From Petrimonas sp. (lineage in GTDB: Bacteria; Bacteroidota; Bacteroidia; Bacteroidales; Dysgonomonadaceae): 39,321 nt of DNA. The stretch spans positions 1-39,321 of the forward strand of contig JAQVEB010000001.1 of the NCBI GenBank assembly GCA_028698105.1. Reading direction: 5' to 3'. Each line of letters opens with the position of its first letter. The first letter of the stretch is position 1. The translations under genes and the position numbers were made by a program. The notes under the pieces were generated by a model that saw nothing but the letters and a program-made list of their open reading frames with translations, was not told the DNA's origin and did not search any database. This document shows, in pieces, positions 1-39,321 of this stretch.

Positions 1-735
1 TTAACCGGGAATTATGCCGGACTGAAAGGTGGTGCATCTGCTTCGCAGATTAAGAATGACCCTGCATTTAAACGAACTCGGGAAAATATGAATGAGTTTG
101 GCGGGTGTGCAATGGTTGGGAAGTCGATAAGGAGCGGGCAAGCTCAATTGCTTAAGCAAATGAGTGATCCCCAATTAACAGGAAGATTGACGGGTATTGT
201 CAAGAAAATAAATCTTGAGGATAAGACAGAAGCTCGTGGATATCGTGCAATCCTGATTACACAGGTTCCTCAATATCTTATCGGCTTAAATTTCAACAAG
301 AACAGAAGTTTTGAACGTATTTTCTTTGCTCCATTTGAATTGACTGCAAATGAGGACAGAAACGTTGTAACGTTGAATGTTGAAGATTTCAATCCAATGA
401 ATTATGTGAACGCGCCAAATGGGGCGACTCATTTTAGATTGATTAACTCAATTTCCGTGATTTCGGATTATGCCTATAACAACGAAACGGGCAGTTACGA
501 GCCGATAGATGCAAGTTTAAATGAAATGGGCAATGTTGTTTACTCCGATTACGTTGCTTTAAATTCTACAGGTATGGGCAGCGGAAGCATTGAAAATTCT
601 TTGCCCGGCTTACCCACAATGAACGAGAATGTGAGTTTATTGGCTTGTGTTGGAATTGAATTTCATCAAAAAATTGGAGAAAACCACTATCTTCTGAATG
701 AAGGAAACTGTTTGAAAATTCAGAATGTATTCTAA
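1..735 (+). CDS. Unrecognised protein, 5' end cut off by window edge
   Basis: The reading frame is open from base 1 and ends with TAA at 733-735, so at least 244 residues are visible and the true start lies outside the window. An ATG at 88 is internal and should not be taken as the start. The visible N-terminal part is Gly/Ser/Lys-rich, with a stretch reading NDPAFKRTRENMNEFGG, and has the flavour of Bacteroidota conserved hypothetical proteins of about 200-250 residues. I could not name a family. No signal peptide or membrane segment is seen. A hairpin with a T-run follows the stop by about 20 bases, which supports a real transcribed gene. It may belong to the mobile element or lie beyond its left end. 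Confidence 0.6.
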   Translation, partial: LTGNYAGLKGGASASQIKNDPAFKRTRENMNEFGGCAMVGKSIRSGQAQLLKQMSDPQLTGRLTGIVKKINLEDKTEARGYRAILITQVPQYLIGLNFNKNRSFERIFFAPFELTANEDRNVVTLNVEDFNPMNYVNAPNGATHFRLINSISVISDYAYNNETGSYEPIDASLNEMGNVVYSDYVALNSTGMGSGSIENSLPGLPTMNENVSLLACVGIEFHQKIGENHYLLNEGNCLKIQNVF

Positions 736-755
736 ATCAGTCATTCCATCAGATT

Positions 756-786
756 AAAAAAACCTGTCATTCGATAGGTTTTTTTT
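756..786 (+). terminator. Rho-independent terminator after the first gene
   Basis: A 12-bp stem (AAAAAACCTGTC with its complement, one G-U pair) around a four-base loop is followed by a run of eight T. It lies about 20 bases after the stop of the upstream plus-strand gene. Confidence 0.75.
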
Positions 787-921
787 GTACGATATAGTGA
801 AGTCATCTATGAGTTATCTTCGGCTTATCCTTGGCTTATTTATTCGGTAAATGAGAAGATGGGAATAAATGCAAACTTAGCGTATAGCACAAAGTGGCTT
901 TGTTATCGGCAAGGTTTTTTG

Positions 922-954
922 GAAAAATACTACCTGAAAGGTGGAGATTTTTTC
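922..954. repeat. Imperfect palindrome, copy 1 of a pair
   Basis: An A-run plus TACTACCT, a three-base loop (GAA), then AGGTGGAGA and a T-run. It shares its core with the copy at 1755-1790. The base pair next to the loop is T-A here and C-G there. Confidence 0.6.
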
Positions 955-1754
955 AAAAACCCGAAGGGCTTGACCTTGTAAGATTACAAAAAAGCCACAT
1001 TATTTTTGCGGTGTTTGCATTTTCCATAAATGACTGTCCGGGAATATAACGTTCCGGCTCTCCATTTTAAACGAATTGGTTATGCATTTGAGCGTGACGG
1101 AAAAAGGGCGTTTTGTAATGAAGCTTGCGAAATGAAAAAATGAACTTTTTTTGGCACTGCGAGCCGTTGCGAGTGGAGCGAGGGTGGCAGAAGGAGGAAG
1201 CGCGAAGAATGAGCGCGTCTGATGCTTACTGTTTCGGCAGGGCTGGCGCGCTTTTTTGCGGTGAAGTGGAGTTTTCAAAAAGCAAGTGTGTGAATGGAAT
1301 GAGCGTGTGGAATGTAGCAAGGAAGTGATTGTTTTTGAGGAACGAAAAAGCATCACGACGAAGCGAAATGTAACAGGCGAATGAAAAGAGTACGCTTGCA
1401 CAGATATACAATGTTTTTGCGGTGTGAAGAAGTGGAGCGAAGAAGAGGAACGAAGCGAAGCGAACGGATGCACACGGCAATATACTTTTGATTTGAAAAC
1501 GAAACGAAACTTGCAAAAAACGTGACATCCCGATAAGCCCGAGCGACTAGCAGGCGAGCAAAACTCTCAGTGGCGGTTGCCCCCTTTTTACAAATAAATG
1601 AGCGCAGCGAATACCTAAAAGGGGTTATAGGGGGCAAGAGTAGCCACGGGTGAGGAATGAACGAGCGTGTGCAGCAAAACAAACAGCCACGCCACTATGA
1701 GCACCTACCGGAGCGCAAAGAGTGGATGTGGATGTGTTATTTGTCAAGGGTGGC

Positions 1755-1790
1755 GAAAAAAATACTACCCAACGGGTGGAGATTTTTTTC
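1755..1790. repeat. Imperfect palindrome, copy 2 of a pair
   Basis: Same design as the copy at 922-954, with A7, TACTACCC, loop AAC, GGGTGGAGA and T7. It lies about 830 bases downstream of copy 1 in the same orientation. Confidence 0.6.
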
Positions 1791-1982
1791 AGCCATTTAT
1801 ATACCCTTGCAAATATGTTTTTTGAGTGCAAGAATTTCGGCTACTCTCGGCATAGCTCAAACAAGTTTGGCTCTGCTCTCGCTTGCACGAAATTTGTGAA
1901 ACAAAGTGAGTGATTGACGAACACCGCTTTACCTGTTCAGGTTAAAACAACTATATCAATGAGGATATAAACATTTAATGAA

Positions 1983-2014
1983 ACAAAAAAAGGGTTTTTT
2001 AAACCCTTTTTGTT
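1983..2014 (-). terminator. Terminator of the R-M/ATPase/STAS operon
   Basis: AACAAAAAAAGGG and CCCTTTTTGTT form an inverted repeat about 27 bases beyond the stop of the last minus-strand gene (stop at 2041). Being symmetrical, it may work in both directions. Confidence 0.65.
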
Positions 2015-2040
2015 ATTATAAGAAATATATTTGATATTGT

Positions 2041-2343
2041 TTATCCACAACAGTGGTAGGCTAAATTATCTATATATTTTTTTAGAATTCTTGCTAAAGT
2101 AGGTGTGTAGTTCGTTATTCTAATGTCGTTTTTAAATACTTCTAAACCATATTTCTCAATTACAGAACCTATTGAGGAATTTAAAAAAGAACTTGAAACA
2201 GAGTCAATTCCTGTAAAAGAAAGCAATATCTCAGATTTATTTGATAAGAGGTTATCAATTTGGGTAAATAGGGAAAAACCATCTACGTTTGTATATGTTC
2301 CCCCACATAAATCTTTGACAAATATTTTTTGACTTGCTTTCAT
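2041..2343 (-). CDS. STAS-like protein (DUF4325 type)
   Basis: A 100-residue protein. The segment LLSFTGIDSVSSSFLNSSIG (about residues 39-58) has the core pattern I associate with DUF4325/STAS-like domains: a buried strand, then a Ser-rich turn and helix, like the loop phosphorylated in anti-anti-sigma factors. A phosphorylatable Ser in SVSSSF is plausible but inferred. It starts 23 bases after the stop of the ATPase gene and ends the four-gene operon mod-res-ATPase-STAS. DUF4325 proteins commonly accompany GHKL ATPases, so the two are probably partners in a SpoIIAB/SpoIIAA-like switch. Whether they control or sense something for the adjacent R-M system is not known. Confidence 0.7.
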   Translation of the reverse strand: MKASQKIFVKDLCGGTYTNVDGFSLFTQIDNLLSNKSEILLSFTGIDSVSSSFLNSSIGSVIEKYGLEVFKNDIRITNYTPTLARILKKYIDNLAYHCCG

Positions 2344-2366
2344 TTTGCAAAAGTATAAATTAATAT

Positions 2367-3308
2367 TTAAAGTAGAAGAATTTCATCTGTTAATTCTTCT
2401 TCGATAACAGGTAAATTATTTGTATCTAATGTAACTACACAAATAGTACCCGGAAAATGGTTGTCCAATGTTATTTTTTTTGCTATCTTATCAGGATGAA
2501 AAATAATAAGGGCATTATTACTAATAACAATCATTTTACTATTAAGTTCATTAATATTAGATAGAACATTATCTAAACCGAATCCACGATTGTGAGGTAT
2601 AGAATATGTTGAAAAACTAAACTCAAAAGCTTTGGCAAGAGCATCTATGTTCTCCATTCTTTCTTCATTTTTATCCTTCAGATATTTGTTGATTTTATTG
2701 GGAATACCTACCCCAAAGTCGCAAACACAGGTAATAATAGAATTCATTTTTGAATTATATTGAGTGAATGTGTATCCCGGAATTTTGGAATCTGAATGGT
2801 CAAAGACATTATTCATTAACTCACCTAACGCAATACTGAGTGAAAACAAACTTTTACCATCGAAATGATTGTTTTCGTAATATTTTTTAATAAGGTCAGG
2901 ATAAATAGAGATTTTAGATTTTTCCAAACGCCAAAGTGGAAATGTTTTTGGATCAGAACATTTATATTCATCAAATTTTTCGTTATTGCAAAATTTATCG
3001 AAATAAAAGGAATTCAGATATTTAATTAATTCATCCGATGCATTCTTGATTCTCACTTTAAAACCCTGTGATTGGTACTCAAAAATTAAACAAGCTAACG
3101 CTGCAACGTGATATGGTTTGAGATGTAAACATAAAGTAAAGTCGAGAATGATTAGTTTTACGGGAAATAGCCTGAAATCGTGCTTTGAAACTCGATTATT
3201 ATTTATCCATTTAATATGTTCTTCAATGCTATTGAAGTCAATAACAATAATGGTTTTTATTTTACCTCTGTATCTTTTATAATGTTGTGAAATCTTAGAT
3301 TTTCTCAT
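2367..3308 (-). CDS. GHKL-fold ATPase with N-terminal STAS-like region
   Basis: A 313-residue soluble protein. The C-terminal half carries the ATP-binding motifs of the GHKL (histidine-kinase/anti-sigma) fold: N box ALGELMNNVFDHSD near residue 165, G1 box CDFGVGI near 200, and G2 box RGFGLDNV near 242. No phospho-acceptor H-box or sensor domain is visible, so it resembles an anti-sigma-type Ser kinase or ATP-driven regulator more than a sensor kinase. The first 125 residues (LKPYHVAALACLIFEYQSQG) look like a divergent STAS-like domain. It lies 25 bases after res and 23 bases before the DUF4325 gene, so it is co-transcribed with the type III R-M genes. Target and signal are unknown. Confidence 0.75.
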   Translation of the reverse strand: MRKSKISQHYKRYRGKIKTIIVIDFNSIEEHIKWINNNRVSKHDFRLFPVKLIILDFTLCLHLKPYHVAALACLIFEYQSQGFKVRIKNASDELIKYLNSFYFDKFCNNEKFDEYKCSDPKTFPLWRLEKSKISIYPDLIKKYYENNHFDGKSLFSLSIALGELMNNVFDHSDSKIPGYTFTQYNSKMNSIITCVCDFGVGIPNKINKYLKDKNEERMENIDALAKAFEFSFSTYSIPHNRGFGLDNVLSNINELNSKMIVISNNALIIFHPDKIAKKITLDNHFPGTICVVTLDTNNLPVIEEELTDEILLL

Positions 3309-3333
3309 AAAGTTAATTAAACGAAAATAGTTA

Positions 3334-5979
3334 TTACCTCATCCCCTTCAAAATATCAACTAATTCACCAATGGAGTTGGCGCCATCGAGTTTGGCATTA
3401 TTGAATACCATAAAGTAACGATAGTTATCGCCGGCTTTGCTTGCCCATAGTTTGCCCAAACGAATTTTTCGCTTGCTGTCGGAATTATCTCGGTCGTCGC
3501 CTTTGGTTTCGAGAAGTATGATATTTCCGTTTTTCATTTTTATAATGAAATCGGGATAGTGATTAACAAAACCATTTATGTAAAAACCTTTACCGCGTTC
3601 TAAGTTTCTATGCCAAAAAACAACGCTGTCAAGATTGGCGATTTTGTCAATTACTCTGCGTTCGAAATCATTCATTTCTCCTTCTTCGACATATAAGTTT
3701 TTTGTTATTCCCTGATGGGTGTTTTTAGGACTTATTCTTTTCGGAAATCCGAATGATTCCTTACAAACAACTAAGCCTTTGTCTAATTGAATATTGAATT
3801 GTTTTTCGGCATAATCATTTGTTAATGAATTGATTTTATCTTTAATTAAGTTTGAATAAAAGTAATCGTTTTGAATAATTTCAGCAATTTTTTCGCTATC
3901 CAAATCTTTTATCGCTCGTTTTATAAACTCGATAATTTGCGGTTCGGGAATTTCGTCTATGCGCTTTACCTGACGAGCTAACGCCGTAGCTAATTGGTTT
4001 ATTTTCCCTTCGGGAGATAAAGATGTAAAGTATTGTACAAAATTCTCTTTTACGGTATTGGGTACTTTTTTATATTCGGGTATGTATTCATCTTTTCGAC
4101 TTTCCACTAAATCAATACTATACATATCGGTGGTAGTTCTGGTAAAATCTATCTTGTGATCTTCCTTGCTTAAGTCGAACCCATCTAACAAGAAATTTTT
4201 TGTGAGAGGCAGGTATTCGCCTTTCGCTTCAAAAAGTGAACCTGTATCTACTCTTTTGTGAAAAGACGGTAGTTTGATGTCTTTTACTTCTGTCTTGAAA
4301 ATTTCCTTAACCGGATATGTTTTTACTTTGTCCATAAGTTCGGTGGGTATCGGGTTTTCTTCCTTTTTTAGTTCTTCAATTTTCTTTTCGTATTCGGAGT
4401 TTGTAGTTTGTGCTAATTGTATAACTTCATTTATAATTTTCTTGCTTTGTTCTGAATTAGATAGAGATATAATATTTTCGATGTCAATTTCCGGCTCATC
4501 ATTTACCGACTTAATACTTTGCGAGTAAGTAGGTTGAATTGGTTGAGAAAATAAATCTTCTAAACTTTCGGGGCTTTTGTTTTGTGCTTCCTCTGTCATT
4601 TGACTCTCGGGTGTGCGGTAATCTTTTGAACTAAATCCGGCTTTGTTTAAGCCAAGAATAATTCTATCCAATGTTTTCAGAAATTCATTGGATGATGTGA
4701 ATACATAAGAATAATTTAATAAATCAACTTTGTGTTTTGTGGTGTAGGGTTGTCGCAATATTCGCCCTAAGATTTGTTCCACATCCACACTCGAAGATTT
4801 GTTTGCCAATGTTGCCAAAACATAGGCAAAGGGACAATCCCAACCTTCTTTTAGCGCGTTGATGGTTATTATATACCGCACTTCGGATTCACGCGACATC
4901 AGGTCTTCGTTTTTGAGTTCGTCTTTGTTCGCGGTTTTTATACGAATTTGATTTTCGGGAATACCTATTTCGATAAGTTGAGCTTTAATTTTATCGAATG
5001 TTACATTGTCTTCATTGGTTTTTGGTTCTGCTTGAAATAGCACAATGGGGCGAATGTATTTCCCGCCGTTCTGTTCATTAATTAATGCTTTTTCCTCCAA
5101 TGTTTTCTGTAATTGAATAGCACTTATAATAACCTCGTTGGCACTTTGGTGGTTATAAACAATAACCGGCAGCTTGACCATATTGTCTGCTTTCAGTTTC
5201 AGGGCATCCACAAAACTAATGATATTGCTCTTTTCTCTGGGCGTTGCCGTGAGGTCTAAAATGAAACTCGGATTTAGGCTGTTGAGCATTTCGATGCGAA
5301 GATTTGCTTCGAAATTATGGCTTTCATCAATAATGATTACCGGATTCAATTGTGCGATTACCTGTATCAAGGCTGTTTCGTCTGCTCCGTCTATCATTTT
5401 ATCGGGATAGGTGTATGTTTCGGGAAATTGAGCAAGATTTTCATTTTCCCGATACACACGGCGACCATCTTTGTTGTTGGAAGCAAAAGACTGTACGCTA
5501 AGAACTAAAATGCTTAACTGCTCTTGCACTTCCACCGGATTAAATCCTTGTCCGAAAAGCAAGCTTTCTTTGTCCAACACCCTTACTGCATTGCCAAAAA
5601 GAGAATCAATTTTTTGCCTGTATGGATGATTGGGGTCGCTTAGGTTTTTGTATGTTTGTTTTAGAATGGTGTCGGATGGAACAAACCACGCTACCACTTT
5701 AGGTTTTTCGGGTGGATAACTGTCGAAAATAGGTTTTAGGGCATTGCAAGCAATAAATGTTTTTCCACCTGCGGTTGGTACTTTTGTAGTTACGCGCGGA
5801 ACTCCTTTGATGGAGTTGTCGTAAGGTTTTAAAAAACTATCTTCGATATGGTGGAACGATATGCCTTTATTTTCCCAAAAACGAGAGAAAGCTGCGCTTA
5901 TGTGTTTTGTTTCTTCGAGCAACCGGATATATTCCGACAAATCGTTGATTACTTCCTGCTGATATTGTTTGAGTTCCAT
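3334..5979 (-). CDS. res: Type III restriction enzyme, Res subunit (helicase-nuclease)
   Basis: An 881-residue ATP-dependent restriction subunit that translocates or slides and cuts DNA when paired with Mod. Superfamily 2 helicase motifs are complete: Walker A PTAGGKT at 68-74, DESH at 218-221, TATP at 244-247, motif V ALKEGWDCPFAYVL at 375-388, and motif VI QILGRILRQP at 402-411. The C-terminal nuclease is of PD-(D/E)xK type, with D810, E824 and K826 in PDF...LLETKG. Length is slightly below the usual 900-1000. It starts three bases after the mod stop, which indicates tight translational coupling. No frameshift or missing catalytic residue is seen, so it should be active. It acts in the cytoplasm on unmodified foreign DNA. 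Confidence 0.95.
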   Translation of the reverse strand: MELKQYQQEVINDLSEYIRLLEETKHISAAFSRFWENKGISFHHIEDSFLKPYDNSIKGVPRVTTKVPTAGGKTFIACNALKPIFDSYPPEKPKVVAWFVPSDTILKQTYKNLSDPNHPYRQKIDSLFGNAVRVLDKESLLFGQGFNPVEVQEQLSILVLSVQSFASNNKDGRRVYRENENLAQFPETYTYPDKMIDGADETALIQVIAQLNPVIIIDESHNFEANLRIEMLNSLNPSFILDLTATPREKSNIISFVDALKLKADNMVKLPVIVYNHQSANEVIISAIQLQKTLEEKALINEQNGGKYIRPIVLFQAEPKTNEDNVTFDKIKAQLIEIGIPENQIRIKTANKDELKNEDLMSRESEVRYIITINALKEGWDCPFAYVLATLANKSSSVDVEQILGRILRQPYTTKHKVDLLNYSYVFTSSNEFLKTLDRIILGLNKAGFSSKDYRTPESQMTEEAQNKSPESLEDLFSQPIQPTYSQSIKSVNDEPEIDIENIISLSNSEQSKKIINEVIQLAQTTNSEYEKKIEELKKEENPIPTELMDKVKTYPVKEIFKTEVKDIKLPSFHKRVDTGSLFEAKGEYLPLTKNFLLDGFDLSKEDHKIDFTRTTTDMYSIDLVESRKDEYIPEYKKVPNTVKENFVQYFTSLSPEGKINQLATALARQVKRIDEIPEPQIIEFIKRAIKDLDSEKIAEIIQNDYFYSNLIKDKINSLTNDYAEKQFNIQLDKGLVVCKESFGFPKRISPKNTHQGITKNLYVEEGEMNDFERRVIDKIANLDSVVFWHRNLERGKGFYINGFVNHYPDFIIKMKNGNIILLETKGDDRDNSDSKRKIRLGKLWASKAGDNYRYFMVFNNAKLDGANSIGELVDILKGMR

Positions 5980-5982
5980 TGT

Positions 5983-7584
5983 TTAAAATCTTCTGATGTC
6001 TCTTGGTATTTTCTTGAAAATGATGTTTTTTGCCAACATATAATCTTTGTCTAACAGACAACGGTCGGCATAAATGAGGTACTGTTCCGCTTGTTCTGTT
6101 ACGATGTCAAGCGTTTCGATGCTTAACGTGGTCAGTTTATCCTTTTCGTAATAGAAGTAATAGCCTGTATCGTTGTAGGTGTCTAACAGATATTTGTGTT
6201 CGGGTGTCTGCTCCCGGTCTAAGTATTGTTTTGTTTCGGAAAAATAGATGTATTCTCTTATTTTTTCTTCGCCTATTTCTTCGTTCAGGTTTTTATCTTC
6301 TTTAAAAAGCGGTTGCCCCAATTCATAATAATCGAAACTTCCACCTGTTCCCTCGGTAGTACTCTTTCCTGTACCGTAACCCTGCATTACTCGTTTTACC
6401 CTTTCTGCCGTGATACTGTCGGCGTAATCTTCCATTTCTATCAGAATGAATTTTCGGTTGCCACCGTCTTTATTTGCATTTAATACTGCTTGAGCTGTTG
6501 TGCCTGAGCCTGCGAAACTGTCAAGGATAATGGAGTTTTTATTGGTAGATATTTCTAATATTCTATTTAATAAACTTACGGGCTTTGGGGTTTGGAAAAC
6601 TTTCTCTCCATTAAAAATTTGCATCAACTCTTTTGTAGCCTCTGTTGCAGTACCCAAATCACTCCATATAGTAAAAGGATTTACTCCTTTTGTTTCTGCT
6701 TCAAATAAGAATCTTTTATATTGCGGTTTTGATTTTCCTGTTTTTCCAAACAAAATGCGGTTATCGGCAAATGCAATATCATATTTTTCCTTAGTAAATC
6801 TCCAATGTCTCCCTTTTGGTGGTAAATATATTTTATTTGTATTGGGATTCACTATTTCATATTGTAAGTTTTCTCGAATATTAGGAGCATCCATAGGATC
6901 TGCGACCCAGGATCCTCTTGGGTCATTATCAGGGTTTTTGAATTTTGCTTCAGTAATAGGTAGCGAATTAAGCCTAAATGTATTTCTATTCTTTGAATAG
7001 CAAAGAGTAGAGTTATGCGATAAAGAAAAATCAATGTCATTTTGACTCGATTTTCTGTGATGCCATATGAAGTTAGTTACAAAATTGTTTACCCCAAAAA
7101 TCTCATCACATATTAATTTGAGGTTAGCTTGTTCATTATCGTCAATGGAAATAAAAATAGCACCGTCGTCAGCCAAGAGTTTATGCAAAAGCACAAGGCG
7201 TGGGTACATCATACAAAGCCATTTATCGTGGCGTGAAAGGTCTTCGCCCTGCTTGCCTACAACTTCGCCTAACCATTTTTTTATTTTCGGATGGTTTACA
7301 TTGTCGTTATATACCCATTGTTCGTTTCCGGTGTTATATGGCGGGTCTATGTAGATACATTTGATACGTCCTTCGTATTGGGGCAACAGGGCTTTTAAGG
7401 CTTCTAAATTATCGCCGTGAATAATTTTGTTACCGCTCAACCCCTCCCCGGCACTCCCCACAGGTGTAGGGGGAGTTGTGGGCTGTTCAGCTTGAAAGGT
7501 ATATTTGTGTTCCAATACTCTAAACGGCACGTTTTGATGATGATTGACTACTTTTTCTTTTCCTATCCAATGAAGTGTGGGCAT
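5983..7584 (-). CDS. mod: Type III DNA methyltransferase, Mod subunit
   Basis: A 533-residue adenine-N6 methyltransferase of the beta class: the catalytic DPPY motif (residues 80-83, IYIDPPYNTG) precedes the AdoMet-binding FAGSGTT motif (about 356-363). The central variable part (about 170-340) should be the target-recognition domain. I chose ATG at 7584 (MPTLHWIGKEK). The longer frame from 7617 would start on top of a TAATTTTG -7 promoter element (7615-7622), and the family normally begins with MPTLHWIG. Residues about 33-51 (QPTTPPTPVGSAGEGLSG) are Pro/Gly-rich and encoded by a copy of the GC-rich palindromic repeat found elsewhere in the window. It lies ahead of the core fold, so activity is probably kept. 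Confidence 0.93.
   Translation of the reverse strand: MPTLHWIGKEKVVNHHQNVPFRVLEHKYTFQAEQPTTPPTPVGSAGEGLSGNKIIHGDNLEALKALLPQYEGRIKCIYIDPPYNTGNEQWVYNDNVNHPKIKKWLGEVVGKQGEDLSRHDKWLCMMYPRLVLLHKLLADDGAIFISIDDNEQANLKLICDEIFGVNNFVTNFIWHHRKSSQNDIDFSLSHNSTLCYSKNRNTFRLNSLPITEAKFKNPDNDPRGSWVADPMDAPNIRENLQYEIVNPNTNKIYLPPKGRHWRFTKEKYDIAFADNRILFGKTGKSKPQYKRFLFEAETKGVNPFTIWSDLGTATEATKELMQIFNGEKVFQTPKPVSLLNRILEISTNKNSIILDSFAGSGTTAQAVLNANKDGGNRKFILIEMEDYADSITAERVKRVMQGYGTGKSTTEGTGGSFDYYELGQPLFKEDKNLNEEIGEEKIREYIYFSETKQYLDREQTPEHKYLLDTYNDTGYYFYYEKDKLTTLSIETLDIVTEQAEQYLIYADRCLLDKDYMLAKNIIFKKIPRDIRRF
7439..7486. repeat. GC-rich palindromic repeat inside the mod coding sequence
   Basis: On the minus strand CTCCCCCT, a short spacer and TGGGGAG are followed by GCCGGGGAGGGG. 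This is the layout of the repeat copies at 26466-26497 and 27308-27345. It is translated in frame as a Pro/Gly-rich linker near the N-terminus of Mod. Confidence 0.6.
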
Positions 7585-7614
7585 AATTGTGTGTTTGTCT
7601 TTCGATAATAGGCT

Positions 7615-7622
7615 CAAAATTA
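7615..7622 (-). promoter_or_regulatory. Candidate -7 box of the mod-res-ATPase-STAS operon
   Basis: TAATTTTG on the minus strand fits the Bacteroidota TAnnTTTG consensus. It would start transcription about 20 bases upstream of the chosen mod ATG at 7584. I see no good -33 element at the expected distance. Confidence 0.45.
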
Positions 7623-7673
7623 CAAAAACATTTGTAAAGAGCGTGAATTGAAATAGATAAAAGATGTTGATGT

Positions 7674-8717
7674 TTACACTTCCTCTAATTCAAATTCATT
7701 TATCAGAGATAGCACGGCGGGATTTATTTCAATCATTTTATTGAGTGTGGGGCTGAAATTATTGTTATAACCTTGTGGAAGATTCGGTTTATGTAATTGC
7801 TCTAATATGAAATCGGCAATGTCGTAACCGATTTCAATTTGTTGTGGTGAGGCGTGTTTTTCCACGAGGTCGGAAATTGAGATGTGGCAATAGATTTCTG
7901 ATTTGAGTTGCACCATTTTTTCTTTCCATTTTGTGTAGCATCCGGCATCGGGATAAAGAATAACTTTTTTGCCTTTGAAAATTTTTGATTTTTCAACACT
8001 CAATCCATTGAGGTTGCCCGCGGCAAGCCAATTGAAATCGGGAAAAACCATACTTGCAATTATGGCTGTTTTCTCGGCTTCAACCACTGCGATGGGTTTA
8101 TCGGAATACATTCGCAAAAGATGTTCTCCGAAATAGCATTGCTGCAAATTGAAGTTCTTAAATTCGGGGTTGCTTTTCTTTAAGAGGTTATGTACCCAAT
8201 TAATTGCACCGGATTGTTGTTTGATGCGTTTACCGGTATCGGGGTTGTATTGCATAACCTTTCCGGTACGGAACTTTCCGTTTATATCCATTTGCCAAAA
8301 GATGACTTCTTTGTTTTTTGTGGCTCCCAATGCGTAATTTTCAACGGCATTTGTGATTTGCTCTTTGGTAAACATTTCACAAAGGAAACGAACAAAATTT
8401 GAGTTGAAAGAAGCGGATTCTTTTACTAATTTCCACGGAATGTAATTGATGGGCGAATTTTGCATTGGCTGTGGTATCATTTTTTTGTGTGAGTTGGTAA
8501 ACTCTTTTTTAGAAATGGGATTATCGGTAAAATATTGTTTGGGTGTATAATGGTAACCACATTTAACTTCGCGGTTACATTTGCCTACAGTTGAATGGAT
8601 TGGCGCGTTGGTATCTCCACTCAGATATAACGTAAAGCTTTCTTTTGTTTTGCATTGAGGACAGGTAGAACGGCTGGACTTTCCACTATATTTCTGTAAA
8701 TAAGGTTGCTTGTACAT
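7674..8717 (-). CDS. Zinc-finger/Toprim-like primase protein (DUF6371 type)
   Basis: A 347-residue protein. The N-terminus holds a four-Cys zinc ribbon (C19, C22, C47, C53 in CPQC and CNREVKC), as in DnaG-type primases. The middle contains PIAVVEAEKTAIIASM and VILYPDAGCY, which look like the conserved Glu and Asp strands of a Toprim domain. Such DUF6371-like proteins occur in replication modules of Bacteroidota mobile elements, and here it directly follows the RepA-like ATPase gene with a 32-base palindrome between them. Priming of element replication is the likely role, inferred from family and context. The end is 57 bases from the longest possible mod frame, so the cargo begins immediately after it. 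Confidence 0.75.
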   Translation of the reverse strand: MYKQPYLQKYSGKSSRSTCPQCKTKESFTLYLSGDTNAPIHSTVGKCNREVKCGYHYTPKQYFTDNPISKKEFTNSHKKMIPQPMQNSPINYIPWKLVKESASFNSNFVRFLCEMFTKEQITNAVENYALGATKNKEVIFWQMDINGKFRTGKVMQYNPDTGKRIKQQSGAINWVHNLLKKSNPEFKNFNLQQCYFGEHLLRMYSDKPIAVVEAEKTAIIASMVFPDFNWLAAGNLNGLSVEKSKIFKGKKVILYPDAGCYTKWKEKMVQLKSEIYCHISISDLVEKHASPQQIEIGYDIADFILEQLHKPNLPQGYNNNFSPTLNKMIEINPAVLSLINEFELEEV

Positions 8718-8746
8718 TTTTTATTCTGTTTTTTTAGAAACAATTG

Positions 8747-8778
8747 GTAACAATGGTAACAGGTGTTACCATTGTTAC
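8747..8778. repeat. Perfect 15-bp inverted repeat between the two replication genes
   Basis: GTAACAATGGTAACA (8747-8761), spacer GG, then TGTTACCATTGTTAC (8764-8778). The last base overlaps the stop codon of the RepA-like gene. Each arm contains two GGTAAC/GTAAC words, so it could be a protein-binding site. There is no T-run typical of a terminator. Confidence 0.7.
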
Positions 8779-9914
8779 TACGTGTTACTATCTGATTTTA
8801 ATTTGGTTACTATTCTTGTAACTTTAACTTTGAAACTATTGAAATTGCTTTCATCGGTACAAAGTTTCTTCGCAATTGAGTAAGCGGAAGCTTGAGGGTC
8901 GTCGTTTAGGCATTGCTGTATATCAGTCTCGAGTTTTTGCCTGTCTTTTTCAGAAACTACTTTTAAGTGTTTGAACTCGTAATCGAAGTTGAGGAACTCG
9001 AATTGTAAAAAATTGGCAGGCTTATTTATCTGACAAACAATAACATTGTTTGCATCATACTTATGTTCACAAAAACGCACTTTCATCATTTTAATATAGC
9101 GGAGTGATTTATCTGAAAAGCTTTCGCCTATGGCGAAACTGCTGTCACAGAAATTCATCAGCATTTTGCTTCCTTGTAAATCGTTTCGGGTTAGCGGTTT
9201 TGAAAGATCTCTTTTTGGCGTGTGCGCCAAAATGAGCAATGACAGGTTGTATTTGTTTTTTAGTTTTTTCAAGTGTTTCATTAGAGGAAGCGCATCTTTG
9301 GCTTTCTCGTTTTCGTGTCTTAGATAAGTAATGTTATCTATTATCAGAATTTCGGCTCCGGTTTCAATAATTGCTTGTTCGATTGAGTTATTCAAATAAT
9401 CCTCGAATGAAATTCCTTCAGGCATTTCGGCATCGACATCAATTTCTACTCTCAAAAAATTTTCGCTGAAATTATATGAGTTGGTATAATTTTCGGAATA
9501 GCGACCTTGAAACTGTTTATCGGTTAATTCAAAATCGAAGTAGAGAATTTTTCGGGCTTCTGATTCAAGTTGAAATCCGGGAACAGAAATACCCTTAGAA
9601 ATACTGTTGCCAATTTGAACTGCCAAAATGGATTTTCCAACATTGGTGTCGGCAAAGAGAATACACAATTCTCCTTCATACCAAAATTCGCTAAACAGCA
9701 TTTTGGGTATGGGCCTCAAAGCTGCTTGCTCTATCCATTTATTCGCTGATTTGACGTCGAAAAGTCCTATGGTGTTGTTTGCTTCGTTTTGCCTCAAATT
9801 ATCTTGTAAATCGTTGCTTAGCAAATAAATAAAATCATTATTTTTGTTTTGTGAAATTATATTGTCTCCCGTTTGATTGTGGTAGTCGGCGGGGGATTCT
9901 TTTTTTATATTCAT
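8778..9914 (-). CDS. RepA-like RecA-fold ATPase (AAA_25-type helicase)
   Basis: A 378-residue protein with Walker A FADTNVGKS (87-95), Walker B ILIIDN (189-194) and a following ILAHTPKRD segment, the arrangement of RepA/RSF1010-type hexameric replicative helicases and related AAA_25 proteins. The first 60 residues are polar and probably disordered. The C-terminal 60 residues (NDDPQASAYSIAKKLC...) look like a small winged-helix-like DNA-binding tail. It overlaps the upstream helix-turn-helix gene by four bases (ATGA), indicating translational coupling. With the adjoining primase it probably forms the autonomous replication module of the element. Confidence 0.8.
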   Translation of the reverse strand: MNIKKESPADYHNQTGDNIISQNKNNDFIYLLSNDLQDNLRQNEANNTIGLFDVKSANKWIEQAALRPIPKMLFSEFWYEGELCILFADTNVGKSILAVQIGNSISKGISVPGFQLESEARKILYFDFELTDKQFQGRYSENYTNSYNFSENFLRVEIDVDAEMPEGISFEDYLNNSIEQAIIETGAEILIIDNITYLRHENEKAKDALPLMKHLKKLKNKYNLSLLILAHTPKRDLSKPLTRNDLQGSKMLMNFCDSSFAIGESFSDKSLRYIKMMKVRFCEHKYDANNVIVCQINKPANFLQFEFLNFDYEFKHLKVVSEKDRQKLETDIQQCLNDDPQASAYSIAKKLCTDESNFNSFKVKVTRIVTKLKSDSNT

Positions 9915-10204
9915 ACTTCGATCTCCTTTCCAATAGGTTTTACGTGATTATTATCTAATAGCTCTTTGATATCGGACACTCTGTAATAAATTTTGTTACC
10001 GATTTGTGAGTAACCGATAACTCCTTTGTCTCGCCAAAGTTGGGCTGTTTTCTGACTAATATTCATTAATTCCATAAACTTTGGGTTGTCCATAAACATT
10101 TCTTCGGGAAATTGTCTGTTGTAGATAAAATCGCTTGCGATTTTGTCTAACTTACGGAGAATACGTTCGTATTGCTCTTTGAAAAAATCGTCGTAGTGCA
10201 TCAT
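9911..10204 (-). CDS. Helix-turn-helix (excisionase/AlpA-like) protein
   Basis: A 97-residue protein. An N-terminal helical region of about 50 residues (DDFFKEQYERILRKLDKI) precedes an HTH_17/MerR-like DNA-binding domain. Residues from about 52 (FMELMNISQKTAQLWRDKG) through the wing KIYYRVSDIKELL show the usual pattern. Pairs of such proteins sit beside integrases in Bacteroidota mobilisable elements and act as excisionases or replication regulators. It starts one base after the stop of the preceding HTH gene and overlaps the ATPase gene by four bases. The exact role is inferred from context. Confidence 0.8.
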   Translation of the reverse strand: MMHYDDFFKEQYERILRKLDKIASDFIYNRQFPEEMFMDNPKFMELMNISQKTAQLWRDKGVIGYSQIGNKIYYRVSDIKELLDNNHVKPIGKEIEV

Positions 10205-10205
10205 T

Positions 10206-10505
10206 TTATTTTCCTCCTTTCAAAATAGCGTTTACATCGCTCATCCGATATTTTCTTTTTCCTCCCACTTCGTTGTGGCACAGATAGCCTTTCTTGTGCC
10301 ATCTCCATAGTGTACTCCTATCCACATCCAATATTTTAGCAACCTCGTCGGGGCTTGGGTAGGTTTCGGCATTGGCATCGGTTATTTGTTGCTGAAGCTC
10401 TTGCTTTGTTGATTCAAGAAGTGTTTTAGCAAATTCTTTTAAATCAGTTAATGACACAGCAACGGTAACGTTGCCACTTTCTAATAAATCTTTAATTGGT
10501 ATCAT
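10206..10505 (-). CDS. Helix-turn-helix (excisionase-like) protein
   Basis: A 99-residue protein when started at ATG 10505 (MIPIKDLLESG). The frame continues to an ATG at 10583, but the extra 26 residues look untranslated, being rich in aromatic residues without pattern. The N-terminus is helical; the C-terminus holds a typical HTH_17 domain, YPSPDEVAKILDVDRSTLWRWHKKGYL plus the wing KRKYRMSDV. It is the first gene of the operon HTH-HTH-ATPase-primase. A TATTTTTG box lies at 10618-10625, with a GTGGTGCAA motif next to it that recurs at the integrase promoter, so the two units may share a regulator, possibly this protein. Confidence 0.78.
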   Translation of the reverse strand: MIPIKDLLESGNVTVAVSLTDLKEFAKTLLESTKQELQQQITDANAETYPSPDEVAKILDVDRSTLWRWHKKGYLCHNEVGGKRKYRMSDVNAILKGGK

Positions 10506-10617
10506 CGCTTTTCTTTTTATAAAGATTATTGCATCGGGGTAGCCGTAAAACAATCCTCTGCAATTATATCCATTCCATTTCAAAGGTTTACGGTCGCTTT
10601 GATGGAGAAGGATAGTG

Positions 10618-10638
10618 CAAAAATAAGGGGTGGTGCAA
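10618..10638 (-). promoter_or_regulatory. Candidate promoter and operator of the HTH-replication operon
   Basis: Minus-strand TATTTTTG (10618-10625) matches the Bacteroidota -7 consensus. Five bases upstream of it lies plus-strand GTGGTGCAA (10630-10638), the word found several times over the integrase promoter. No convincing -33 box was found. Confidence 0.4.
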
Positions 10639-10646
10639 CAAAATAA

Positions 10647-10688
10647 AAAGACAAAAAAGGACTGTTCGTTTTTGTCCCTTTTTGTCCC
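10647..10688 (-). terminator. Probable terminator of the integrase operon
   Basis: On the minus strand AAAAGGGAC and GTCCTTTT pair with one bulge and are followed by a T-rich tract. Two direct TTTTTGTCCC copies (10669-10678, 10679-10688) form one side. It lies about 145 bases beyond the stop of the 563-residue gene. Confidence 0.45.
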
Positions 10689-10831
10689 TTTATGGTAATA
10701 ATGAGTATTTTATGAGAAAAGCTATTCTTTTTGTGATGCGTGTATTTTCAGAGTACAGCCTATATTTACCTAATTATCAATAAATTGTAATTATTTTTGT
10801 TTGTTTTTTTGAGGGTGTGTTAGTCGAAATT

Positions 10832-12523
10832 TTATGGTAATCGTTTCAATATATCATTTAATTGGTTTTGATATTGATCATCATTTACTTCCGAAAATTT
10901 TTCTGAAAAATTGGCACGAGTACCTGATTTGGTGCCAAATAACTTAGAAACAGCTTGATGGTATTTAGTTTGATTTAGCTGTTTTGAGATATATCCTTTC
11001 TTTTGTAATGCAACAGTATAGAGCGCAAGCGTGAGGGCTTTTGAACGAGAAGTGTTTAATTCTGTTTTCATCATTTCAGTGATTGAGTCTATTTTCTCAA
11101 TATCTTGACGAATGAAAAAGTCTTTAAATGAATTTGAGAATGGTTCCTCCCTTCTTGTATCACTTTCACTTGTACTTGATAGTTCTTCTTTTGCTTTTAG
11201 AACTCCTTGTTCAATTTCTTCAATTTTTGGCCAAAATAATTTCAGTGGATCTTCGTCAAGAAAGGCTAGGAATTCGTTTATTGAGCCATTACTCGTAACA
11301 TAACAAGGATAATTATTATTTTTATAGCCCTGACTTTTGACAAATTCTTTATCTCTTGCAATATCTTCCAAGGTTTTTATTATCCGATTATCTGAAGTGT
11401 CGGTAATAATTTCACCGTCAATTTTTATTCCCTTTCCCGTTTCAATACTTGCCACAACAAAATCATTTTCACGATATCTTTTGTTATATTGATTTTCAAT
11501 TTCAGATTTATATTTACTTAGAACAAATAAACATCCGTTCAACAAATCTTCCGGGTCAGTAAATTCATCGCGTTGCGCTTTCTGAGCCTCTCTTTTGAAA
11601 AAAGATTTGAAAGGAGTTCTCTGGCCTTCATATTCAAAGTAAGCATCCATTATTAGTCTACCACATTCCATATTATTTGAGTTTTGATTATTTTTTGTAT
11701 TATTCTCAACTTTAGCTGACTCTTTTATTTTTAAATCATTAATGTATTTTTGAGCTAATTCCATACTGCCAATATACCAATCAACATCTGTAATCATTCG
11801 ATGGCTTTTTAGATAAAAACCACTATCTTGCTGGAGTTTCATTAAATCGATACCATACGTAAGGAGCAAAGCATCCAATCTATTTGTAAACAAGAATTTT
11901 ATGTGAACGAACATCTCTAAACAATGTTCTACGGTGTTTTTTTCATTAATTTGTTGGTTAGTAATTTCAATAAACCGTCGATTTATAAAGTATATTCTTT
12001 CGATATTATTTTTATATCTTATTATAAATTCATCGCAAGCCTCAATTTGCTCCTTTGGTGTTCCTGCAGGCTCTCCTGATGTATTAAAAAGAACTTTATC
12101 CATAGGCAAAGACATCCATTCTTTCTTTTCATTTTCACAGTTTTGAATTTCTTTATTCAAACGATTTATTTCGGCAGTTGGACAATATATTTTAGAAATT
12201 TCATTGAATGGCTTCAATAACGAAAACAGATATCTTTCCTTTTCTTGCTCGGATTGACATTCACAAAGATTTTTTTCTATTTCTTCAATCAAAGGACTGT
12301 CTGCATAAATAATAACACTGTCATCAAATTCTTCAGTTGCTTTAAGAATGCGTTCAGGTAAAACCTTATCGTAAAAGTTTTGCCATTTTTCATCTATTAT
12401 TTTATCCTTTTCTTGTGGATAGTATCCTAAATCGTATTTATGCCTAAAATAATCGATACAATTATGCACAACTCCTCCAAACTCAAAAGCTTTGAAAAAT
12501 GGTATTTCAATTGTTTTATCCAT
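10832..12523 (-). CDS. Unrecognised 563-residue element protein downstream of integrase
   Basis: A long, charged, soluble protein with no signal peptide, membrane segment or nucleotide-binding motif that I can recognise. It is Glu/Lys/Asn-rich with several helical stretches (residues about 85-170 and 300-400) and an Asn-rich linker near 275-290. The C-terminal 90 residues (TSRSKALTLALYTVALQKKG... TKYHQAVSKLFG... ANFSEKF) look like a compact helical domain, possibly DNA-binding. It begins 39 bases after the integrase stop, so the two are probably one transcript, which suggests a role in integration, regulation or host interaction. The integrity of the long frame argues for function; the function itself is unknown. 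Confidence 0.8.
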   Translation of the reverse strand: MDKTIEIPFFKAFEFGGVVHNCIDYFRHKYDLGYYPQEKDKIIDEKWQNFYDKVLPERILKATEEFDDSVIIYADSPLIEEIEKNLCECQSEQEKERYLFSLLKPFNEISKIYCPTAEINRLNKEIQNCENEKKEWMSLPMDKVLFNTSGEPAGTPKEQIEACDEFIIRYKNNIERIYFINRRFIEITNQQINEKNTVEHCLEMFVHIKFLFTNRLDALLLTYGIDLMKLQQDSGFYLKSHRMITDVDWYIGSMELAQKYINDLKIKESAKVENNTKNNQNSNNMECGRLIMDAYFEYEGQRTPFKSFFKREAQKAQRDEFTDPEDLLNGCLFVLSKYKSEIENQYNKRYRENDFVVASIETGKGIKIDGEIITDTSDNRIIKTLEDIARDKEFVKSQGYKNNNYPCYVTSNGSINEFLAFLDEDPLKLFWPKIEEIEQGVLKAKEELSSTSESDTRREEPFSNSFKDFFIRQDIEKIDSITEMMKTELNTSRSKALTLALYTVALQKKGYISKQLNQTKYHQAVSKLFGTKSGTRANFSEKFSEVNDDQYQNQLNDILKRLP

Positions 12524-12562
12524 ACTGACATTTAGCTAGTACAACATTGATTACACTTATTC

Positions 12563-13888
12563 TTATATTAATAAATCCACTAGTTCTTTTTTCATATCAT
12601 CGTCAATATCTCTATATCGAGCAAAAGCCTTACTTCCCTCTTTATGGCCACTTAATGAGCCGACTAAGCTAGGGTCTTTTACTTGTTTATACAAATTTCC
12701 GACAAAACTTCTTCTTGCAATATGTGAACTTGCGATTTCATTAAGGGGCTTCTTCTCTTCTTCGCGAGTAGTTGGATTTATTACGGTTACCAATCTTGTG
12801 AGCCCGGCGATAAGAAACATATCTTTAATGGCATCATTGTATTTTTGTTCACTAATAAACGGTAATAACTTGGGGCAATCAGGGTATCTATCCAAAATCT
12901 CCAAGGCGATTGAATTCAATGGCACTCTTACGGTTATGGGGCGATTTTCTTTTGTTTTTCTTGCAACGTACTCAATTGCTCCGTTCATAACATTGTCTTT
13001 CGTCATTTTATACATATCCCCTACTCGACAACCAATTAGACACTGAAAGACGAAAATATCTCGCTGTATAGCCAATTGAGGGCGTTTAGTCAAATCGGCA
13101 TTGTACAATGTGTTTCTTTCATCAATAGATATGTAATAAGGTGTACCATAAACACACTCCTCAACTGTGTAATTTTCAAATGGGTTGTTTGTTGTTTTCT
13201 TCTCTTTTATAGCCCAAAGTATGAACGTTCTGATTTTTGTAAAAATATCATTAATGGTGTTTTGTCCTCTTTTTTGTGGGGTTCTTTTTTCAGGAATTTG
13301 CGCATAAATATCGGGGTAATCTATGTAATATTGATGCTCATTGCGCATAAAATTCTCAATATCGATCAATGTGTCAGAGGTAATATTATCAAACGTCAAA
13401 ATAATTGGCTGACGTATATATTTCTTGTAAATCTCATATCGCTGTAAAGCTCGCTTGATTACTTTAAAATTATTGATTCTGACTGTCGATAATTTTCTTT
13501 TATTTAAGAATTCGTCGAATGCTTCAAAGAATGTTTGTTCTTGGTGTTTATTTTTCAGTTCAGGGTATTTATGTGGATTAATTTTTTTATCTATTTCAAT
13601 ATCTAACATATCAGAAGTGAGGGCTTCTTTATTAATAGTCTCACTATAAATATCACCTATTAATCTCTTTCGCTCATTGACTGCATCATTAAATATTTTT
13701 CTTTCCAAAGAAGGATAAATGACCTTGGCTTTTATGGCTTGTTTTTTATCGTCCCAAACTTCGGGATCAATCGTAAATTCACTTGTATGAAAAAGTTGAA
13801 TATTTCTGCCATCTCTTAATCGGAACCTGATATTTACTGAATCTGTTTTTCTTTTAGTGGTCCTAATAAATGCTTGAATTGTTGCCAT
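12563..13888 (-). CDS. Tyrosine recombinase (Bacteroidota element integrase)
   Basis: A 441-residue site-specific recombinase when started at ATG 13888 (MATIQAFIRTTKRK). The upstream extension to 13972 crosses the promoter repeats and is rejected. Order: N-terminal arm-binding domain (about 1-90), SAM-like core-binding domain (about 120-215), catalytic domain (about 255-441). All catalytic residues are present: R288 (CLIGCRVGD), K311 (ARKTKENR), H389 and R392 (HIARRSF), H415 (SGHKEG) and nucleophile Y425 (FARYRDID). It should therefore be active and would insert and excise the element to its left. Its promoter is overlaid by repeated GTGGTGCAAAT motifs, suggesting autoregulation or arm-type binding. 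Confidence 0.93.
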   Translation of the reverse strand: MATIQAFIRTTKRKTDSVNIRFRLRDGRNIQLFHTSEFTIDPEVWDDKKQAIKAKVIYPSLERKIFNDAVNERKRLIGDIYSETINKEALTSDMLDIEIDKKINPHKYPELKNKHQEQTFFEAFDEFLNKRKLSTVRINNFKVIKRALQRYEIYKKYIRQPIILTFDNITSDTLIDIENFMRNEHQYYIDYPDIYAQIPEKRTPQKRGQNTINDIFTKIRTFILWAIKEKKTTNNPFENYTVEECVYGTPYYISIDERNTLYNADLTKRPQLAIQRDIFVFQCLIGCRVGDMYKMTKDNVMNGAIEYVARKTKENRPITVRVPLNSIALEILDRYPDCPKLLPFISEQKYNDAIKDMFLIAGLTRLVTVINPTTREEEKKPLNEIASSHIARRSFVGNLYKQVKDPSLVGSLSGHKEGSKAFARYRDIDDDMKKELVDLLI

Positions 13889-13911
13889 AATTCTGAAATT
13901 CATTGGTTTGT

Positions 13912-13955
13912 ATGTGGTGCAAATATACAAAATTTGCACCACATTTGCACCACAT
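13912..13955. promoter_or_regulatory. Operator-like repeats over the integrase promoter
   Basis: A perfect 13-bp inverted repeat, ATGTGGTGCAAAT (13912-13924) and ATTTGCACCACAT (13932-13944), has a third copy in direct orientation at 13943-13955, 11 bases on. The minus-strand -7 box TATATTTG (13920-13927) lies inside the inverted repeat, so binding there would block or control integrase transcription. Confidence 0.65.
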
Positions 13956-14089
13956 AATGCAATTATTTGCAATAAATTTCAATATTATTTTTCTCTCATA
14001 TAAATCATAATTATATGTATATCAGTATTAATAAGTTATCTAATGAGATTTCAGGTTATTTTATTTGATTGAAAAACTCAAACACGGCT

Positions 14090-14101
14090 CTGGGTACCCA
14101 G
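14090..14101. other. Palindrome CTGGGTACCCAG near the element's right end (candidate att)
   Basis: A perfect 12-bp palindrome lies between the integrase promoter and a strong terminator, about where an attachment core could be. No second copy was seen in the window. Calling it att is a guess. Confidence 0.2.
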
Positions 14102-14106
14102 AAAGC

Positions 14107-14142
14107 AAAACCCTAATTGATTGATTTTCAATTAGGGTTTTT
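14107..14142. terminator. Strong symmetrical terminator at the element/chromosome border
   Basis: AAAACCCTAATTG (14107-14119) and CAATTAGGGTTTT (14129-14141) form a perfect 13-bp stem with a nine-base loop, flanked by A- and T-runs. It can work on either strand. No gene ends immediately upstream in the window, so it may belong to a chromosomal gene displaced by the insertion. Confidence 0.7.
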
Positions 14143-14395
14143 CGATTCTTAGAAACTGTTTTGGAATATTAAACATAAGTTGGATTCGCATAATTAATTG
14201 TCTGTTAGTTCAGAATTGATTATCTAACACACATCGCCCATAAAATTATCTTTCTTCAACCTGAGGCATCAGTCTTATTCATAAGACATTACACTCTTTA
14301 AAACGTAACAAATTCTTAATATGTTTTTCTGCATTTTTTCGGTTTTTATCTTTTAATTTGTCTTTTTATATTCAAAGACTTAACACGTTAAGCTG
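14143..14395. other. AT-rich gap between element and chromosomal genes
   Basis: No tRNA, tmRNA or coding frame was recognised. A CTTAAC/GTTAAG inverted repeat at 14379-14392 lies just before the ATG of the next gene. Confidence 0.4.
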
Positions 14396-14596
14396 ATGGA
14401 AACAACAAACATTGTAACCGACAAAGATCACGAAATGGCTCAGAAATGCGCTGAATGCCCCGTATGCCGTACTGCTCGTAGAAAATAAAAAGGAATAGCT
14501 TTTTGGTTTGTGAAGAAAATTGAAGAAGATAAATGTCCGTATTGTAAAGCTTACGAAAAGGTTTACGGCAAAAAAGCACACGAACCAGCAGTGTAG
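14396..14596 (+). pseudogene. Small Cys-rich protein gene with an in-frame TAA
   Basis: ATG 14396 opens a 30-codon frame (METTNIVTDKDHEMAQ... ending CRTARRK), then TAA at 14486-14488. The same frame continues without another stop for 35 codons (KGIAFWFVKKIEEDKCPYCK... HEPAV) to TAG at 14594-14596. Together they make a coherent basic protein of about 66 residues with a KCAECPVC and a CPYC motif, as expected of a small zinc-binding or redox protein. The simplest reading is a CAA-to-TAA (Gln) nonsense change, leaving a pseudogene or a 30-residue product. The next gene starts within about 35 bases. I cannot name the family. Confidence 0.55.
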
Positions 14597-14628
14597 TCAT
14601 TATGCAAAATTATTTCCTCTATCAAACA

Positions 14629-15069
14629 ATGAAAACAAATAAAAACGCACCGGTTTATTATTCCGGTAAAATAATAATAAATTCATCTGCAGAAAATGTA
14701 TGGAAAATACTTTCCGACATTGATAACTGGCCGCAATGGCAAAAGGCAATTGAATATGCCAGATTAAATGGAGAACTTACGCCCGGCACTACTTTCGATT
14801 GGAAAAACGGAAGTTCGAAAATTCACTCGACGCTGCACACTGTGAAAGCTCCGAATTATATCGGATGGACGGGAAAATCAATGGGAATTAATGCTGTCCA
14901 CAGTTGGAAAATCACTTCGCTTGGAAATGGAACGACCGAAGTCTTTGTGGAAGAGAGTATGGAGGGATTATTGACTAAATTGATGAAAAACTACCTGAAT
15001 AAAATCGTGAAACAAGCGCTTCAAAAATCATTGGAAGAATTAAAAATCGCTTGTGAGCAGAAAATATAA
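14629..15069 (+). CDS. SRPBCC (START/Bet v 1-like) family protein
   Basis: A 146-residue protein with the polyketide-cyclase/dehydrase-type fold pattern: an early strand GKIIINSSAENVWKILSDIDNWPQW, a central strand IGWTGKSMGINAVHSWKI, a following strand TEVFVEESMEG, and a long C-terminal helix (LMKNYLNKIVKQALQKSLEELKIAC). These soluble proteins have a hydrophobic cavity and usually bind small hydrophobic ligands; the substrate is unknown. I chose ATG 14629 (MKTNKNAPVYYSG). An in-frame ATG at 14602 would add nine residues with no clear similarity. It follows the small Cys-rich gene closely and may share its transcript. Confidence 0.8.
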   Translation: MKTNKNAPVYYSGKIIINSSAENVWKILSDIDNWPQWQKAIEYARLNGELTPGTTFDWKNGSSKIHSTLHTVKAPNYIGWTGKSMGINAVHSWKITSLGNGTTEVFVEESMEGLLTKLMKNYLNKIVKQALQKSLEELKIACEQKI

Positions 15070-15070
15070 T

Positions 15071-15177
15071 TAACGTGAGTTCGATAACCTTAGTAAAAAT
15101 ATTGTGAGTATTAAAAAAAGACCTTATTACCTTATTCTTTGCTTAATACAATTTTTTCTTGCATCGAACTCACGTTA
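15071..15177. mobile_element. MITE-like element with 15-bp terminal inverted repeats
   Basis: TAACGTGAGTTCGAT (15071-15085) and its exact complement ATCGAACTCACGTTA (15163-15177) enclose 77 AT-rich bases without a gene. TTAA-like bases border the arms. The arms are too far apart and lack a U-run for a simple terminator. A non-autonomous transposon remnant is the best guess. Confidence 0.45.
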
Positions 15178-15231
15178 GTTAAGCTGTTTTTTTCTTGTTT
15201 CCTGTGTAAAAAATTACATCTTTTTGAAAAA

Positions 15232-16236
15232 TCATTTCCTTCTGACTTTCACTTCAAACGCTCTTGCGGGATTTTCTCGCAGCAACCGGTTTATCTTTTC
15301 GCGCGTGAAACCGCTATTTTCCAGGGTGGGAATAAGTTTGGTAAAAAGAGCAGTGAATCCCCTGAAATCACCGCCGCCCGGTTTTGCCGGATCGAACCAG
15401 CCGGCATCGTGCGATAAAAGAACACGGGATAAATGGCCCTGCTCATCCAGATAACGGATTAACGACGCTATTTCGTCAACATTTCCTTCAGAAATATAAT
15501 CCAGACTAATCCATGCGCCTTTTTCGGCTGCGAGGGAGAGTTTTTCCACCTCTTTTTCGCTTTGGGCATGCACCCAGATAAACGCTTCGGGAGAAACGCC
15601 ATACCGCTCAAGCACTTCCATTTGCTGGAAGGCGGGAAGCGAAGGTCCTGTATGCGAAGCAATAACCAGTCCGCTTTGCAGATGTGTTAATGCCGCGGCT
15701 TCAACGAGTGTGGTGTGAAATTGGGAAAGCGAATCGCTATCCACACCTATTTTGATAAATCCGGGCTTGATTCCGGTCCCGCGGATTCCGTTTTCCCATT
15801 CCGCAATCCATATTTCCAAAAGCGCTTCGGCCGATTTACCAAGAAACGACGACGGAATAAATTTGTTGTTCCGCACGCCGTAAAAGCCGGTGTTGGTGAG
15901 AATATGCAGTTGCGTTTCATCGGAAAGCCTTTTCAGAAGTTGCGGATCACGTCCCAAATATTCGGGAGTGCACTCAACAAACGTTTGGCAGCCCAACGCT
16001 TTGATTTCCTGCAAATACGGCAATACCTTCTCCATCACTTCATTTACGTTGTACCGCGATGCGCTGACACTATCGGCGCCAATAAAATCCACGAGAATAT
16101 GCTCATGTGTTAGTGTTATGCCCATTTCCTGCGCAGGAATGCGGCCGTTTACCGTCATAACGAATCCCTGTGACTGGCTTTTGCAACTTGGCAACAGGGC
16201 AATTGTAAAGATTAATGCAGCGAATAAATTTTTCAT
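15232..16236 (-). CDS. Phosphotriesterase-family metal hydrolase, predicted lipoprotein
   Basis: A 334-residue TIM-barrel amidohydrolase. Residues 1-17 form a lipoprotein signal peptide ending LLPSC (C18), so it is probably anchored in the periplasm or outer membrane. The metal centre is recognisable: THEH (H44, H46), the Lys of FIKIGVDSD that is normally carboxylated, SHTGPS, WVHAQSE, and the late Asp in LLSHDAGWF. Relatives are lactonases or phosphotriesterase-homology proteins; phosphotriesterase activity itself is rarely native, so the substrate is open. It stands alone on the minus strand after the enolase terminator. Most family members are cytoplasmic, so the export signal is a notable variation. 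Confidence 0.85.
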   Translation of the reverse strand: MKNLFAALIFTIALLPSCKSQSQGFVMTVNGRIPAQEMGITLTHEHILVDFIGADSVSASRYNVNEVMEKVLPYLQEIKALGCQTFVECTPEYLGRDPQLLKRLSDETQLHILTNTGFYGVRNNKFIPSSFLGKSAEALLEIWIAEWENGIRGTGIKPGFIKIGVDSDSLSQFHTTLVEAAALTHLQSGLVIASHTGPSLPAFQQMEVLERYGVSPEAFIWVHAQSEKEVEKLSLAAEKGAWISLDYISEGNVDEIASLIRYLDEQGHLSRVLLSHDAGWFDPAKPGGGDFRGFTALFTKLIPTLENSGFTREKINRLLRENPARAFEVKVRRK

Positions 16237-16293
16237 TGGCAGGTTGATTTTCGTGGTGAGTAAATCGTCTCGTCAGCACAAAATTAACAATAA

Positions 16294-16326
16294 AAACAAA
16301 AAAAACCACCCTTACGGATGGCTTTT
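16294..16326 (-). terminator. Enolase terminator
   Basis: On the minus strand CCATCC, loop GTAA and GGGTGG form a short GC stem followed by eight T. It lies about 30 bases beyond the enolase stop. Confidence 0.7.
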
Positions 16327-16354
16327 CAAATAATTACCGGGTTTTCTGACCGGT

Positions 16355-17650
<1,296 letters not shown>

Positions 17651-17726
17651 TTATAATTAGTATATAAACGTATAATGTTCTTTTAGTGCATGATAAGATA
17701 AAACAAATCTTCCGTCCATTAGTTTA

Positions 17727-17756
17727 CAAAAATAATCATTTTTTGCGTTACTCAAG
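17727..17756 (-). promoter_or_regulatory. Candidate enolase promoter
   Basis: Minus-strand TATTTTTG (17727-17734) fits the -7 consensus. A CTTG/TTGA word lies 17-18 bases upstream. This would leave a leader of about 80-90 bases before the ATG at 17638. Confidence 0.5.
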
Positions 17757-17832
17757 GCGTTTTTCGGGAAAAAGAATCTCACCCGATTATTGGGTTTCGT
17801 AAAAAAACGATTTGATGCGATAAAACAAACGG

Positions 17833-18426
17833 CTACTGAAACTTAGCGATCAGTTCACTCATATTCGATGTGAGCAGGCGCACGGATATGGCCATCAGGA
17901 TAACGCCGAAAAATTTGCGCATGATGTATGCCCCGCTTGCACCCATAATGCGTTTCACCACATCCAGAAACCGGAGCACCACGAAAACAAGCACCATGTT
18001 AAGGGCTACAGCTAAAATAATATTGATAATGTGATACTCTGCCCGCATGGAAAGCAGCGTAGTAAACGTTCCGGGGCCGGCAATCAGCGGAAAGACCACA
18101 GGCACCAGCGTGGAACTCCCGCCGCCGGGGCCATCGTTCTTGAAGATTTCCACGCCGAAGATCATTTCGATGGAGATGATGAGAATCACCAACGCTCCCG
18201 CCACCGCGAACGACGAAACATCAACCTGAAACAATTTAAGTATCCATTCGCCGACGAACAAAAAAAGAATTAGCGTGAAAAAGGAGTACGCCGAAGCTTT
18301 GGTTGGATTAATCGTTTTATTCTGGCTTCTCAAATTCAGGAAAATAGGCACCGATCCTGTTACATCTATAATGGCAAACAGAACCAAAAAAGCGCTCATT
18401 ATTTCCACAAAATTCAGTCCTAACAT
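17833..18426 (-). CDS. MarC family integral membrane protein
   Basis: A 197-residue protein with about six hydrophobic segments spread over the whole length. It has the family features VTGSVPIFLNL near the N-terminus (as TDPLGNxPIF in relatives) and VVFPLIAGPGTFTTLLSMRAEY in the middle. Despite the name, MarC (UPF0056) proteins have no proven role in multiple antibiotic resistance; they may be small-molecule exporters. It has a good promoter of its own at 18459-18489, placed inside the 3' end of the glycosyltransferase gene, so it is probably transcribed independently. Confidence 0.9.
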   Translation of the reverse strand: MLGLNFVEIMSAFLVLFAIIDVTGSVPIFLNLRSQNKTINPTKASAYSFFTLILFLFVGEWILKLFQVDVSSFAVAGALVILIISIEMIFGVEIFKNDGPGGGSSTLVPVVFPLIAGPGTFTTLLSMRAEYHIINIILAVALNMVLVFVVLRFLDVVKRIMGASGAYIMRKFFGVILMAISVRLLTSNMSELIAKFQ

Positions 18427-18458
18427 ATCTCAGGGAAAACTTATTTTTATCGGGGGTA

Positions 18459-18489
18459 CAAAGATAGCGGTTTGTCGTCTAAATTCCAA
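18459..18489 (-). promoter_or_regulatory. Promoter of the marC-family gene
   Basis: Minus-strand TTGG (18486-18489), a 19-base spacer and TATCTTTG (18459-18466) match the Bacteroidota -33/-7 pattern very well. The -33 element overlaps the end of the upstream glycosyltransferase gene. Confidence 0.65.
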
Positions 18490-19672
18490 CATATTCCCGA
18501 TATTTGTGGAGCGAAACGCTCACCGGTTGCGGTTGAAAATAAGCAGGATGGGCAAAGTTTAAAAATTTGATGATGCGGAACGCATTGAAATGATGGAAAA
18601 ACCGTTTTGTGAAAGATTCCGGCGTAGCGCTGTTGTTATTGCAATCCGTGATGTCATTCACCACATCGTTCGCGGCAATGAAAACCTGCAACGAAGGGTG
18701 CAGTTGCGTCAGGTGTTTCCCGATAACGGATTCATCCTGCTTAAAAAACAGGTGTTTCATATCGAAAAACGTTTTCAGCGCCATAAATGCGTCCATGGAA
18801 TAAACGTTCATTTCACCGCCGGGTTCGGCGATAATTTTCTGCAACGCAGGGCCGGTGCCGAAAGGAACCCGCTCCGAAAAACGCGCCATTGGATAGACAA
18901 ACACATCGTCCAGCGCAGCGACTTTTTCCTGCGCGAATATTTTCTGCAGAAAATAAAAATCTTCGCCGCCCTGTTGCCTTCCCATCCCGCCAACACGCAC
19001 GTAAGCATCGGCAGTAACGGCGAAAGCCGATCCGATGGTATGGTAATAATACGGAAATCCGATGAATTTAAGCGCGCCCTCAACATAGCGGATGTAATCT
19101 TCGTATTGCCGGACGGCTTTTTCAATTTCGGGGTCGTCGTTTTCTGCCCGGTGATGGAAATTGTGAATGGTGCACCCGATTTTCGGGGACAGCACAAACG
19201 TCTCGTAAATGCGTTTCAGGTAATTGGGCGATACCGTGCAATCGGCATCGAGCGAAACAAGTATCCCTTCGGGATTGTTGGTTTTCCGGAAATAGTCAAC
19301 AGCCATATCCATACCGATCTTGCGCGCAAGGCCTACGCCTGCATGTTTTCGGGGAAGGTTTTCGAAGATTACGGCAGTAAAAAATGACCTGCCGGTGGAA
19401 AAAGTCCGGGAAAATTTCTGCACCTGTTGATAGGTTTCCCTGTTTTGCAAAACTGCCTCTTCGGGCGAGCGAACGCTCGAATTAATGACCACCAACACTA
19501 CGGTATCCGTTTCGGGATGTTCACAATCGTGCAGGTTTTCCAGCGTGGTTAGCAACTCTTTTTCATCGTAACAGGGAATGACTACTACCATGCCGGCTGC
19601 GAACTCCGGCGCAAGTGCGGGGCGCAGATATTCATCGTGTTGTCTGGAGAGGTATGTTTCCCAATTTTTCAT
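18479..19672 (-). CDS. Family 2 glycosyltransferase
   Basis: A 397-residue GT-A fold glycosyltransferase. The N-terminal nucleotide-binding strand is MVVVIPCYDEKELLTTLENL (about residues 28-47). The metal/nucleotide-sugar motif is ILVSLDADCTVSPNYLKRIYE, and an acceptor-region segment GGEDFYFLQKI follows. No clear transmembrane helix is present, so it is likely cytoplasmic or peripheral. Donor and acceptor are unknown. ATG 19672 is preferred to the GTG two codons upstream (19678). A strong terminator lies just upstream of its start, so it needs its own promoter or read-through from the OmpH-like gene. Confidence 0.85.
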   Translation of the reverse strand: MKNWETYLSRQHDEYLRPALAPEFAAGMVVVIPCYDEKELLTTLENLHDCEHPETDTVVLVVINSSVRSPEEAVLQNRETYQQVQKFSRTFSTGRSFFTAVIFENLPRKHAGVGLARKIGMDMAVDYFRKTNNPEGILVSLDADCTVSPNYLKRIYETFVLSPKIGCTIHNFHHRAENDDPEIEKAVRQYEDYIRYVEGALKFIGFPYYYHTIGSAFAVTADAYVRVGGMGRQQGGEDFYFLQKIFAQEKVAALDDVFVYPMARFSERVPFGTGPALQKIIAEPGGEMNVYSMDAFMALKTFFDMKHLFFKQDESVIGKHLTQLHPSLQVFIAANDVVNDITDCNNNSATPESFTKRFFHHFNAFRIIKFLNFAHPAYFQPQPVSVSLHKYREYVGI

Positions 19673-19689
19673 GGGCACGAAGATAAAAA

Positions 19690-19717
19690 ATAAGGTTCTT
19701 TTTGCAAAGAACCTTAT
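19690..19717 (-). terminator. Terminator after the OmpH-like gene
   Basis: ATAAGGTTCTTT (19690-19701) and AAAGAACCTTAT (19706-19717) form a perfect 12-bp stem with loop TTGC. On the minus strand a T-rich tract follows. Confidence 0.75.
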
Positions 19718-19741
19718 CCAAAATATGTTGTTAAGTCGCTG

Positions 19742-20374
19742 TTATTTCTTTTCTTCGTTTGCAGAAGCGGTAGCCGGGCCGTATTTTTTGTTCAAAAATT
19801 CGATCACATCTGGCGTAATATCATATTTCTTTTTTGCGTACAGCAAGTTATCGCCGCGTGTGTTGCTGTAGATTATTTCGTAGTTTTTTATTGCGTTATA
19901 TTCTTCCAACCTCACTTTAATGGTGTCATACAATTGAGCGTTCAGTTTCAGTTGTTCCTGCTGGAATTCCATCGAAATTCTTTCGGCCATCTGCTGGTAT
20001 TCCTGTTGCATTTTCAAAATCCGTTGTTGCTCCTGTTCGGCTCTTTCCTGACTCAAAAACGCGTTGTTTTGCAATTTACGTTGGAATTCCTGCGCCGCAG
20101 CGTTTAACTGATTTTGTTTCTGATTCAACGTTGCCCTCGAACTTTCTTCTTTTCTCATTAATGCTTCGTTCAAATCTTTTGAGAAATTGTAATTGGTCAA
20201 AAGAGAATCCACATCAACGTACGCAACCGGCAAATTAACTGTTGAGTCCGACAAGCTTACGCCGGCCTGCTGTCCGTTGGAAGATGAGTGTCTGGAAGTG
20301 AAAAATAAAATGTATAACACAATAAGCGCAACGGCAAGCACGCCGCCAATGATGTAAGAAGTAGAATTCTTCAT
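19742..20374 (-). CDS. OmpH/Skp-like periplasmic chaperone
   Basis: A 210-residue protein. One N-terminal hydrophobic segment (YIIGGVLAVALIVLYILFF, about residues 7-25) acts as signal or anchor. It is followed by LPVAYVDVDSLLTNYNFSKDL, the typical start of OmpH/Skp domains. A long Gln/Glu/Lys-rich coiled coil follows (about 75-150), then the returning strand DVIEFLNKKYG. Skp-type proteins hold unfolded outer-membrane proteins in the periplasm. The segment lacks a clear signal-peptidase site, so it may stay membrane-tethered. It starts ten bases after the small membrane protein gene, forming a two-gene operon. Confidence 0.87.
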   Translation of the reverse strand: MKNSTSYIIGGVLAVALIVLYILFFTSRHSSSNGQQAGVSLSDSTVNLPVAYVDVDSLLTNYNFSKDLNEALMRKEESSRATLNQKQNQLNAAAQEFQRKLQNNAFLSQERAEQEQQRILKMQQEYQQMAERISMEFQQEQLKLNAQLYDTIKVRLEEYNAIKNYEIIYSNTRGDNLLYAKKKYDITPDVIEFLNKKYGPATASANEEKK

Positions 20375-20384
20375 GTTTCGTTGT

Positions 20385-20609
20385 TTATTTATTGTTTTCT
20401 GATTTCAATGCCAATTCAACAGGGCTTATTTTGCTCCGCATGCTTGTATCCTGCGATGTGGCGCAGCTTATTCCCCGCGTATGCATCGCTTTACTGGCGC
20501 CGATATGCGTATTGGGGAATTTTCTTTTTTTCGTAAAGAAAACGTTGATACCCATCAGCAAAATGGCTATAAAAAGCAAAACCGCACCTATAATTATTGT
20601 TTTTAACAT
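20385..20609 (-). CDS. Small single-span membrane protein
   Basis: A 74-residue protein: an N-terminal transmembrane helix (TIIIGAVLLFIAILLMGINVFF, about residues 4-25), then a basic stretch KKRKFP and a polar tail with GISCATSQD holding a single Cys. I remember similar small proteins as conserved in Bacteroidales but cannot give a function. It is the first gene of the unit with the OmpH-like gene, ten bases apart, suggesting a role at the cell envelope. A -7 box TATCTTTG lies at 20633-20640, about 25 bases before its ATG. Confidence 0.75.
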   Translation of the reverse strand: MLKTIIIGAVLLFIAILLMGINVFFTKKRKFPNTHIGASKAMHTRGISCATSQDTSMRSKISPVELALKSENNK

Positions 20610-20632
20610 CCTGTTTTTTTAAAATTGTGCCG

Positions 20633-20640
20633 CAAAGATA
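20633..20640 (-). promoter_or_regulatory. Candidate -7 box of the small membrane protein/OmpH-like operon
   Basis: Minus-strand TATCTTTG, identical to the -7 box of the marC-family gene. The upstream -33 element is weak (TTATGG). Confidence 0.45.
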
Positions 20641-20700
20641 GTCTAATTAGCCAATTAAACCATAACTTTTCGTATTAAAGAACGTAAATTTTTTTGTAGT

Positions 20701-20740
20701 CAGGAAGTTTTCCTGTATTTTTATCGGTTCATAAACCGAT
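20701..20740 (+). promoter_or_regulatory. Two short inverted repeats before the antitoxin gene
   Basis: CAGGAA-GTT-TTCCTG (20701-20715) and ATCGGTT-CATA-AACCGAT (20723-20740) lie just before the ATG at 20755. Antitoxins commonly bind such palindromes to repress their own operon. Confidence 0.35.
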
Positions 20741-20754
20741 GTAATATTTTAAAG

Positions 20755-21117
20755 ATGCGAACAATCCAACTAAAAATCAGCGACGATATCTATAAGGAAG
20801 TCATGGATTTTTTTGATAAATTCGATGAAAATCAGCTAAATATTCTATTCGATAAAAAAACTACGGAATATCAGGATTCAGATAGTGAGAACTTTATCGA
20901 AGAAACTGTTACTGAATATGATTATTTGTCGAAAAATGATTCCGCGAAAACCGAAGGCAATATTCCCGCATCGGATGATCCGGTTTTTTTAGCCAATAAA
21001 CGCTATCTGGAACGTGAGCTGGAAAGAATTAAATCGGGCGAAGCTGAATTTTATACTATGGAAGAGTTGGAAAAGGCGACAGATGCAGTTATTGCAAAAT
21101 ATGAAAATAGAGATTAA
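20755..21117 (+). CDS. Antitoxin-like protein of a ParE/RelE-type module
   Basis: A 120-residue acidic protein. The N-terminus (MRTIQLKISDDIYKEVMDFFDKF) resembles a small DNA-binding or dimerisation strand-helix unit. The C-terminal part (FLANKRYLERELERIKSGEAEFYTMEELEKATDAVIAKYE) has the EELE...VIAKY ending typical of antitoxins that wrap a ParE/RelE toxin. The middle is Ser/Asp/Glu-rich and probably disordered. The toxin remnant overlaps its 3' end (21101 on). With the toxin broken, the antitoxin is probably an orphan. The precise family is not recognised. Confidence 0.65.
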   Translation: MRTIQLKISDDIYKEVMDFFDKFDENQLNILFDKKTTEYQDSDSENFIEETVTEYDYLSKNDSAKTEGNIPASDDPVFLANKRYLERELERIKSGEAEFYTMEELEKATDAVIAKYENRD

Positions 21118-21381
21118 AACCAGTTTTGGAACAGATTTCTTGCTCAATTGGATTATATTGCCTCGCATAATCCTGCGGCGGCACGAAAATTTAGGAAAAA
21201 TGCGTTGGACGAAATAAAAAAAATATCACGAAACCCATATCAATACAGAAAATCAATTTTTTTTGACGATTTACAGATTCGTGATATGATTTTTAAAGGC
21301 TATACAATAACTTTCCGCATAACCGGAAATTGAATTGAAGTGTTTGGTTTTACAAAATATCAAGAAAATGTAACCGATTAA
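21101..21381 (+). pseudogene. Decayed ParE/RelE-type toxin
   Basis: ATG 21101 opens MKIEIKTSF in frame 2 and the similarity then continues in frame 1 (FWNRFLAQLDYIASHNPAAARKF and onward). One T appears to be missing from the T-run at about 21124-21127. The frame-1 part then runs through NALDEIKKISRNPYQYRKS and IRDMIFKGYTITFRITGN to TGA 21331-21333, after which IEVFGFTKYQENVTD continues to TAA 21379-21381. Joined, this is a complete RelE/ParE-fold toxin of about 93 residues, including the usual late YxITFRI...VxVFGF strands. A frameshift plus a nonsense codon mark it as inactive. Confidence 0.7.
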
Positions 21382-21412
21382 ACAATTAACAATACTTTTA
21401 AAATAAACTTTT

Positions 21413-22885
21413 ATGACAATTAAAGAACTGCAACCATCAGCCATCTGGAATTATTTTTACGACATTACTCAAATTCCGAGGCCATCGAAAAAAGAAGAAA
21501 AAATTATCGCCTACCTGCTCGATTTTGCCAAGCAGCACAACCTCGAAGCCAAACAGGATAAAGCGGGCAACGTGCTCATTACCAAACCTGCCACGGCAGG
21601 AAAGGAAAATGTGCCAACGGTTATCCTGCAGGGACACGTGGATATGGTGTGCGAGAAAAACAGCGACGTAACCCACGATTTCGACAAAGACCCCATTGAA
21701 ACCGTTATTGACGGCGACTGGCTGAAAGCCAAAGGAACAACCCTGGGTGCCGATAACGGCATTGGCGTTGCGGCATCGTTGGCTGTATTGGCATCAACCG
21801 ACATTAAACACGGCAAAATTGAGGCGCTGTTCACAGTGGACGAAGAAACCGGCCTTACCGGCGCTTTCGCACTTCAACCCGGCTTCCTTACAGGAAATAT
21901 TTTATTGAATCTGGATACGGAAGAAGAAGGTGAGATTTACATCGGCTGCGCCGGCGGAAAAGGCACAAAAGCGCAGTTTAAGTACAAAACAAAAGATGCG
22001 CCCAAGAAATATTTTTGGTTCGACATACAGGTGAAAGGCCTGCGCGGCGGACATTCCGGCAGCGATATTGACCGCGGTTTCGGCAATGCCAATAAAATAC
22101 TGAACCGCTTCCTGTATTCCATTACACGCAAGAAATACGGCATGGTATTATCGAAAATTGGCGGCGGGAACCTCCACAACGCTATTCCGCGCGAAGCGCA
22201 TGCAATTGTTGGCGTGAAAGACAAATACAAAGAAGATATCCGCATAAAACTGAATACGTTCCTTGCCAAAGTACAAGACGAGTACCGTGTGGTGGAACCG
22301 GGACTCACCATCGCGCTGGAATCAACAGAAATGCCGGCGAAAATTATCGGCAAAAAAACAACCGAAAACCTTATCCTCGGGCTTTACGCTTGTCCGCACG
22401 GCGTTATCGGCATGAGCCAGGATATACCGGGATTGGTGGAAACATCTACCAATCTGGCATCGGTTAAAATGCTCGATAACAACATCATCGAAATCGGAAC
22501 CAGTCAACGCAGTTCCACCGAATCGGCTAAGGATGATATCGTGAATATGGTTTCGGCCGTGTTTGAGCTGGCCGGCGCCAAAGTGACGCACAACGACGGC
22601 TATCCGGGCTGGAAACCCAATACCGATTCGGATATCCTGAAACTCGCCAAAAAAGATTACAAAAGTCTGTTCAACAAAAACCCGAAAGTGAAAGCCATTC
22701 ACGCCGGATTGGAATGCGGCCTGTTCCTCGAAAAATATCCGCATCTGGATATGATATCCATTGGCCCGACGATGACCGACGTGCATTCGCCCGACGAAAA
22801 AGTGAACATCCCCTCGGTTGCCAAATGGTGGGATTTTCTGGTGAAATTGCTGGAAGATGTTCCTGCACAGGAAGCACAGGCGTAA
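21413..22885 (+). CDS. pepD: Aminoacyl-histidine dipeptidase (M20C peptidase)
   Basis: A 490-residue cytosolic dipeptidase that hydrolyses Xaa-His (carnosine-like) and other dipeptides. Two-zinc site residues are visible: H in ILQGHVDMVCEKN, D in GADNGIGVAASLAV, the catalytic pair EE in FTVDEETGLTGA, D in LNLDTEEEGEIYIGCAGG, and the late H in HAGLECGLF. The dimerisation (lid) domain is inserted around residues 205-390. Length matches the family. It is a single-gene unit with a terminator at 22899-22944. Confidence 0.95.
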   Translation: MTIKELQPSAIWNYFYDITQIPRPSKKEEKIIAYLLDFAKQHNLEAKQDKAGNVLITKPATAGKENVPTVILQGHVDMVCEKNSDVTHDFDKDPIETVIDGDWLKAKGTTLGADNGIGVAASLAVLASTDIKHGKIEALFTVDEETGLTGAFALQPGFLTGNILLNLDTEEEGEIYIGCAGGKGTKAQFKYKTKDAPKKYFWFDIQVKGLRGGHSGSDIDRGFGNANKILNRFLYSITRKKYGMVLSKIGGGNLHNAIPREAHAIVGVKDKYKEDIRIKLNTFLAKVQDEYRVVEPGLTIALESTEMPAKIIGKKTTENLILGLYACPHGVIGMSQDIPGLVETSTNLASVKMLDNNIIEIGTSQRSSTESAKDDIVNMVSAVFELAGAKVTHNDGYPGWKPNTDSDILKLAKKDYKSLFNKNPKVKAIHAGLECGLFLEKYPHLDMISIGPTMTDVHSPDEKVNIPSVAKWWDFLVKLLEDVPAQEAQA

Positions 22886-22898
22886 AACCTATTGAAAT

Positions 22899-22944
22899 AA
22901 ACGAAGCATTTACCGGTTGAGAATCCGGCAAATGCTTCGTTTTT
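22899..22944 (+). terminator. pepD terminator
   Basis: AAACGAAGCATTT (22899-22911) pairs perfectly with AAATGCTTCGTTT (22930-22942), a CCGG pair extends the loop side, and T's follow. Confidence 0.8.
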
Positions 22945-23020
22945 ATTTTCAACTGTTCCCCGCGTGACGCCAACCCGAACGGACATCCGTTGCGAAGCAA
23001 AAAAATCGCCACACGCATTT

Positions 23021-24058
23021 ATGAACACAAGCCGTTTAAAAATAGCCTCAGCCCTTCTTTTGTTTCTGCTTTCGTTAAGCCTGAAAGCACAGCAGGATTT
23101 TCGTATTATGTTCTATAATGTGGAAAACCTGTTTGACACGCAAAACGATTCCCTCACCTTAGACGACGATTTCCTCCCCGACGGAGAAATGCAATGGTCG
23201 CCATGGAAATATTGGGAAAAGCTCAAAAACATCACGCGCGTGATCACCGCCGTTGGCGGTATGCGGTCGCCCGCGTTGGTGGGTATGTGCGAAATTGAGA
23301 ACGATAGCGTGATCTTCGACCTCACACGCCGTTCACCCCTGCGAGCGCAACGATACGACTACATTACGACTAACTCGCCCGATGAACGCGGCATTGACGT
23401 GGCGCTGCTTTACCAGCGCGACCAGTTTAACCTCTTTGAAAAGAACGAATACGAGATCATTTTCACTCAACCCACAAAACCCACACGAAACATACTTCAC
23501 GCGGTTGGCAGCACACTTTCGGGTGATACCCTCGACGTGTTTGTGTGCCATTTTCCCTCGCGCAGCGGCGGACAGATGGTAACCGAGCGGGCACGAATGG
23601 ATGCCGCCGCCCTGCTCCGCCGCAAAACCGATAGCTTGTTCTGCCTGCGGCAACAGGCCAATATTGTGATTATGGGCGATTTTAACGATCATCCCAACGA
23701 TAAAAGCCTTGCCGAAACATTGAACGCACATGAAATTACCGGCTCCGTGCAAGATAAAACGTTGTATAACCTGTTTCGCCATCGCATAAAAGAGCGCGGC
23801 TTCGGCACTTACGTGTTTCAGGGAAACTGGGAAATACTGGATCAGTTTATCGTGAGTGGAAACCTGTTGAACAAATTGAACTCCATTCACATAAAAGATA
23901 ACAAAGCCCATGTTTTCAACGCACCTTTCTTGCTTGAAAAAGATAAAATTTACGGCATCAAACGCCCATATCGCACCAACCTTGGGCCCCGCTACATGGG
24001 TGGGTTCAGTGACCACTTGCCGGTTTTTGTGGATTTAACTCTGCCCTCAACTCTGTGA
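23021..24058 (+). CDS. Secreted endonuclease/exonuclease/phosphatase-family protein
   Basis: A 345-residue protein. I chose ATG 23021 (MNTSRLKIASALLLFLLSLSLKA) because it yields a proper signal peptide cut after LKA; the frame also extends to 22964 without sense. The EEP fold signatures are present: MFYNVENLFDTQND (metal-binding Asn), GMCEIEND (catalytic Glu), VCHFPSRSGG (His), IVMGDFNDHPND (Asp/Asn) and a final GFSDHLPVF (Asp-His). It should be a Mg-dependent phosphodiesterase in the periplasm or outside. The substrate (nucleic acid, lipid or nucleotide) cannot be told from sequence alone. Confidence 0.88.
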   Translation: MNTSRLKIASALLLFLLSLSLKAQQDFRIMFYNVENLFDTQNDSLTLDDDFLPDGEMQWSPWKYWEKLKNITRVITAVGGMRSPALVGMCEIENDSVIFDLTRRSPLRAQRYDYITTNSPDERGIDVALLYQRDQFNLFEKNEYEIIFTQPTKPTRNILHAVGSTLSGDTLDVFVCHFPSRSGGQMVTERARMDAAALLRRKTDSLFCLRQQANIVIMGDFNDHPNDKSLAETLNAHEITGSVQDKTLYNLFRHRIKERGFGTYVFQGNWEILDQFIVSGNLLNKLNSIHIKDNKAHVFNAPFLLEKDKIYGIKRPYRTNLGPRYMGGFSDHLPVFVDLTLPSTL

Positions 24059-24092
24059 AGGCGTCATTTTTCAAAACTTTATCTTAATTTTA

Positions 24093-24123
24093 TTGGTTGC
24101 AACGGGAATTAATTCTATTTTTG
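24093..24123 (+). promoter_or_regulatory. Promoter of tatA
   Basis: TTGG (24093-24096), a 19-base spacer and TATTTTTG (24116-24123), a near-ideal Bacteroidota promoter, 44 bases before the tatA ATG. Confidence 0.7.
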
Positions 24124-24167
24124 TAACCCTATAGTGTAAAAAACAAACAATTTAAAACAATAGACCT

Positions 24168-24374
24168 ATGAATCCGTTACTTATCAACTTAAATGGCTGG
24201 GAAATACCCATCATCGTATTGGTTATCCTTATCCTGTTCGGCGGAAGAAAAATACCCGAATTTATGAAAGGGTTGGGCAAAGGCATCAACAGCTTTAAAA
24301 AAGGATTGAACGATATTGAAGACGATATCAAAGCCGATCCTTCCGACAACAAAGCCAAAAGCAACAACCAATAA
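24168..24374 (+). CDS. tatA: Sec-independent protein translocase TatA
   Basis: A 68-residue protein: short periplasmic N-terminus, one transmembrane helix ([14 protein letters not shown], about residues 10-23), the FGGRKIPEF hinge, then an amphipathic helix ([22 protein letters not shown]) and a charged tail. This is the classic TatA/E layout; TatA oligomers open the path for folded twin-arginine proteins. tatC follows 88 bases downstream on the same strand. A hairpin between them could reduce tatC expression relative to tatA, which is needed in larger amounts. Confidence 0.95.
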
Positions 24375-24388
24375 TTAGTACATAAACC

Positions 24389-24441
24389 AAAACAAAAGCG
24401 CCCGGGGCAAAAACATTTTTTAGCCTCGTGCTTTTTGTTTT
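24389..24441 (+). terminator. Imperfect hairpin between tatA and tatC (attenuator)
   Basis: AAAACAAAAGCGCCCGGGGC pairs imperfectly with GCCTCGTGCTTTTTGTTTT and is followed by T's. Its position inside the operon suggests partial termination. Confidence 0.45.
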
Positions 24442-24462
24442 TGCCTACGCACGCTTTTTCAC

Positions 24463-25293
24463 ATGACAGAGAAGGAAATGTCTTTTTGGGATCACCTGGA
24501 GGAATTCAGGTGGACGCTGATACGCATTATTATCGCGTTAATTGTGCTTTCGGTGGCAGGTTTTATTGTGATCCCTTATATTTTCAATTCCGGAATTCTG
24601 GCTCCCCGTTCTTCGGATTTCATTACTTATCGTTTTTTTGAAAAAGCGGGCGAAATATTTCCTTTCCTGCCCGACTTCTCTGCCGATGCCTTCGATGTTG
24701 ATCTATTGAATATCAACATGACAACGCAGTTCATGACCTATATTTCCACCTCTTTCGCTTTTGCCGTTTTGCTGGCCATTCCCTATCTCATCTATGAGAT
24801 TTGGCGTTTCATTAGCCCCGCGCTTTATGAAAACGAAGCCAAAGGCGTGAAAATGGCATTCGCGTTTGGTGGCGTGATGTTCGTTATCGGGTGTTTGGTG
24901 GGCTATTTTATCGTTTTCCCACTGATATTCCGTTTTTTGATCACTTTCGAGTTGAGCGACGCCATAAAAAACACCATCTCGCTCGATTCCTACATGAGTA
25001 ATTTCTATACCCTGATCCTTATCATGGGCATTGTTTTCGAGCTGCCGCTGGTATGTTGGCTTCTGTCCAATCTCGGTCTGCTCTACCGTTCTTTCTTCCG
25101 CAAATACCGCAAACATGCCGTAGTGGGCGCGTTGCTTGCCGCTGCGTTAATCACGCCTTCCGGTGATCCGTTCTCGCTTTTCGTAGTAACCATACCCCTT
25201 TACATGCTTTGGGAACTGAGCGCGCTGGTGGTAAAAAAAGACCCGCCGGAAGAACCCGAAGAAGAGGATAATCTGCCCGCGGTGTTTGAATAA
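24463..25293 (+). CDS. tatC: Sec-independent protein translocase TatC
   Basis: A 276-residue polytopic protein with six hydrophobic segments. The N-terminal signature MSFWDHLEEFRWTLIR (signal-peptide recognition region) is intact, and so is the segment FISPALYENEAKG before the third helix. A segment of about 45 residues between helices 1 and 2 (about residues 47-85) forms the periplasmic loop. The acidic C-terminal tail (DPPEEPEEEDNLP) is cytoplasmic. TatC binds twin-arginine signal peptides and recruits TatA. No tatB gene is nearby, as is usual for minimal TatA-TatC systems in this phylum. Confidence 0.95.
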   Translation: MTEKEMSFWDHLEEFRWTLIRIIIALIVLSVAGFIVIPYIFNSGILAPRSSDFITYRFFEKAGEIFPFLPDFSADAFDVDLLNINMTTQFMTYISTSFAFAVLLAIPYLIYEIWRFISPALYENEAKGVKMAFAFGGVMFVIGCLVGYFIVFPLIFRFLITFELSDAIKNTISLDSYMSNFYTLILIMGIVFELPLVCWLLSNLGLLYRSFFRKYRKHAVVGALLAAALITPSGDPFSLFVVTIPLYMLWELSALVVKKDPPEEPEEEDNLPAVFE

Positions 25294-25315
25294 TCGCCTT
25301 TTGTTTCCTGATCCC

Positions 25316-25357
25316 GGAAAAAAATAAGTAGCTGCTGCTTTTGAAGCAACTGCTACT
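25316..25357 (-). terminator. yccF terminator
   Basis: AGTAGCTGCTGCTT (25327-25340) and AAGCAACTGCTACT (25344-25357) form a 14-bp stem with two mismatches. On the minus strand it is followed by TTATTTTTTT. Confidence 0.6.
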
Positions 25358-25422
25358 CTAGTTGTAAAACGCCTGTCGCAAGGATATGAACGGTATTTTC
25401 ACAATCCTTTCCGCACGCAAGA

Positions 25423-25803
25423 CTATCCGTTTTTGCTCACCACTTTTCTTCCAAACGGCACAAAAGCCAGTTTCATCAATTTAAAATGCTGGTTTCCGAA
25501 CGGGATGCCGATAATAGTGATGTAAAACAGCACGCCGAACAGCAAGTGTGTTAACGCGATCGGTAAACCACCGATAAAGAACCAGATAATGTTCATAACA
25601 GTGGATAAGCAACCCGATGAAGTTTCGCTACGCACTACTTTTTTGCCGAAAGGGAACAGTTCCAGTTCGGCCAGTTTCAGCGATTGCAACCCGAAAGGAA
25701 TGCCGATAATGGTGATCATCAATCCGATACTGGCAATGACGTATTCCACAGCCGATACAAATCCGCCGAATACGATCCAGATAATATTTCCTAATGTACT
25801 CAT
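25423..25803 (-). CDS. YccF domain membrane protein
   Basis: A 126-residue inner-membrane protein built from an internal duplication: IGLMITIIGIPFGLQSLKLAELELFPFGKKV (split here by meaning, first half) and YITIIGIPFGNQHFKLMKLAFVPFGRKV in the second half. Each repeat carries a hydrophobic helix ending in IIGIPFG. About three to four membrane segments in total. The function of YccF proteins is unknown. It is convergent with tatC, and the only upstream sequence before the ridA stop is the 11-bp tandem array, so its promoter must lie within or next to that array. Confidence 0.9.
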   Translation of the reverse strand: MSTLGNIIWIVFGGFVSAVEYVIASIGLMITIIGIPFGLQSLKLAELELFPFGKKVVRSETSSGCLSTVMNIIWFFIGGLPIALTHLLFGVLFYITIIGIPFGNQHFKLMKLAFVPFGRKVVSKNG

Positions 25804-25826
25804 AATTCAATGGGGTTTCGATTGTT

Positions 25827-25990
25827 ATTCAGTTGTAATTCAATGGTTATTCGGTTGTTATTCGGTTGTTATTCGGTTGTTATTCAATGGTTATTCGTTG
25901 CATAGTTGAACGGCTCAACGCCGCAACGAATAACGCGAAGCGAATATCTATTCAATTACGGCAAAGCCGAATATCCATTGAATAACGCGT
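25827..25990. repeat. 11-bp tandem array and nested inverted repeats between ridA and yccF
   Basis: Six consecutive 11-bp units run from 25827 to 25892: ATTCAGTTGTA, ATTCAATGGTT, three identical ATTCGGTTGTT, and ATTCAATGGTT. The stretch to 25990 carries complementary words, for example GTTATTCGTTG with CAACGAATAAC, and GTTATTCAATGG with CCATTGAATAAC. The whole can fold into a long hairpin. Confidence 0.7.
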
Positions 25991-25996
25991 AGCAAA

Positions 25997-26374
25997 TTAC
26001 CTTATCGCGATTACTTCAATTTCCACTAACGCGTTTTTGGGCAGCGTTTTCACGGCAAAAGCCGAGCGAGCGGGAAATCCGTTACTAAATTGCTTTTCGT
26101 ACACCCCGTTCATCTCGGCAAAATGATCCATATCCGATAAAAAAACCGTGGTTTTTACGATGTTGTCCACATTGAGCCCGGCTTCCGACAGGATTGCCTT
26201 GATGTTGACGAAACATTGAGTTGTTTGTTCTTTTACGTCACCGGCCACAAAGTTACCCGTGGTGCAGTCAATCGGCAATTGTCCCGATAAAAACACCATT
26301 CCGTTGGCTTCGATGGCCTGACTGTATGGCCCGATCGCTGCCGGCGCCATGTTTGTTGAAATTACTTTTTTCAT
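25997..26374 (-). CDS. ridA: RidA family enamine/imine deaminase
   Basis: A 125-residue protein that hydrolyses reactive enamine/imine intermediates such as 2-aminoacrylate released by PLP enzymes. Typical segments: APAAIGPYSQAIEANGMVFLSGQLPID near the start, NIKAILSEAGLNVDNIVKTTVFLSDM in the middle, and the C-terminal PARSAFAVKTLPKNALVEIEVIA with the substrate-binding Arg and Glu. Start taken at ATG 26374 (MKKVISTNMAP); the longer frame from 26407 reads into the palindromic repeat and is rejected. The gene lies downstream of rlmB on the same strand, separated by repeat element 1. Confidence 0.95.
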   Translation of the reverse strand: MKKVISTNMAPAAIGPYSQAIEANGMVFLSGQLPIDCTTGNFVAGDVKEQTTQCFVNIKAILSEAGLNVDNIVKTTVFLSDMDHFAEMNGVYEKQFSNGFPARSAFAVKTLPKNALVEIEVIAIR

Positions 26375-26387
26375 ATTTTTTAGATTG

Positions 26388-26497
26388 AGCCCCTCCAACC
26401 TCCCCAAAGGGGAGGCTATTACGGGCTGTGATTATTTTTCTACGCTTTCAAATACCCTACATCCGATTCTCCCCCTTTGGGGGAGCCGGAGGGGGCT
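26388..26497. repeat. Paired GC-rich palindromic repeat, element 1 (ridA/rlmB)
   Basis: GCCCCTCCAACCTCCCC-AAA-GGGGAGGC at the left and CTCCCCCTTTGGGGGAG followed by CCGGAGGGGGC at the right are inverted copies of one another, each itself a palindrome. They enclose about 35 unrelated bases. It is the same design as the element at 27231-27345. Confidence 0.75.
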
Positions 26498-26498
26498 T

Positions 26499-27230
26499 TT
26501 ATCGTTGCCTTATCACTTCATATATCATAACGCCTGCGGCGACGGAAACGTTCAACGACTGAATACTGCCAAACTGCGGGATGCGCACCAACTCATCGCA
26601 AATGCGAAGGATATCGGTGGATACGCCTTCATCTTCGGAACCCATAACGATAGCAACGGGATCCTTCAGGTCGGTTTCCGTATAATTATGCGCGGCTTTT
26701 TCGCTCGCGGCCACAACTTTTATACCGCTGTTTTTAAGAAAAACAATGGCCTCTTTCAAGCTGTTCTCTCGACAAACAGGCAGCGTGTGCAACGCTCCGG
26801 CGGAAGTTTTTATGGCATCGGCGTTCACCGATACGCTGCCGCGCGAGGGGATCACAATGGCATCAACGCCGGCCACTTCGCATGTGCGGGCAATGGCTCC
26901 GAAGTTGCGCACATCGGTAATACCATCCAGCACGAGGATAAACGGATTTTTGCCTTGTTCGTACAAAAACGGCACGATCTGTTCCAATTTCTGGTACGTT
27001 ACCGCCGATGTGAAAGCGATAACACCCTGGTGGTTTTTCCGCGTAATGCGGTCAATGCGTTCCACCGGAACTTTTTGCATCGGGATTTCGTAGCGGCGCA
27101 GCACATCCTGCAGTTCTCTGAACAACTCGCCGGAAAGCTCCCGCTTAACCATCACTTTATCAATATCTTTTCCGGCTTCCACCGCTTCTATCACGGCACG
27201 AATGCCGAAGATCATTTCCTTTTCTTTCAT
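26499..27230 (-). CDS. rlmB: 23S rRNA Gm2251 2'-O-methyltransferase (TrmH/SpoU family)
   Basis: A 243-residue SPOUT methyltransferase. N-terminal substrate-binding domain (MIFGIRAVIEAVEAGKDIDKVMVKRE), then the catalytic trefoil-knot domain with motif 1 LDGITDVRNFGAIARTCEVAGVD (the catalytic Arg follows FGAI), motif 2 VAIVMGSEDEGVS and motif 3 RIPQFGSIQSLNVSVAAGVMIYE. Members methylate the 2'-O of ribose in rRNA or tRNA; RlmB is the best fit by length and domain order. ATG 27230 is chosen; the four extra residues of the longer frame come from repeat element 2. It is flanked on both sides by copies of the palindromic element. Confidence 0.92.
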   Translation of the reverse strand: MKEKEMIFGIRAVIEAVEAGKDIDKVMVKRELSGELFRELQDVLRRYEIPMQKVPVERIDRITRKNHQGVIAFTSAVTYQKLEQIVPFLYEQGKNPFILVLDGITDVRNFGAIARTCEVAGVDAIVIPSRGSVSVNADAIKTSAGALHTLPVCRENSLKEAIVFLKNSGIKVVAASEKAAHNYTETDLKDPVAIVMGSEDEGVSTDILRICDELVRIPQFGSIQSLNVSVAAGVMIYEVIRQR

Positions 27231-27345
27231 TGGCTCCTCCAACCTCCACGAAGGGGAGGCTTAAGATTTTATTGTTATTTGTTTTTTGTCGTGACTGAAT
27301 TCGCAACCACCTCTCCCCCTTTGGGGTAGCCGGAGGGGGCTAACA
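27231..27345. repeat. Paired GC-rich palindromic repeat, element 2 (rlmB/recN)
   Basis: GGCTCCTCCAACCTCCACG-AAGGGGAGGC on the left (27231-27262) and CTCCCCCTTTGGGG followed by GCCGGAGGGGGC on the right (27308-27344), inverted to each other, with an unrelated interior. The right half lies inside the recN coding sequence. Confidence 0.7.
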
Positions 27346-28990
27346 TCACCTTCGCGTTCTCAACAGCCTGCGCCGTTGTTTCCGCACCGCTGAGCATGCG
27401 GGCGATTTCGGCAACGCGTTCTTTCTCCGAGAGCTGGCTCATAAACGTTTGCGTGGAATCTTCGCTATCCTGTTTGTAAACAATGTAATGCGTATCGCCT
27501 TTGGAGGCGATTTGCGGCAGGTGCGTTATGGCAATAACCTGCATATCGCGGCTCATATCGTGCATGATCCGCCCCATTTTATCGGCAATTTCGCCCGATG
27601 TGCCCGTATCAATTTCATCGAAGATGATGGTTGGAAGCGCCGCCGCACCGGCAATCATGGCTTTGATGCAGAGCATCAGGCGCGAAATCTCTCCGCCGGA
27701 GGCGATTTGTGAGACGGGTTGCATTTCCACATTTTTGTTGGCCGAAAAAAGAAACTGAACGTTGTCCAGGCCGGTTTCATCGGGATGTGTTTTTTGCCGG
27801 AACCGGCAACTGAAACGTGCATTAGGCATTCCCAGATACGTCAGTTTTTCGGTCAATTCTTTTTCGATAGCGGGAGTGGCCGATTGTCTTTTTTCACTCA
27901 GTTCCTGCGCTTTTGCAACCATTTTTTCCTGTTTTATAGCAAGGTTTTTTTCTGCCAGGGCTATTTTTTCGTCCAACGAATCCATGTTTTCCAGTTTCGC
28001 GGCAAAATCTTGCTGCAAATCAAGTAGTTGCTGTATTGTTTCAACCGAATGTTTTTTCTGCAAATCATATATTAAACTCAACCGGTCTTCAACGATTTGC
28101 TGCCGATCCGGATTGAATTCAATTTCTTCAAAGAGGCGCTCCGCTTCGCTTCGCACATCTTTTAGTTCGATATACGCCGATTCGATACGGGAACTCAATT
28201 CTCCGGCTCTCGAAAAAACGCCCTGCACGCCGTGCGCTTTTTCAAGCGCAGCTTTCAACAGACTTTCCACGTTTTGGCCCTCGCCCGAAAGCAAATTTGC
28301 AATGGCAAACAAACCCGATTTTATTTCTTCGGCATGCGTAAGTTCGTCCAGTTCCGTTTCCAACTCGTCCTGCTCCGTCGGTTGAAGTTTTGCGTCGTTT
28401 AACGCGGTAAACTGAAAGCGCACGTAATCTTCTTCCTCCTTATTCCTCCTCACGGATTCCTGCAACGATCCGTATTCTTTTTCCGCCGATTTGAATTCAG
28501 CAAACGCCACAGTGAATTCCTCGCGAAGCGATTTGGTTTTTGCCAGCAAGTCCACCACCAGAAGTTGGAACATATCGTCGTTCAGCGCCAGGTTTTGATG
28601 TTGGGAATGAACGTCTATCAATTGGTCACCCAATGTCTTGAGATCGTTGAGATACACGGGTGAATCGTTCACGAACGCGCGCGATTTTCCGTTCGCCCAA
28701 ATTTCGCGACGCAAAATACACTCCGCATCGTCATACTCCCAGTCTTTTTCGCTGAAAAGCGGTTTAAGGTCGTATTTCGAAATGTCGAACACCCCTTCTA
28801 TCGTGCATTTCGTCTCGTTTTGCTTGATATGCTTCGCATCGGCGCGCTGTCCTAAGATAAGCGAAAGCGCACCCAGGATAATGGATTTTCCGGCGCCGGT
28901 TTCTCCCGTGATAACGGAAAAACCCGCGGTAAAATCAATATTCAACGAGTCAATAAGGGCGTAATTTTCTATCGCGAGCGATTTGAGCAT
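27275..28990 (-). CDS. recN: DNA repair protein RecN
   Basis: A 571-residue SMC-like ATPase for double-strand-break repair. The N-terminal Walker A is GETGAGKSIILGALSLILG, and the coiled-coil arms span about 150-370. The C-terminal lobe has the ABC signature ASGGEISRLMLCIKAM, Walker B PTIIFDEIDTGTSGEIADKM and the H-loop VIAITHLPQIASKGD. The natural end of the family is near VENAKVMLA; the last 19 residues (PSGYPKGG... TKNK) are encoded by repeat element 2 and beyond, so the repeat has extended the protein. That tail is outside the catalytic core and probably tolerated. Confidence 0.96.
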   Translation of the reverse strand: MLKSLAIENYALIDSLNIDFTAGFSVITGETGAGKSIILGALSLILGQRADAKHIKQNETKCTIEGVFDISKYDLKPLFSEKDWEYDDAECILRREIWANGKSRAFVNDSPVYLNDLKTLGDQLIDVHSQHQNLALNDDMFQLLVVDLLAKTKSLREEFTVAFAEFKSAEKEYGSLQESVRRNKEEEDYVRFQFTALNDAKLQPTEQDELETELDELTHAEEIKSGLFAIANLLSGEGQNVESLLKAALEKAHGVQGVFSRAGELSSRIESAYIELKDVRSEAERLFEEIEFNPDRQQIVEDRLSLIYDLQKKHSVETIQQLLDLQQDFAAKLENMDSLDEKIALAEKNLAIKQEKMVAKAQELSEKRQSATPAIEKELTEKLTYLGMPNARFSCRFRQKTHPDETGLDNVQFLFSANKNVEMQPVSQIASGGEISRLMLCIKAMIAGAAALPTIIFDEIDTGTSGEIADKMGRIMHDMSRDMQVIAITHLPQIASKGDTHYIVYKQDSEDSTQTFMSQLSEKERVAEIARMLSGAETTAQAVENAKVMLAPSGYPKGGEVVANSVTTKNK

Positions 28991-28996
28991 TTTTAA

Positions 28997-29416
28997 TTAC
29001 TGTTTTTCTATGAATTCTGCAATGGTAATAATTTGCGTTTTTTCAAAAGGATTCAACTCCAATAGATCTTTATCTCCCGTCAGCAAAAAATCGGCTTTTC
29101 CATCTTTCGCAAGTGACAATAGGAAATTATCGTTGAAATCGCGACATACATTTATTCTGCTTTTCACATCTACAAAATCAATGTAGGCATCGAAAACAGA
29201 TAAGATATCTTCCAACGCTTGCTCTTCACGGAAATATTTTCTCAATTTCGGTTTCTGAATTGTAGCCCCCAGTTCATCAATTAGTTCGGCGCTAAAAAGC
29301 AAAATAAAATTGTTATTGACAAACAATTTATCAAGAATTTCAAATTGATTTGAAATAAGAAAACTGATCCAAATATTTGTATCAATAATTACTCTATATT
29401 GTTTATTTTTTCGCAT
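28997..29416 (-). CDS. PIN-domain toxin (putative RNase)
   Basis: A 139-residue PIN-fold protein of the family often called putative toxin component, PIN family. Acidic active-site residues are visible: D in VIIDTNIWISFL near the start, E in AELIDELG, D in NVCRDFNDNFLLSLA and D in FLLTGDKDLL. It would cleave RNA with Mg. It overlaps the antitoxin gene by 14 bases and ends six bases before recN. All catalytic residues are present, so in contrast to the ParE/RelE module at 20.8-21.4 kb this one is probably functional. Confidence 0.85.
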   Translation of the reverse strand: MRKNKQYRVIIDTNIWISFLISNQFEILDKLFVNNNFILLFSAELIDELGATIQKPKLRKYFREEQALEDILSVFDAYIDFVDVKSRINVCRDFNDNFLLSLAKDGKADFLLTGDKDLLELNPFEKTQIITIAEFIEKQ

Positions 29417-29618
29417 TCCTCTCTGCTCTTACTTCATCTACCATCTTTGAGATCTCATCCAAGTCAGGAACCGAAGTACTGTTTTTCCGCATTTTCTTTA
29501 AATACAATTTTAATTTTGAAGCGGGTTCTTCGGTAATTTTGATCAGATTCAAATCCTGCATGCTTTCTATGAGTTGAAGAGCTTTAGGATTCAATATTTC
29601 TATTTTTATTGCTTCCAT
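29403..29618 (-). CDS. Antitoxin partner of the PIN toxin
   Basis: A 71-residue protein (MEAIKIEILNPKALQLIESMQDLNLIKI) with a beta-strand/helix N-terminus followed by a charged helical tail (DLDEISKMVDEVRAERNAKK). This matches the usual small antitoxins encoded just ahead of PIN toxins. It overlaps the toxin start by 14 bases, typical of translational coupling in such modules. It probably neutralises the toxin by covering the active site with its C-terminal helix. No named family is certain. Confidence 0.75.
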   Translation of the reverse strand: MEAIKIEILNPKALQLIESMQDLNLIKITEEPASKLKLYLKKMRKNSTSVPDLDEISKMVDEVRAERNAKK

Positions 29619-29628
29619 ATATCTAATA

Positions 29629-29922
29629 TTATATCGTTTTATAAAAATTCAATTCATTGCGTAAATCATCCAACTCCTGCTGCAACAATTTCACCCGATT
29701 CAGCATGTGATGCAGCGCTTCAATGCCTTCCACATTGATGTCCATATCATAGTACCAGCGCACAAACTGTTCCAATTCCGACAAATTATCGCATTCCACA
29801 AACCGTTCATCGTCCTGCGAAACGATCTGGATTAAACCGGACTCGCCCAATGAATCAATGAATCGCTCCTCCACTTCGTAAATGCGCAGGCACTCGCTGT
29901 ACAATATTCTGTTTTCGTTCAT
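29629..29922 (-). CDS. cbpM: Chaperone modulator CbpM
   Basis: A 97-residue MerR-like helical protein. Opening [27 protein letters not shown] is the HTH-like part, and the middle [28 protein letters not shown] is typical of CbpM. CbpM binds the J-domain of CbpA and inhibits its co-chaperone and DNA-binding activity. It overlaps the end of cbpA by four bases, so production of the pair is coupled. Confidence 0.9.
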
Positions 29923-30842
29923 GATCTTCTGATTTTTGACAGTTCGGTAAATAATTCTTTCTCTTTCTCAGAAAGGTTTTGCGGAATATGCATCTTCAGC
30001 GTTACGTACAGATCGCCGAATTGGCCGTCTTTTTTATACACGGGAAATCCTTTGCCCTTCAGGCGAAGTTTTGCATCAGGTTGCGTACCGGGTTTCAGTT
30101 TCATTTTCACCTGGCCATCGAGCGTGTTTACCGATATTTCTCCGCCAAGCACCAGCGTGTAAATATCCACGGCAGCATCGGTATATAAGTCATCGCCCAA
30201 TCGTTTGAATTGCGGATCGTCTTTTATCGTAAAAGTGATGTACAGGTCGCCTTTTGGCCCGCCGTTGACACCCGGCTGACCATAACCCGAAAGTTTGATC
30301 TTCTGCCCGTCTGCCACACCGGCAGGAATAGTTATGCGGATGTTTTTCCCGTCGAGCGTGAGCTCTTGTTTGTGCGTTTGTGCCGCCTGACGAAGCGTAA
30401 GCTGCAATTCAGCCTGATAATCGCCGCCCTTATATTTACGCGACGAGCGCCCACCATGCGTGCGCTGCGAAAAACCGCTGCCGAACATGGAATGAAAAAA
30501 ATCGGAAAAATCGGCATCGGAAAAATCACCTTCGGTGTAAAACGTTTGTCCGCTTTGGCGGTTTGCCCATTGCTGCTGCTGTTGATATTGTTGTTGCGCT
30601 TTTTCGTATTCTTCGCCGTGGTTCCAGTTTTCGCCGTATTTGTCGTACTTCGCACGTTTTTCGGGATCGCTCAGCACTTCGTTCGCCTCGTTTATTTCCT
30701 GAAACTTGCGGTGCGCATCCTTATCGTTGGGATTCAGGTCGGGGTGCATTTTGCGCGCCAGTTTCCGGTAGGCTTTTTTTATATCGTCCTGCGATGCGTT
30801 TTTAGTAACGTCCAGAACTTTGTAGTAATCAATATATGCCAT
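29919..30842 (-). CDS. cbpA: DnaJ-like co-chaperone CbpA
   Basis: A 307-residue class B J-protein. The J-domain (1-70) has the HPD motif in [10 protein letters not shown] (33-35). A Gln/Gly/Phe/Ser-rich linker follows (about 75-135), including a long Gln run, and then two C-terminal beta domains ([33 protein letters not shown]). No zinc-finger repeats are present, which separates it from DnaJ itself. It stimulates DnaK ATPase and in enterobacteria also binds curved DNA. First gene of a two-gene operon with cbpM; a -7 box lies at 30874-30881. Confidence 0.94.
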
Positions 30843-30873
30843 TTTTTGAGTCTAATTAAAATAGAATCCGTTA

Positions 30874-30881
30874 CAAATATA
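30874..30881 (-). promoter_or_regulatory. Candidate -7 box of cbpA-cbpM
   Basis: Minus-strand TATATTTG, 32 bases before the ATG at 30842. No clear -33 box at the usual spacing. Confidence 0.45.
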
Positions 30882-30937
30882 GCAAAAATTATGCCCGTAC
30901 TTGTGTTTTGAAAAAGAAAAACGATACGCGGGTTTGG

Positions 30938-32914
30938 CTAATAAAGACCGAAAGTGCGGTCTGTAACTTTGAATTCCGTCCGCCGGTTGATCTGGTCGGT
31001 AATTTCCTGTTGTTCGGGCGTGAGTTTTTCGATGAAATCTTCGGAAAGGGTGTCGCCTTCTTTCAGAAAATCGTTTTTTTCGGCGATGTTTTTCGTAACG
31101 GTTTTCGGCTGTGTTTCCCCGTAACCCGCAGCCGTTAGGCGTTTGTCGTCAATTCCCTGCGAAACAAGGTAGTGAACCACAGACTGTGCGCGGCGCAGCG
31201 ACAAGTTTTGGTTGTACTCGCCGGAACCTTTTCGGTCGGTATGGGCTGAAAGCTCGATTGAGATATTCGGATTTTCCTGTAGAATTTTGATCAATCCGTC
31301 CAGCTCTTCTTTGGATTCGGGACGAAGCGTTGCTTTATCGAAATCGTAAAAAATATTTTCCAAAATAACGGGCTTGTTATACGGTATCATTTCAAAATCA
31401 ACATAATACAACGTGTCTTTTTCAAGCGGAGAAGTGTGAAGCGATTGTTTCAGGTTCAAAAAACCGTCGGCAGAGGCTGCAAACACGTAGCTCACATTTT
31501 TAGCAGCATTAAACCGGTACGTTCCGTCTTTTTTCGTAACGAATTCGCGTTGCGAACCATCGTCTCCGATAACCGAAATTCTCGCTCCCTCGATAAACTG
31601 ATCCTCTTTATCTACGGCAAAACCCTCCACCTCAACGTTCAGGTCGGGGTACGCGAAAGAATAAATGTGATCGTAACCCTTCGCATCGTTGCGGTTGGAA
31701 CTAAAGAATCCGTTTTCTTTCTGTTTTTCAAACGTAATACCGAAATCATCGGCCGAAGAATTGACCGGAAAAGGCATCGCATCAACATGCCAACGGTTTG
31801 TTTTAGTTCTTTTTACCGCCTTAAAAATATCCAGTCCGCCCAAACCCGGATGCCCGTCGGAAGAAAAATAGAGCGTACTGTCGTTCCTCAGGGAAGGGAA
31901 CATCTCATCGCCCGGCGTATTGATCTCGCTTCCGGCGTTTCTTACGGAAAGTACCGCCGTTCCGTCTATTACGGCGATCCAAATATCTTTTCCGCCGTAA
32001 CCGCCCGGCATATCGGACACAAAATACAGTTCCGTGCCGAACGAAGATACGGCCGGATGCGCAAAAACCGAAACGGTATCGTTCATCGCAAGCATTACCT
32101 CCCCGCCCGCACCCCATTGCGCCCCGGTGCGTTTTGAAACATAAATACGCGCTGTGGTGGGACGGTTGGCATCTTCGGGGCAAAACGTGTAGTACATGGA
32201 TTCGCCGGAGGCTGTAAACGATGGCGTGCCTTCGTCCATTTCGGTATTGATCGTTGAACCGATGCTTTTGGGTTCCTGCCAGCCACCTTGTCTGCTTTTG
32301 CGGGATGTGAAGATATCGTTGTTTTTCAGTCCCGTAATCGTGCTGATGGTGTCGCCCGACGCTTCATCGTGCGAAGAGGTGAAATACAGCGTTTCACCAT
32401 CTGCCGAAAGTACAGGGCTGAAATCAGACTGGCGGGAATTGAGTGTCTCCACGCGTTTGACCTTGTAACGCGATAGGTGAGCGGAATTGGATTGCGCCAG
32501 CGCCACTCCTTCCAGTCCGTTTTTCGCTAACACACTGTTGGGAACCATTTTCAGATAATCTCCGTATGCTTTCCCCGCCTGCAGATACTGACCGTTTTTG
32601 TGCAACTGTTGCGCGTAGCGCAGATACATCAGCGTGTCGGGATAGTTGTAGCGGATGGCGCTGGCGTAAGCCGTAACGGCGCGTTGTGTCATGTTCAGCT
32701 TGCGGTAGTTTTGCGCCATTTCGTACGAAAGGATACCGCGCAAGGCTCTTTCGTCGCGCGGTGTTTTCCGATAGATCTTCCGGTAGCTTTCGGCAGCAGA
32801 AAAATACTCGCCGTTCAAATACTGACGACGGGCATCGCTCAGTTTCACTTCGTTGCACGAAACGAAAATAACAATAAAAACAAACAGATATGTGAAACGA
32901 ATTTTCCCCAACAA
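30938..32914 (-). CDS. PorE-like OmpA-family lipoprotein (TPR, propeller, CRD, OmpA)
   Basis: A 658-residue lipoprotein: signal peptide ending FIVIFVSC (Cys about residue 20). TPR-like repeats follow (about 28-150, including YLNGEYFSAAESYRKIY), then a PD40-type beta-propeller (about 155-420 with repeated LYFTSSHDE, MYYTFCPED, LYFVSDMPGGYGG and LYFSSDGHPGLGG). A carboxypeptidase-regulatory-like domain (about 425-510) is followed by a C-terminal OmpA peptidoglycan-binding domain (ELSAHTDRKGSGEYNQNLSLRRAQ). This order and length match PorE of the type IX secretion system, which ties the machinery to peptidoglycan. Similar OmpA/WD40 proteins exist outside T9SS, so orthology is likely but not certain. 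No other por genes are in the window. Confidence 0.85.
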   Translation of the reverse strand: MLGKIRFTYLFVFIVIFVSCNEVKLSDARRQYLNGEYFSAAESYRKIYRKTPRDERALRGILSYEMAQNYRKLNMTQRAVTAYASAIRYNYPDTLMYLRYAQQLHKNGQYLQAGKAYGDYLKMVPNSVLAKNGLEGVALAQSNSAHLSRYKVKRVETLNSRQSDFSPVLSADGETLYFTSSHDEASGDTISTITGLKNNDIFTSRKSRQGGWQEPKSIGSTINTEMDEGTPSFTASGESMYYTFCPEDANRPTTARIYVSKRTGAQWGAGGEVMLAMNDTVSVFAHPAVSSFGTELYFVSDMPGGYGGKDIWIAVIDGTAVLSVRNAGSEINTPGDEMFPSLRNDSTLYFSSDGHPGLGGLDIFKAVKRTKTNRWHVDAMPFPVNSSADDFGITFEKQKENGFFSSNRNDAKGYDHIYSFAYPDLNVEVEGFAVDKEDQFIEGARISVIGDDGSQREFVTKKDGTYRFNAAKNVSYVFAASADGFLNLKQSLHTSPLEKDTLYYVDFEMIPYNKPVILENIFYDFDKATLRPESKEELDGLIKILQENPNISIELSAHTDRKGSGEYNQNLSLRRAQSVVHYLVSQGIDDKRLTAAGYGETQPKTVTKNIAEKNDFLKEGDTLSEDFIEKLTPEQQEITDQINRRTEFKVTDRTFGLY

Positions 32915-32979
32915 AACAGTTTTTTGGTTATAACAGATTTTTGAGGGAAATATTGTGCTGGTTGATGAGTTTCGGAAAT

Positions 32980-33008
32980 CCGTCAGACCGCTTGGAGCGG
33001 TCTGACGG
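32980..33008. repeat. Perfect 13-bp-arm palindrome (REP-like)
   Basis: CCGTCAGACCGCT (32980-32992), loop TGG, AGCGGTCTGACGG (32996-33008). It lies between the adaptor stop and the PorE-like start. No T-run follows, so it looks like a repetitive extragenic palindrome more than a terminator. Confidence 0.65.
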
Positions 33009-33086
33009 GTTCGGGACTATTTAAGACCTTTATGGTTTTATTTTGATTTATTTCGGATTATTATGTGTATTGCGCGATGCCGAACG

Positions 33087-34214
33087 TCATCCCCCCGCCG
33101 GCAAACTATACACCCCTTTTATCAAAACCTGTTGCTGTGGAACATCACTTTTTAGCTCCACGTAGTGGCCGGATTGTATTCCAATCTGAACGGTTACGGG
33201 TTTAAAGTAATAATTATCGCCGTCTTTTTTCTCCAGCACGTAAAGGCGACGCACTTCGCCGGCAGTTTCCACCGCTTCTTCGGGGATGCCTTTAGCCGAT
33301 CGTTCGGAAGTGATCACCTCGCACTCCACGTACATATCGTTCACGAAATCGTTCTTTCCCGCAACCTGAATATCGGCCGTGCAGAGAATGGTTTTCTTTT
33401 CAGGGTCAACGGCTTTGCCGATTTTCGATAACCGCGCCGTGTAAACCGTATCGGGATTGTTCGGGTTGTAAAACTCCACGTTTTGCCCGACCATAAGTTT
33501 CGCTATATCTTTTTCATATACATGCAGTTGAAGATACAACCGATTCACATCCACCAGCGTCATCAGCATCTTTTCGGGCGTAACATACTCGCCGTTCATG
33601 CAGTTGAGTTGCGTGATGTAACCGCCTATCGGCGCGCGAATGGGCAGTAAGGAATAAATTTTCCCGCCTTCGATTTCCGAAGGATTGGCGCGAAGTAAAT
33701 TGAGCCGCTGTTTCAACCCTTCGTATTGGGCTGAGAGGCTCCGGTAAGCGCTTTCGGCGGTTTGAAAATCTTTTTTCGACGAAATGCTGTCGCGATACAA
33801 CGCGCGAAGGCGTTCGTAATTGGCTTTTGCCATCCGGTAGTTGTTGCCGATGGTGTTGAATTCCTCCTGCAAGGCGATAAAATCGTTGCTCTCTATCGTG
33901 CAAAGCACGCTGCCTGCCGGCGCGTAATCGCCGATCTCGCGGCTAATGTTGCGGATGGTACCCGCCACGCGGCTGGTGATTTGCGCCTGCCCGTTGACCG
34001 ACGAAATAACATTGCCGCTCACCTTTACCGTTTCGCGGAAAGTAACCTCCTGCGGCGCTCCCAACGCCATGCCCATGGCATCGAATTGCTCCTGCGTAAC
34101 CATCACCAGCGTGGAATCGGCATTGGCCGGAGCGGAATTTTCGGATTTTTTTCCGCAAGCGCCCAACAGTATTAATCCCAGCATCAAGCTTATCGCGTAT
34201 CGTTTCATTTTCAT
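33087..34214 (-). CDS. RND efflux periplasmic adaptor (CusB/CzcB type), lipoprotein
   Basis: A 375-residue membrane-fusion protein. Signal peptide with lipobox LLGAC (Cys about residue 20). Barrel-sandwich/lipoyl halves GNVISSVNGQAQITSRVAGTIRNISREIGDYAPAGSVLCTIES and GGYITQLNCMNGEYVTPEKMLMTLVD flank an alpha-helical hairpin (about 110-190, with NTIGNNYRMAKANYERLRALY). A beta-barrel and a membrane-proximal domain complete it. It joins the inner-membrane RND pump to the outer-membrane channel. It starts one base after the RND gene stop. No His/Met-rich metal-binding N-terminus is seen. Confidence 0.93.
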   Translation of the reverse strand: MKMKRYAISLMLGLILLGACGKKSENSAPANADSTLVMVTQEQFDAMGMALGAPQEVTFRETVKVSGNVISSVNGQAQITSRVAGTIRNISREIGDYAPAGSVLCTIESNDFIALQEEFNTIGNNYRMAKANYERLRALYRDSISSKKDFQTAESAYRSLSAQYEGLKQRLNLLRANPSEIEGGKIYSLLPIRAPIGGYITQLNCMNGEYVTPEKMLMTLVDVNRLYLQLHVYEKDIAKLMVGQNVEFYNPNNPDTVYTARLSKIGKAVDPEKKTILCTADIQVAGKNDFVNDMYVECEVITSERSAKGIPEEAVETAGEVRRLYVLEKKDGDNYYFKPVTVQIGIQSGHYVELKSDVPQQQVLIKGVYSLPAGG

Positions 34215-34215
34215 G

Positions 34216-37200
34216 TTATTCTATGTTCAAATAATTTAATTCGATCACCGTTTGGTTGTATTGTGCCAAATTGTCCAGATACGTCAACCGGATATCCGTT
34301 GCGTTCTCCAGACTCTGCACGTAACGAAAAAAGTCAATCTCGCCCACCTCGTAGCTTCGTTCCGCAAATTTAATCAATTCATCGCTTATCTGTTTGCCGG
34401 TAACCCGGTAATATTCAATATTTTTATTGTATTTGTCCAATTCTTTTTGCATCTCCGTGCGCCTGTTGTCGTACATCAAGCTGTAGTTCTGCTGCATGTT
34501 TTGCGCCATTTGAACGCCGAATTTACGCGCCTTGATTTTCGCCTGCTGTTCCCCGAAAAACAACGGGATGGAAACCCCCACCTGCCATCCCCAATAATTG
34601 CGGGCGTTAGCGAAACGGTTTGTTCCGTTAAATAATTCAACATTGATGTTGGGCCACAACTGGTTACGTTCCACGCCGAGCATCGCGTTTTCGTACCGGA
34701 ATTTTTCTTCCATTACGCGCAAACCGGGATTGACGGCCGCCAATGAAACCAAAAGCGGTTCGAGCGGCTGAGGCGGAACGCTGTACGTCCCATCGGCCTG
34801 CATGAGCAAATGAAGCCGGTTGTAGGCAATTTGCAGATCGGCAGCGGTTTGTTGCAGACGGATATCTATTTGCTGCTGTTTTGCCGATGCATTCAGTTTT
34901 TCCAGATAGGTGATGTCACCCTGCTGGTATTGCCGGTTTGCCGATTGCGAAAAACGGGCGTAAATATCGGCGATATACCGGTATTGTTCTTGTTTATTTT
35001 GCAGATATACAATATTGTAGTACGCCTTGGTTATTTCTTTTGTGAGCCGTTGACGGGCGAGTTCGTATTGCGCCTGGGCAACGGAAACCCCGATGGTATT
35101 GGCCCGATGCTGCGCCGCATACACGGTGGGAAAATTGATTTCCTGTGTTGCGCCTATCACGTTGAGCGGATGTCCGTTCTCGGCAATATTGTTGGCATCG
35201 GAGCCGTAATAAATCCCTGTTCTGCCGAACGAGTAAGCCGCCGGAACAAGCGCTTTGCTTTGTTCAACCTGCAACGCGTAGGTTTTCACCTCCTTGTTGT
35301 TGGAAAGTCCGATCTGTACCGCCTCGTCCACCGAAAGCGCCCGATCCTGCGCCGATAAACCGGCAAAACTGATCATCAACAAAGGCAACAAGATAACTTT
35401 AGGCGAAGTTTTCCGGAAATTTTTCAAATTTAATTTTCGTTTTTTTCGATTATCGTCCATAAAATATCCGTACAACAACGGTAACACGATCATGGTGAGG
35501 AAAGTAGATGTGACCAACCCGCCGATAACAACGGTTGCCAGCGGGCGCTGCACTTCGGCTCCCGCCGACGTGGAAACCGCCATGGGCAAAAATCCCAACG
35601 CGGCCGATGCCGCCGTGAGTACTACCGGCCGCAGCCGATCAATGGAGCCATGTACCACAATATCATACATTTTCATGTTTCTGTTGGATTCTCTTAGTTC
35701 TTTAAAGTGTTCGATCAATACGATGCCGTTGAGCACAGCCACGCCAAACAACGCGATAAACCCAACGCCTGCCGATATGCTGAACGGCATTCCCCTAATC
35801 CAGAGCAACAACACGCCTCCAACGATGGAAAGCGGGATTGCCGAAAAGATGATGGCTGTTTCTTTCAACGAGTTGAACGCGAAGTTCAGCAGCAGAAAGA
35901 TCAGCGCAAGCGCTATGGGGACAATGATCATCAACCTGCGCGAAGCGTTTTGCAGGTTTTCGTACTGGCCGCCGTATTCAACATAATATCCCGGTTTCAG
36001 GTTGAGGTTTTGACTCACTTTTTGTTGAATATCCTGCACCACCGATTGCAAATCGCGGTTACGCACGTTCACGCTCACCACCACACGCCGGTGGGTATTG
36101 TCGTGCGAAATTTTAGCCGGACCGGTAGTGTATTCGATGTTTGCCAGTTCGTTCAACCGCACCTGATTGCCGTCGGGCAAATTTACGTACATTTGGCGAA
36201 TATTTTCGATATCTTTACGGAAGCCTTCCTGAAAACGCACCACCAGATCGAACCGCCGTTCCTGCTCGAAAACATTTCCGGTAATTTGTCCGCCGAAAGC
36301 CATCGCCAAATATTGATTCAACTCCTGAATGGACACGCCGTAATAAGCCAGTTTTTCGCGATTGTACGTCACGCGCATCTGCGGCAAACCTACGGTTTTC
36401 TCCACGATCACATCCGCTGCGCCGGGAACGGTTTCGGCCAGCGCGCCGATTTCGGCCGCCTGTTCGGCGAGGTAATCCAAATCTTCGCCGAAAATTTTCA
36501 CGGCAATATCGGAACGCACGCCGGTAACCAATTCGTTGAACCGCATCTCAATAGGCTGCGTAAACTCATATTCGATCCCGGGGAAAACGGATAATTTTTC
36601 TTTGAATTTATCGGCAAGTTCTTCCTTGCTTTTCGCATTTTTCCATTCTTTTTTCGGGCGCAATTTCACGATCATGTCAATTTCCTCCATTGACATGGGA
36701 TCAGTAGGCACTTCGGCCGCGCCAATACGACTCACAACCTGATCAACTTCCACAAAATTCTTTTTCAGGATTGACTCCATCTGCGTAGTCATTTCGATGG
36801 TTTTCTTCAGCGACGTGCCGGTTTTCAGCACGGGTTGTATCACAAAATCGCCTTCATCGAGCGTGGGAGTAAATTCTGCGCCAAGTCGCGGGAAAATAAT
36901 AATCACGGCTAACAGCATCACGGCGGCGCCCGCCACGATAATCCGCTTGTGTGCCCAAGCCCATTTAATCGAAGGATGATAGGTTCTATGCGCCAACTTC
37001 ATCAGTTTCGACATGGATTCTCTGGTTTCTTCCTTCGGCTTCATAAACAGAGCCGAAGCTACGGGCAACCACGTCATCCCGAAAATGGATGCGCCGATAA
37101 CGGCAAAACAAAACGACAGCGCCATGGGGCGGAACATTTTGCCTTCGACACCGGTGAGCGAAATAATGGGCACGAATACGATGAGAATGATAATTTGCCC

Positions 37201-38565
37201 AAAGATGGCCGAATTCATCATTTTAGAAGCCCCACCCATCGTGATTTTATCTATCATGTGCTTGCGGTCGTCGCCCGAGATTAAATTCAGGATATTGAAA
37301 TTCTTATTGAGTTGAAGGGCAATGAATTCGGCTACGATAACACCTCCGTCAATGATGATACCGAAGTCGAGCGCGCCCAAGCTCATCAGGTTGGCATCAA
37401 TGTTGAAAAGATACATCATGGAAAGCGTGAACAGCAGCGACAACGGAATAATGGACGCGATGATAAGCGCCGTGCGCACATTTCCCAAAATGAGCATAAC
37501 GATAACGATAACGATAATGATGCCGATAATGAGGTTTTCCATTATGGTGAACGTGGTTTTGTGGATCAATTCGCTGCGGTCCACAATGGGGTTGATGAAA
37601 ATCCCTTCGGGAAGCGATTGCTGCACCTCTTCCACCCGCGCTTTAACGGCTTTGATCACCTGTTGCGAATCGGCATCTTTGAGCATCATCACCTGCCCCA
37701 TCACTTTCTCGCCCTGGCCGTTTGCGGTAATGGCCCCAAAACGGTTTGCATGGCCGAATTGAACTACTCCTACGTCGCCTATCAAAACCGGTATCCCGTT
37801 TCTGTTTTTCACCACAATTTTACGGATATCGTCCAGCGATTTCACGGTTCCATCGCCCCGGATAAAATAACTTTGGTTGTTTTTTTCGATATAAGACCCG
37901 CCGGTTATGTTGTTGTTGTTTTGCAAGGCATTAAAAACATCCATCAGCGTTATTCCCTGGCTGCGAAGCAGTTCAGGGTTTATCGCCAGTTCGTATTGTT
38001 TGAGGTATCCTCCCCATGTGTTCACTTCCACCACACCCGGGATTCCCGAAAGTTGCCTTTTCACGATCCAATCCTGAATGGTGCGCAATTCGGTGGTGGA
38101 ATAACGGTTTTCATAACCCGGTTTTTCGTCGAGGATATATTGGTAAATCTCGCCCAGACCGGTCGTCACCGGCCCCATCATCGGCGTGCCGAAGCCTTGT
38201 GGAATGTTTTCGGAAGCTTCGGCTATTTTTTCCGATATCAACTGGCGCGGCAAATATGTACCGAGTTTTTCGTTGAAAACAATGGTAACCACCGACAAAC
38301 CGAACTTCGACACCGAACGTATTTCCTTCACACCGGGCAGATTAGCCATGGAAAGCTCCACGGGCATGGTGATGTACTGCTCAACATCCTGCGTAGATAA
38401 ATTGGTGGAAACGGTGATAACCTGCACCTGATTGTTGGTTATATCGGGGACGGCTCCTACCGACAGGTGTGAAAGCGCAAACAACCCGAGAACAATGATG
38501 GTTATCGTGAAAAGGATTATAACTAACTTGTGTTTAACACTAAACTCAATAATTCTGTTTAACAT
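34216..38565 (-). CDS. CzcA/CusA-family heavy-metal RND transporter fused to a TolC-like domain
   Basis: A 1449-residue fusion. Residues 1 to about 1045 are a complete heavy-metal RND pump with twelve membrane helices and two large periplasmic loops. Helix 4 holds LGALDFGIIIDGGVIVAE, the DFGxxxDG form linked to divalent-metal (Co/Zn/Cd/Ni) CzcA pumps rather than Cu/Ag CusA. Residues about 1050-1072 (VILLPLLMISFAGLSAQD) look like a signal peptide with an Ala-Gln cleavage-like site. Residues 1075-1449 are an outer-membrane factor (SVDEAVQIGLSNNKEVKTY, long coiled coils, QLWPNINVELFNG). Such fusions are known in Bacteroidota. With the adaptor gene one base downstream it encodes a whole tripartite efflux system. 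Confidence 0.95.
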   Translation of the reverse strand: MLNRIIEFSVKHKLVIILFTITIIVLGLFALSHLSVGAVPDITNNQVQVITVSTNLSTQDVEQYITMPVELSMANLPGVKEIRSVSKFGLSVVTIVFNEKLGTYLPRQLISEKIAEASENIPQGFGTPMMGPVTTGLGEIYQYILDEKPGYENRYSTTELRTIQDWIVKRQLSGIPGVVEVNTWGGYLKQYELAINPELLRSQGITLMDVFNALQNNNNITGGSYIEKNNQSYFIRGDGTVKSLDDIRKIVVKNRNGIPVLIGDVGVVQFGHANRFGAITANGQGEKVMGQVMMLKDADSQQVIKAVKARVEEVQQSLPEGIFINPIVDRSELIHKTTFTIMENLIIGIIIVIVIVMLILGNVRTALIIASIIPLSLLFTLSMMYLFNIDANLMSLGALDFGIIIDGGVIVAEFIALQLNKNFNILNLISGDDRKHMIDKITMGGASKMMNSAIFGQIIILIVFVPIISLTGVEGKMFRPMALSFCFAVIGASIFGMTWLPVASALFMKPKEETRESMSKLMKLAHRTYHPSIKWAWAHKRIIVAGAAVMLLAVIIIFPRLGAEFTPTLDEGDFVIQPVLKTGTSLKKTIEMTTQMESILKKNFVEVDQVVSRIGAAEVPTDPMSMEEIDMIVKLRPKKEWKNAKSKEELADKFKEKLSVFPGIEYEFTQPIEMRFNELVTGVRSDIAVKIFGEDLDYLAEQAAEIGALAETVPGAADVIVEKTVGLPQMRVTYNREKLAYYGVSIQELNQYLAMAFGGQITGNVFEQERRFDLVVRFQEGFRKDIENIRQMYVNLPDGNQVRLNELANIEYTTGPAKISHDNTHRRVVVSVNVRNRDLQSVVQDIQQKVSQNLNLKPGYYVEYGGQYENLQNASRRLMIIVPIALALIFLLLNFAFNSLKETAIIFSAIPLSIVGGVLLLWIRGMPFSISAGVGFIALFGVAVLNGIVLIEHFKELRESNRNMKMYDIVVHGSIDRLRPVVLTAASAALGFLPMAVSTSAGAEVQRPLATVVIGGLVTSTFLTMIVLPLLYGYFMDDNRKKRKLNLKNFRKTSPKVILLPLLMISFAGLSAQDRALSVDEAVQIGLSNNKEVKTYALQVEQSKALVPAAYSFGRTGIYYGSDANNIAENGHPLNVIGATQEINFPTVYAAQHRANTIGVSVAQAQYELARQRLTKEITKAYYNIVYLQNKQEQYRYIADIYARFSQSANRQYQQGDITYLEKLNASAKQQQIDIRLQQTAADLQIAYNRLHLLMQADGTYSVPPQPLEPLLVSLAAVNPGLRVMEEKFRYENAMLGVERNQLWPNINVELFNGTNRFANARNYWGWQVGVSIPLFFGEQQAKIKARKFGVQMAQNMQQNYSLMYDNRRTEMQKELDKYNKNIEYYRVTGKQISDELIKFAERSYEVGEIDFFRYVQSLENATDIRLTYLDNLAQYNQTVIELNYLNIE

Positions 38566-38620
38566 ACACGCATGAACAAACTATCATGTAAATAATTGAC
38601 TTATATACAAATGAACGAAA

Positions 38621-38656
38621 AAAACGGGAAATAAGCAAACACTTGTTTCCCGTTTT
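38621..38656 (-). terminator. Terminator of the DUF2141 gene
   Basis: AAAACGGGAAA (38621-38631) and TTTCCCGTTTT (38646-38656) form an 11-bp stem. On the minus strand a T-run follows. It separates the DUF2141 gene from the RND operon. Confidence 0.75.
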
Positions 38657-38700
38657 CACTATTTTGGTTTTTGTCTAAATAAGAAATGGATTATAATGCG

Positions 38701-39120
38701 TTAAAAATAAAGTAATTTGATAAGGATGTGGGCATTTTCTTTAACGTTGAATTTTACGTCGGCAAACGCCGGACTTTTTAACCGTGGTTTAAAATTGTTG
38801 GAAAACCCGAAACCTTCCTGCGGGATTCCCAATATGTTTTTGTTGCACACGCCATCAGAATTTTTGTCATGATAGATGGCTATGGCGTATTCGCCGTCGG
38901 GCAGTCCGGTGATGTTTTTCGTTACCTCATCCGCGTCGGCGGGGATAAACAGTTGTTTTATTTCCCTGCCGTTTTTGGGAAAACTTTCTTTGTTGTTGAA
39001 AATTCCGATAACGATGCGGCCCTTGGTTTCTTTGATGTTGGTAACGGTAATTGTGAGGTTAGCCGCCTTAGCGCTGGCCATCAGGCTAAAAATGAGGGTT
39101 ATGGTTATTAAATATTTCAT
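38701..39120 (-). CDS. DUF2141 secreted protein
   Basis: A 139-residue protein started at ATG 39120 (MKYLITITLIFSLMASAKA), giving a clean signal peptide cut after AKA; the frame extends to 39267 but without sense. The mature part fits DUF2141: LTITVTNIKETKGRIVIGIFNN near the start, then LPDGEYAIAIYHDKNSDGVCNKNILGIPQEGFGFSNN, where the DKNSDG loop resembles a Ca-binding turn. It is a beta-sandwich periplasmic or secreted protein of unknown function. It lies upstream of the RND operon in the same direction, but a terminator separates them. Confidence 0.9.
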   Translation of the reverse strand: MKYLITITLIFSLMASAKAANLTITVTNIKETKGRIVIGIFNNKESFPKNGREIKQLFIPADADEVTKNITGLPDGEYAIAIYHDKNSDGVCNKNILGIPQEGFGFSNNFKPRLKSPAFADVKFNVKENAHILIKLLYF

Positions 39121-39321
39121 CGTTGCAGGTTCAGTAACACGTATAACTTTAGATACGAAAATAACGAATGGTTTAACCTGCAATATTTTACGTATAATTA
39201 GGGTTTGCTGAAAAACTCTACGCAGCCGATACAAAATTATAATAAGTTTTAGATAATTTTCTTTCAAAAAATAATCGAAAAAATCGTTCTTTGAAAATTT
39301 GCCAAAAAATATCCTTCATTG
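39121..39321. other. AT-rich upstream region at the right edge
   Basis: Contains the leader and probably the promoter of the DUF2141 gene. No convincing -33/-7 pair, RNA gene or further coding frame was recognised before the window ends. Confidence 0.4.

Follow-up and report, generated by a model that had tools for sequence, protein, structure and literature searches.

A putative kinase-STAS pair of the CapK/VapK kind behind a type III restriction-modification system in Petrimonas sp.

The window (the whole stretch of 39,321 nucleotides of Petrimonas sp. DNA that was analyzed) carries a type III restriction-modification (R-M) system followed by two small genes, whose products, judging from sequence, are a kinase/STAS pair of the CapK-CapS and VapK-VapS kind. 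The explanation that we favor, with slightly better than even confidence, is that the type III R-M operon has taken up a two-protein, DNA damage-responsive kinase switch as cargo. The pair belongs to a class, here called tail-less, that has neither the C-terminal tail of VapS nor a third gene. The tail-less switch looks active, yet both published outputs are missing. The literature searched describes neither this class nor its distribution across restriction operons and prophages; the kind of switch itself has been known since 2026.

The genes for Mod (5983..7583), Res (3334..5979), a GHKL protein (2367..3308), and a DUF4325 protein (2041..2343) all lie on the minus strand, separated by 3, 25, and 23 nt, and these ORF positions bear out the four co-directional genes of an earlier, sequence-only reading. 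That reading had further proposed one operon with a shared promoter and terminator. The terminator 3′ of the last gene is real, with the stem of its hairpin at 1987..2011 (assigned to the minus strand, found on both). The proposed minus-strand promoter at 7615..7622 (TAATTTTG) is a lone −7-like box 5′ of mod, with no Bacteroidota-type −33/−7 pair at the site, and 46 such boxes are seen versus 42 expected. A clear Bacteroidota promoter for the operon was rejected, since nothing rises above chance. A single mod-res-kinase-STAS operon is still likely because of the spacing and orientation of the genes, but the promoter gives no proof of it.

Upstream of the operon, a tyrosine integrase gene (12563..13972, minus strand), together with HTH_17, AAA_25, and DUF6371 genes at 7674–10583, points to a mobile island as the carrier of the operon; neither a convincing direct repeat pair nor a tRNA was found at the island ends. 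The non-coding stretch past the operon contains a 31-nt repeat (923–953 and 1758–1788, 87% identical), which is accompanied by a terminator-like hairpin.

Mod, a type III DNA methyltransferase, matches Pfam N6_N4_Mtase (PF01555, 4e-42) and, over its full length, PADLOC MTase_III (3e-207). The true start is probably ATG at 7583 and not TTG at 7617, because the MTase_III alignment begins at residue 12. Res, a restriction helicase/endonuclease of 881 aa, matches Pfam ResIII (PF04851, 1e-15) and PADLOC REase_III (1e-70), and has a relative with 75% identity in Marinilabilia. The motifs DPPYNTG and FAGSGTT in Mod, and PTAGGKT, DESH, LTATP, QILGRILRQP, and YPDx13ETK in Res, can be read directly. The motifs of both proteins are therefore complete as had been claimed, including PDx13ETK in Res; mod and res stand together with methyltransferase and helicase motifs and a PD-(D/E)xK site, as in a type III R-M system.

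The GHKL protein (313 aa) consists of an N-terminal STAS-like domain (residues ~18–110) and a GHKL domain (~120–297). Its Pfam HATPase_c_2 match is below the cut-off (7e-4), and its family profile matches SpoIIAB/CheA. Glu163, Asn167, Asp170, His171, Asp197, Gly199, Gly201, Gly242, Gly244, and Gly287 are conserved, and Glu163, Asn167, His171, Asp197, Gly199, Gly201, and Gly242 among them are invariant across 44 aligned kinase rows. In the AlphaFold model (pLDDT 85), the GHKL domain matches SpoIIAB (TMt 0.68), and the N-terminal half is folded as β-α-β-α with STAS topology. This predicted topology and a marginal match to the prestin STAS domain (0.0095) are the basis for regarding the N-terminal domain as STAS-like. 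A STAS-like domain joined to a GHKL domain with intact E/N/D/G motifs is the architecture of a CapK/VapK-like kinase.

The partner protein (100 aa) matches PF14213 (DUF4325) over the cut-off (3e-12) and the solved Escherichia VapS (9Z7O_A) at 5e-9, with family profiles at 2e-13 and 6e-13. Ser51 (codon ~2193–2191) is aligned with Ser48 of VapS, the position of Ser54 in CapS, and is the putative phospho-acceptor; the column is Ser or Thr in all 15 aligned tail-less pairs. The protein has no C-terminal tail, and all the aligned tail-less STAS proteins end before VapS residues 94–116. Sequence search did better than Foldseek for this protein: its AlphaFold model (pLDDT 93) gives no strong match in the PDB (best E 0.47), and the STAS domain of YchM is third. 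The proposal of a GHKL-STAS partner-switch pair co-directional with the type III system was right.

CapKS and VapKSC were described by Chambers et al. (EMBO J, June 2026; PMC13373217), the only place in the literature searched where the names CapK and VapK are found, and in this respect the sequence-only reading, whose author was not aware of a described type III system with this fixed partner, is outdated. CapK is a kinase of HTH-STAS-GHKL build that ssDNA activates, and CapS is a repressor made of a STAS domain and a wHTH; both are located ahead of immune operons (PMC13373217). In VapKSC, the STAS antitoxin VapS holds the PIN RNase VapC until the kinase VapK sets it free, and the tail of VapS (residues 94–116) is required for inhibition of VapC (PMC13373217). 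The ssDNA trigger has been shown biochemically for CapK only and is inferred by the authors for VapK; the aromatic residue stacking on ssDNA is Trp68 in CapK and Phe54 in VapK (PMC13373217). The position of this residue in the window kinase should be noted. The column likely corresponding to VapK Phe54, as assigned by inference, is occupied by His62, whereas it is Phe or Trp in 19/20 VapK-clade rows and Phe in 12/15 tail-less rows. The trigger of the window kinase may therefore differ.

The window pair shares with VapKSC the kinase architecture, the kinase-STAS order, the Ser/Thr acceptor, and the STAS domain by sequence (5e-9). However, vapC and the VapS tail are lacking, and the kinase falls in a different clade. 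Downstream of the STAS gene, as far as position 1, no PIN ORF is found; a terminator follows instead. A VapC-like PIN gene at 28997–29416 is unlinked to the pair. CapKS resembles the window pair in combining a STAS-GHKL kinase with a STAS substrate and in its frequent R-M neighbors, but the window kinase has no HTH, the window STAS protein has no winged helix, and no immune operon follows. No HTH match was obtained for either protein of the pair, and both are too short for the CapKS domain set. Lacking a winged helix, the STAS protein has no evident DNA-binding output. SpoIIAB/SpoIIAA and RsbW/RsbV are also pairs of a GHKL serine kinase and a STAS substrate, and SpoIIAB is the structural match, but the window kinase has the extra N-terminal STAS-like domain, and there is neither a phosphatase nor, as already stated in the sequence-only reading, a sigma factor in the vicinity. 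Guards of restriction systems of the PrrC/RloC type are likewise second devices within R-M operons; unlike them, the window operon has no gene for an anticodon nuclease or other effector.

To collect relatives of the pair, DUF4325 was searched for in 396 genomes from the phylum and 395 from the class, pairs also in plasmids, phages, and viral contigs, and the kinase, by profile, in 295 genomes from the order; neighborhoods were annotated with profiles built from the data. Weak DUF4325 matches near 23 bits (L185–L192), which resemble ordinary STAS proteins, were left out. The pairs fall into several classes. In VapKSC, a common form in the phylum sample, a PIN gene (by Pfam; 9Z7O_C, 1.8e-49) lies directly 3′ of the STAS gene. 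In a second class, the pair is followed by a gene for a small membrane protein (L037, L052, L062, L161, L168, L172, and L175). The protein encoded by this third gene, also found at L316, has 167–204 aa and membrane segments, is weakly similar to SLATT_4 at L037, and is possibly a different effector. Others are fused kinase-STAS proteins or DUF4325 proteins of 272–283 aa with an extra C-terminal domain (L174:8649-9500, L295:9291-10112, and L300:334-1152). This extra domain appears Rossmann- or TIR-like by eye and is followed by a C-terminal hydrophobic helix, apparently in the membrane; the L300 pair is directly 3′ of a type I-like methyltransferase gene. The tail-less pairs without a third gene are the class of the window pair.

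In the kinase tree, the window kinase forms a 100% group with L286 and L287 inside a clade with 98% SH-aLRT support, apart from CapK and from Escherichia VapK, the reference for which is an E. coli vapKSC beside a prophage found by a DNA search of E. coli genomes with L069 (L056 as the query found nothing). L287 (G978:C1 ~187830-188705) has an internal TAA and is probably inactive. This placement bears on whether the window pair is an orphan remnant of a VapKSC that has lost vapC. In favor of such decay, VapKSC is common in the phylum sample and is found behind type III R-M systems too (L041 and L081). However, the window kinase does not fall in the VapK clade, no PIN-like ORF is present between 1 and 2000, and phages and the whole clade alike have the tail-less form, in which the catalytic and acceptor residues are intact. 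We disfavor decay as very improbable.

Pairs of this kind adjoin DNA-cutting defense systems far above expectation, which supports the sequence-only reading in kind. R-M genes are located within 4 kb of 5/16 tail-less pairs, 7/18 pairs of the VapKSC clade, and 0/17 membrane-protein and fused pairs (Fisher p 0.004; the window and L081 left out). PF02384 methyltransferases, of which there are 3.2 per genome, lie within 4 kb of 4/16 tail-less pairs, whereas 0.8% is expected on that basis (p ~8e-6). The nearest pair, L286 (56% and 57% identity, same order, 100% branch), comes last, behind DndD/PbeC-like and DndH/HerA-like genes; only 98 nt of its contig remain past the STAS gene, so that a third gene is possible there. 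The L166 pair has hsdS on one side and hsdR on the other, within a type I operon, the L049 pair lies behind a type I R subunit gene, and the L176 and L181 pairs precede the genes of a type ISP enzyme and an Eco57I-type IIG enzyme, respectively. VapKSC is behind type I systems at five loci (L056, L058, L069, L071, and L310), and 88 of 443 capKS sit directly downstream of an R-M system (PMC13373217). Since defense genes cluster generally, part of the proximity to R-M may come from the island and not from the switch.

Type III operons themselves show that the pair is not the fixed partner of mod/res suggested by the sequence-only reading. Among the 80 closest Res relatives, 65 are evaluable (at least 1.5 kb visible downstream), and only one has a kinase-STAS pair, a VapKSC in Polaribacter (L081); the two relatives from the same family (L317 and L318) have none. 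A second mod-res-VapKSC, L041, was found via DUF4325. Since the window pair is tail-less and those at L041 and L081 are VapKSC, a pair entered a type III operon on at least two occasions, from different clades. Directly 3′ of res, other relatives have genes for Abi_2, PHP-AAA, GmrSD, KAP NTPase, RhuM, DUF4365, and DUF2971 (L079–L156) or for DUF5655 with an HSDR_N-like part; PHP-AAA is represented by six loci with a 929-aa gene. This place 3′ of res is an accessory slot in which second devices are interchangeable.

The gate suggested by the sequence-only reading would be one in which the STAS protein binds Res or Mod to restrain restriction and the damage-activated kinase releases or blocks the enzyme. 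In its favor, the mod-res-kinase-STAS order arose separately with VapKSC at L041 and L081, and pairs lie within or immediately beside a Dnd-like operon and R-M operons of four different types. On the other hand, 64 of the 65 evaluable Res relatives do without the pair, the R-M partners of the pairs have no common subunit, and related tail-less pairs occur without R-M in ~50 phage contigs. Direct gating of Mod-Res is possible, but the data are explained without it, and we regard it as improbable.

The phage pairs were revealed by a scan of viral contigs with the family profile, which gave 75 loci; the same scan with the window kinase alone gave nothing. About 50 distinct temperate-phage contigs (among L200–L283) have a lone kinase-STAS pair, mostly tail-less, with a kinase of ~300 aa and a STAS protein of ~100 aa. 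The two genes usually overlap by 7 nt and are mostly located shortly 3′ of a lysin-sized gene, and a PIN gene is beside the pair only at L273 and L274. In the tree, most of the phage kinases form their own group next to the window clade. PHROG 3364 and 9989, both of "unknown function," are these phage proteins and thus gain a likely biochemical identity as kinase and STAS substrate. Because prophages and chromosomes also carry related pairs by themselves, R-M is not the only client of tail-less pairs. Many tail-less pairs are on their own in this way, so that nearness to R-M may come from defense islands generally, which counts against the favored explanation.

The pair could instead be a stand-alone defense or lysogenic-conversion unit with a chromosomal or phage target, for which the place behind res would be no more than the accessory slot of a defense operon. 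The ~50 prophage contigs with the pair alone point to this, as does the slot that accepts many other defense genes, but no activity of a lone pair is reported in the literature searched, and some of the other classes have an effector gene or a fused domain. We consider this explanation unlikely, though deserving some weight.

For the favored explanation, a damage-responsive switch carried as cargo, we infer kinase activity, an ssDNA trigger, and coupling to restriction for the window pair from its sequence relatives. The 313-aa protein would be a serine kinase of the CapK/VapK kind that phosphorylates Ser51, or a residue next to it, in the 100-aa STAS protein. By analogy, the kinase would be turned on by ssDNA from cut or damaged phage or host DNA. 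Restriction itself may make DNA able to trigger the kinase, and restriction-made DNA is also proposed as a possible trigger by the authors of CapKS (PMC13373217). Co-transcription would then couple the sensor to the DNA-cutting enzyme. Phosphorylation would change the dimerization or the partner of the STAS protein. The partner is predicted to be neither VapC, since the gene and the VapS tail are missing, nor an operator, since there is no winged helix, and would therefore be another protein: a chromosomal client, or an R-M complex subunit when at hand.

Extended to the whole class, this suggests, at somewhat less than even confidence, a third two-gene class of CapK/VapK switch, whose output is neither transcription nor VapC. 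It would occur on DNA-cutting systems (type I, IIG, ISP, III, and Dnd-like) and in many prophages, and in restriction operons it would report restriction damage and change cell fate or enzyme activity. The tail-less class separated here must have an output other than the two published. A sensor of the DNA damage type would sit within restriction operons themselves, in several unrelated kinds of them, so that the coupling of restriction to later cell responses can be tested directly.

Two further observations should be noted. At L060 (3728-14640), a VapKSC lies between the genes of an SNF2/NO VEIN-C helicase and a DUF1156 methyltransferase, in a DISARM-like or related cluster. Both proteins of the window pair also match the N-terminal part of the 1750-position DrmA model PDLC02567 of PADLOC, in the order GHKL and then STAS, suggesting a DISARM DrmA with the switch fused on.
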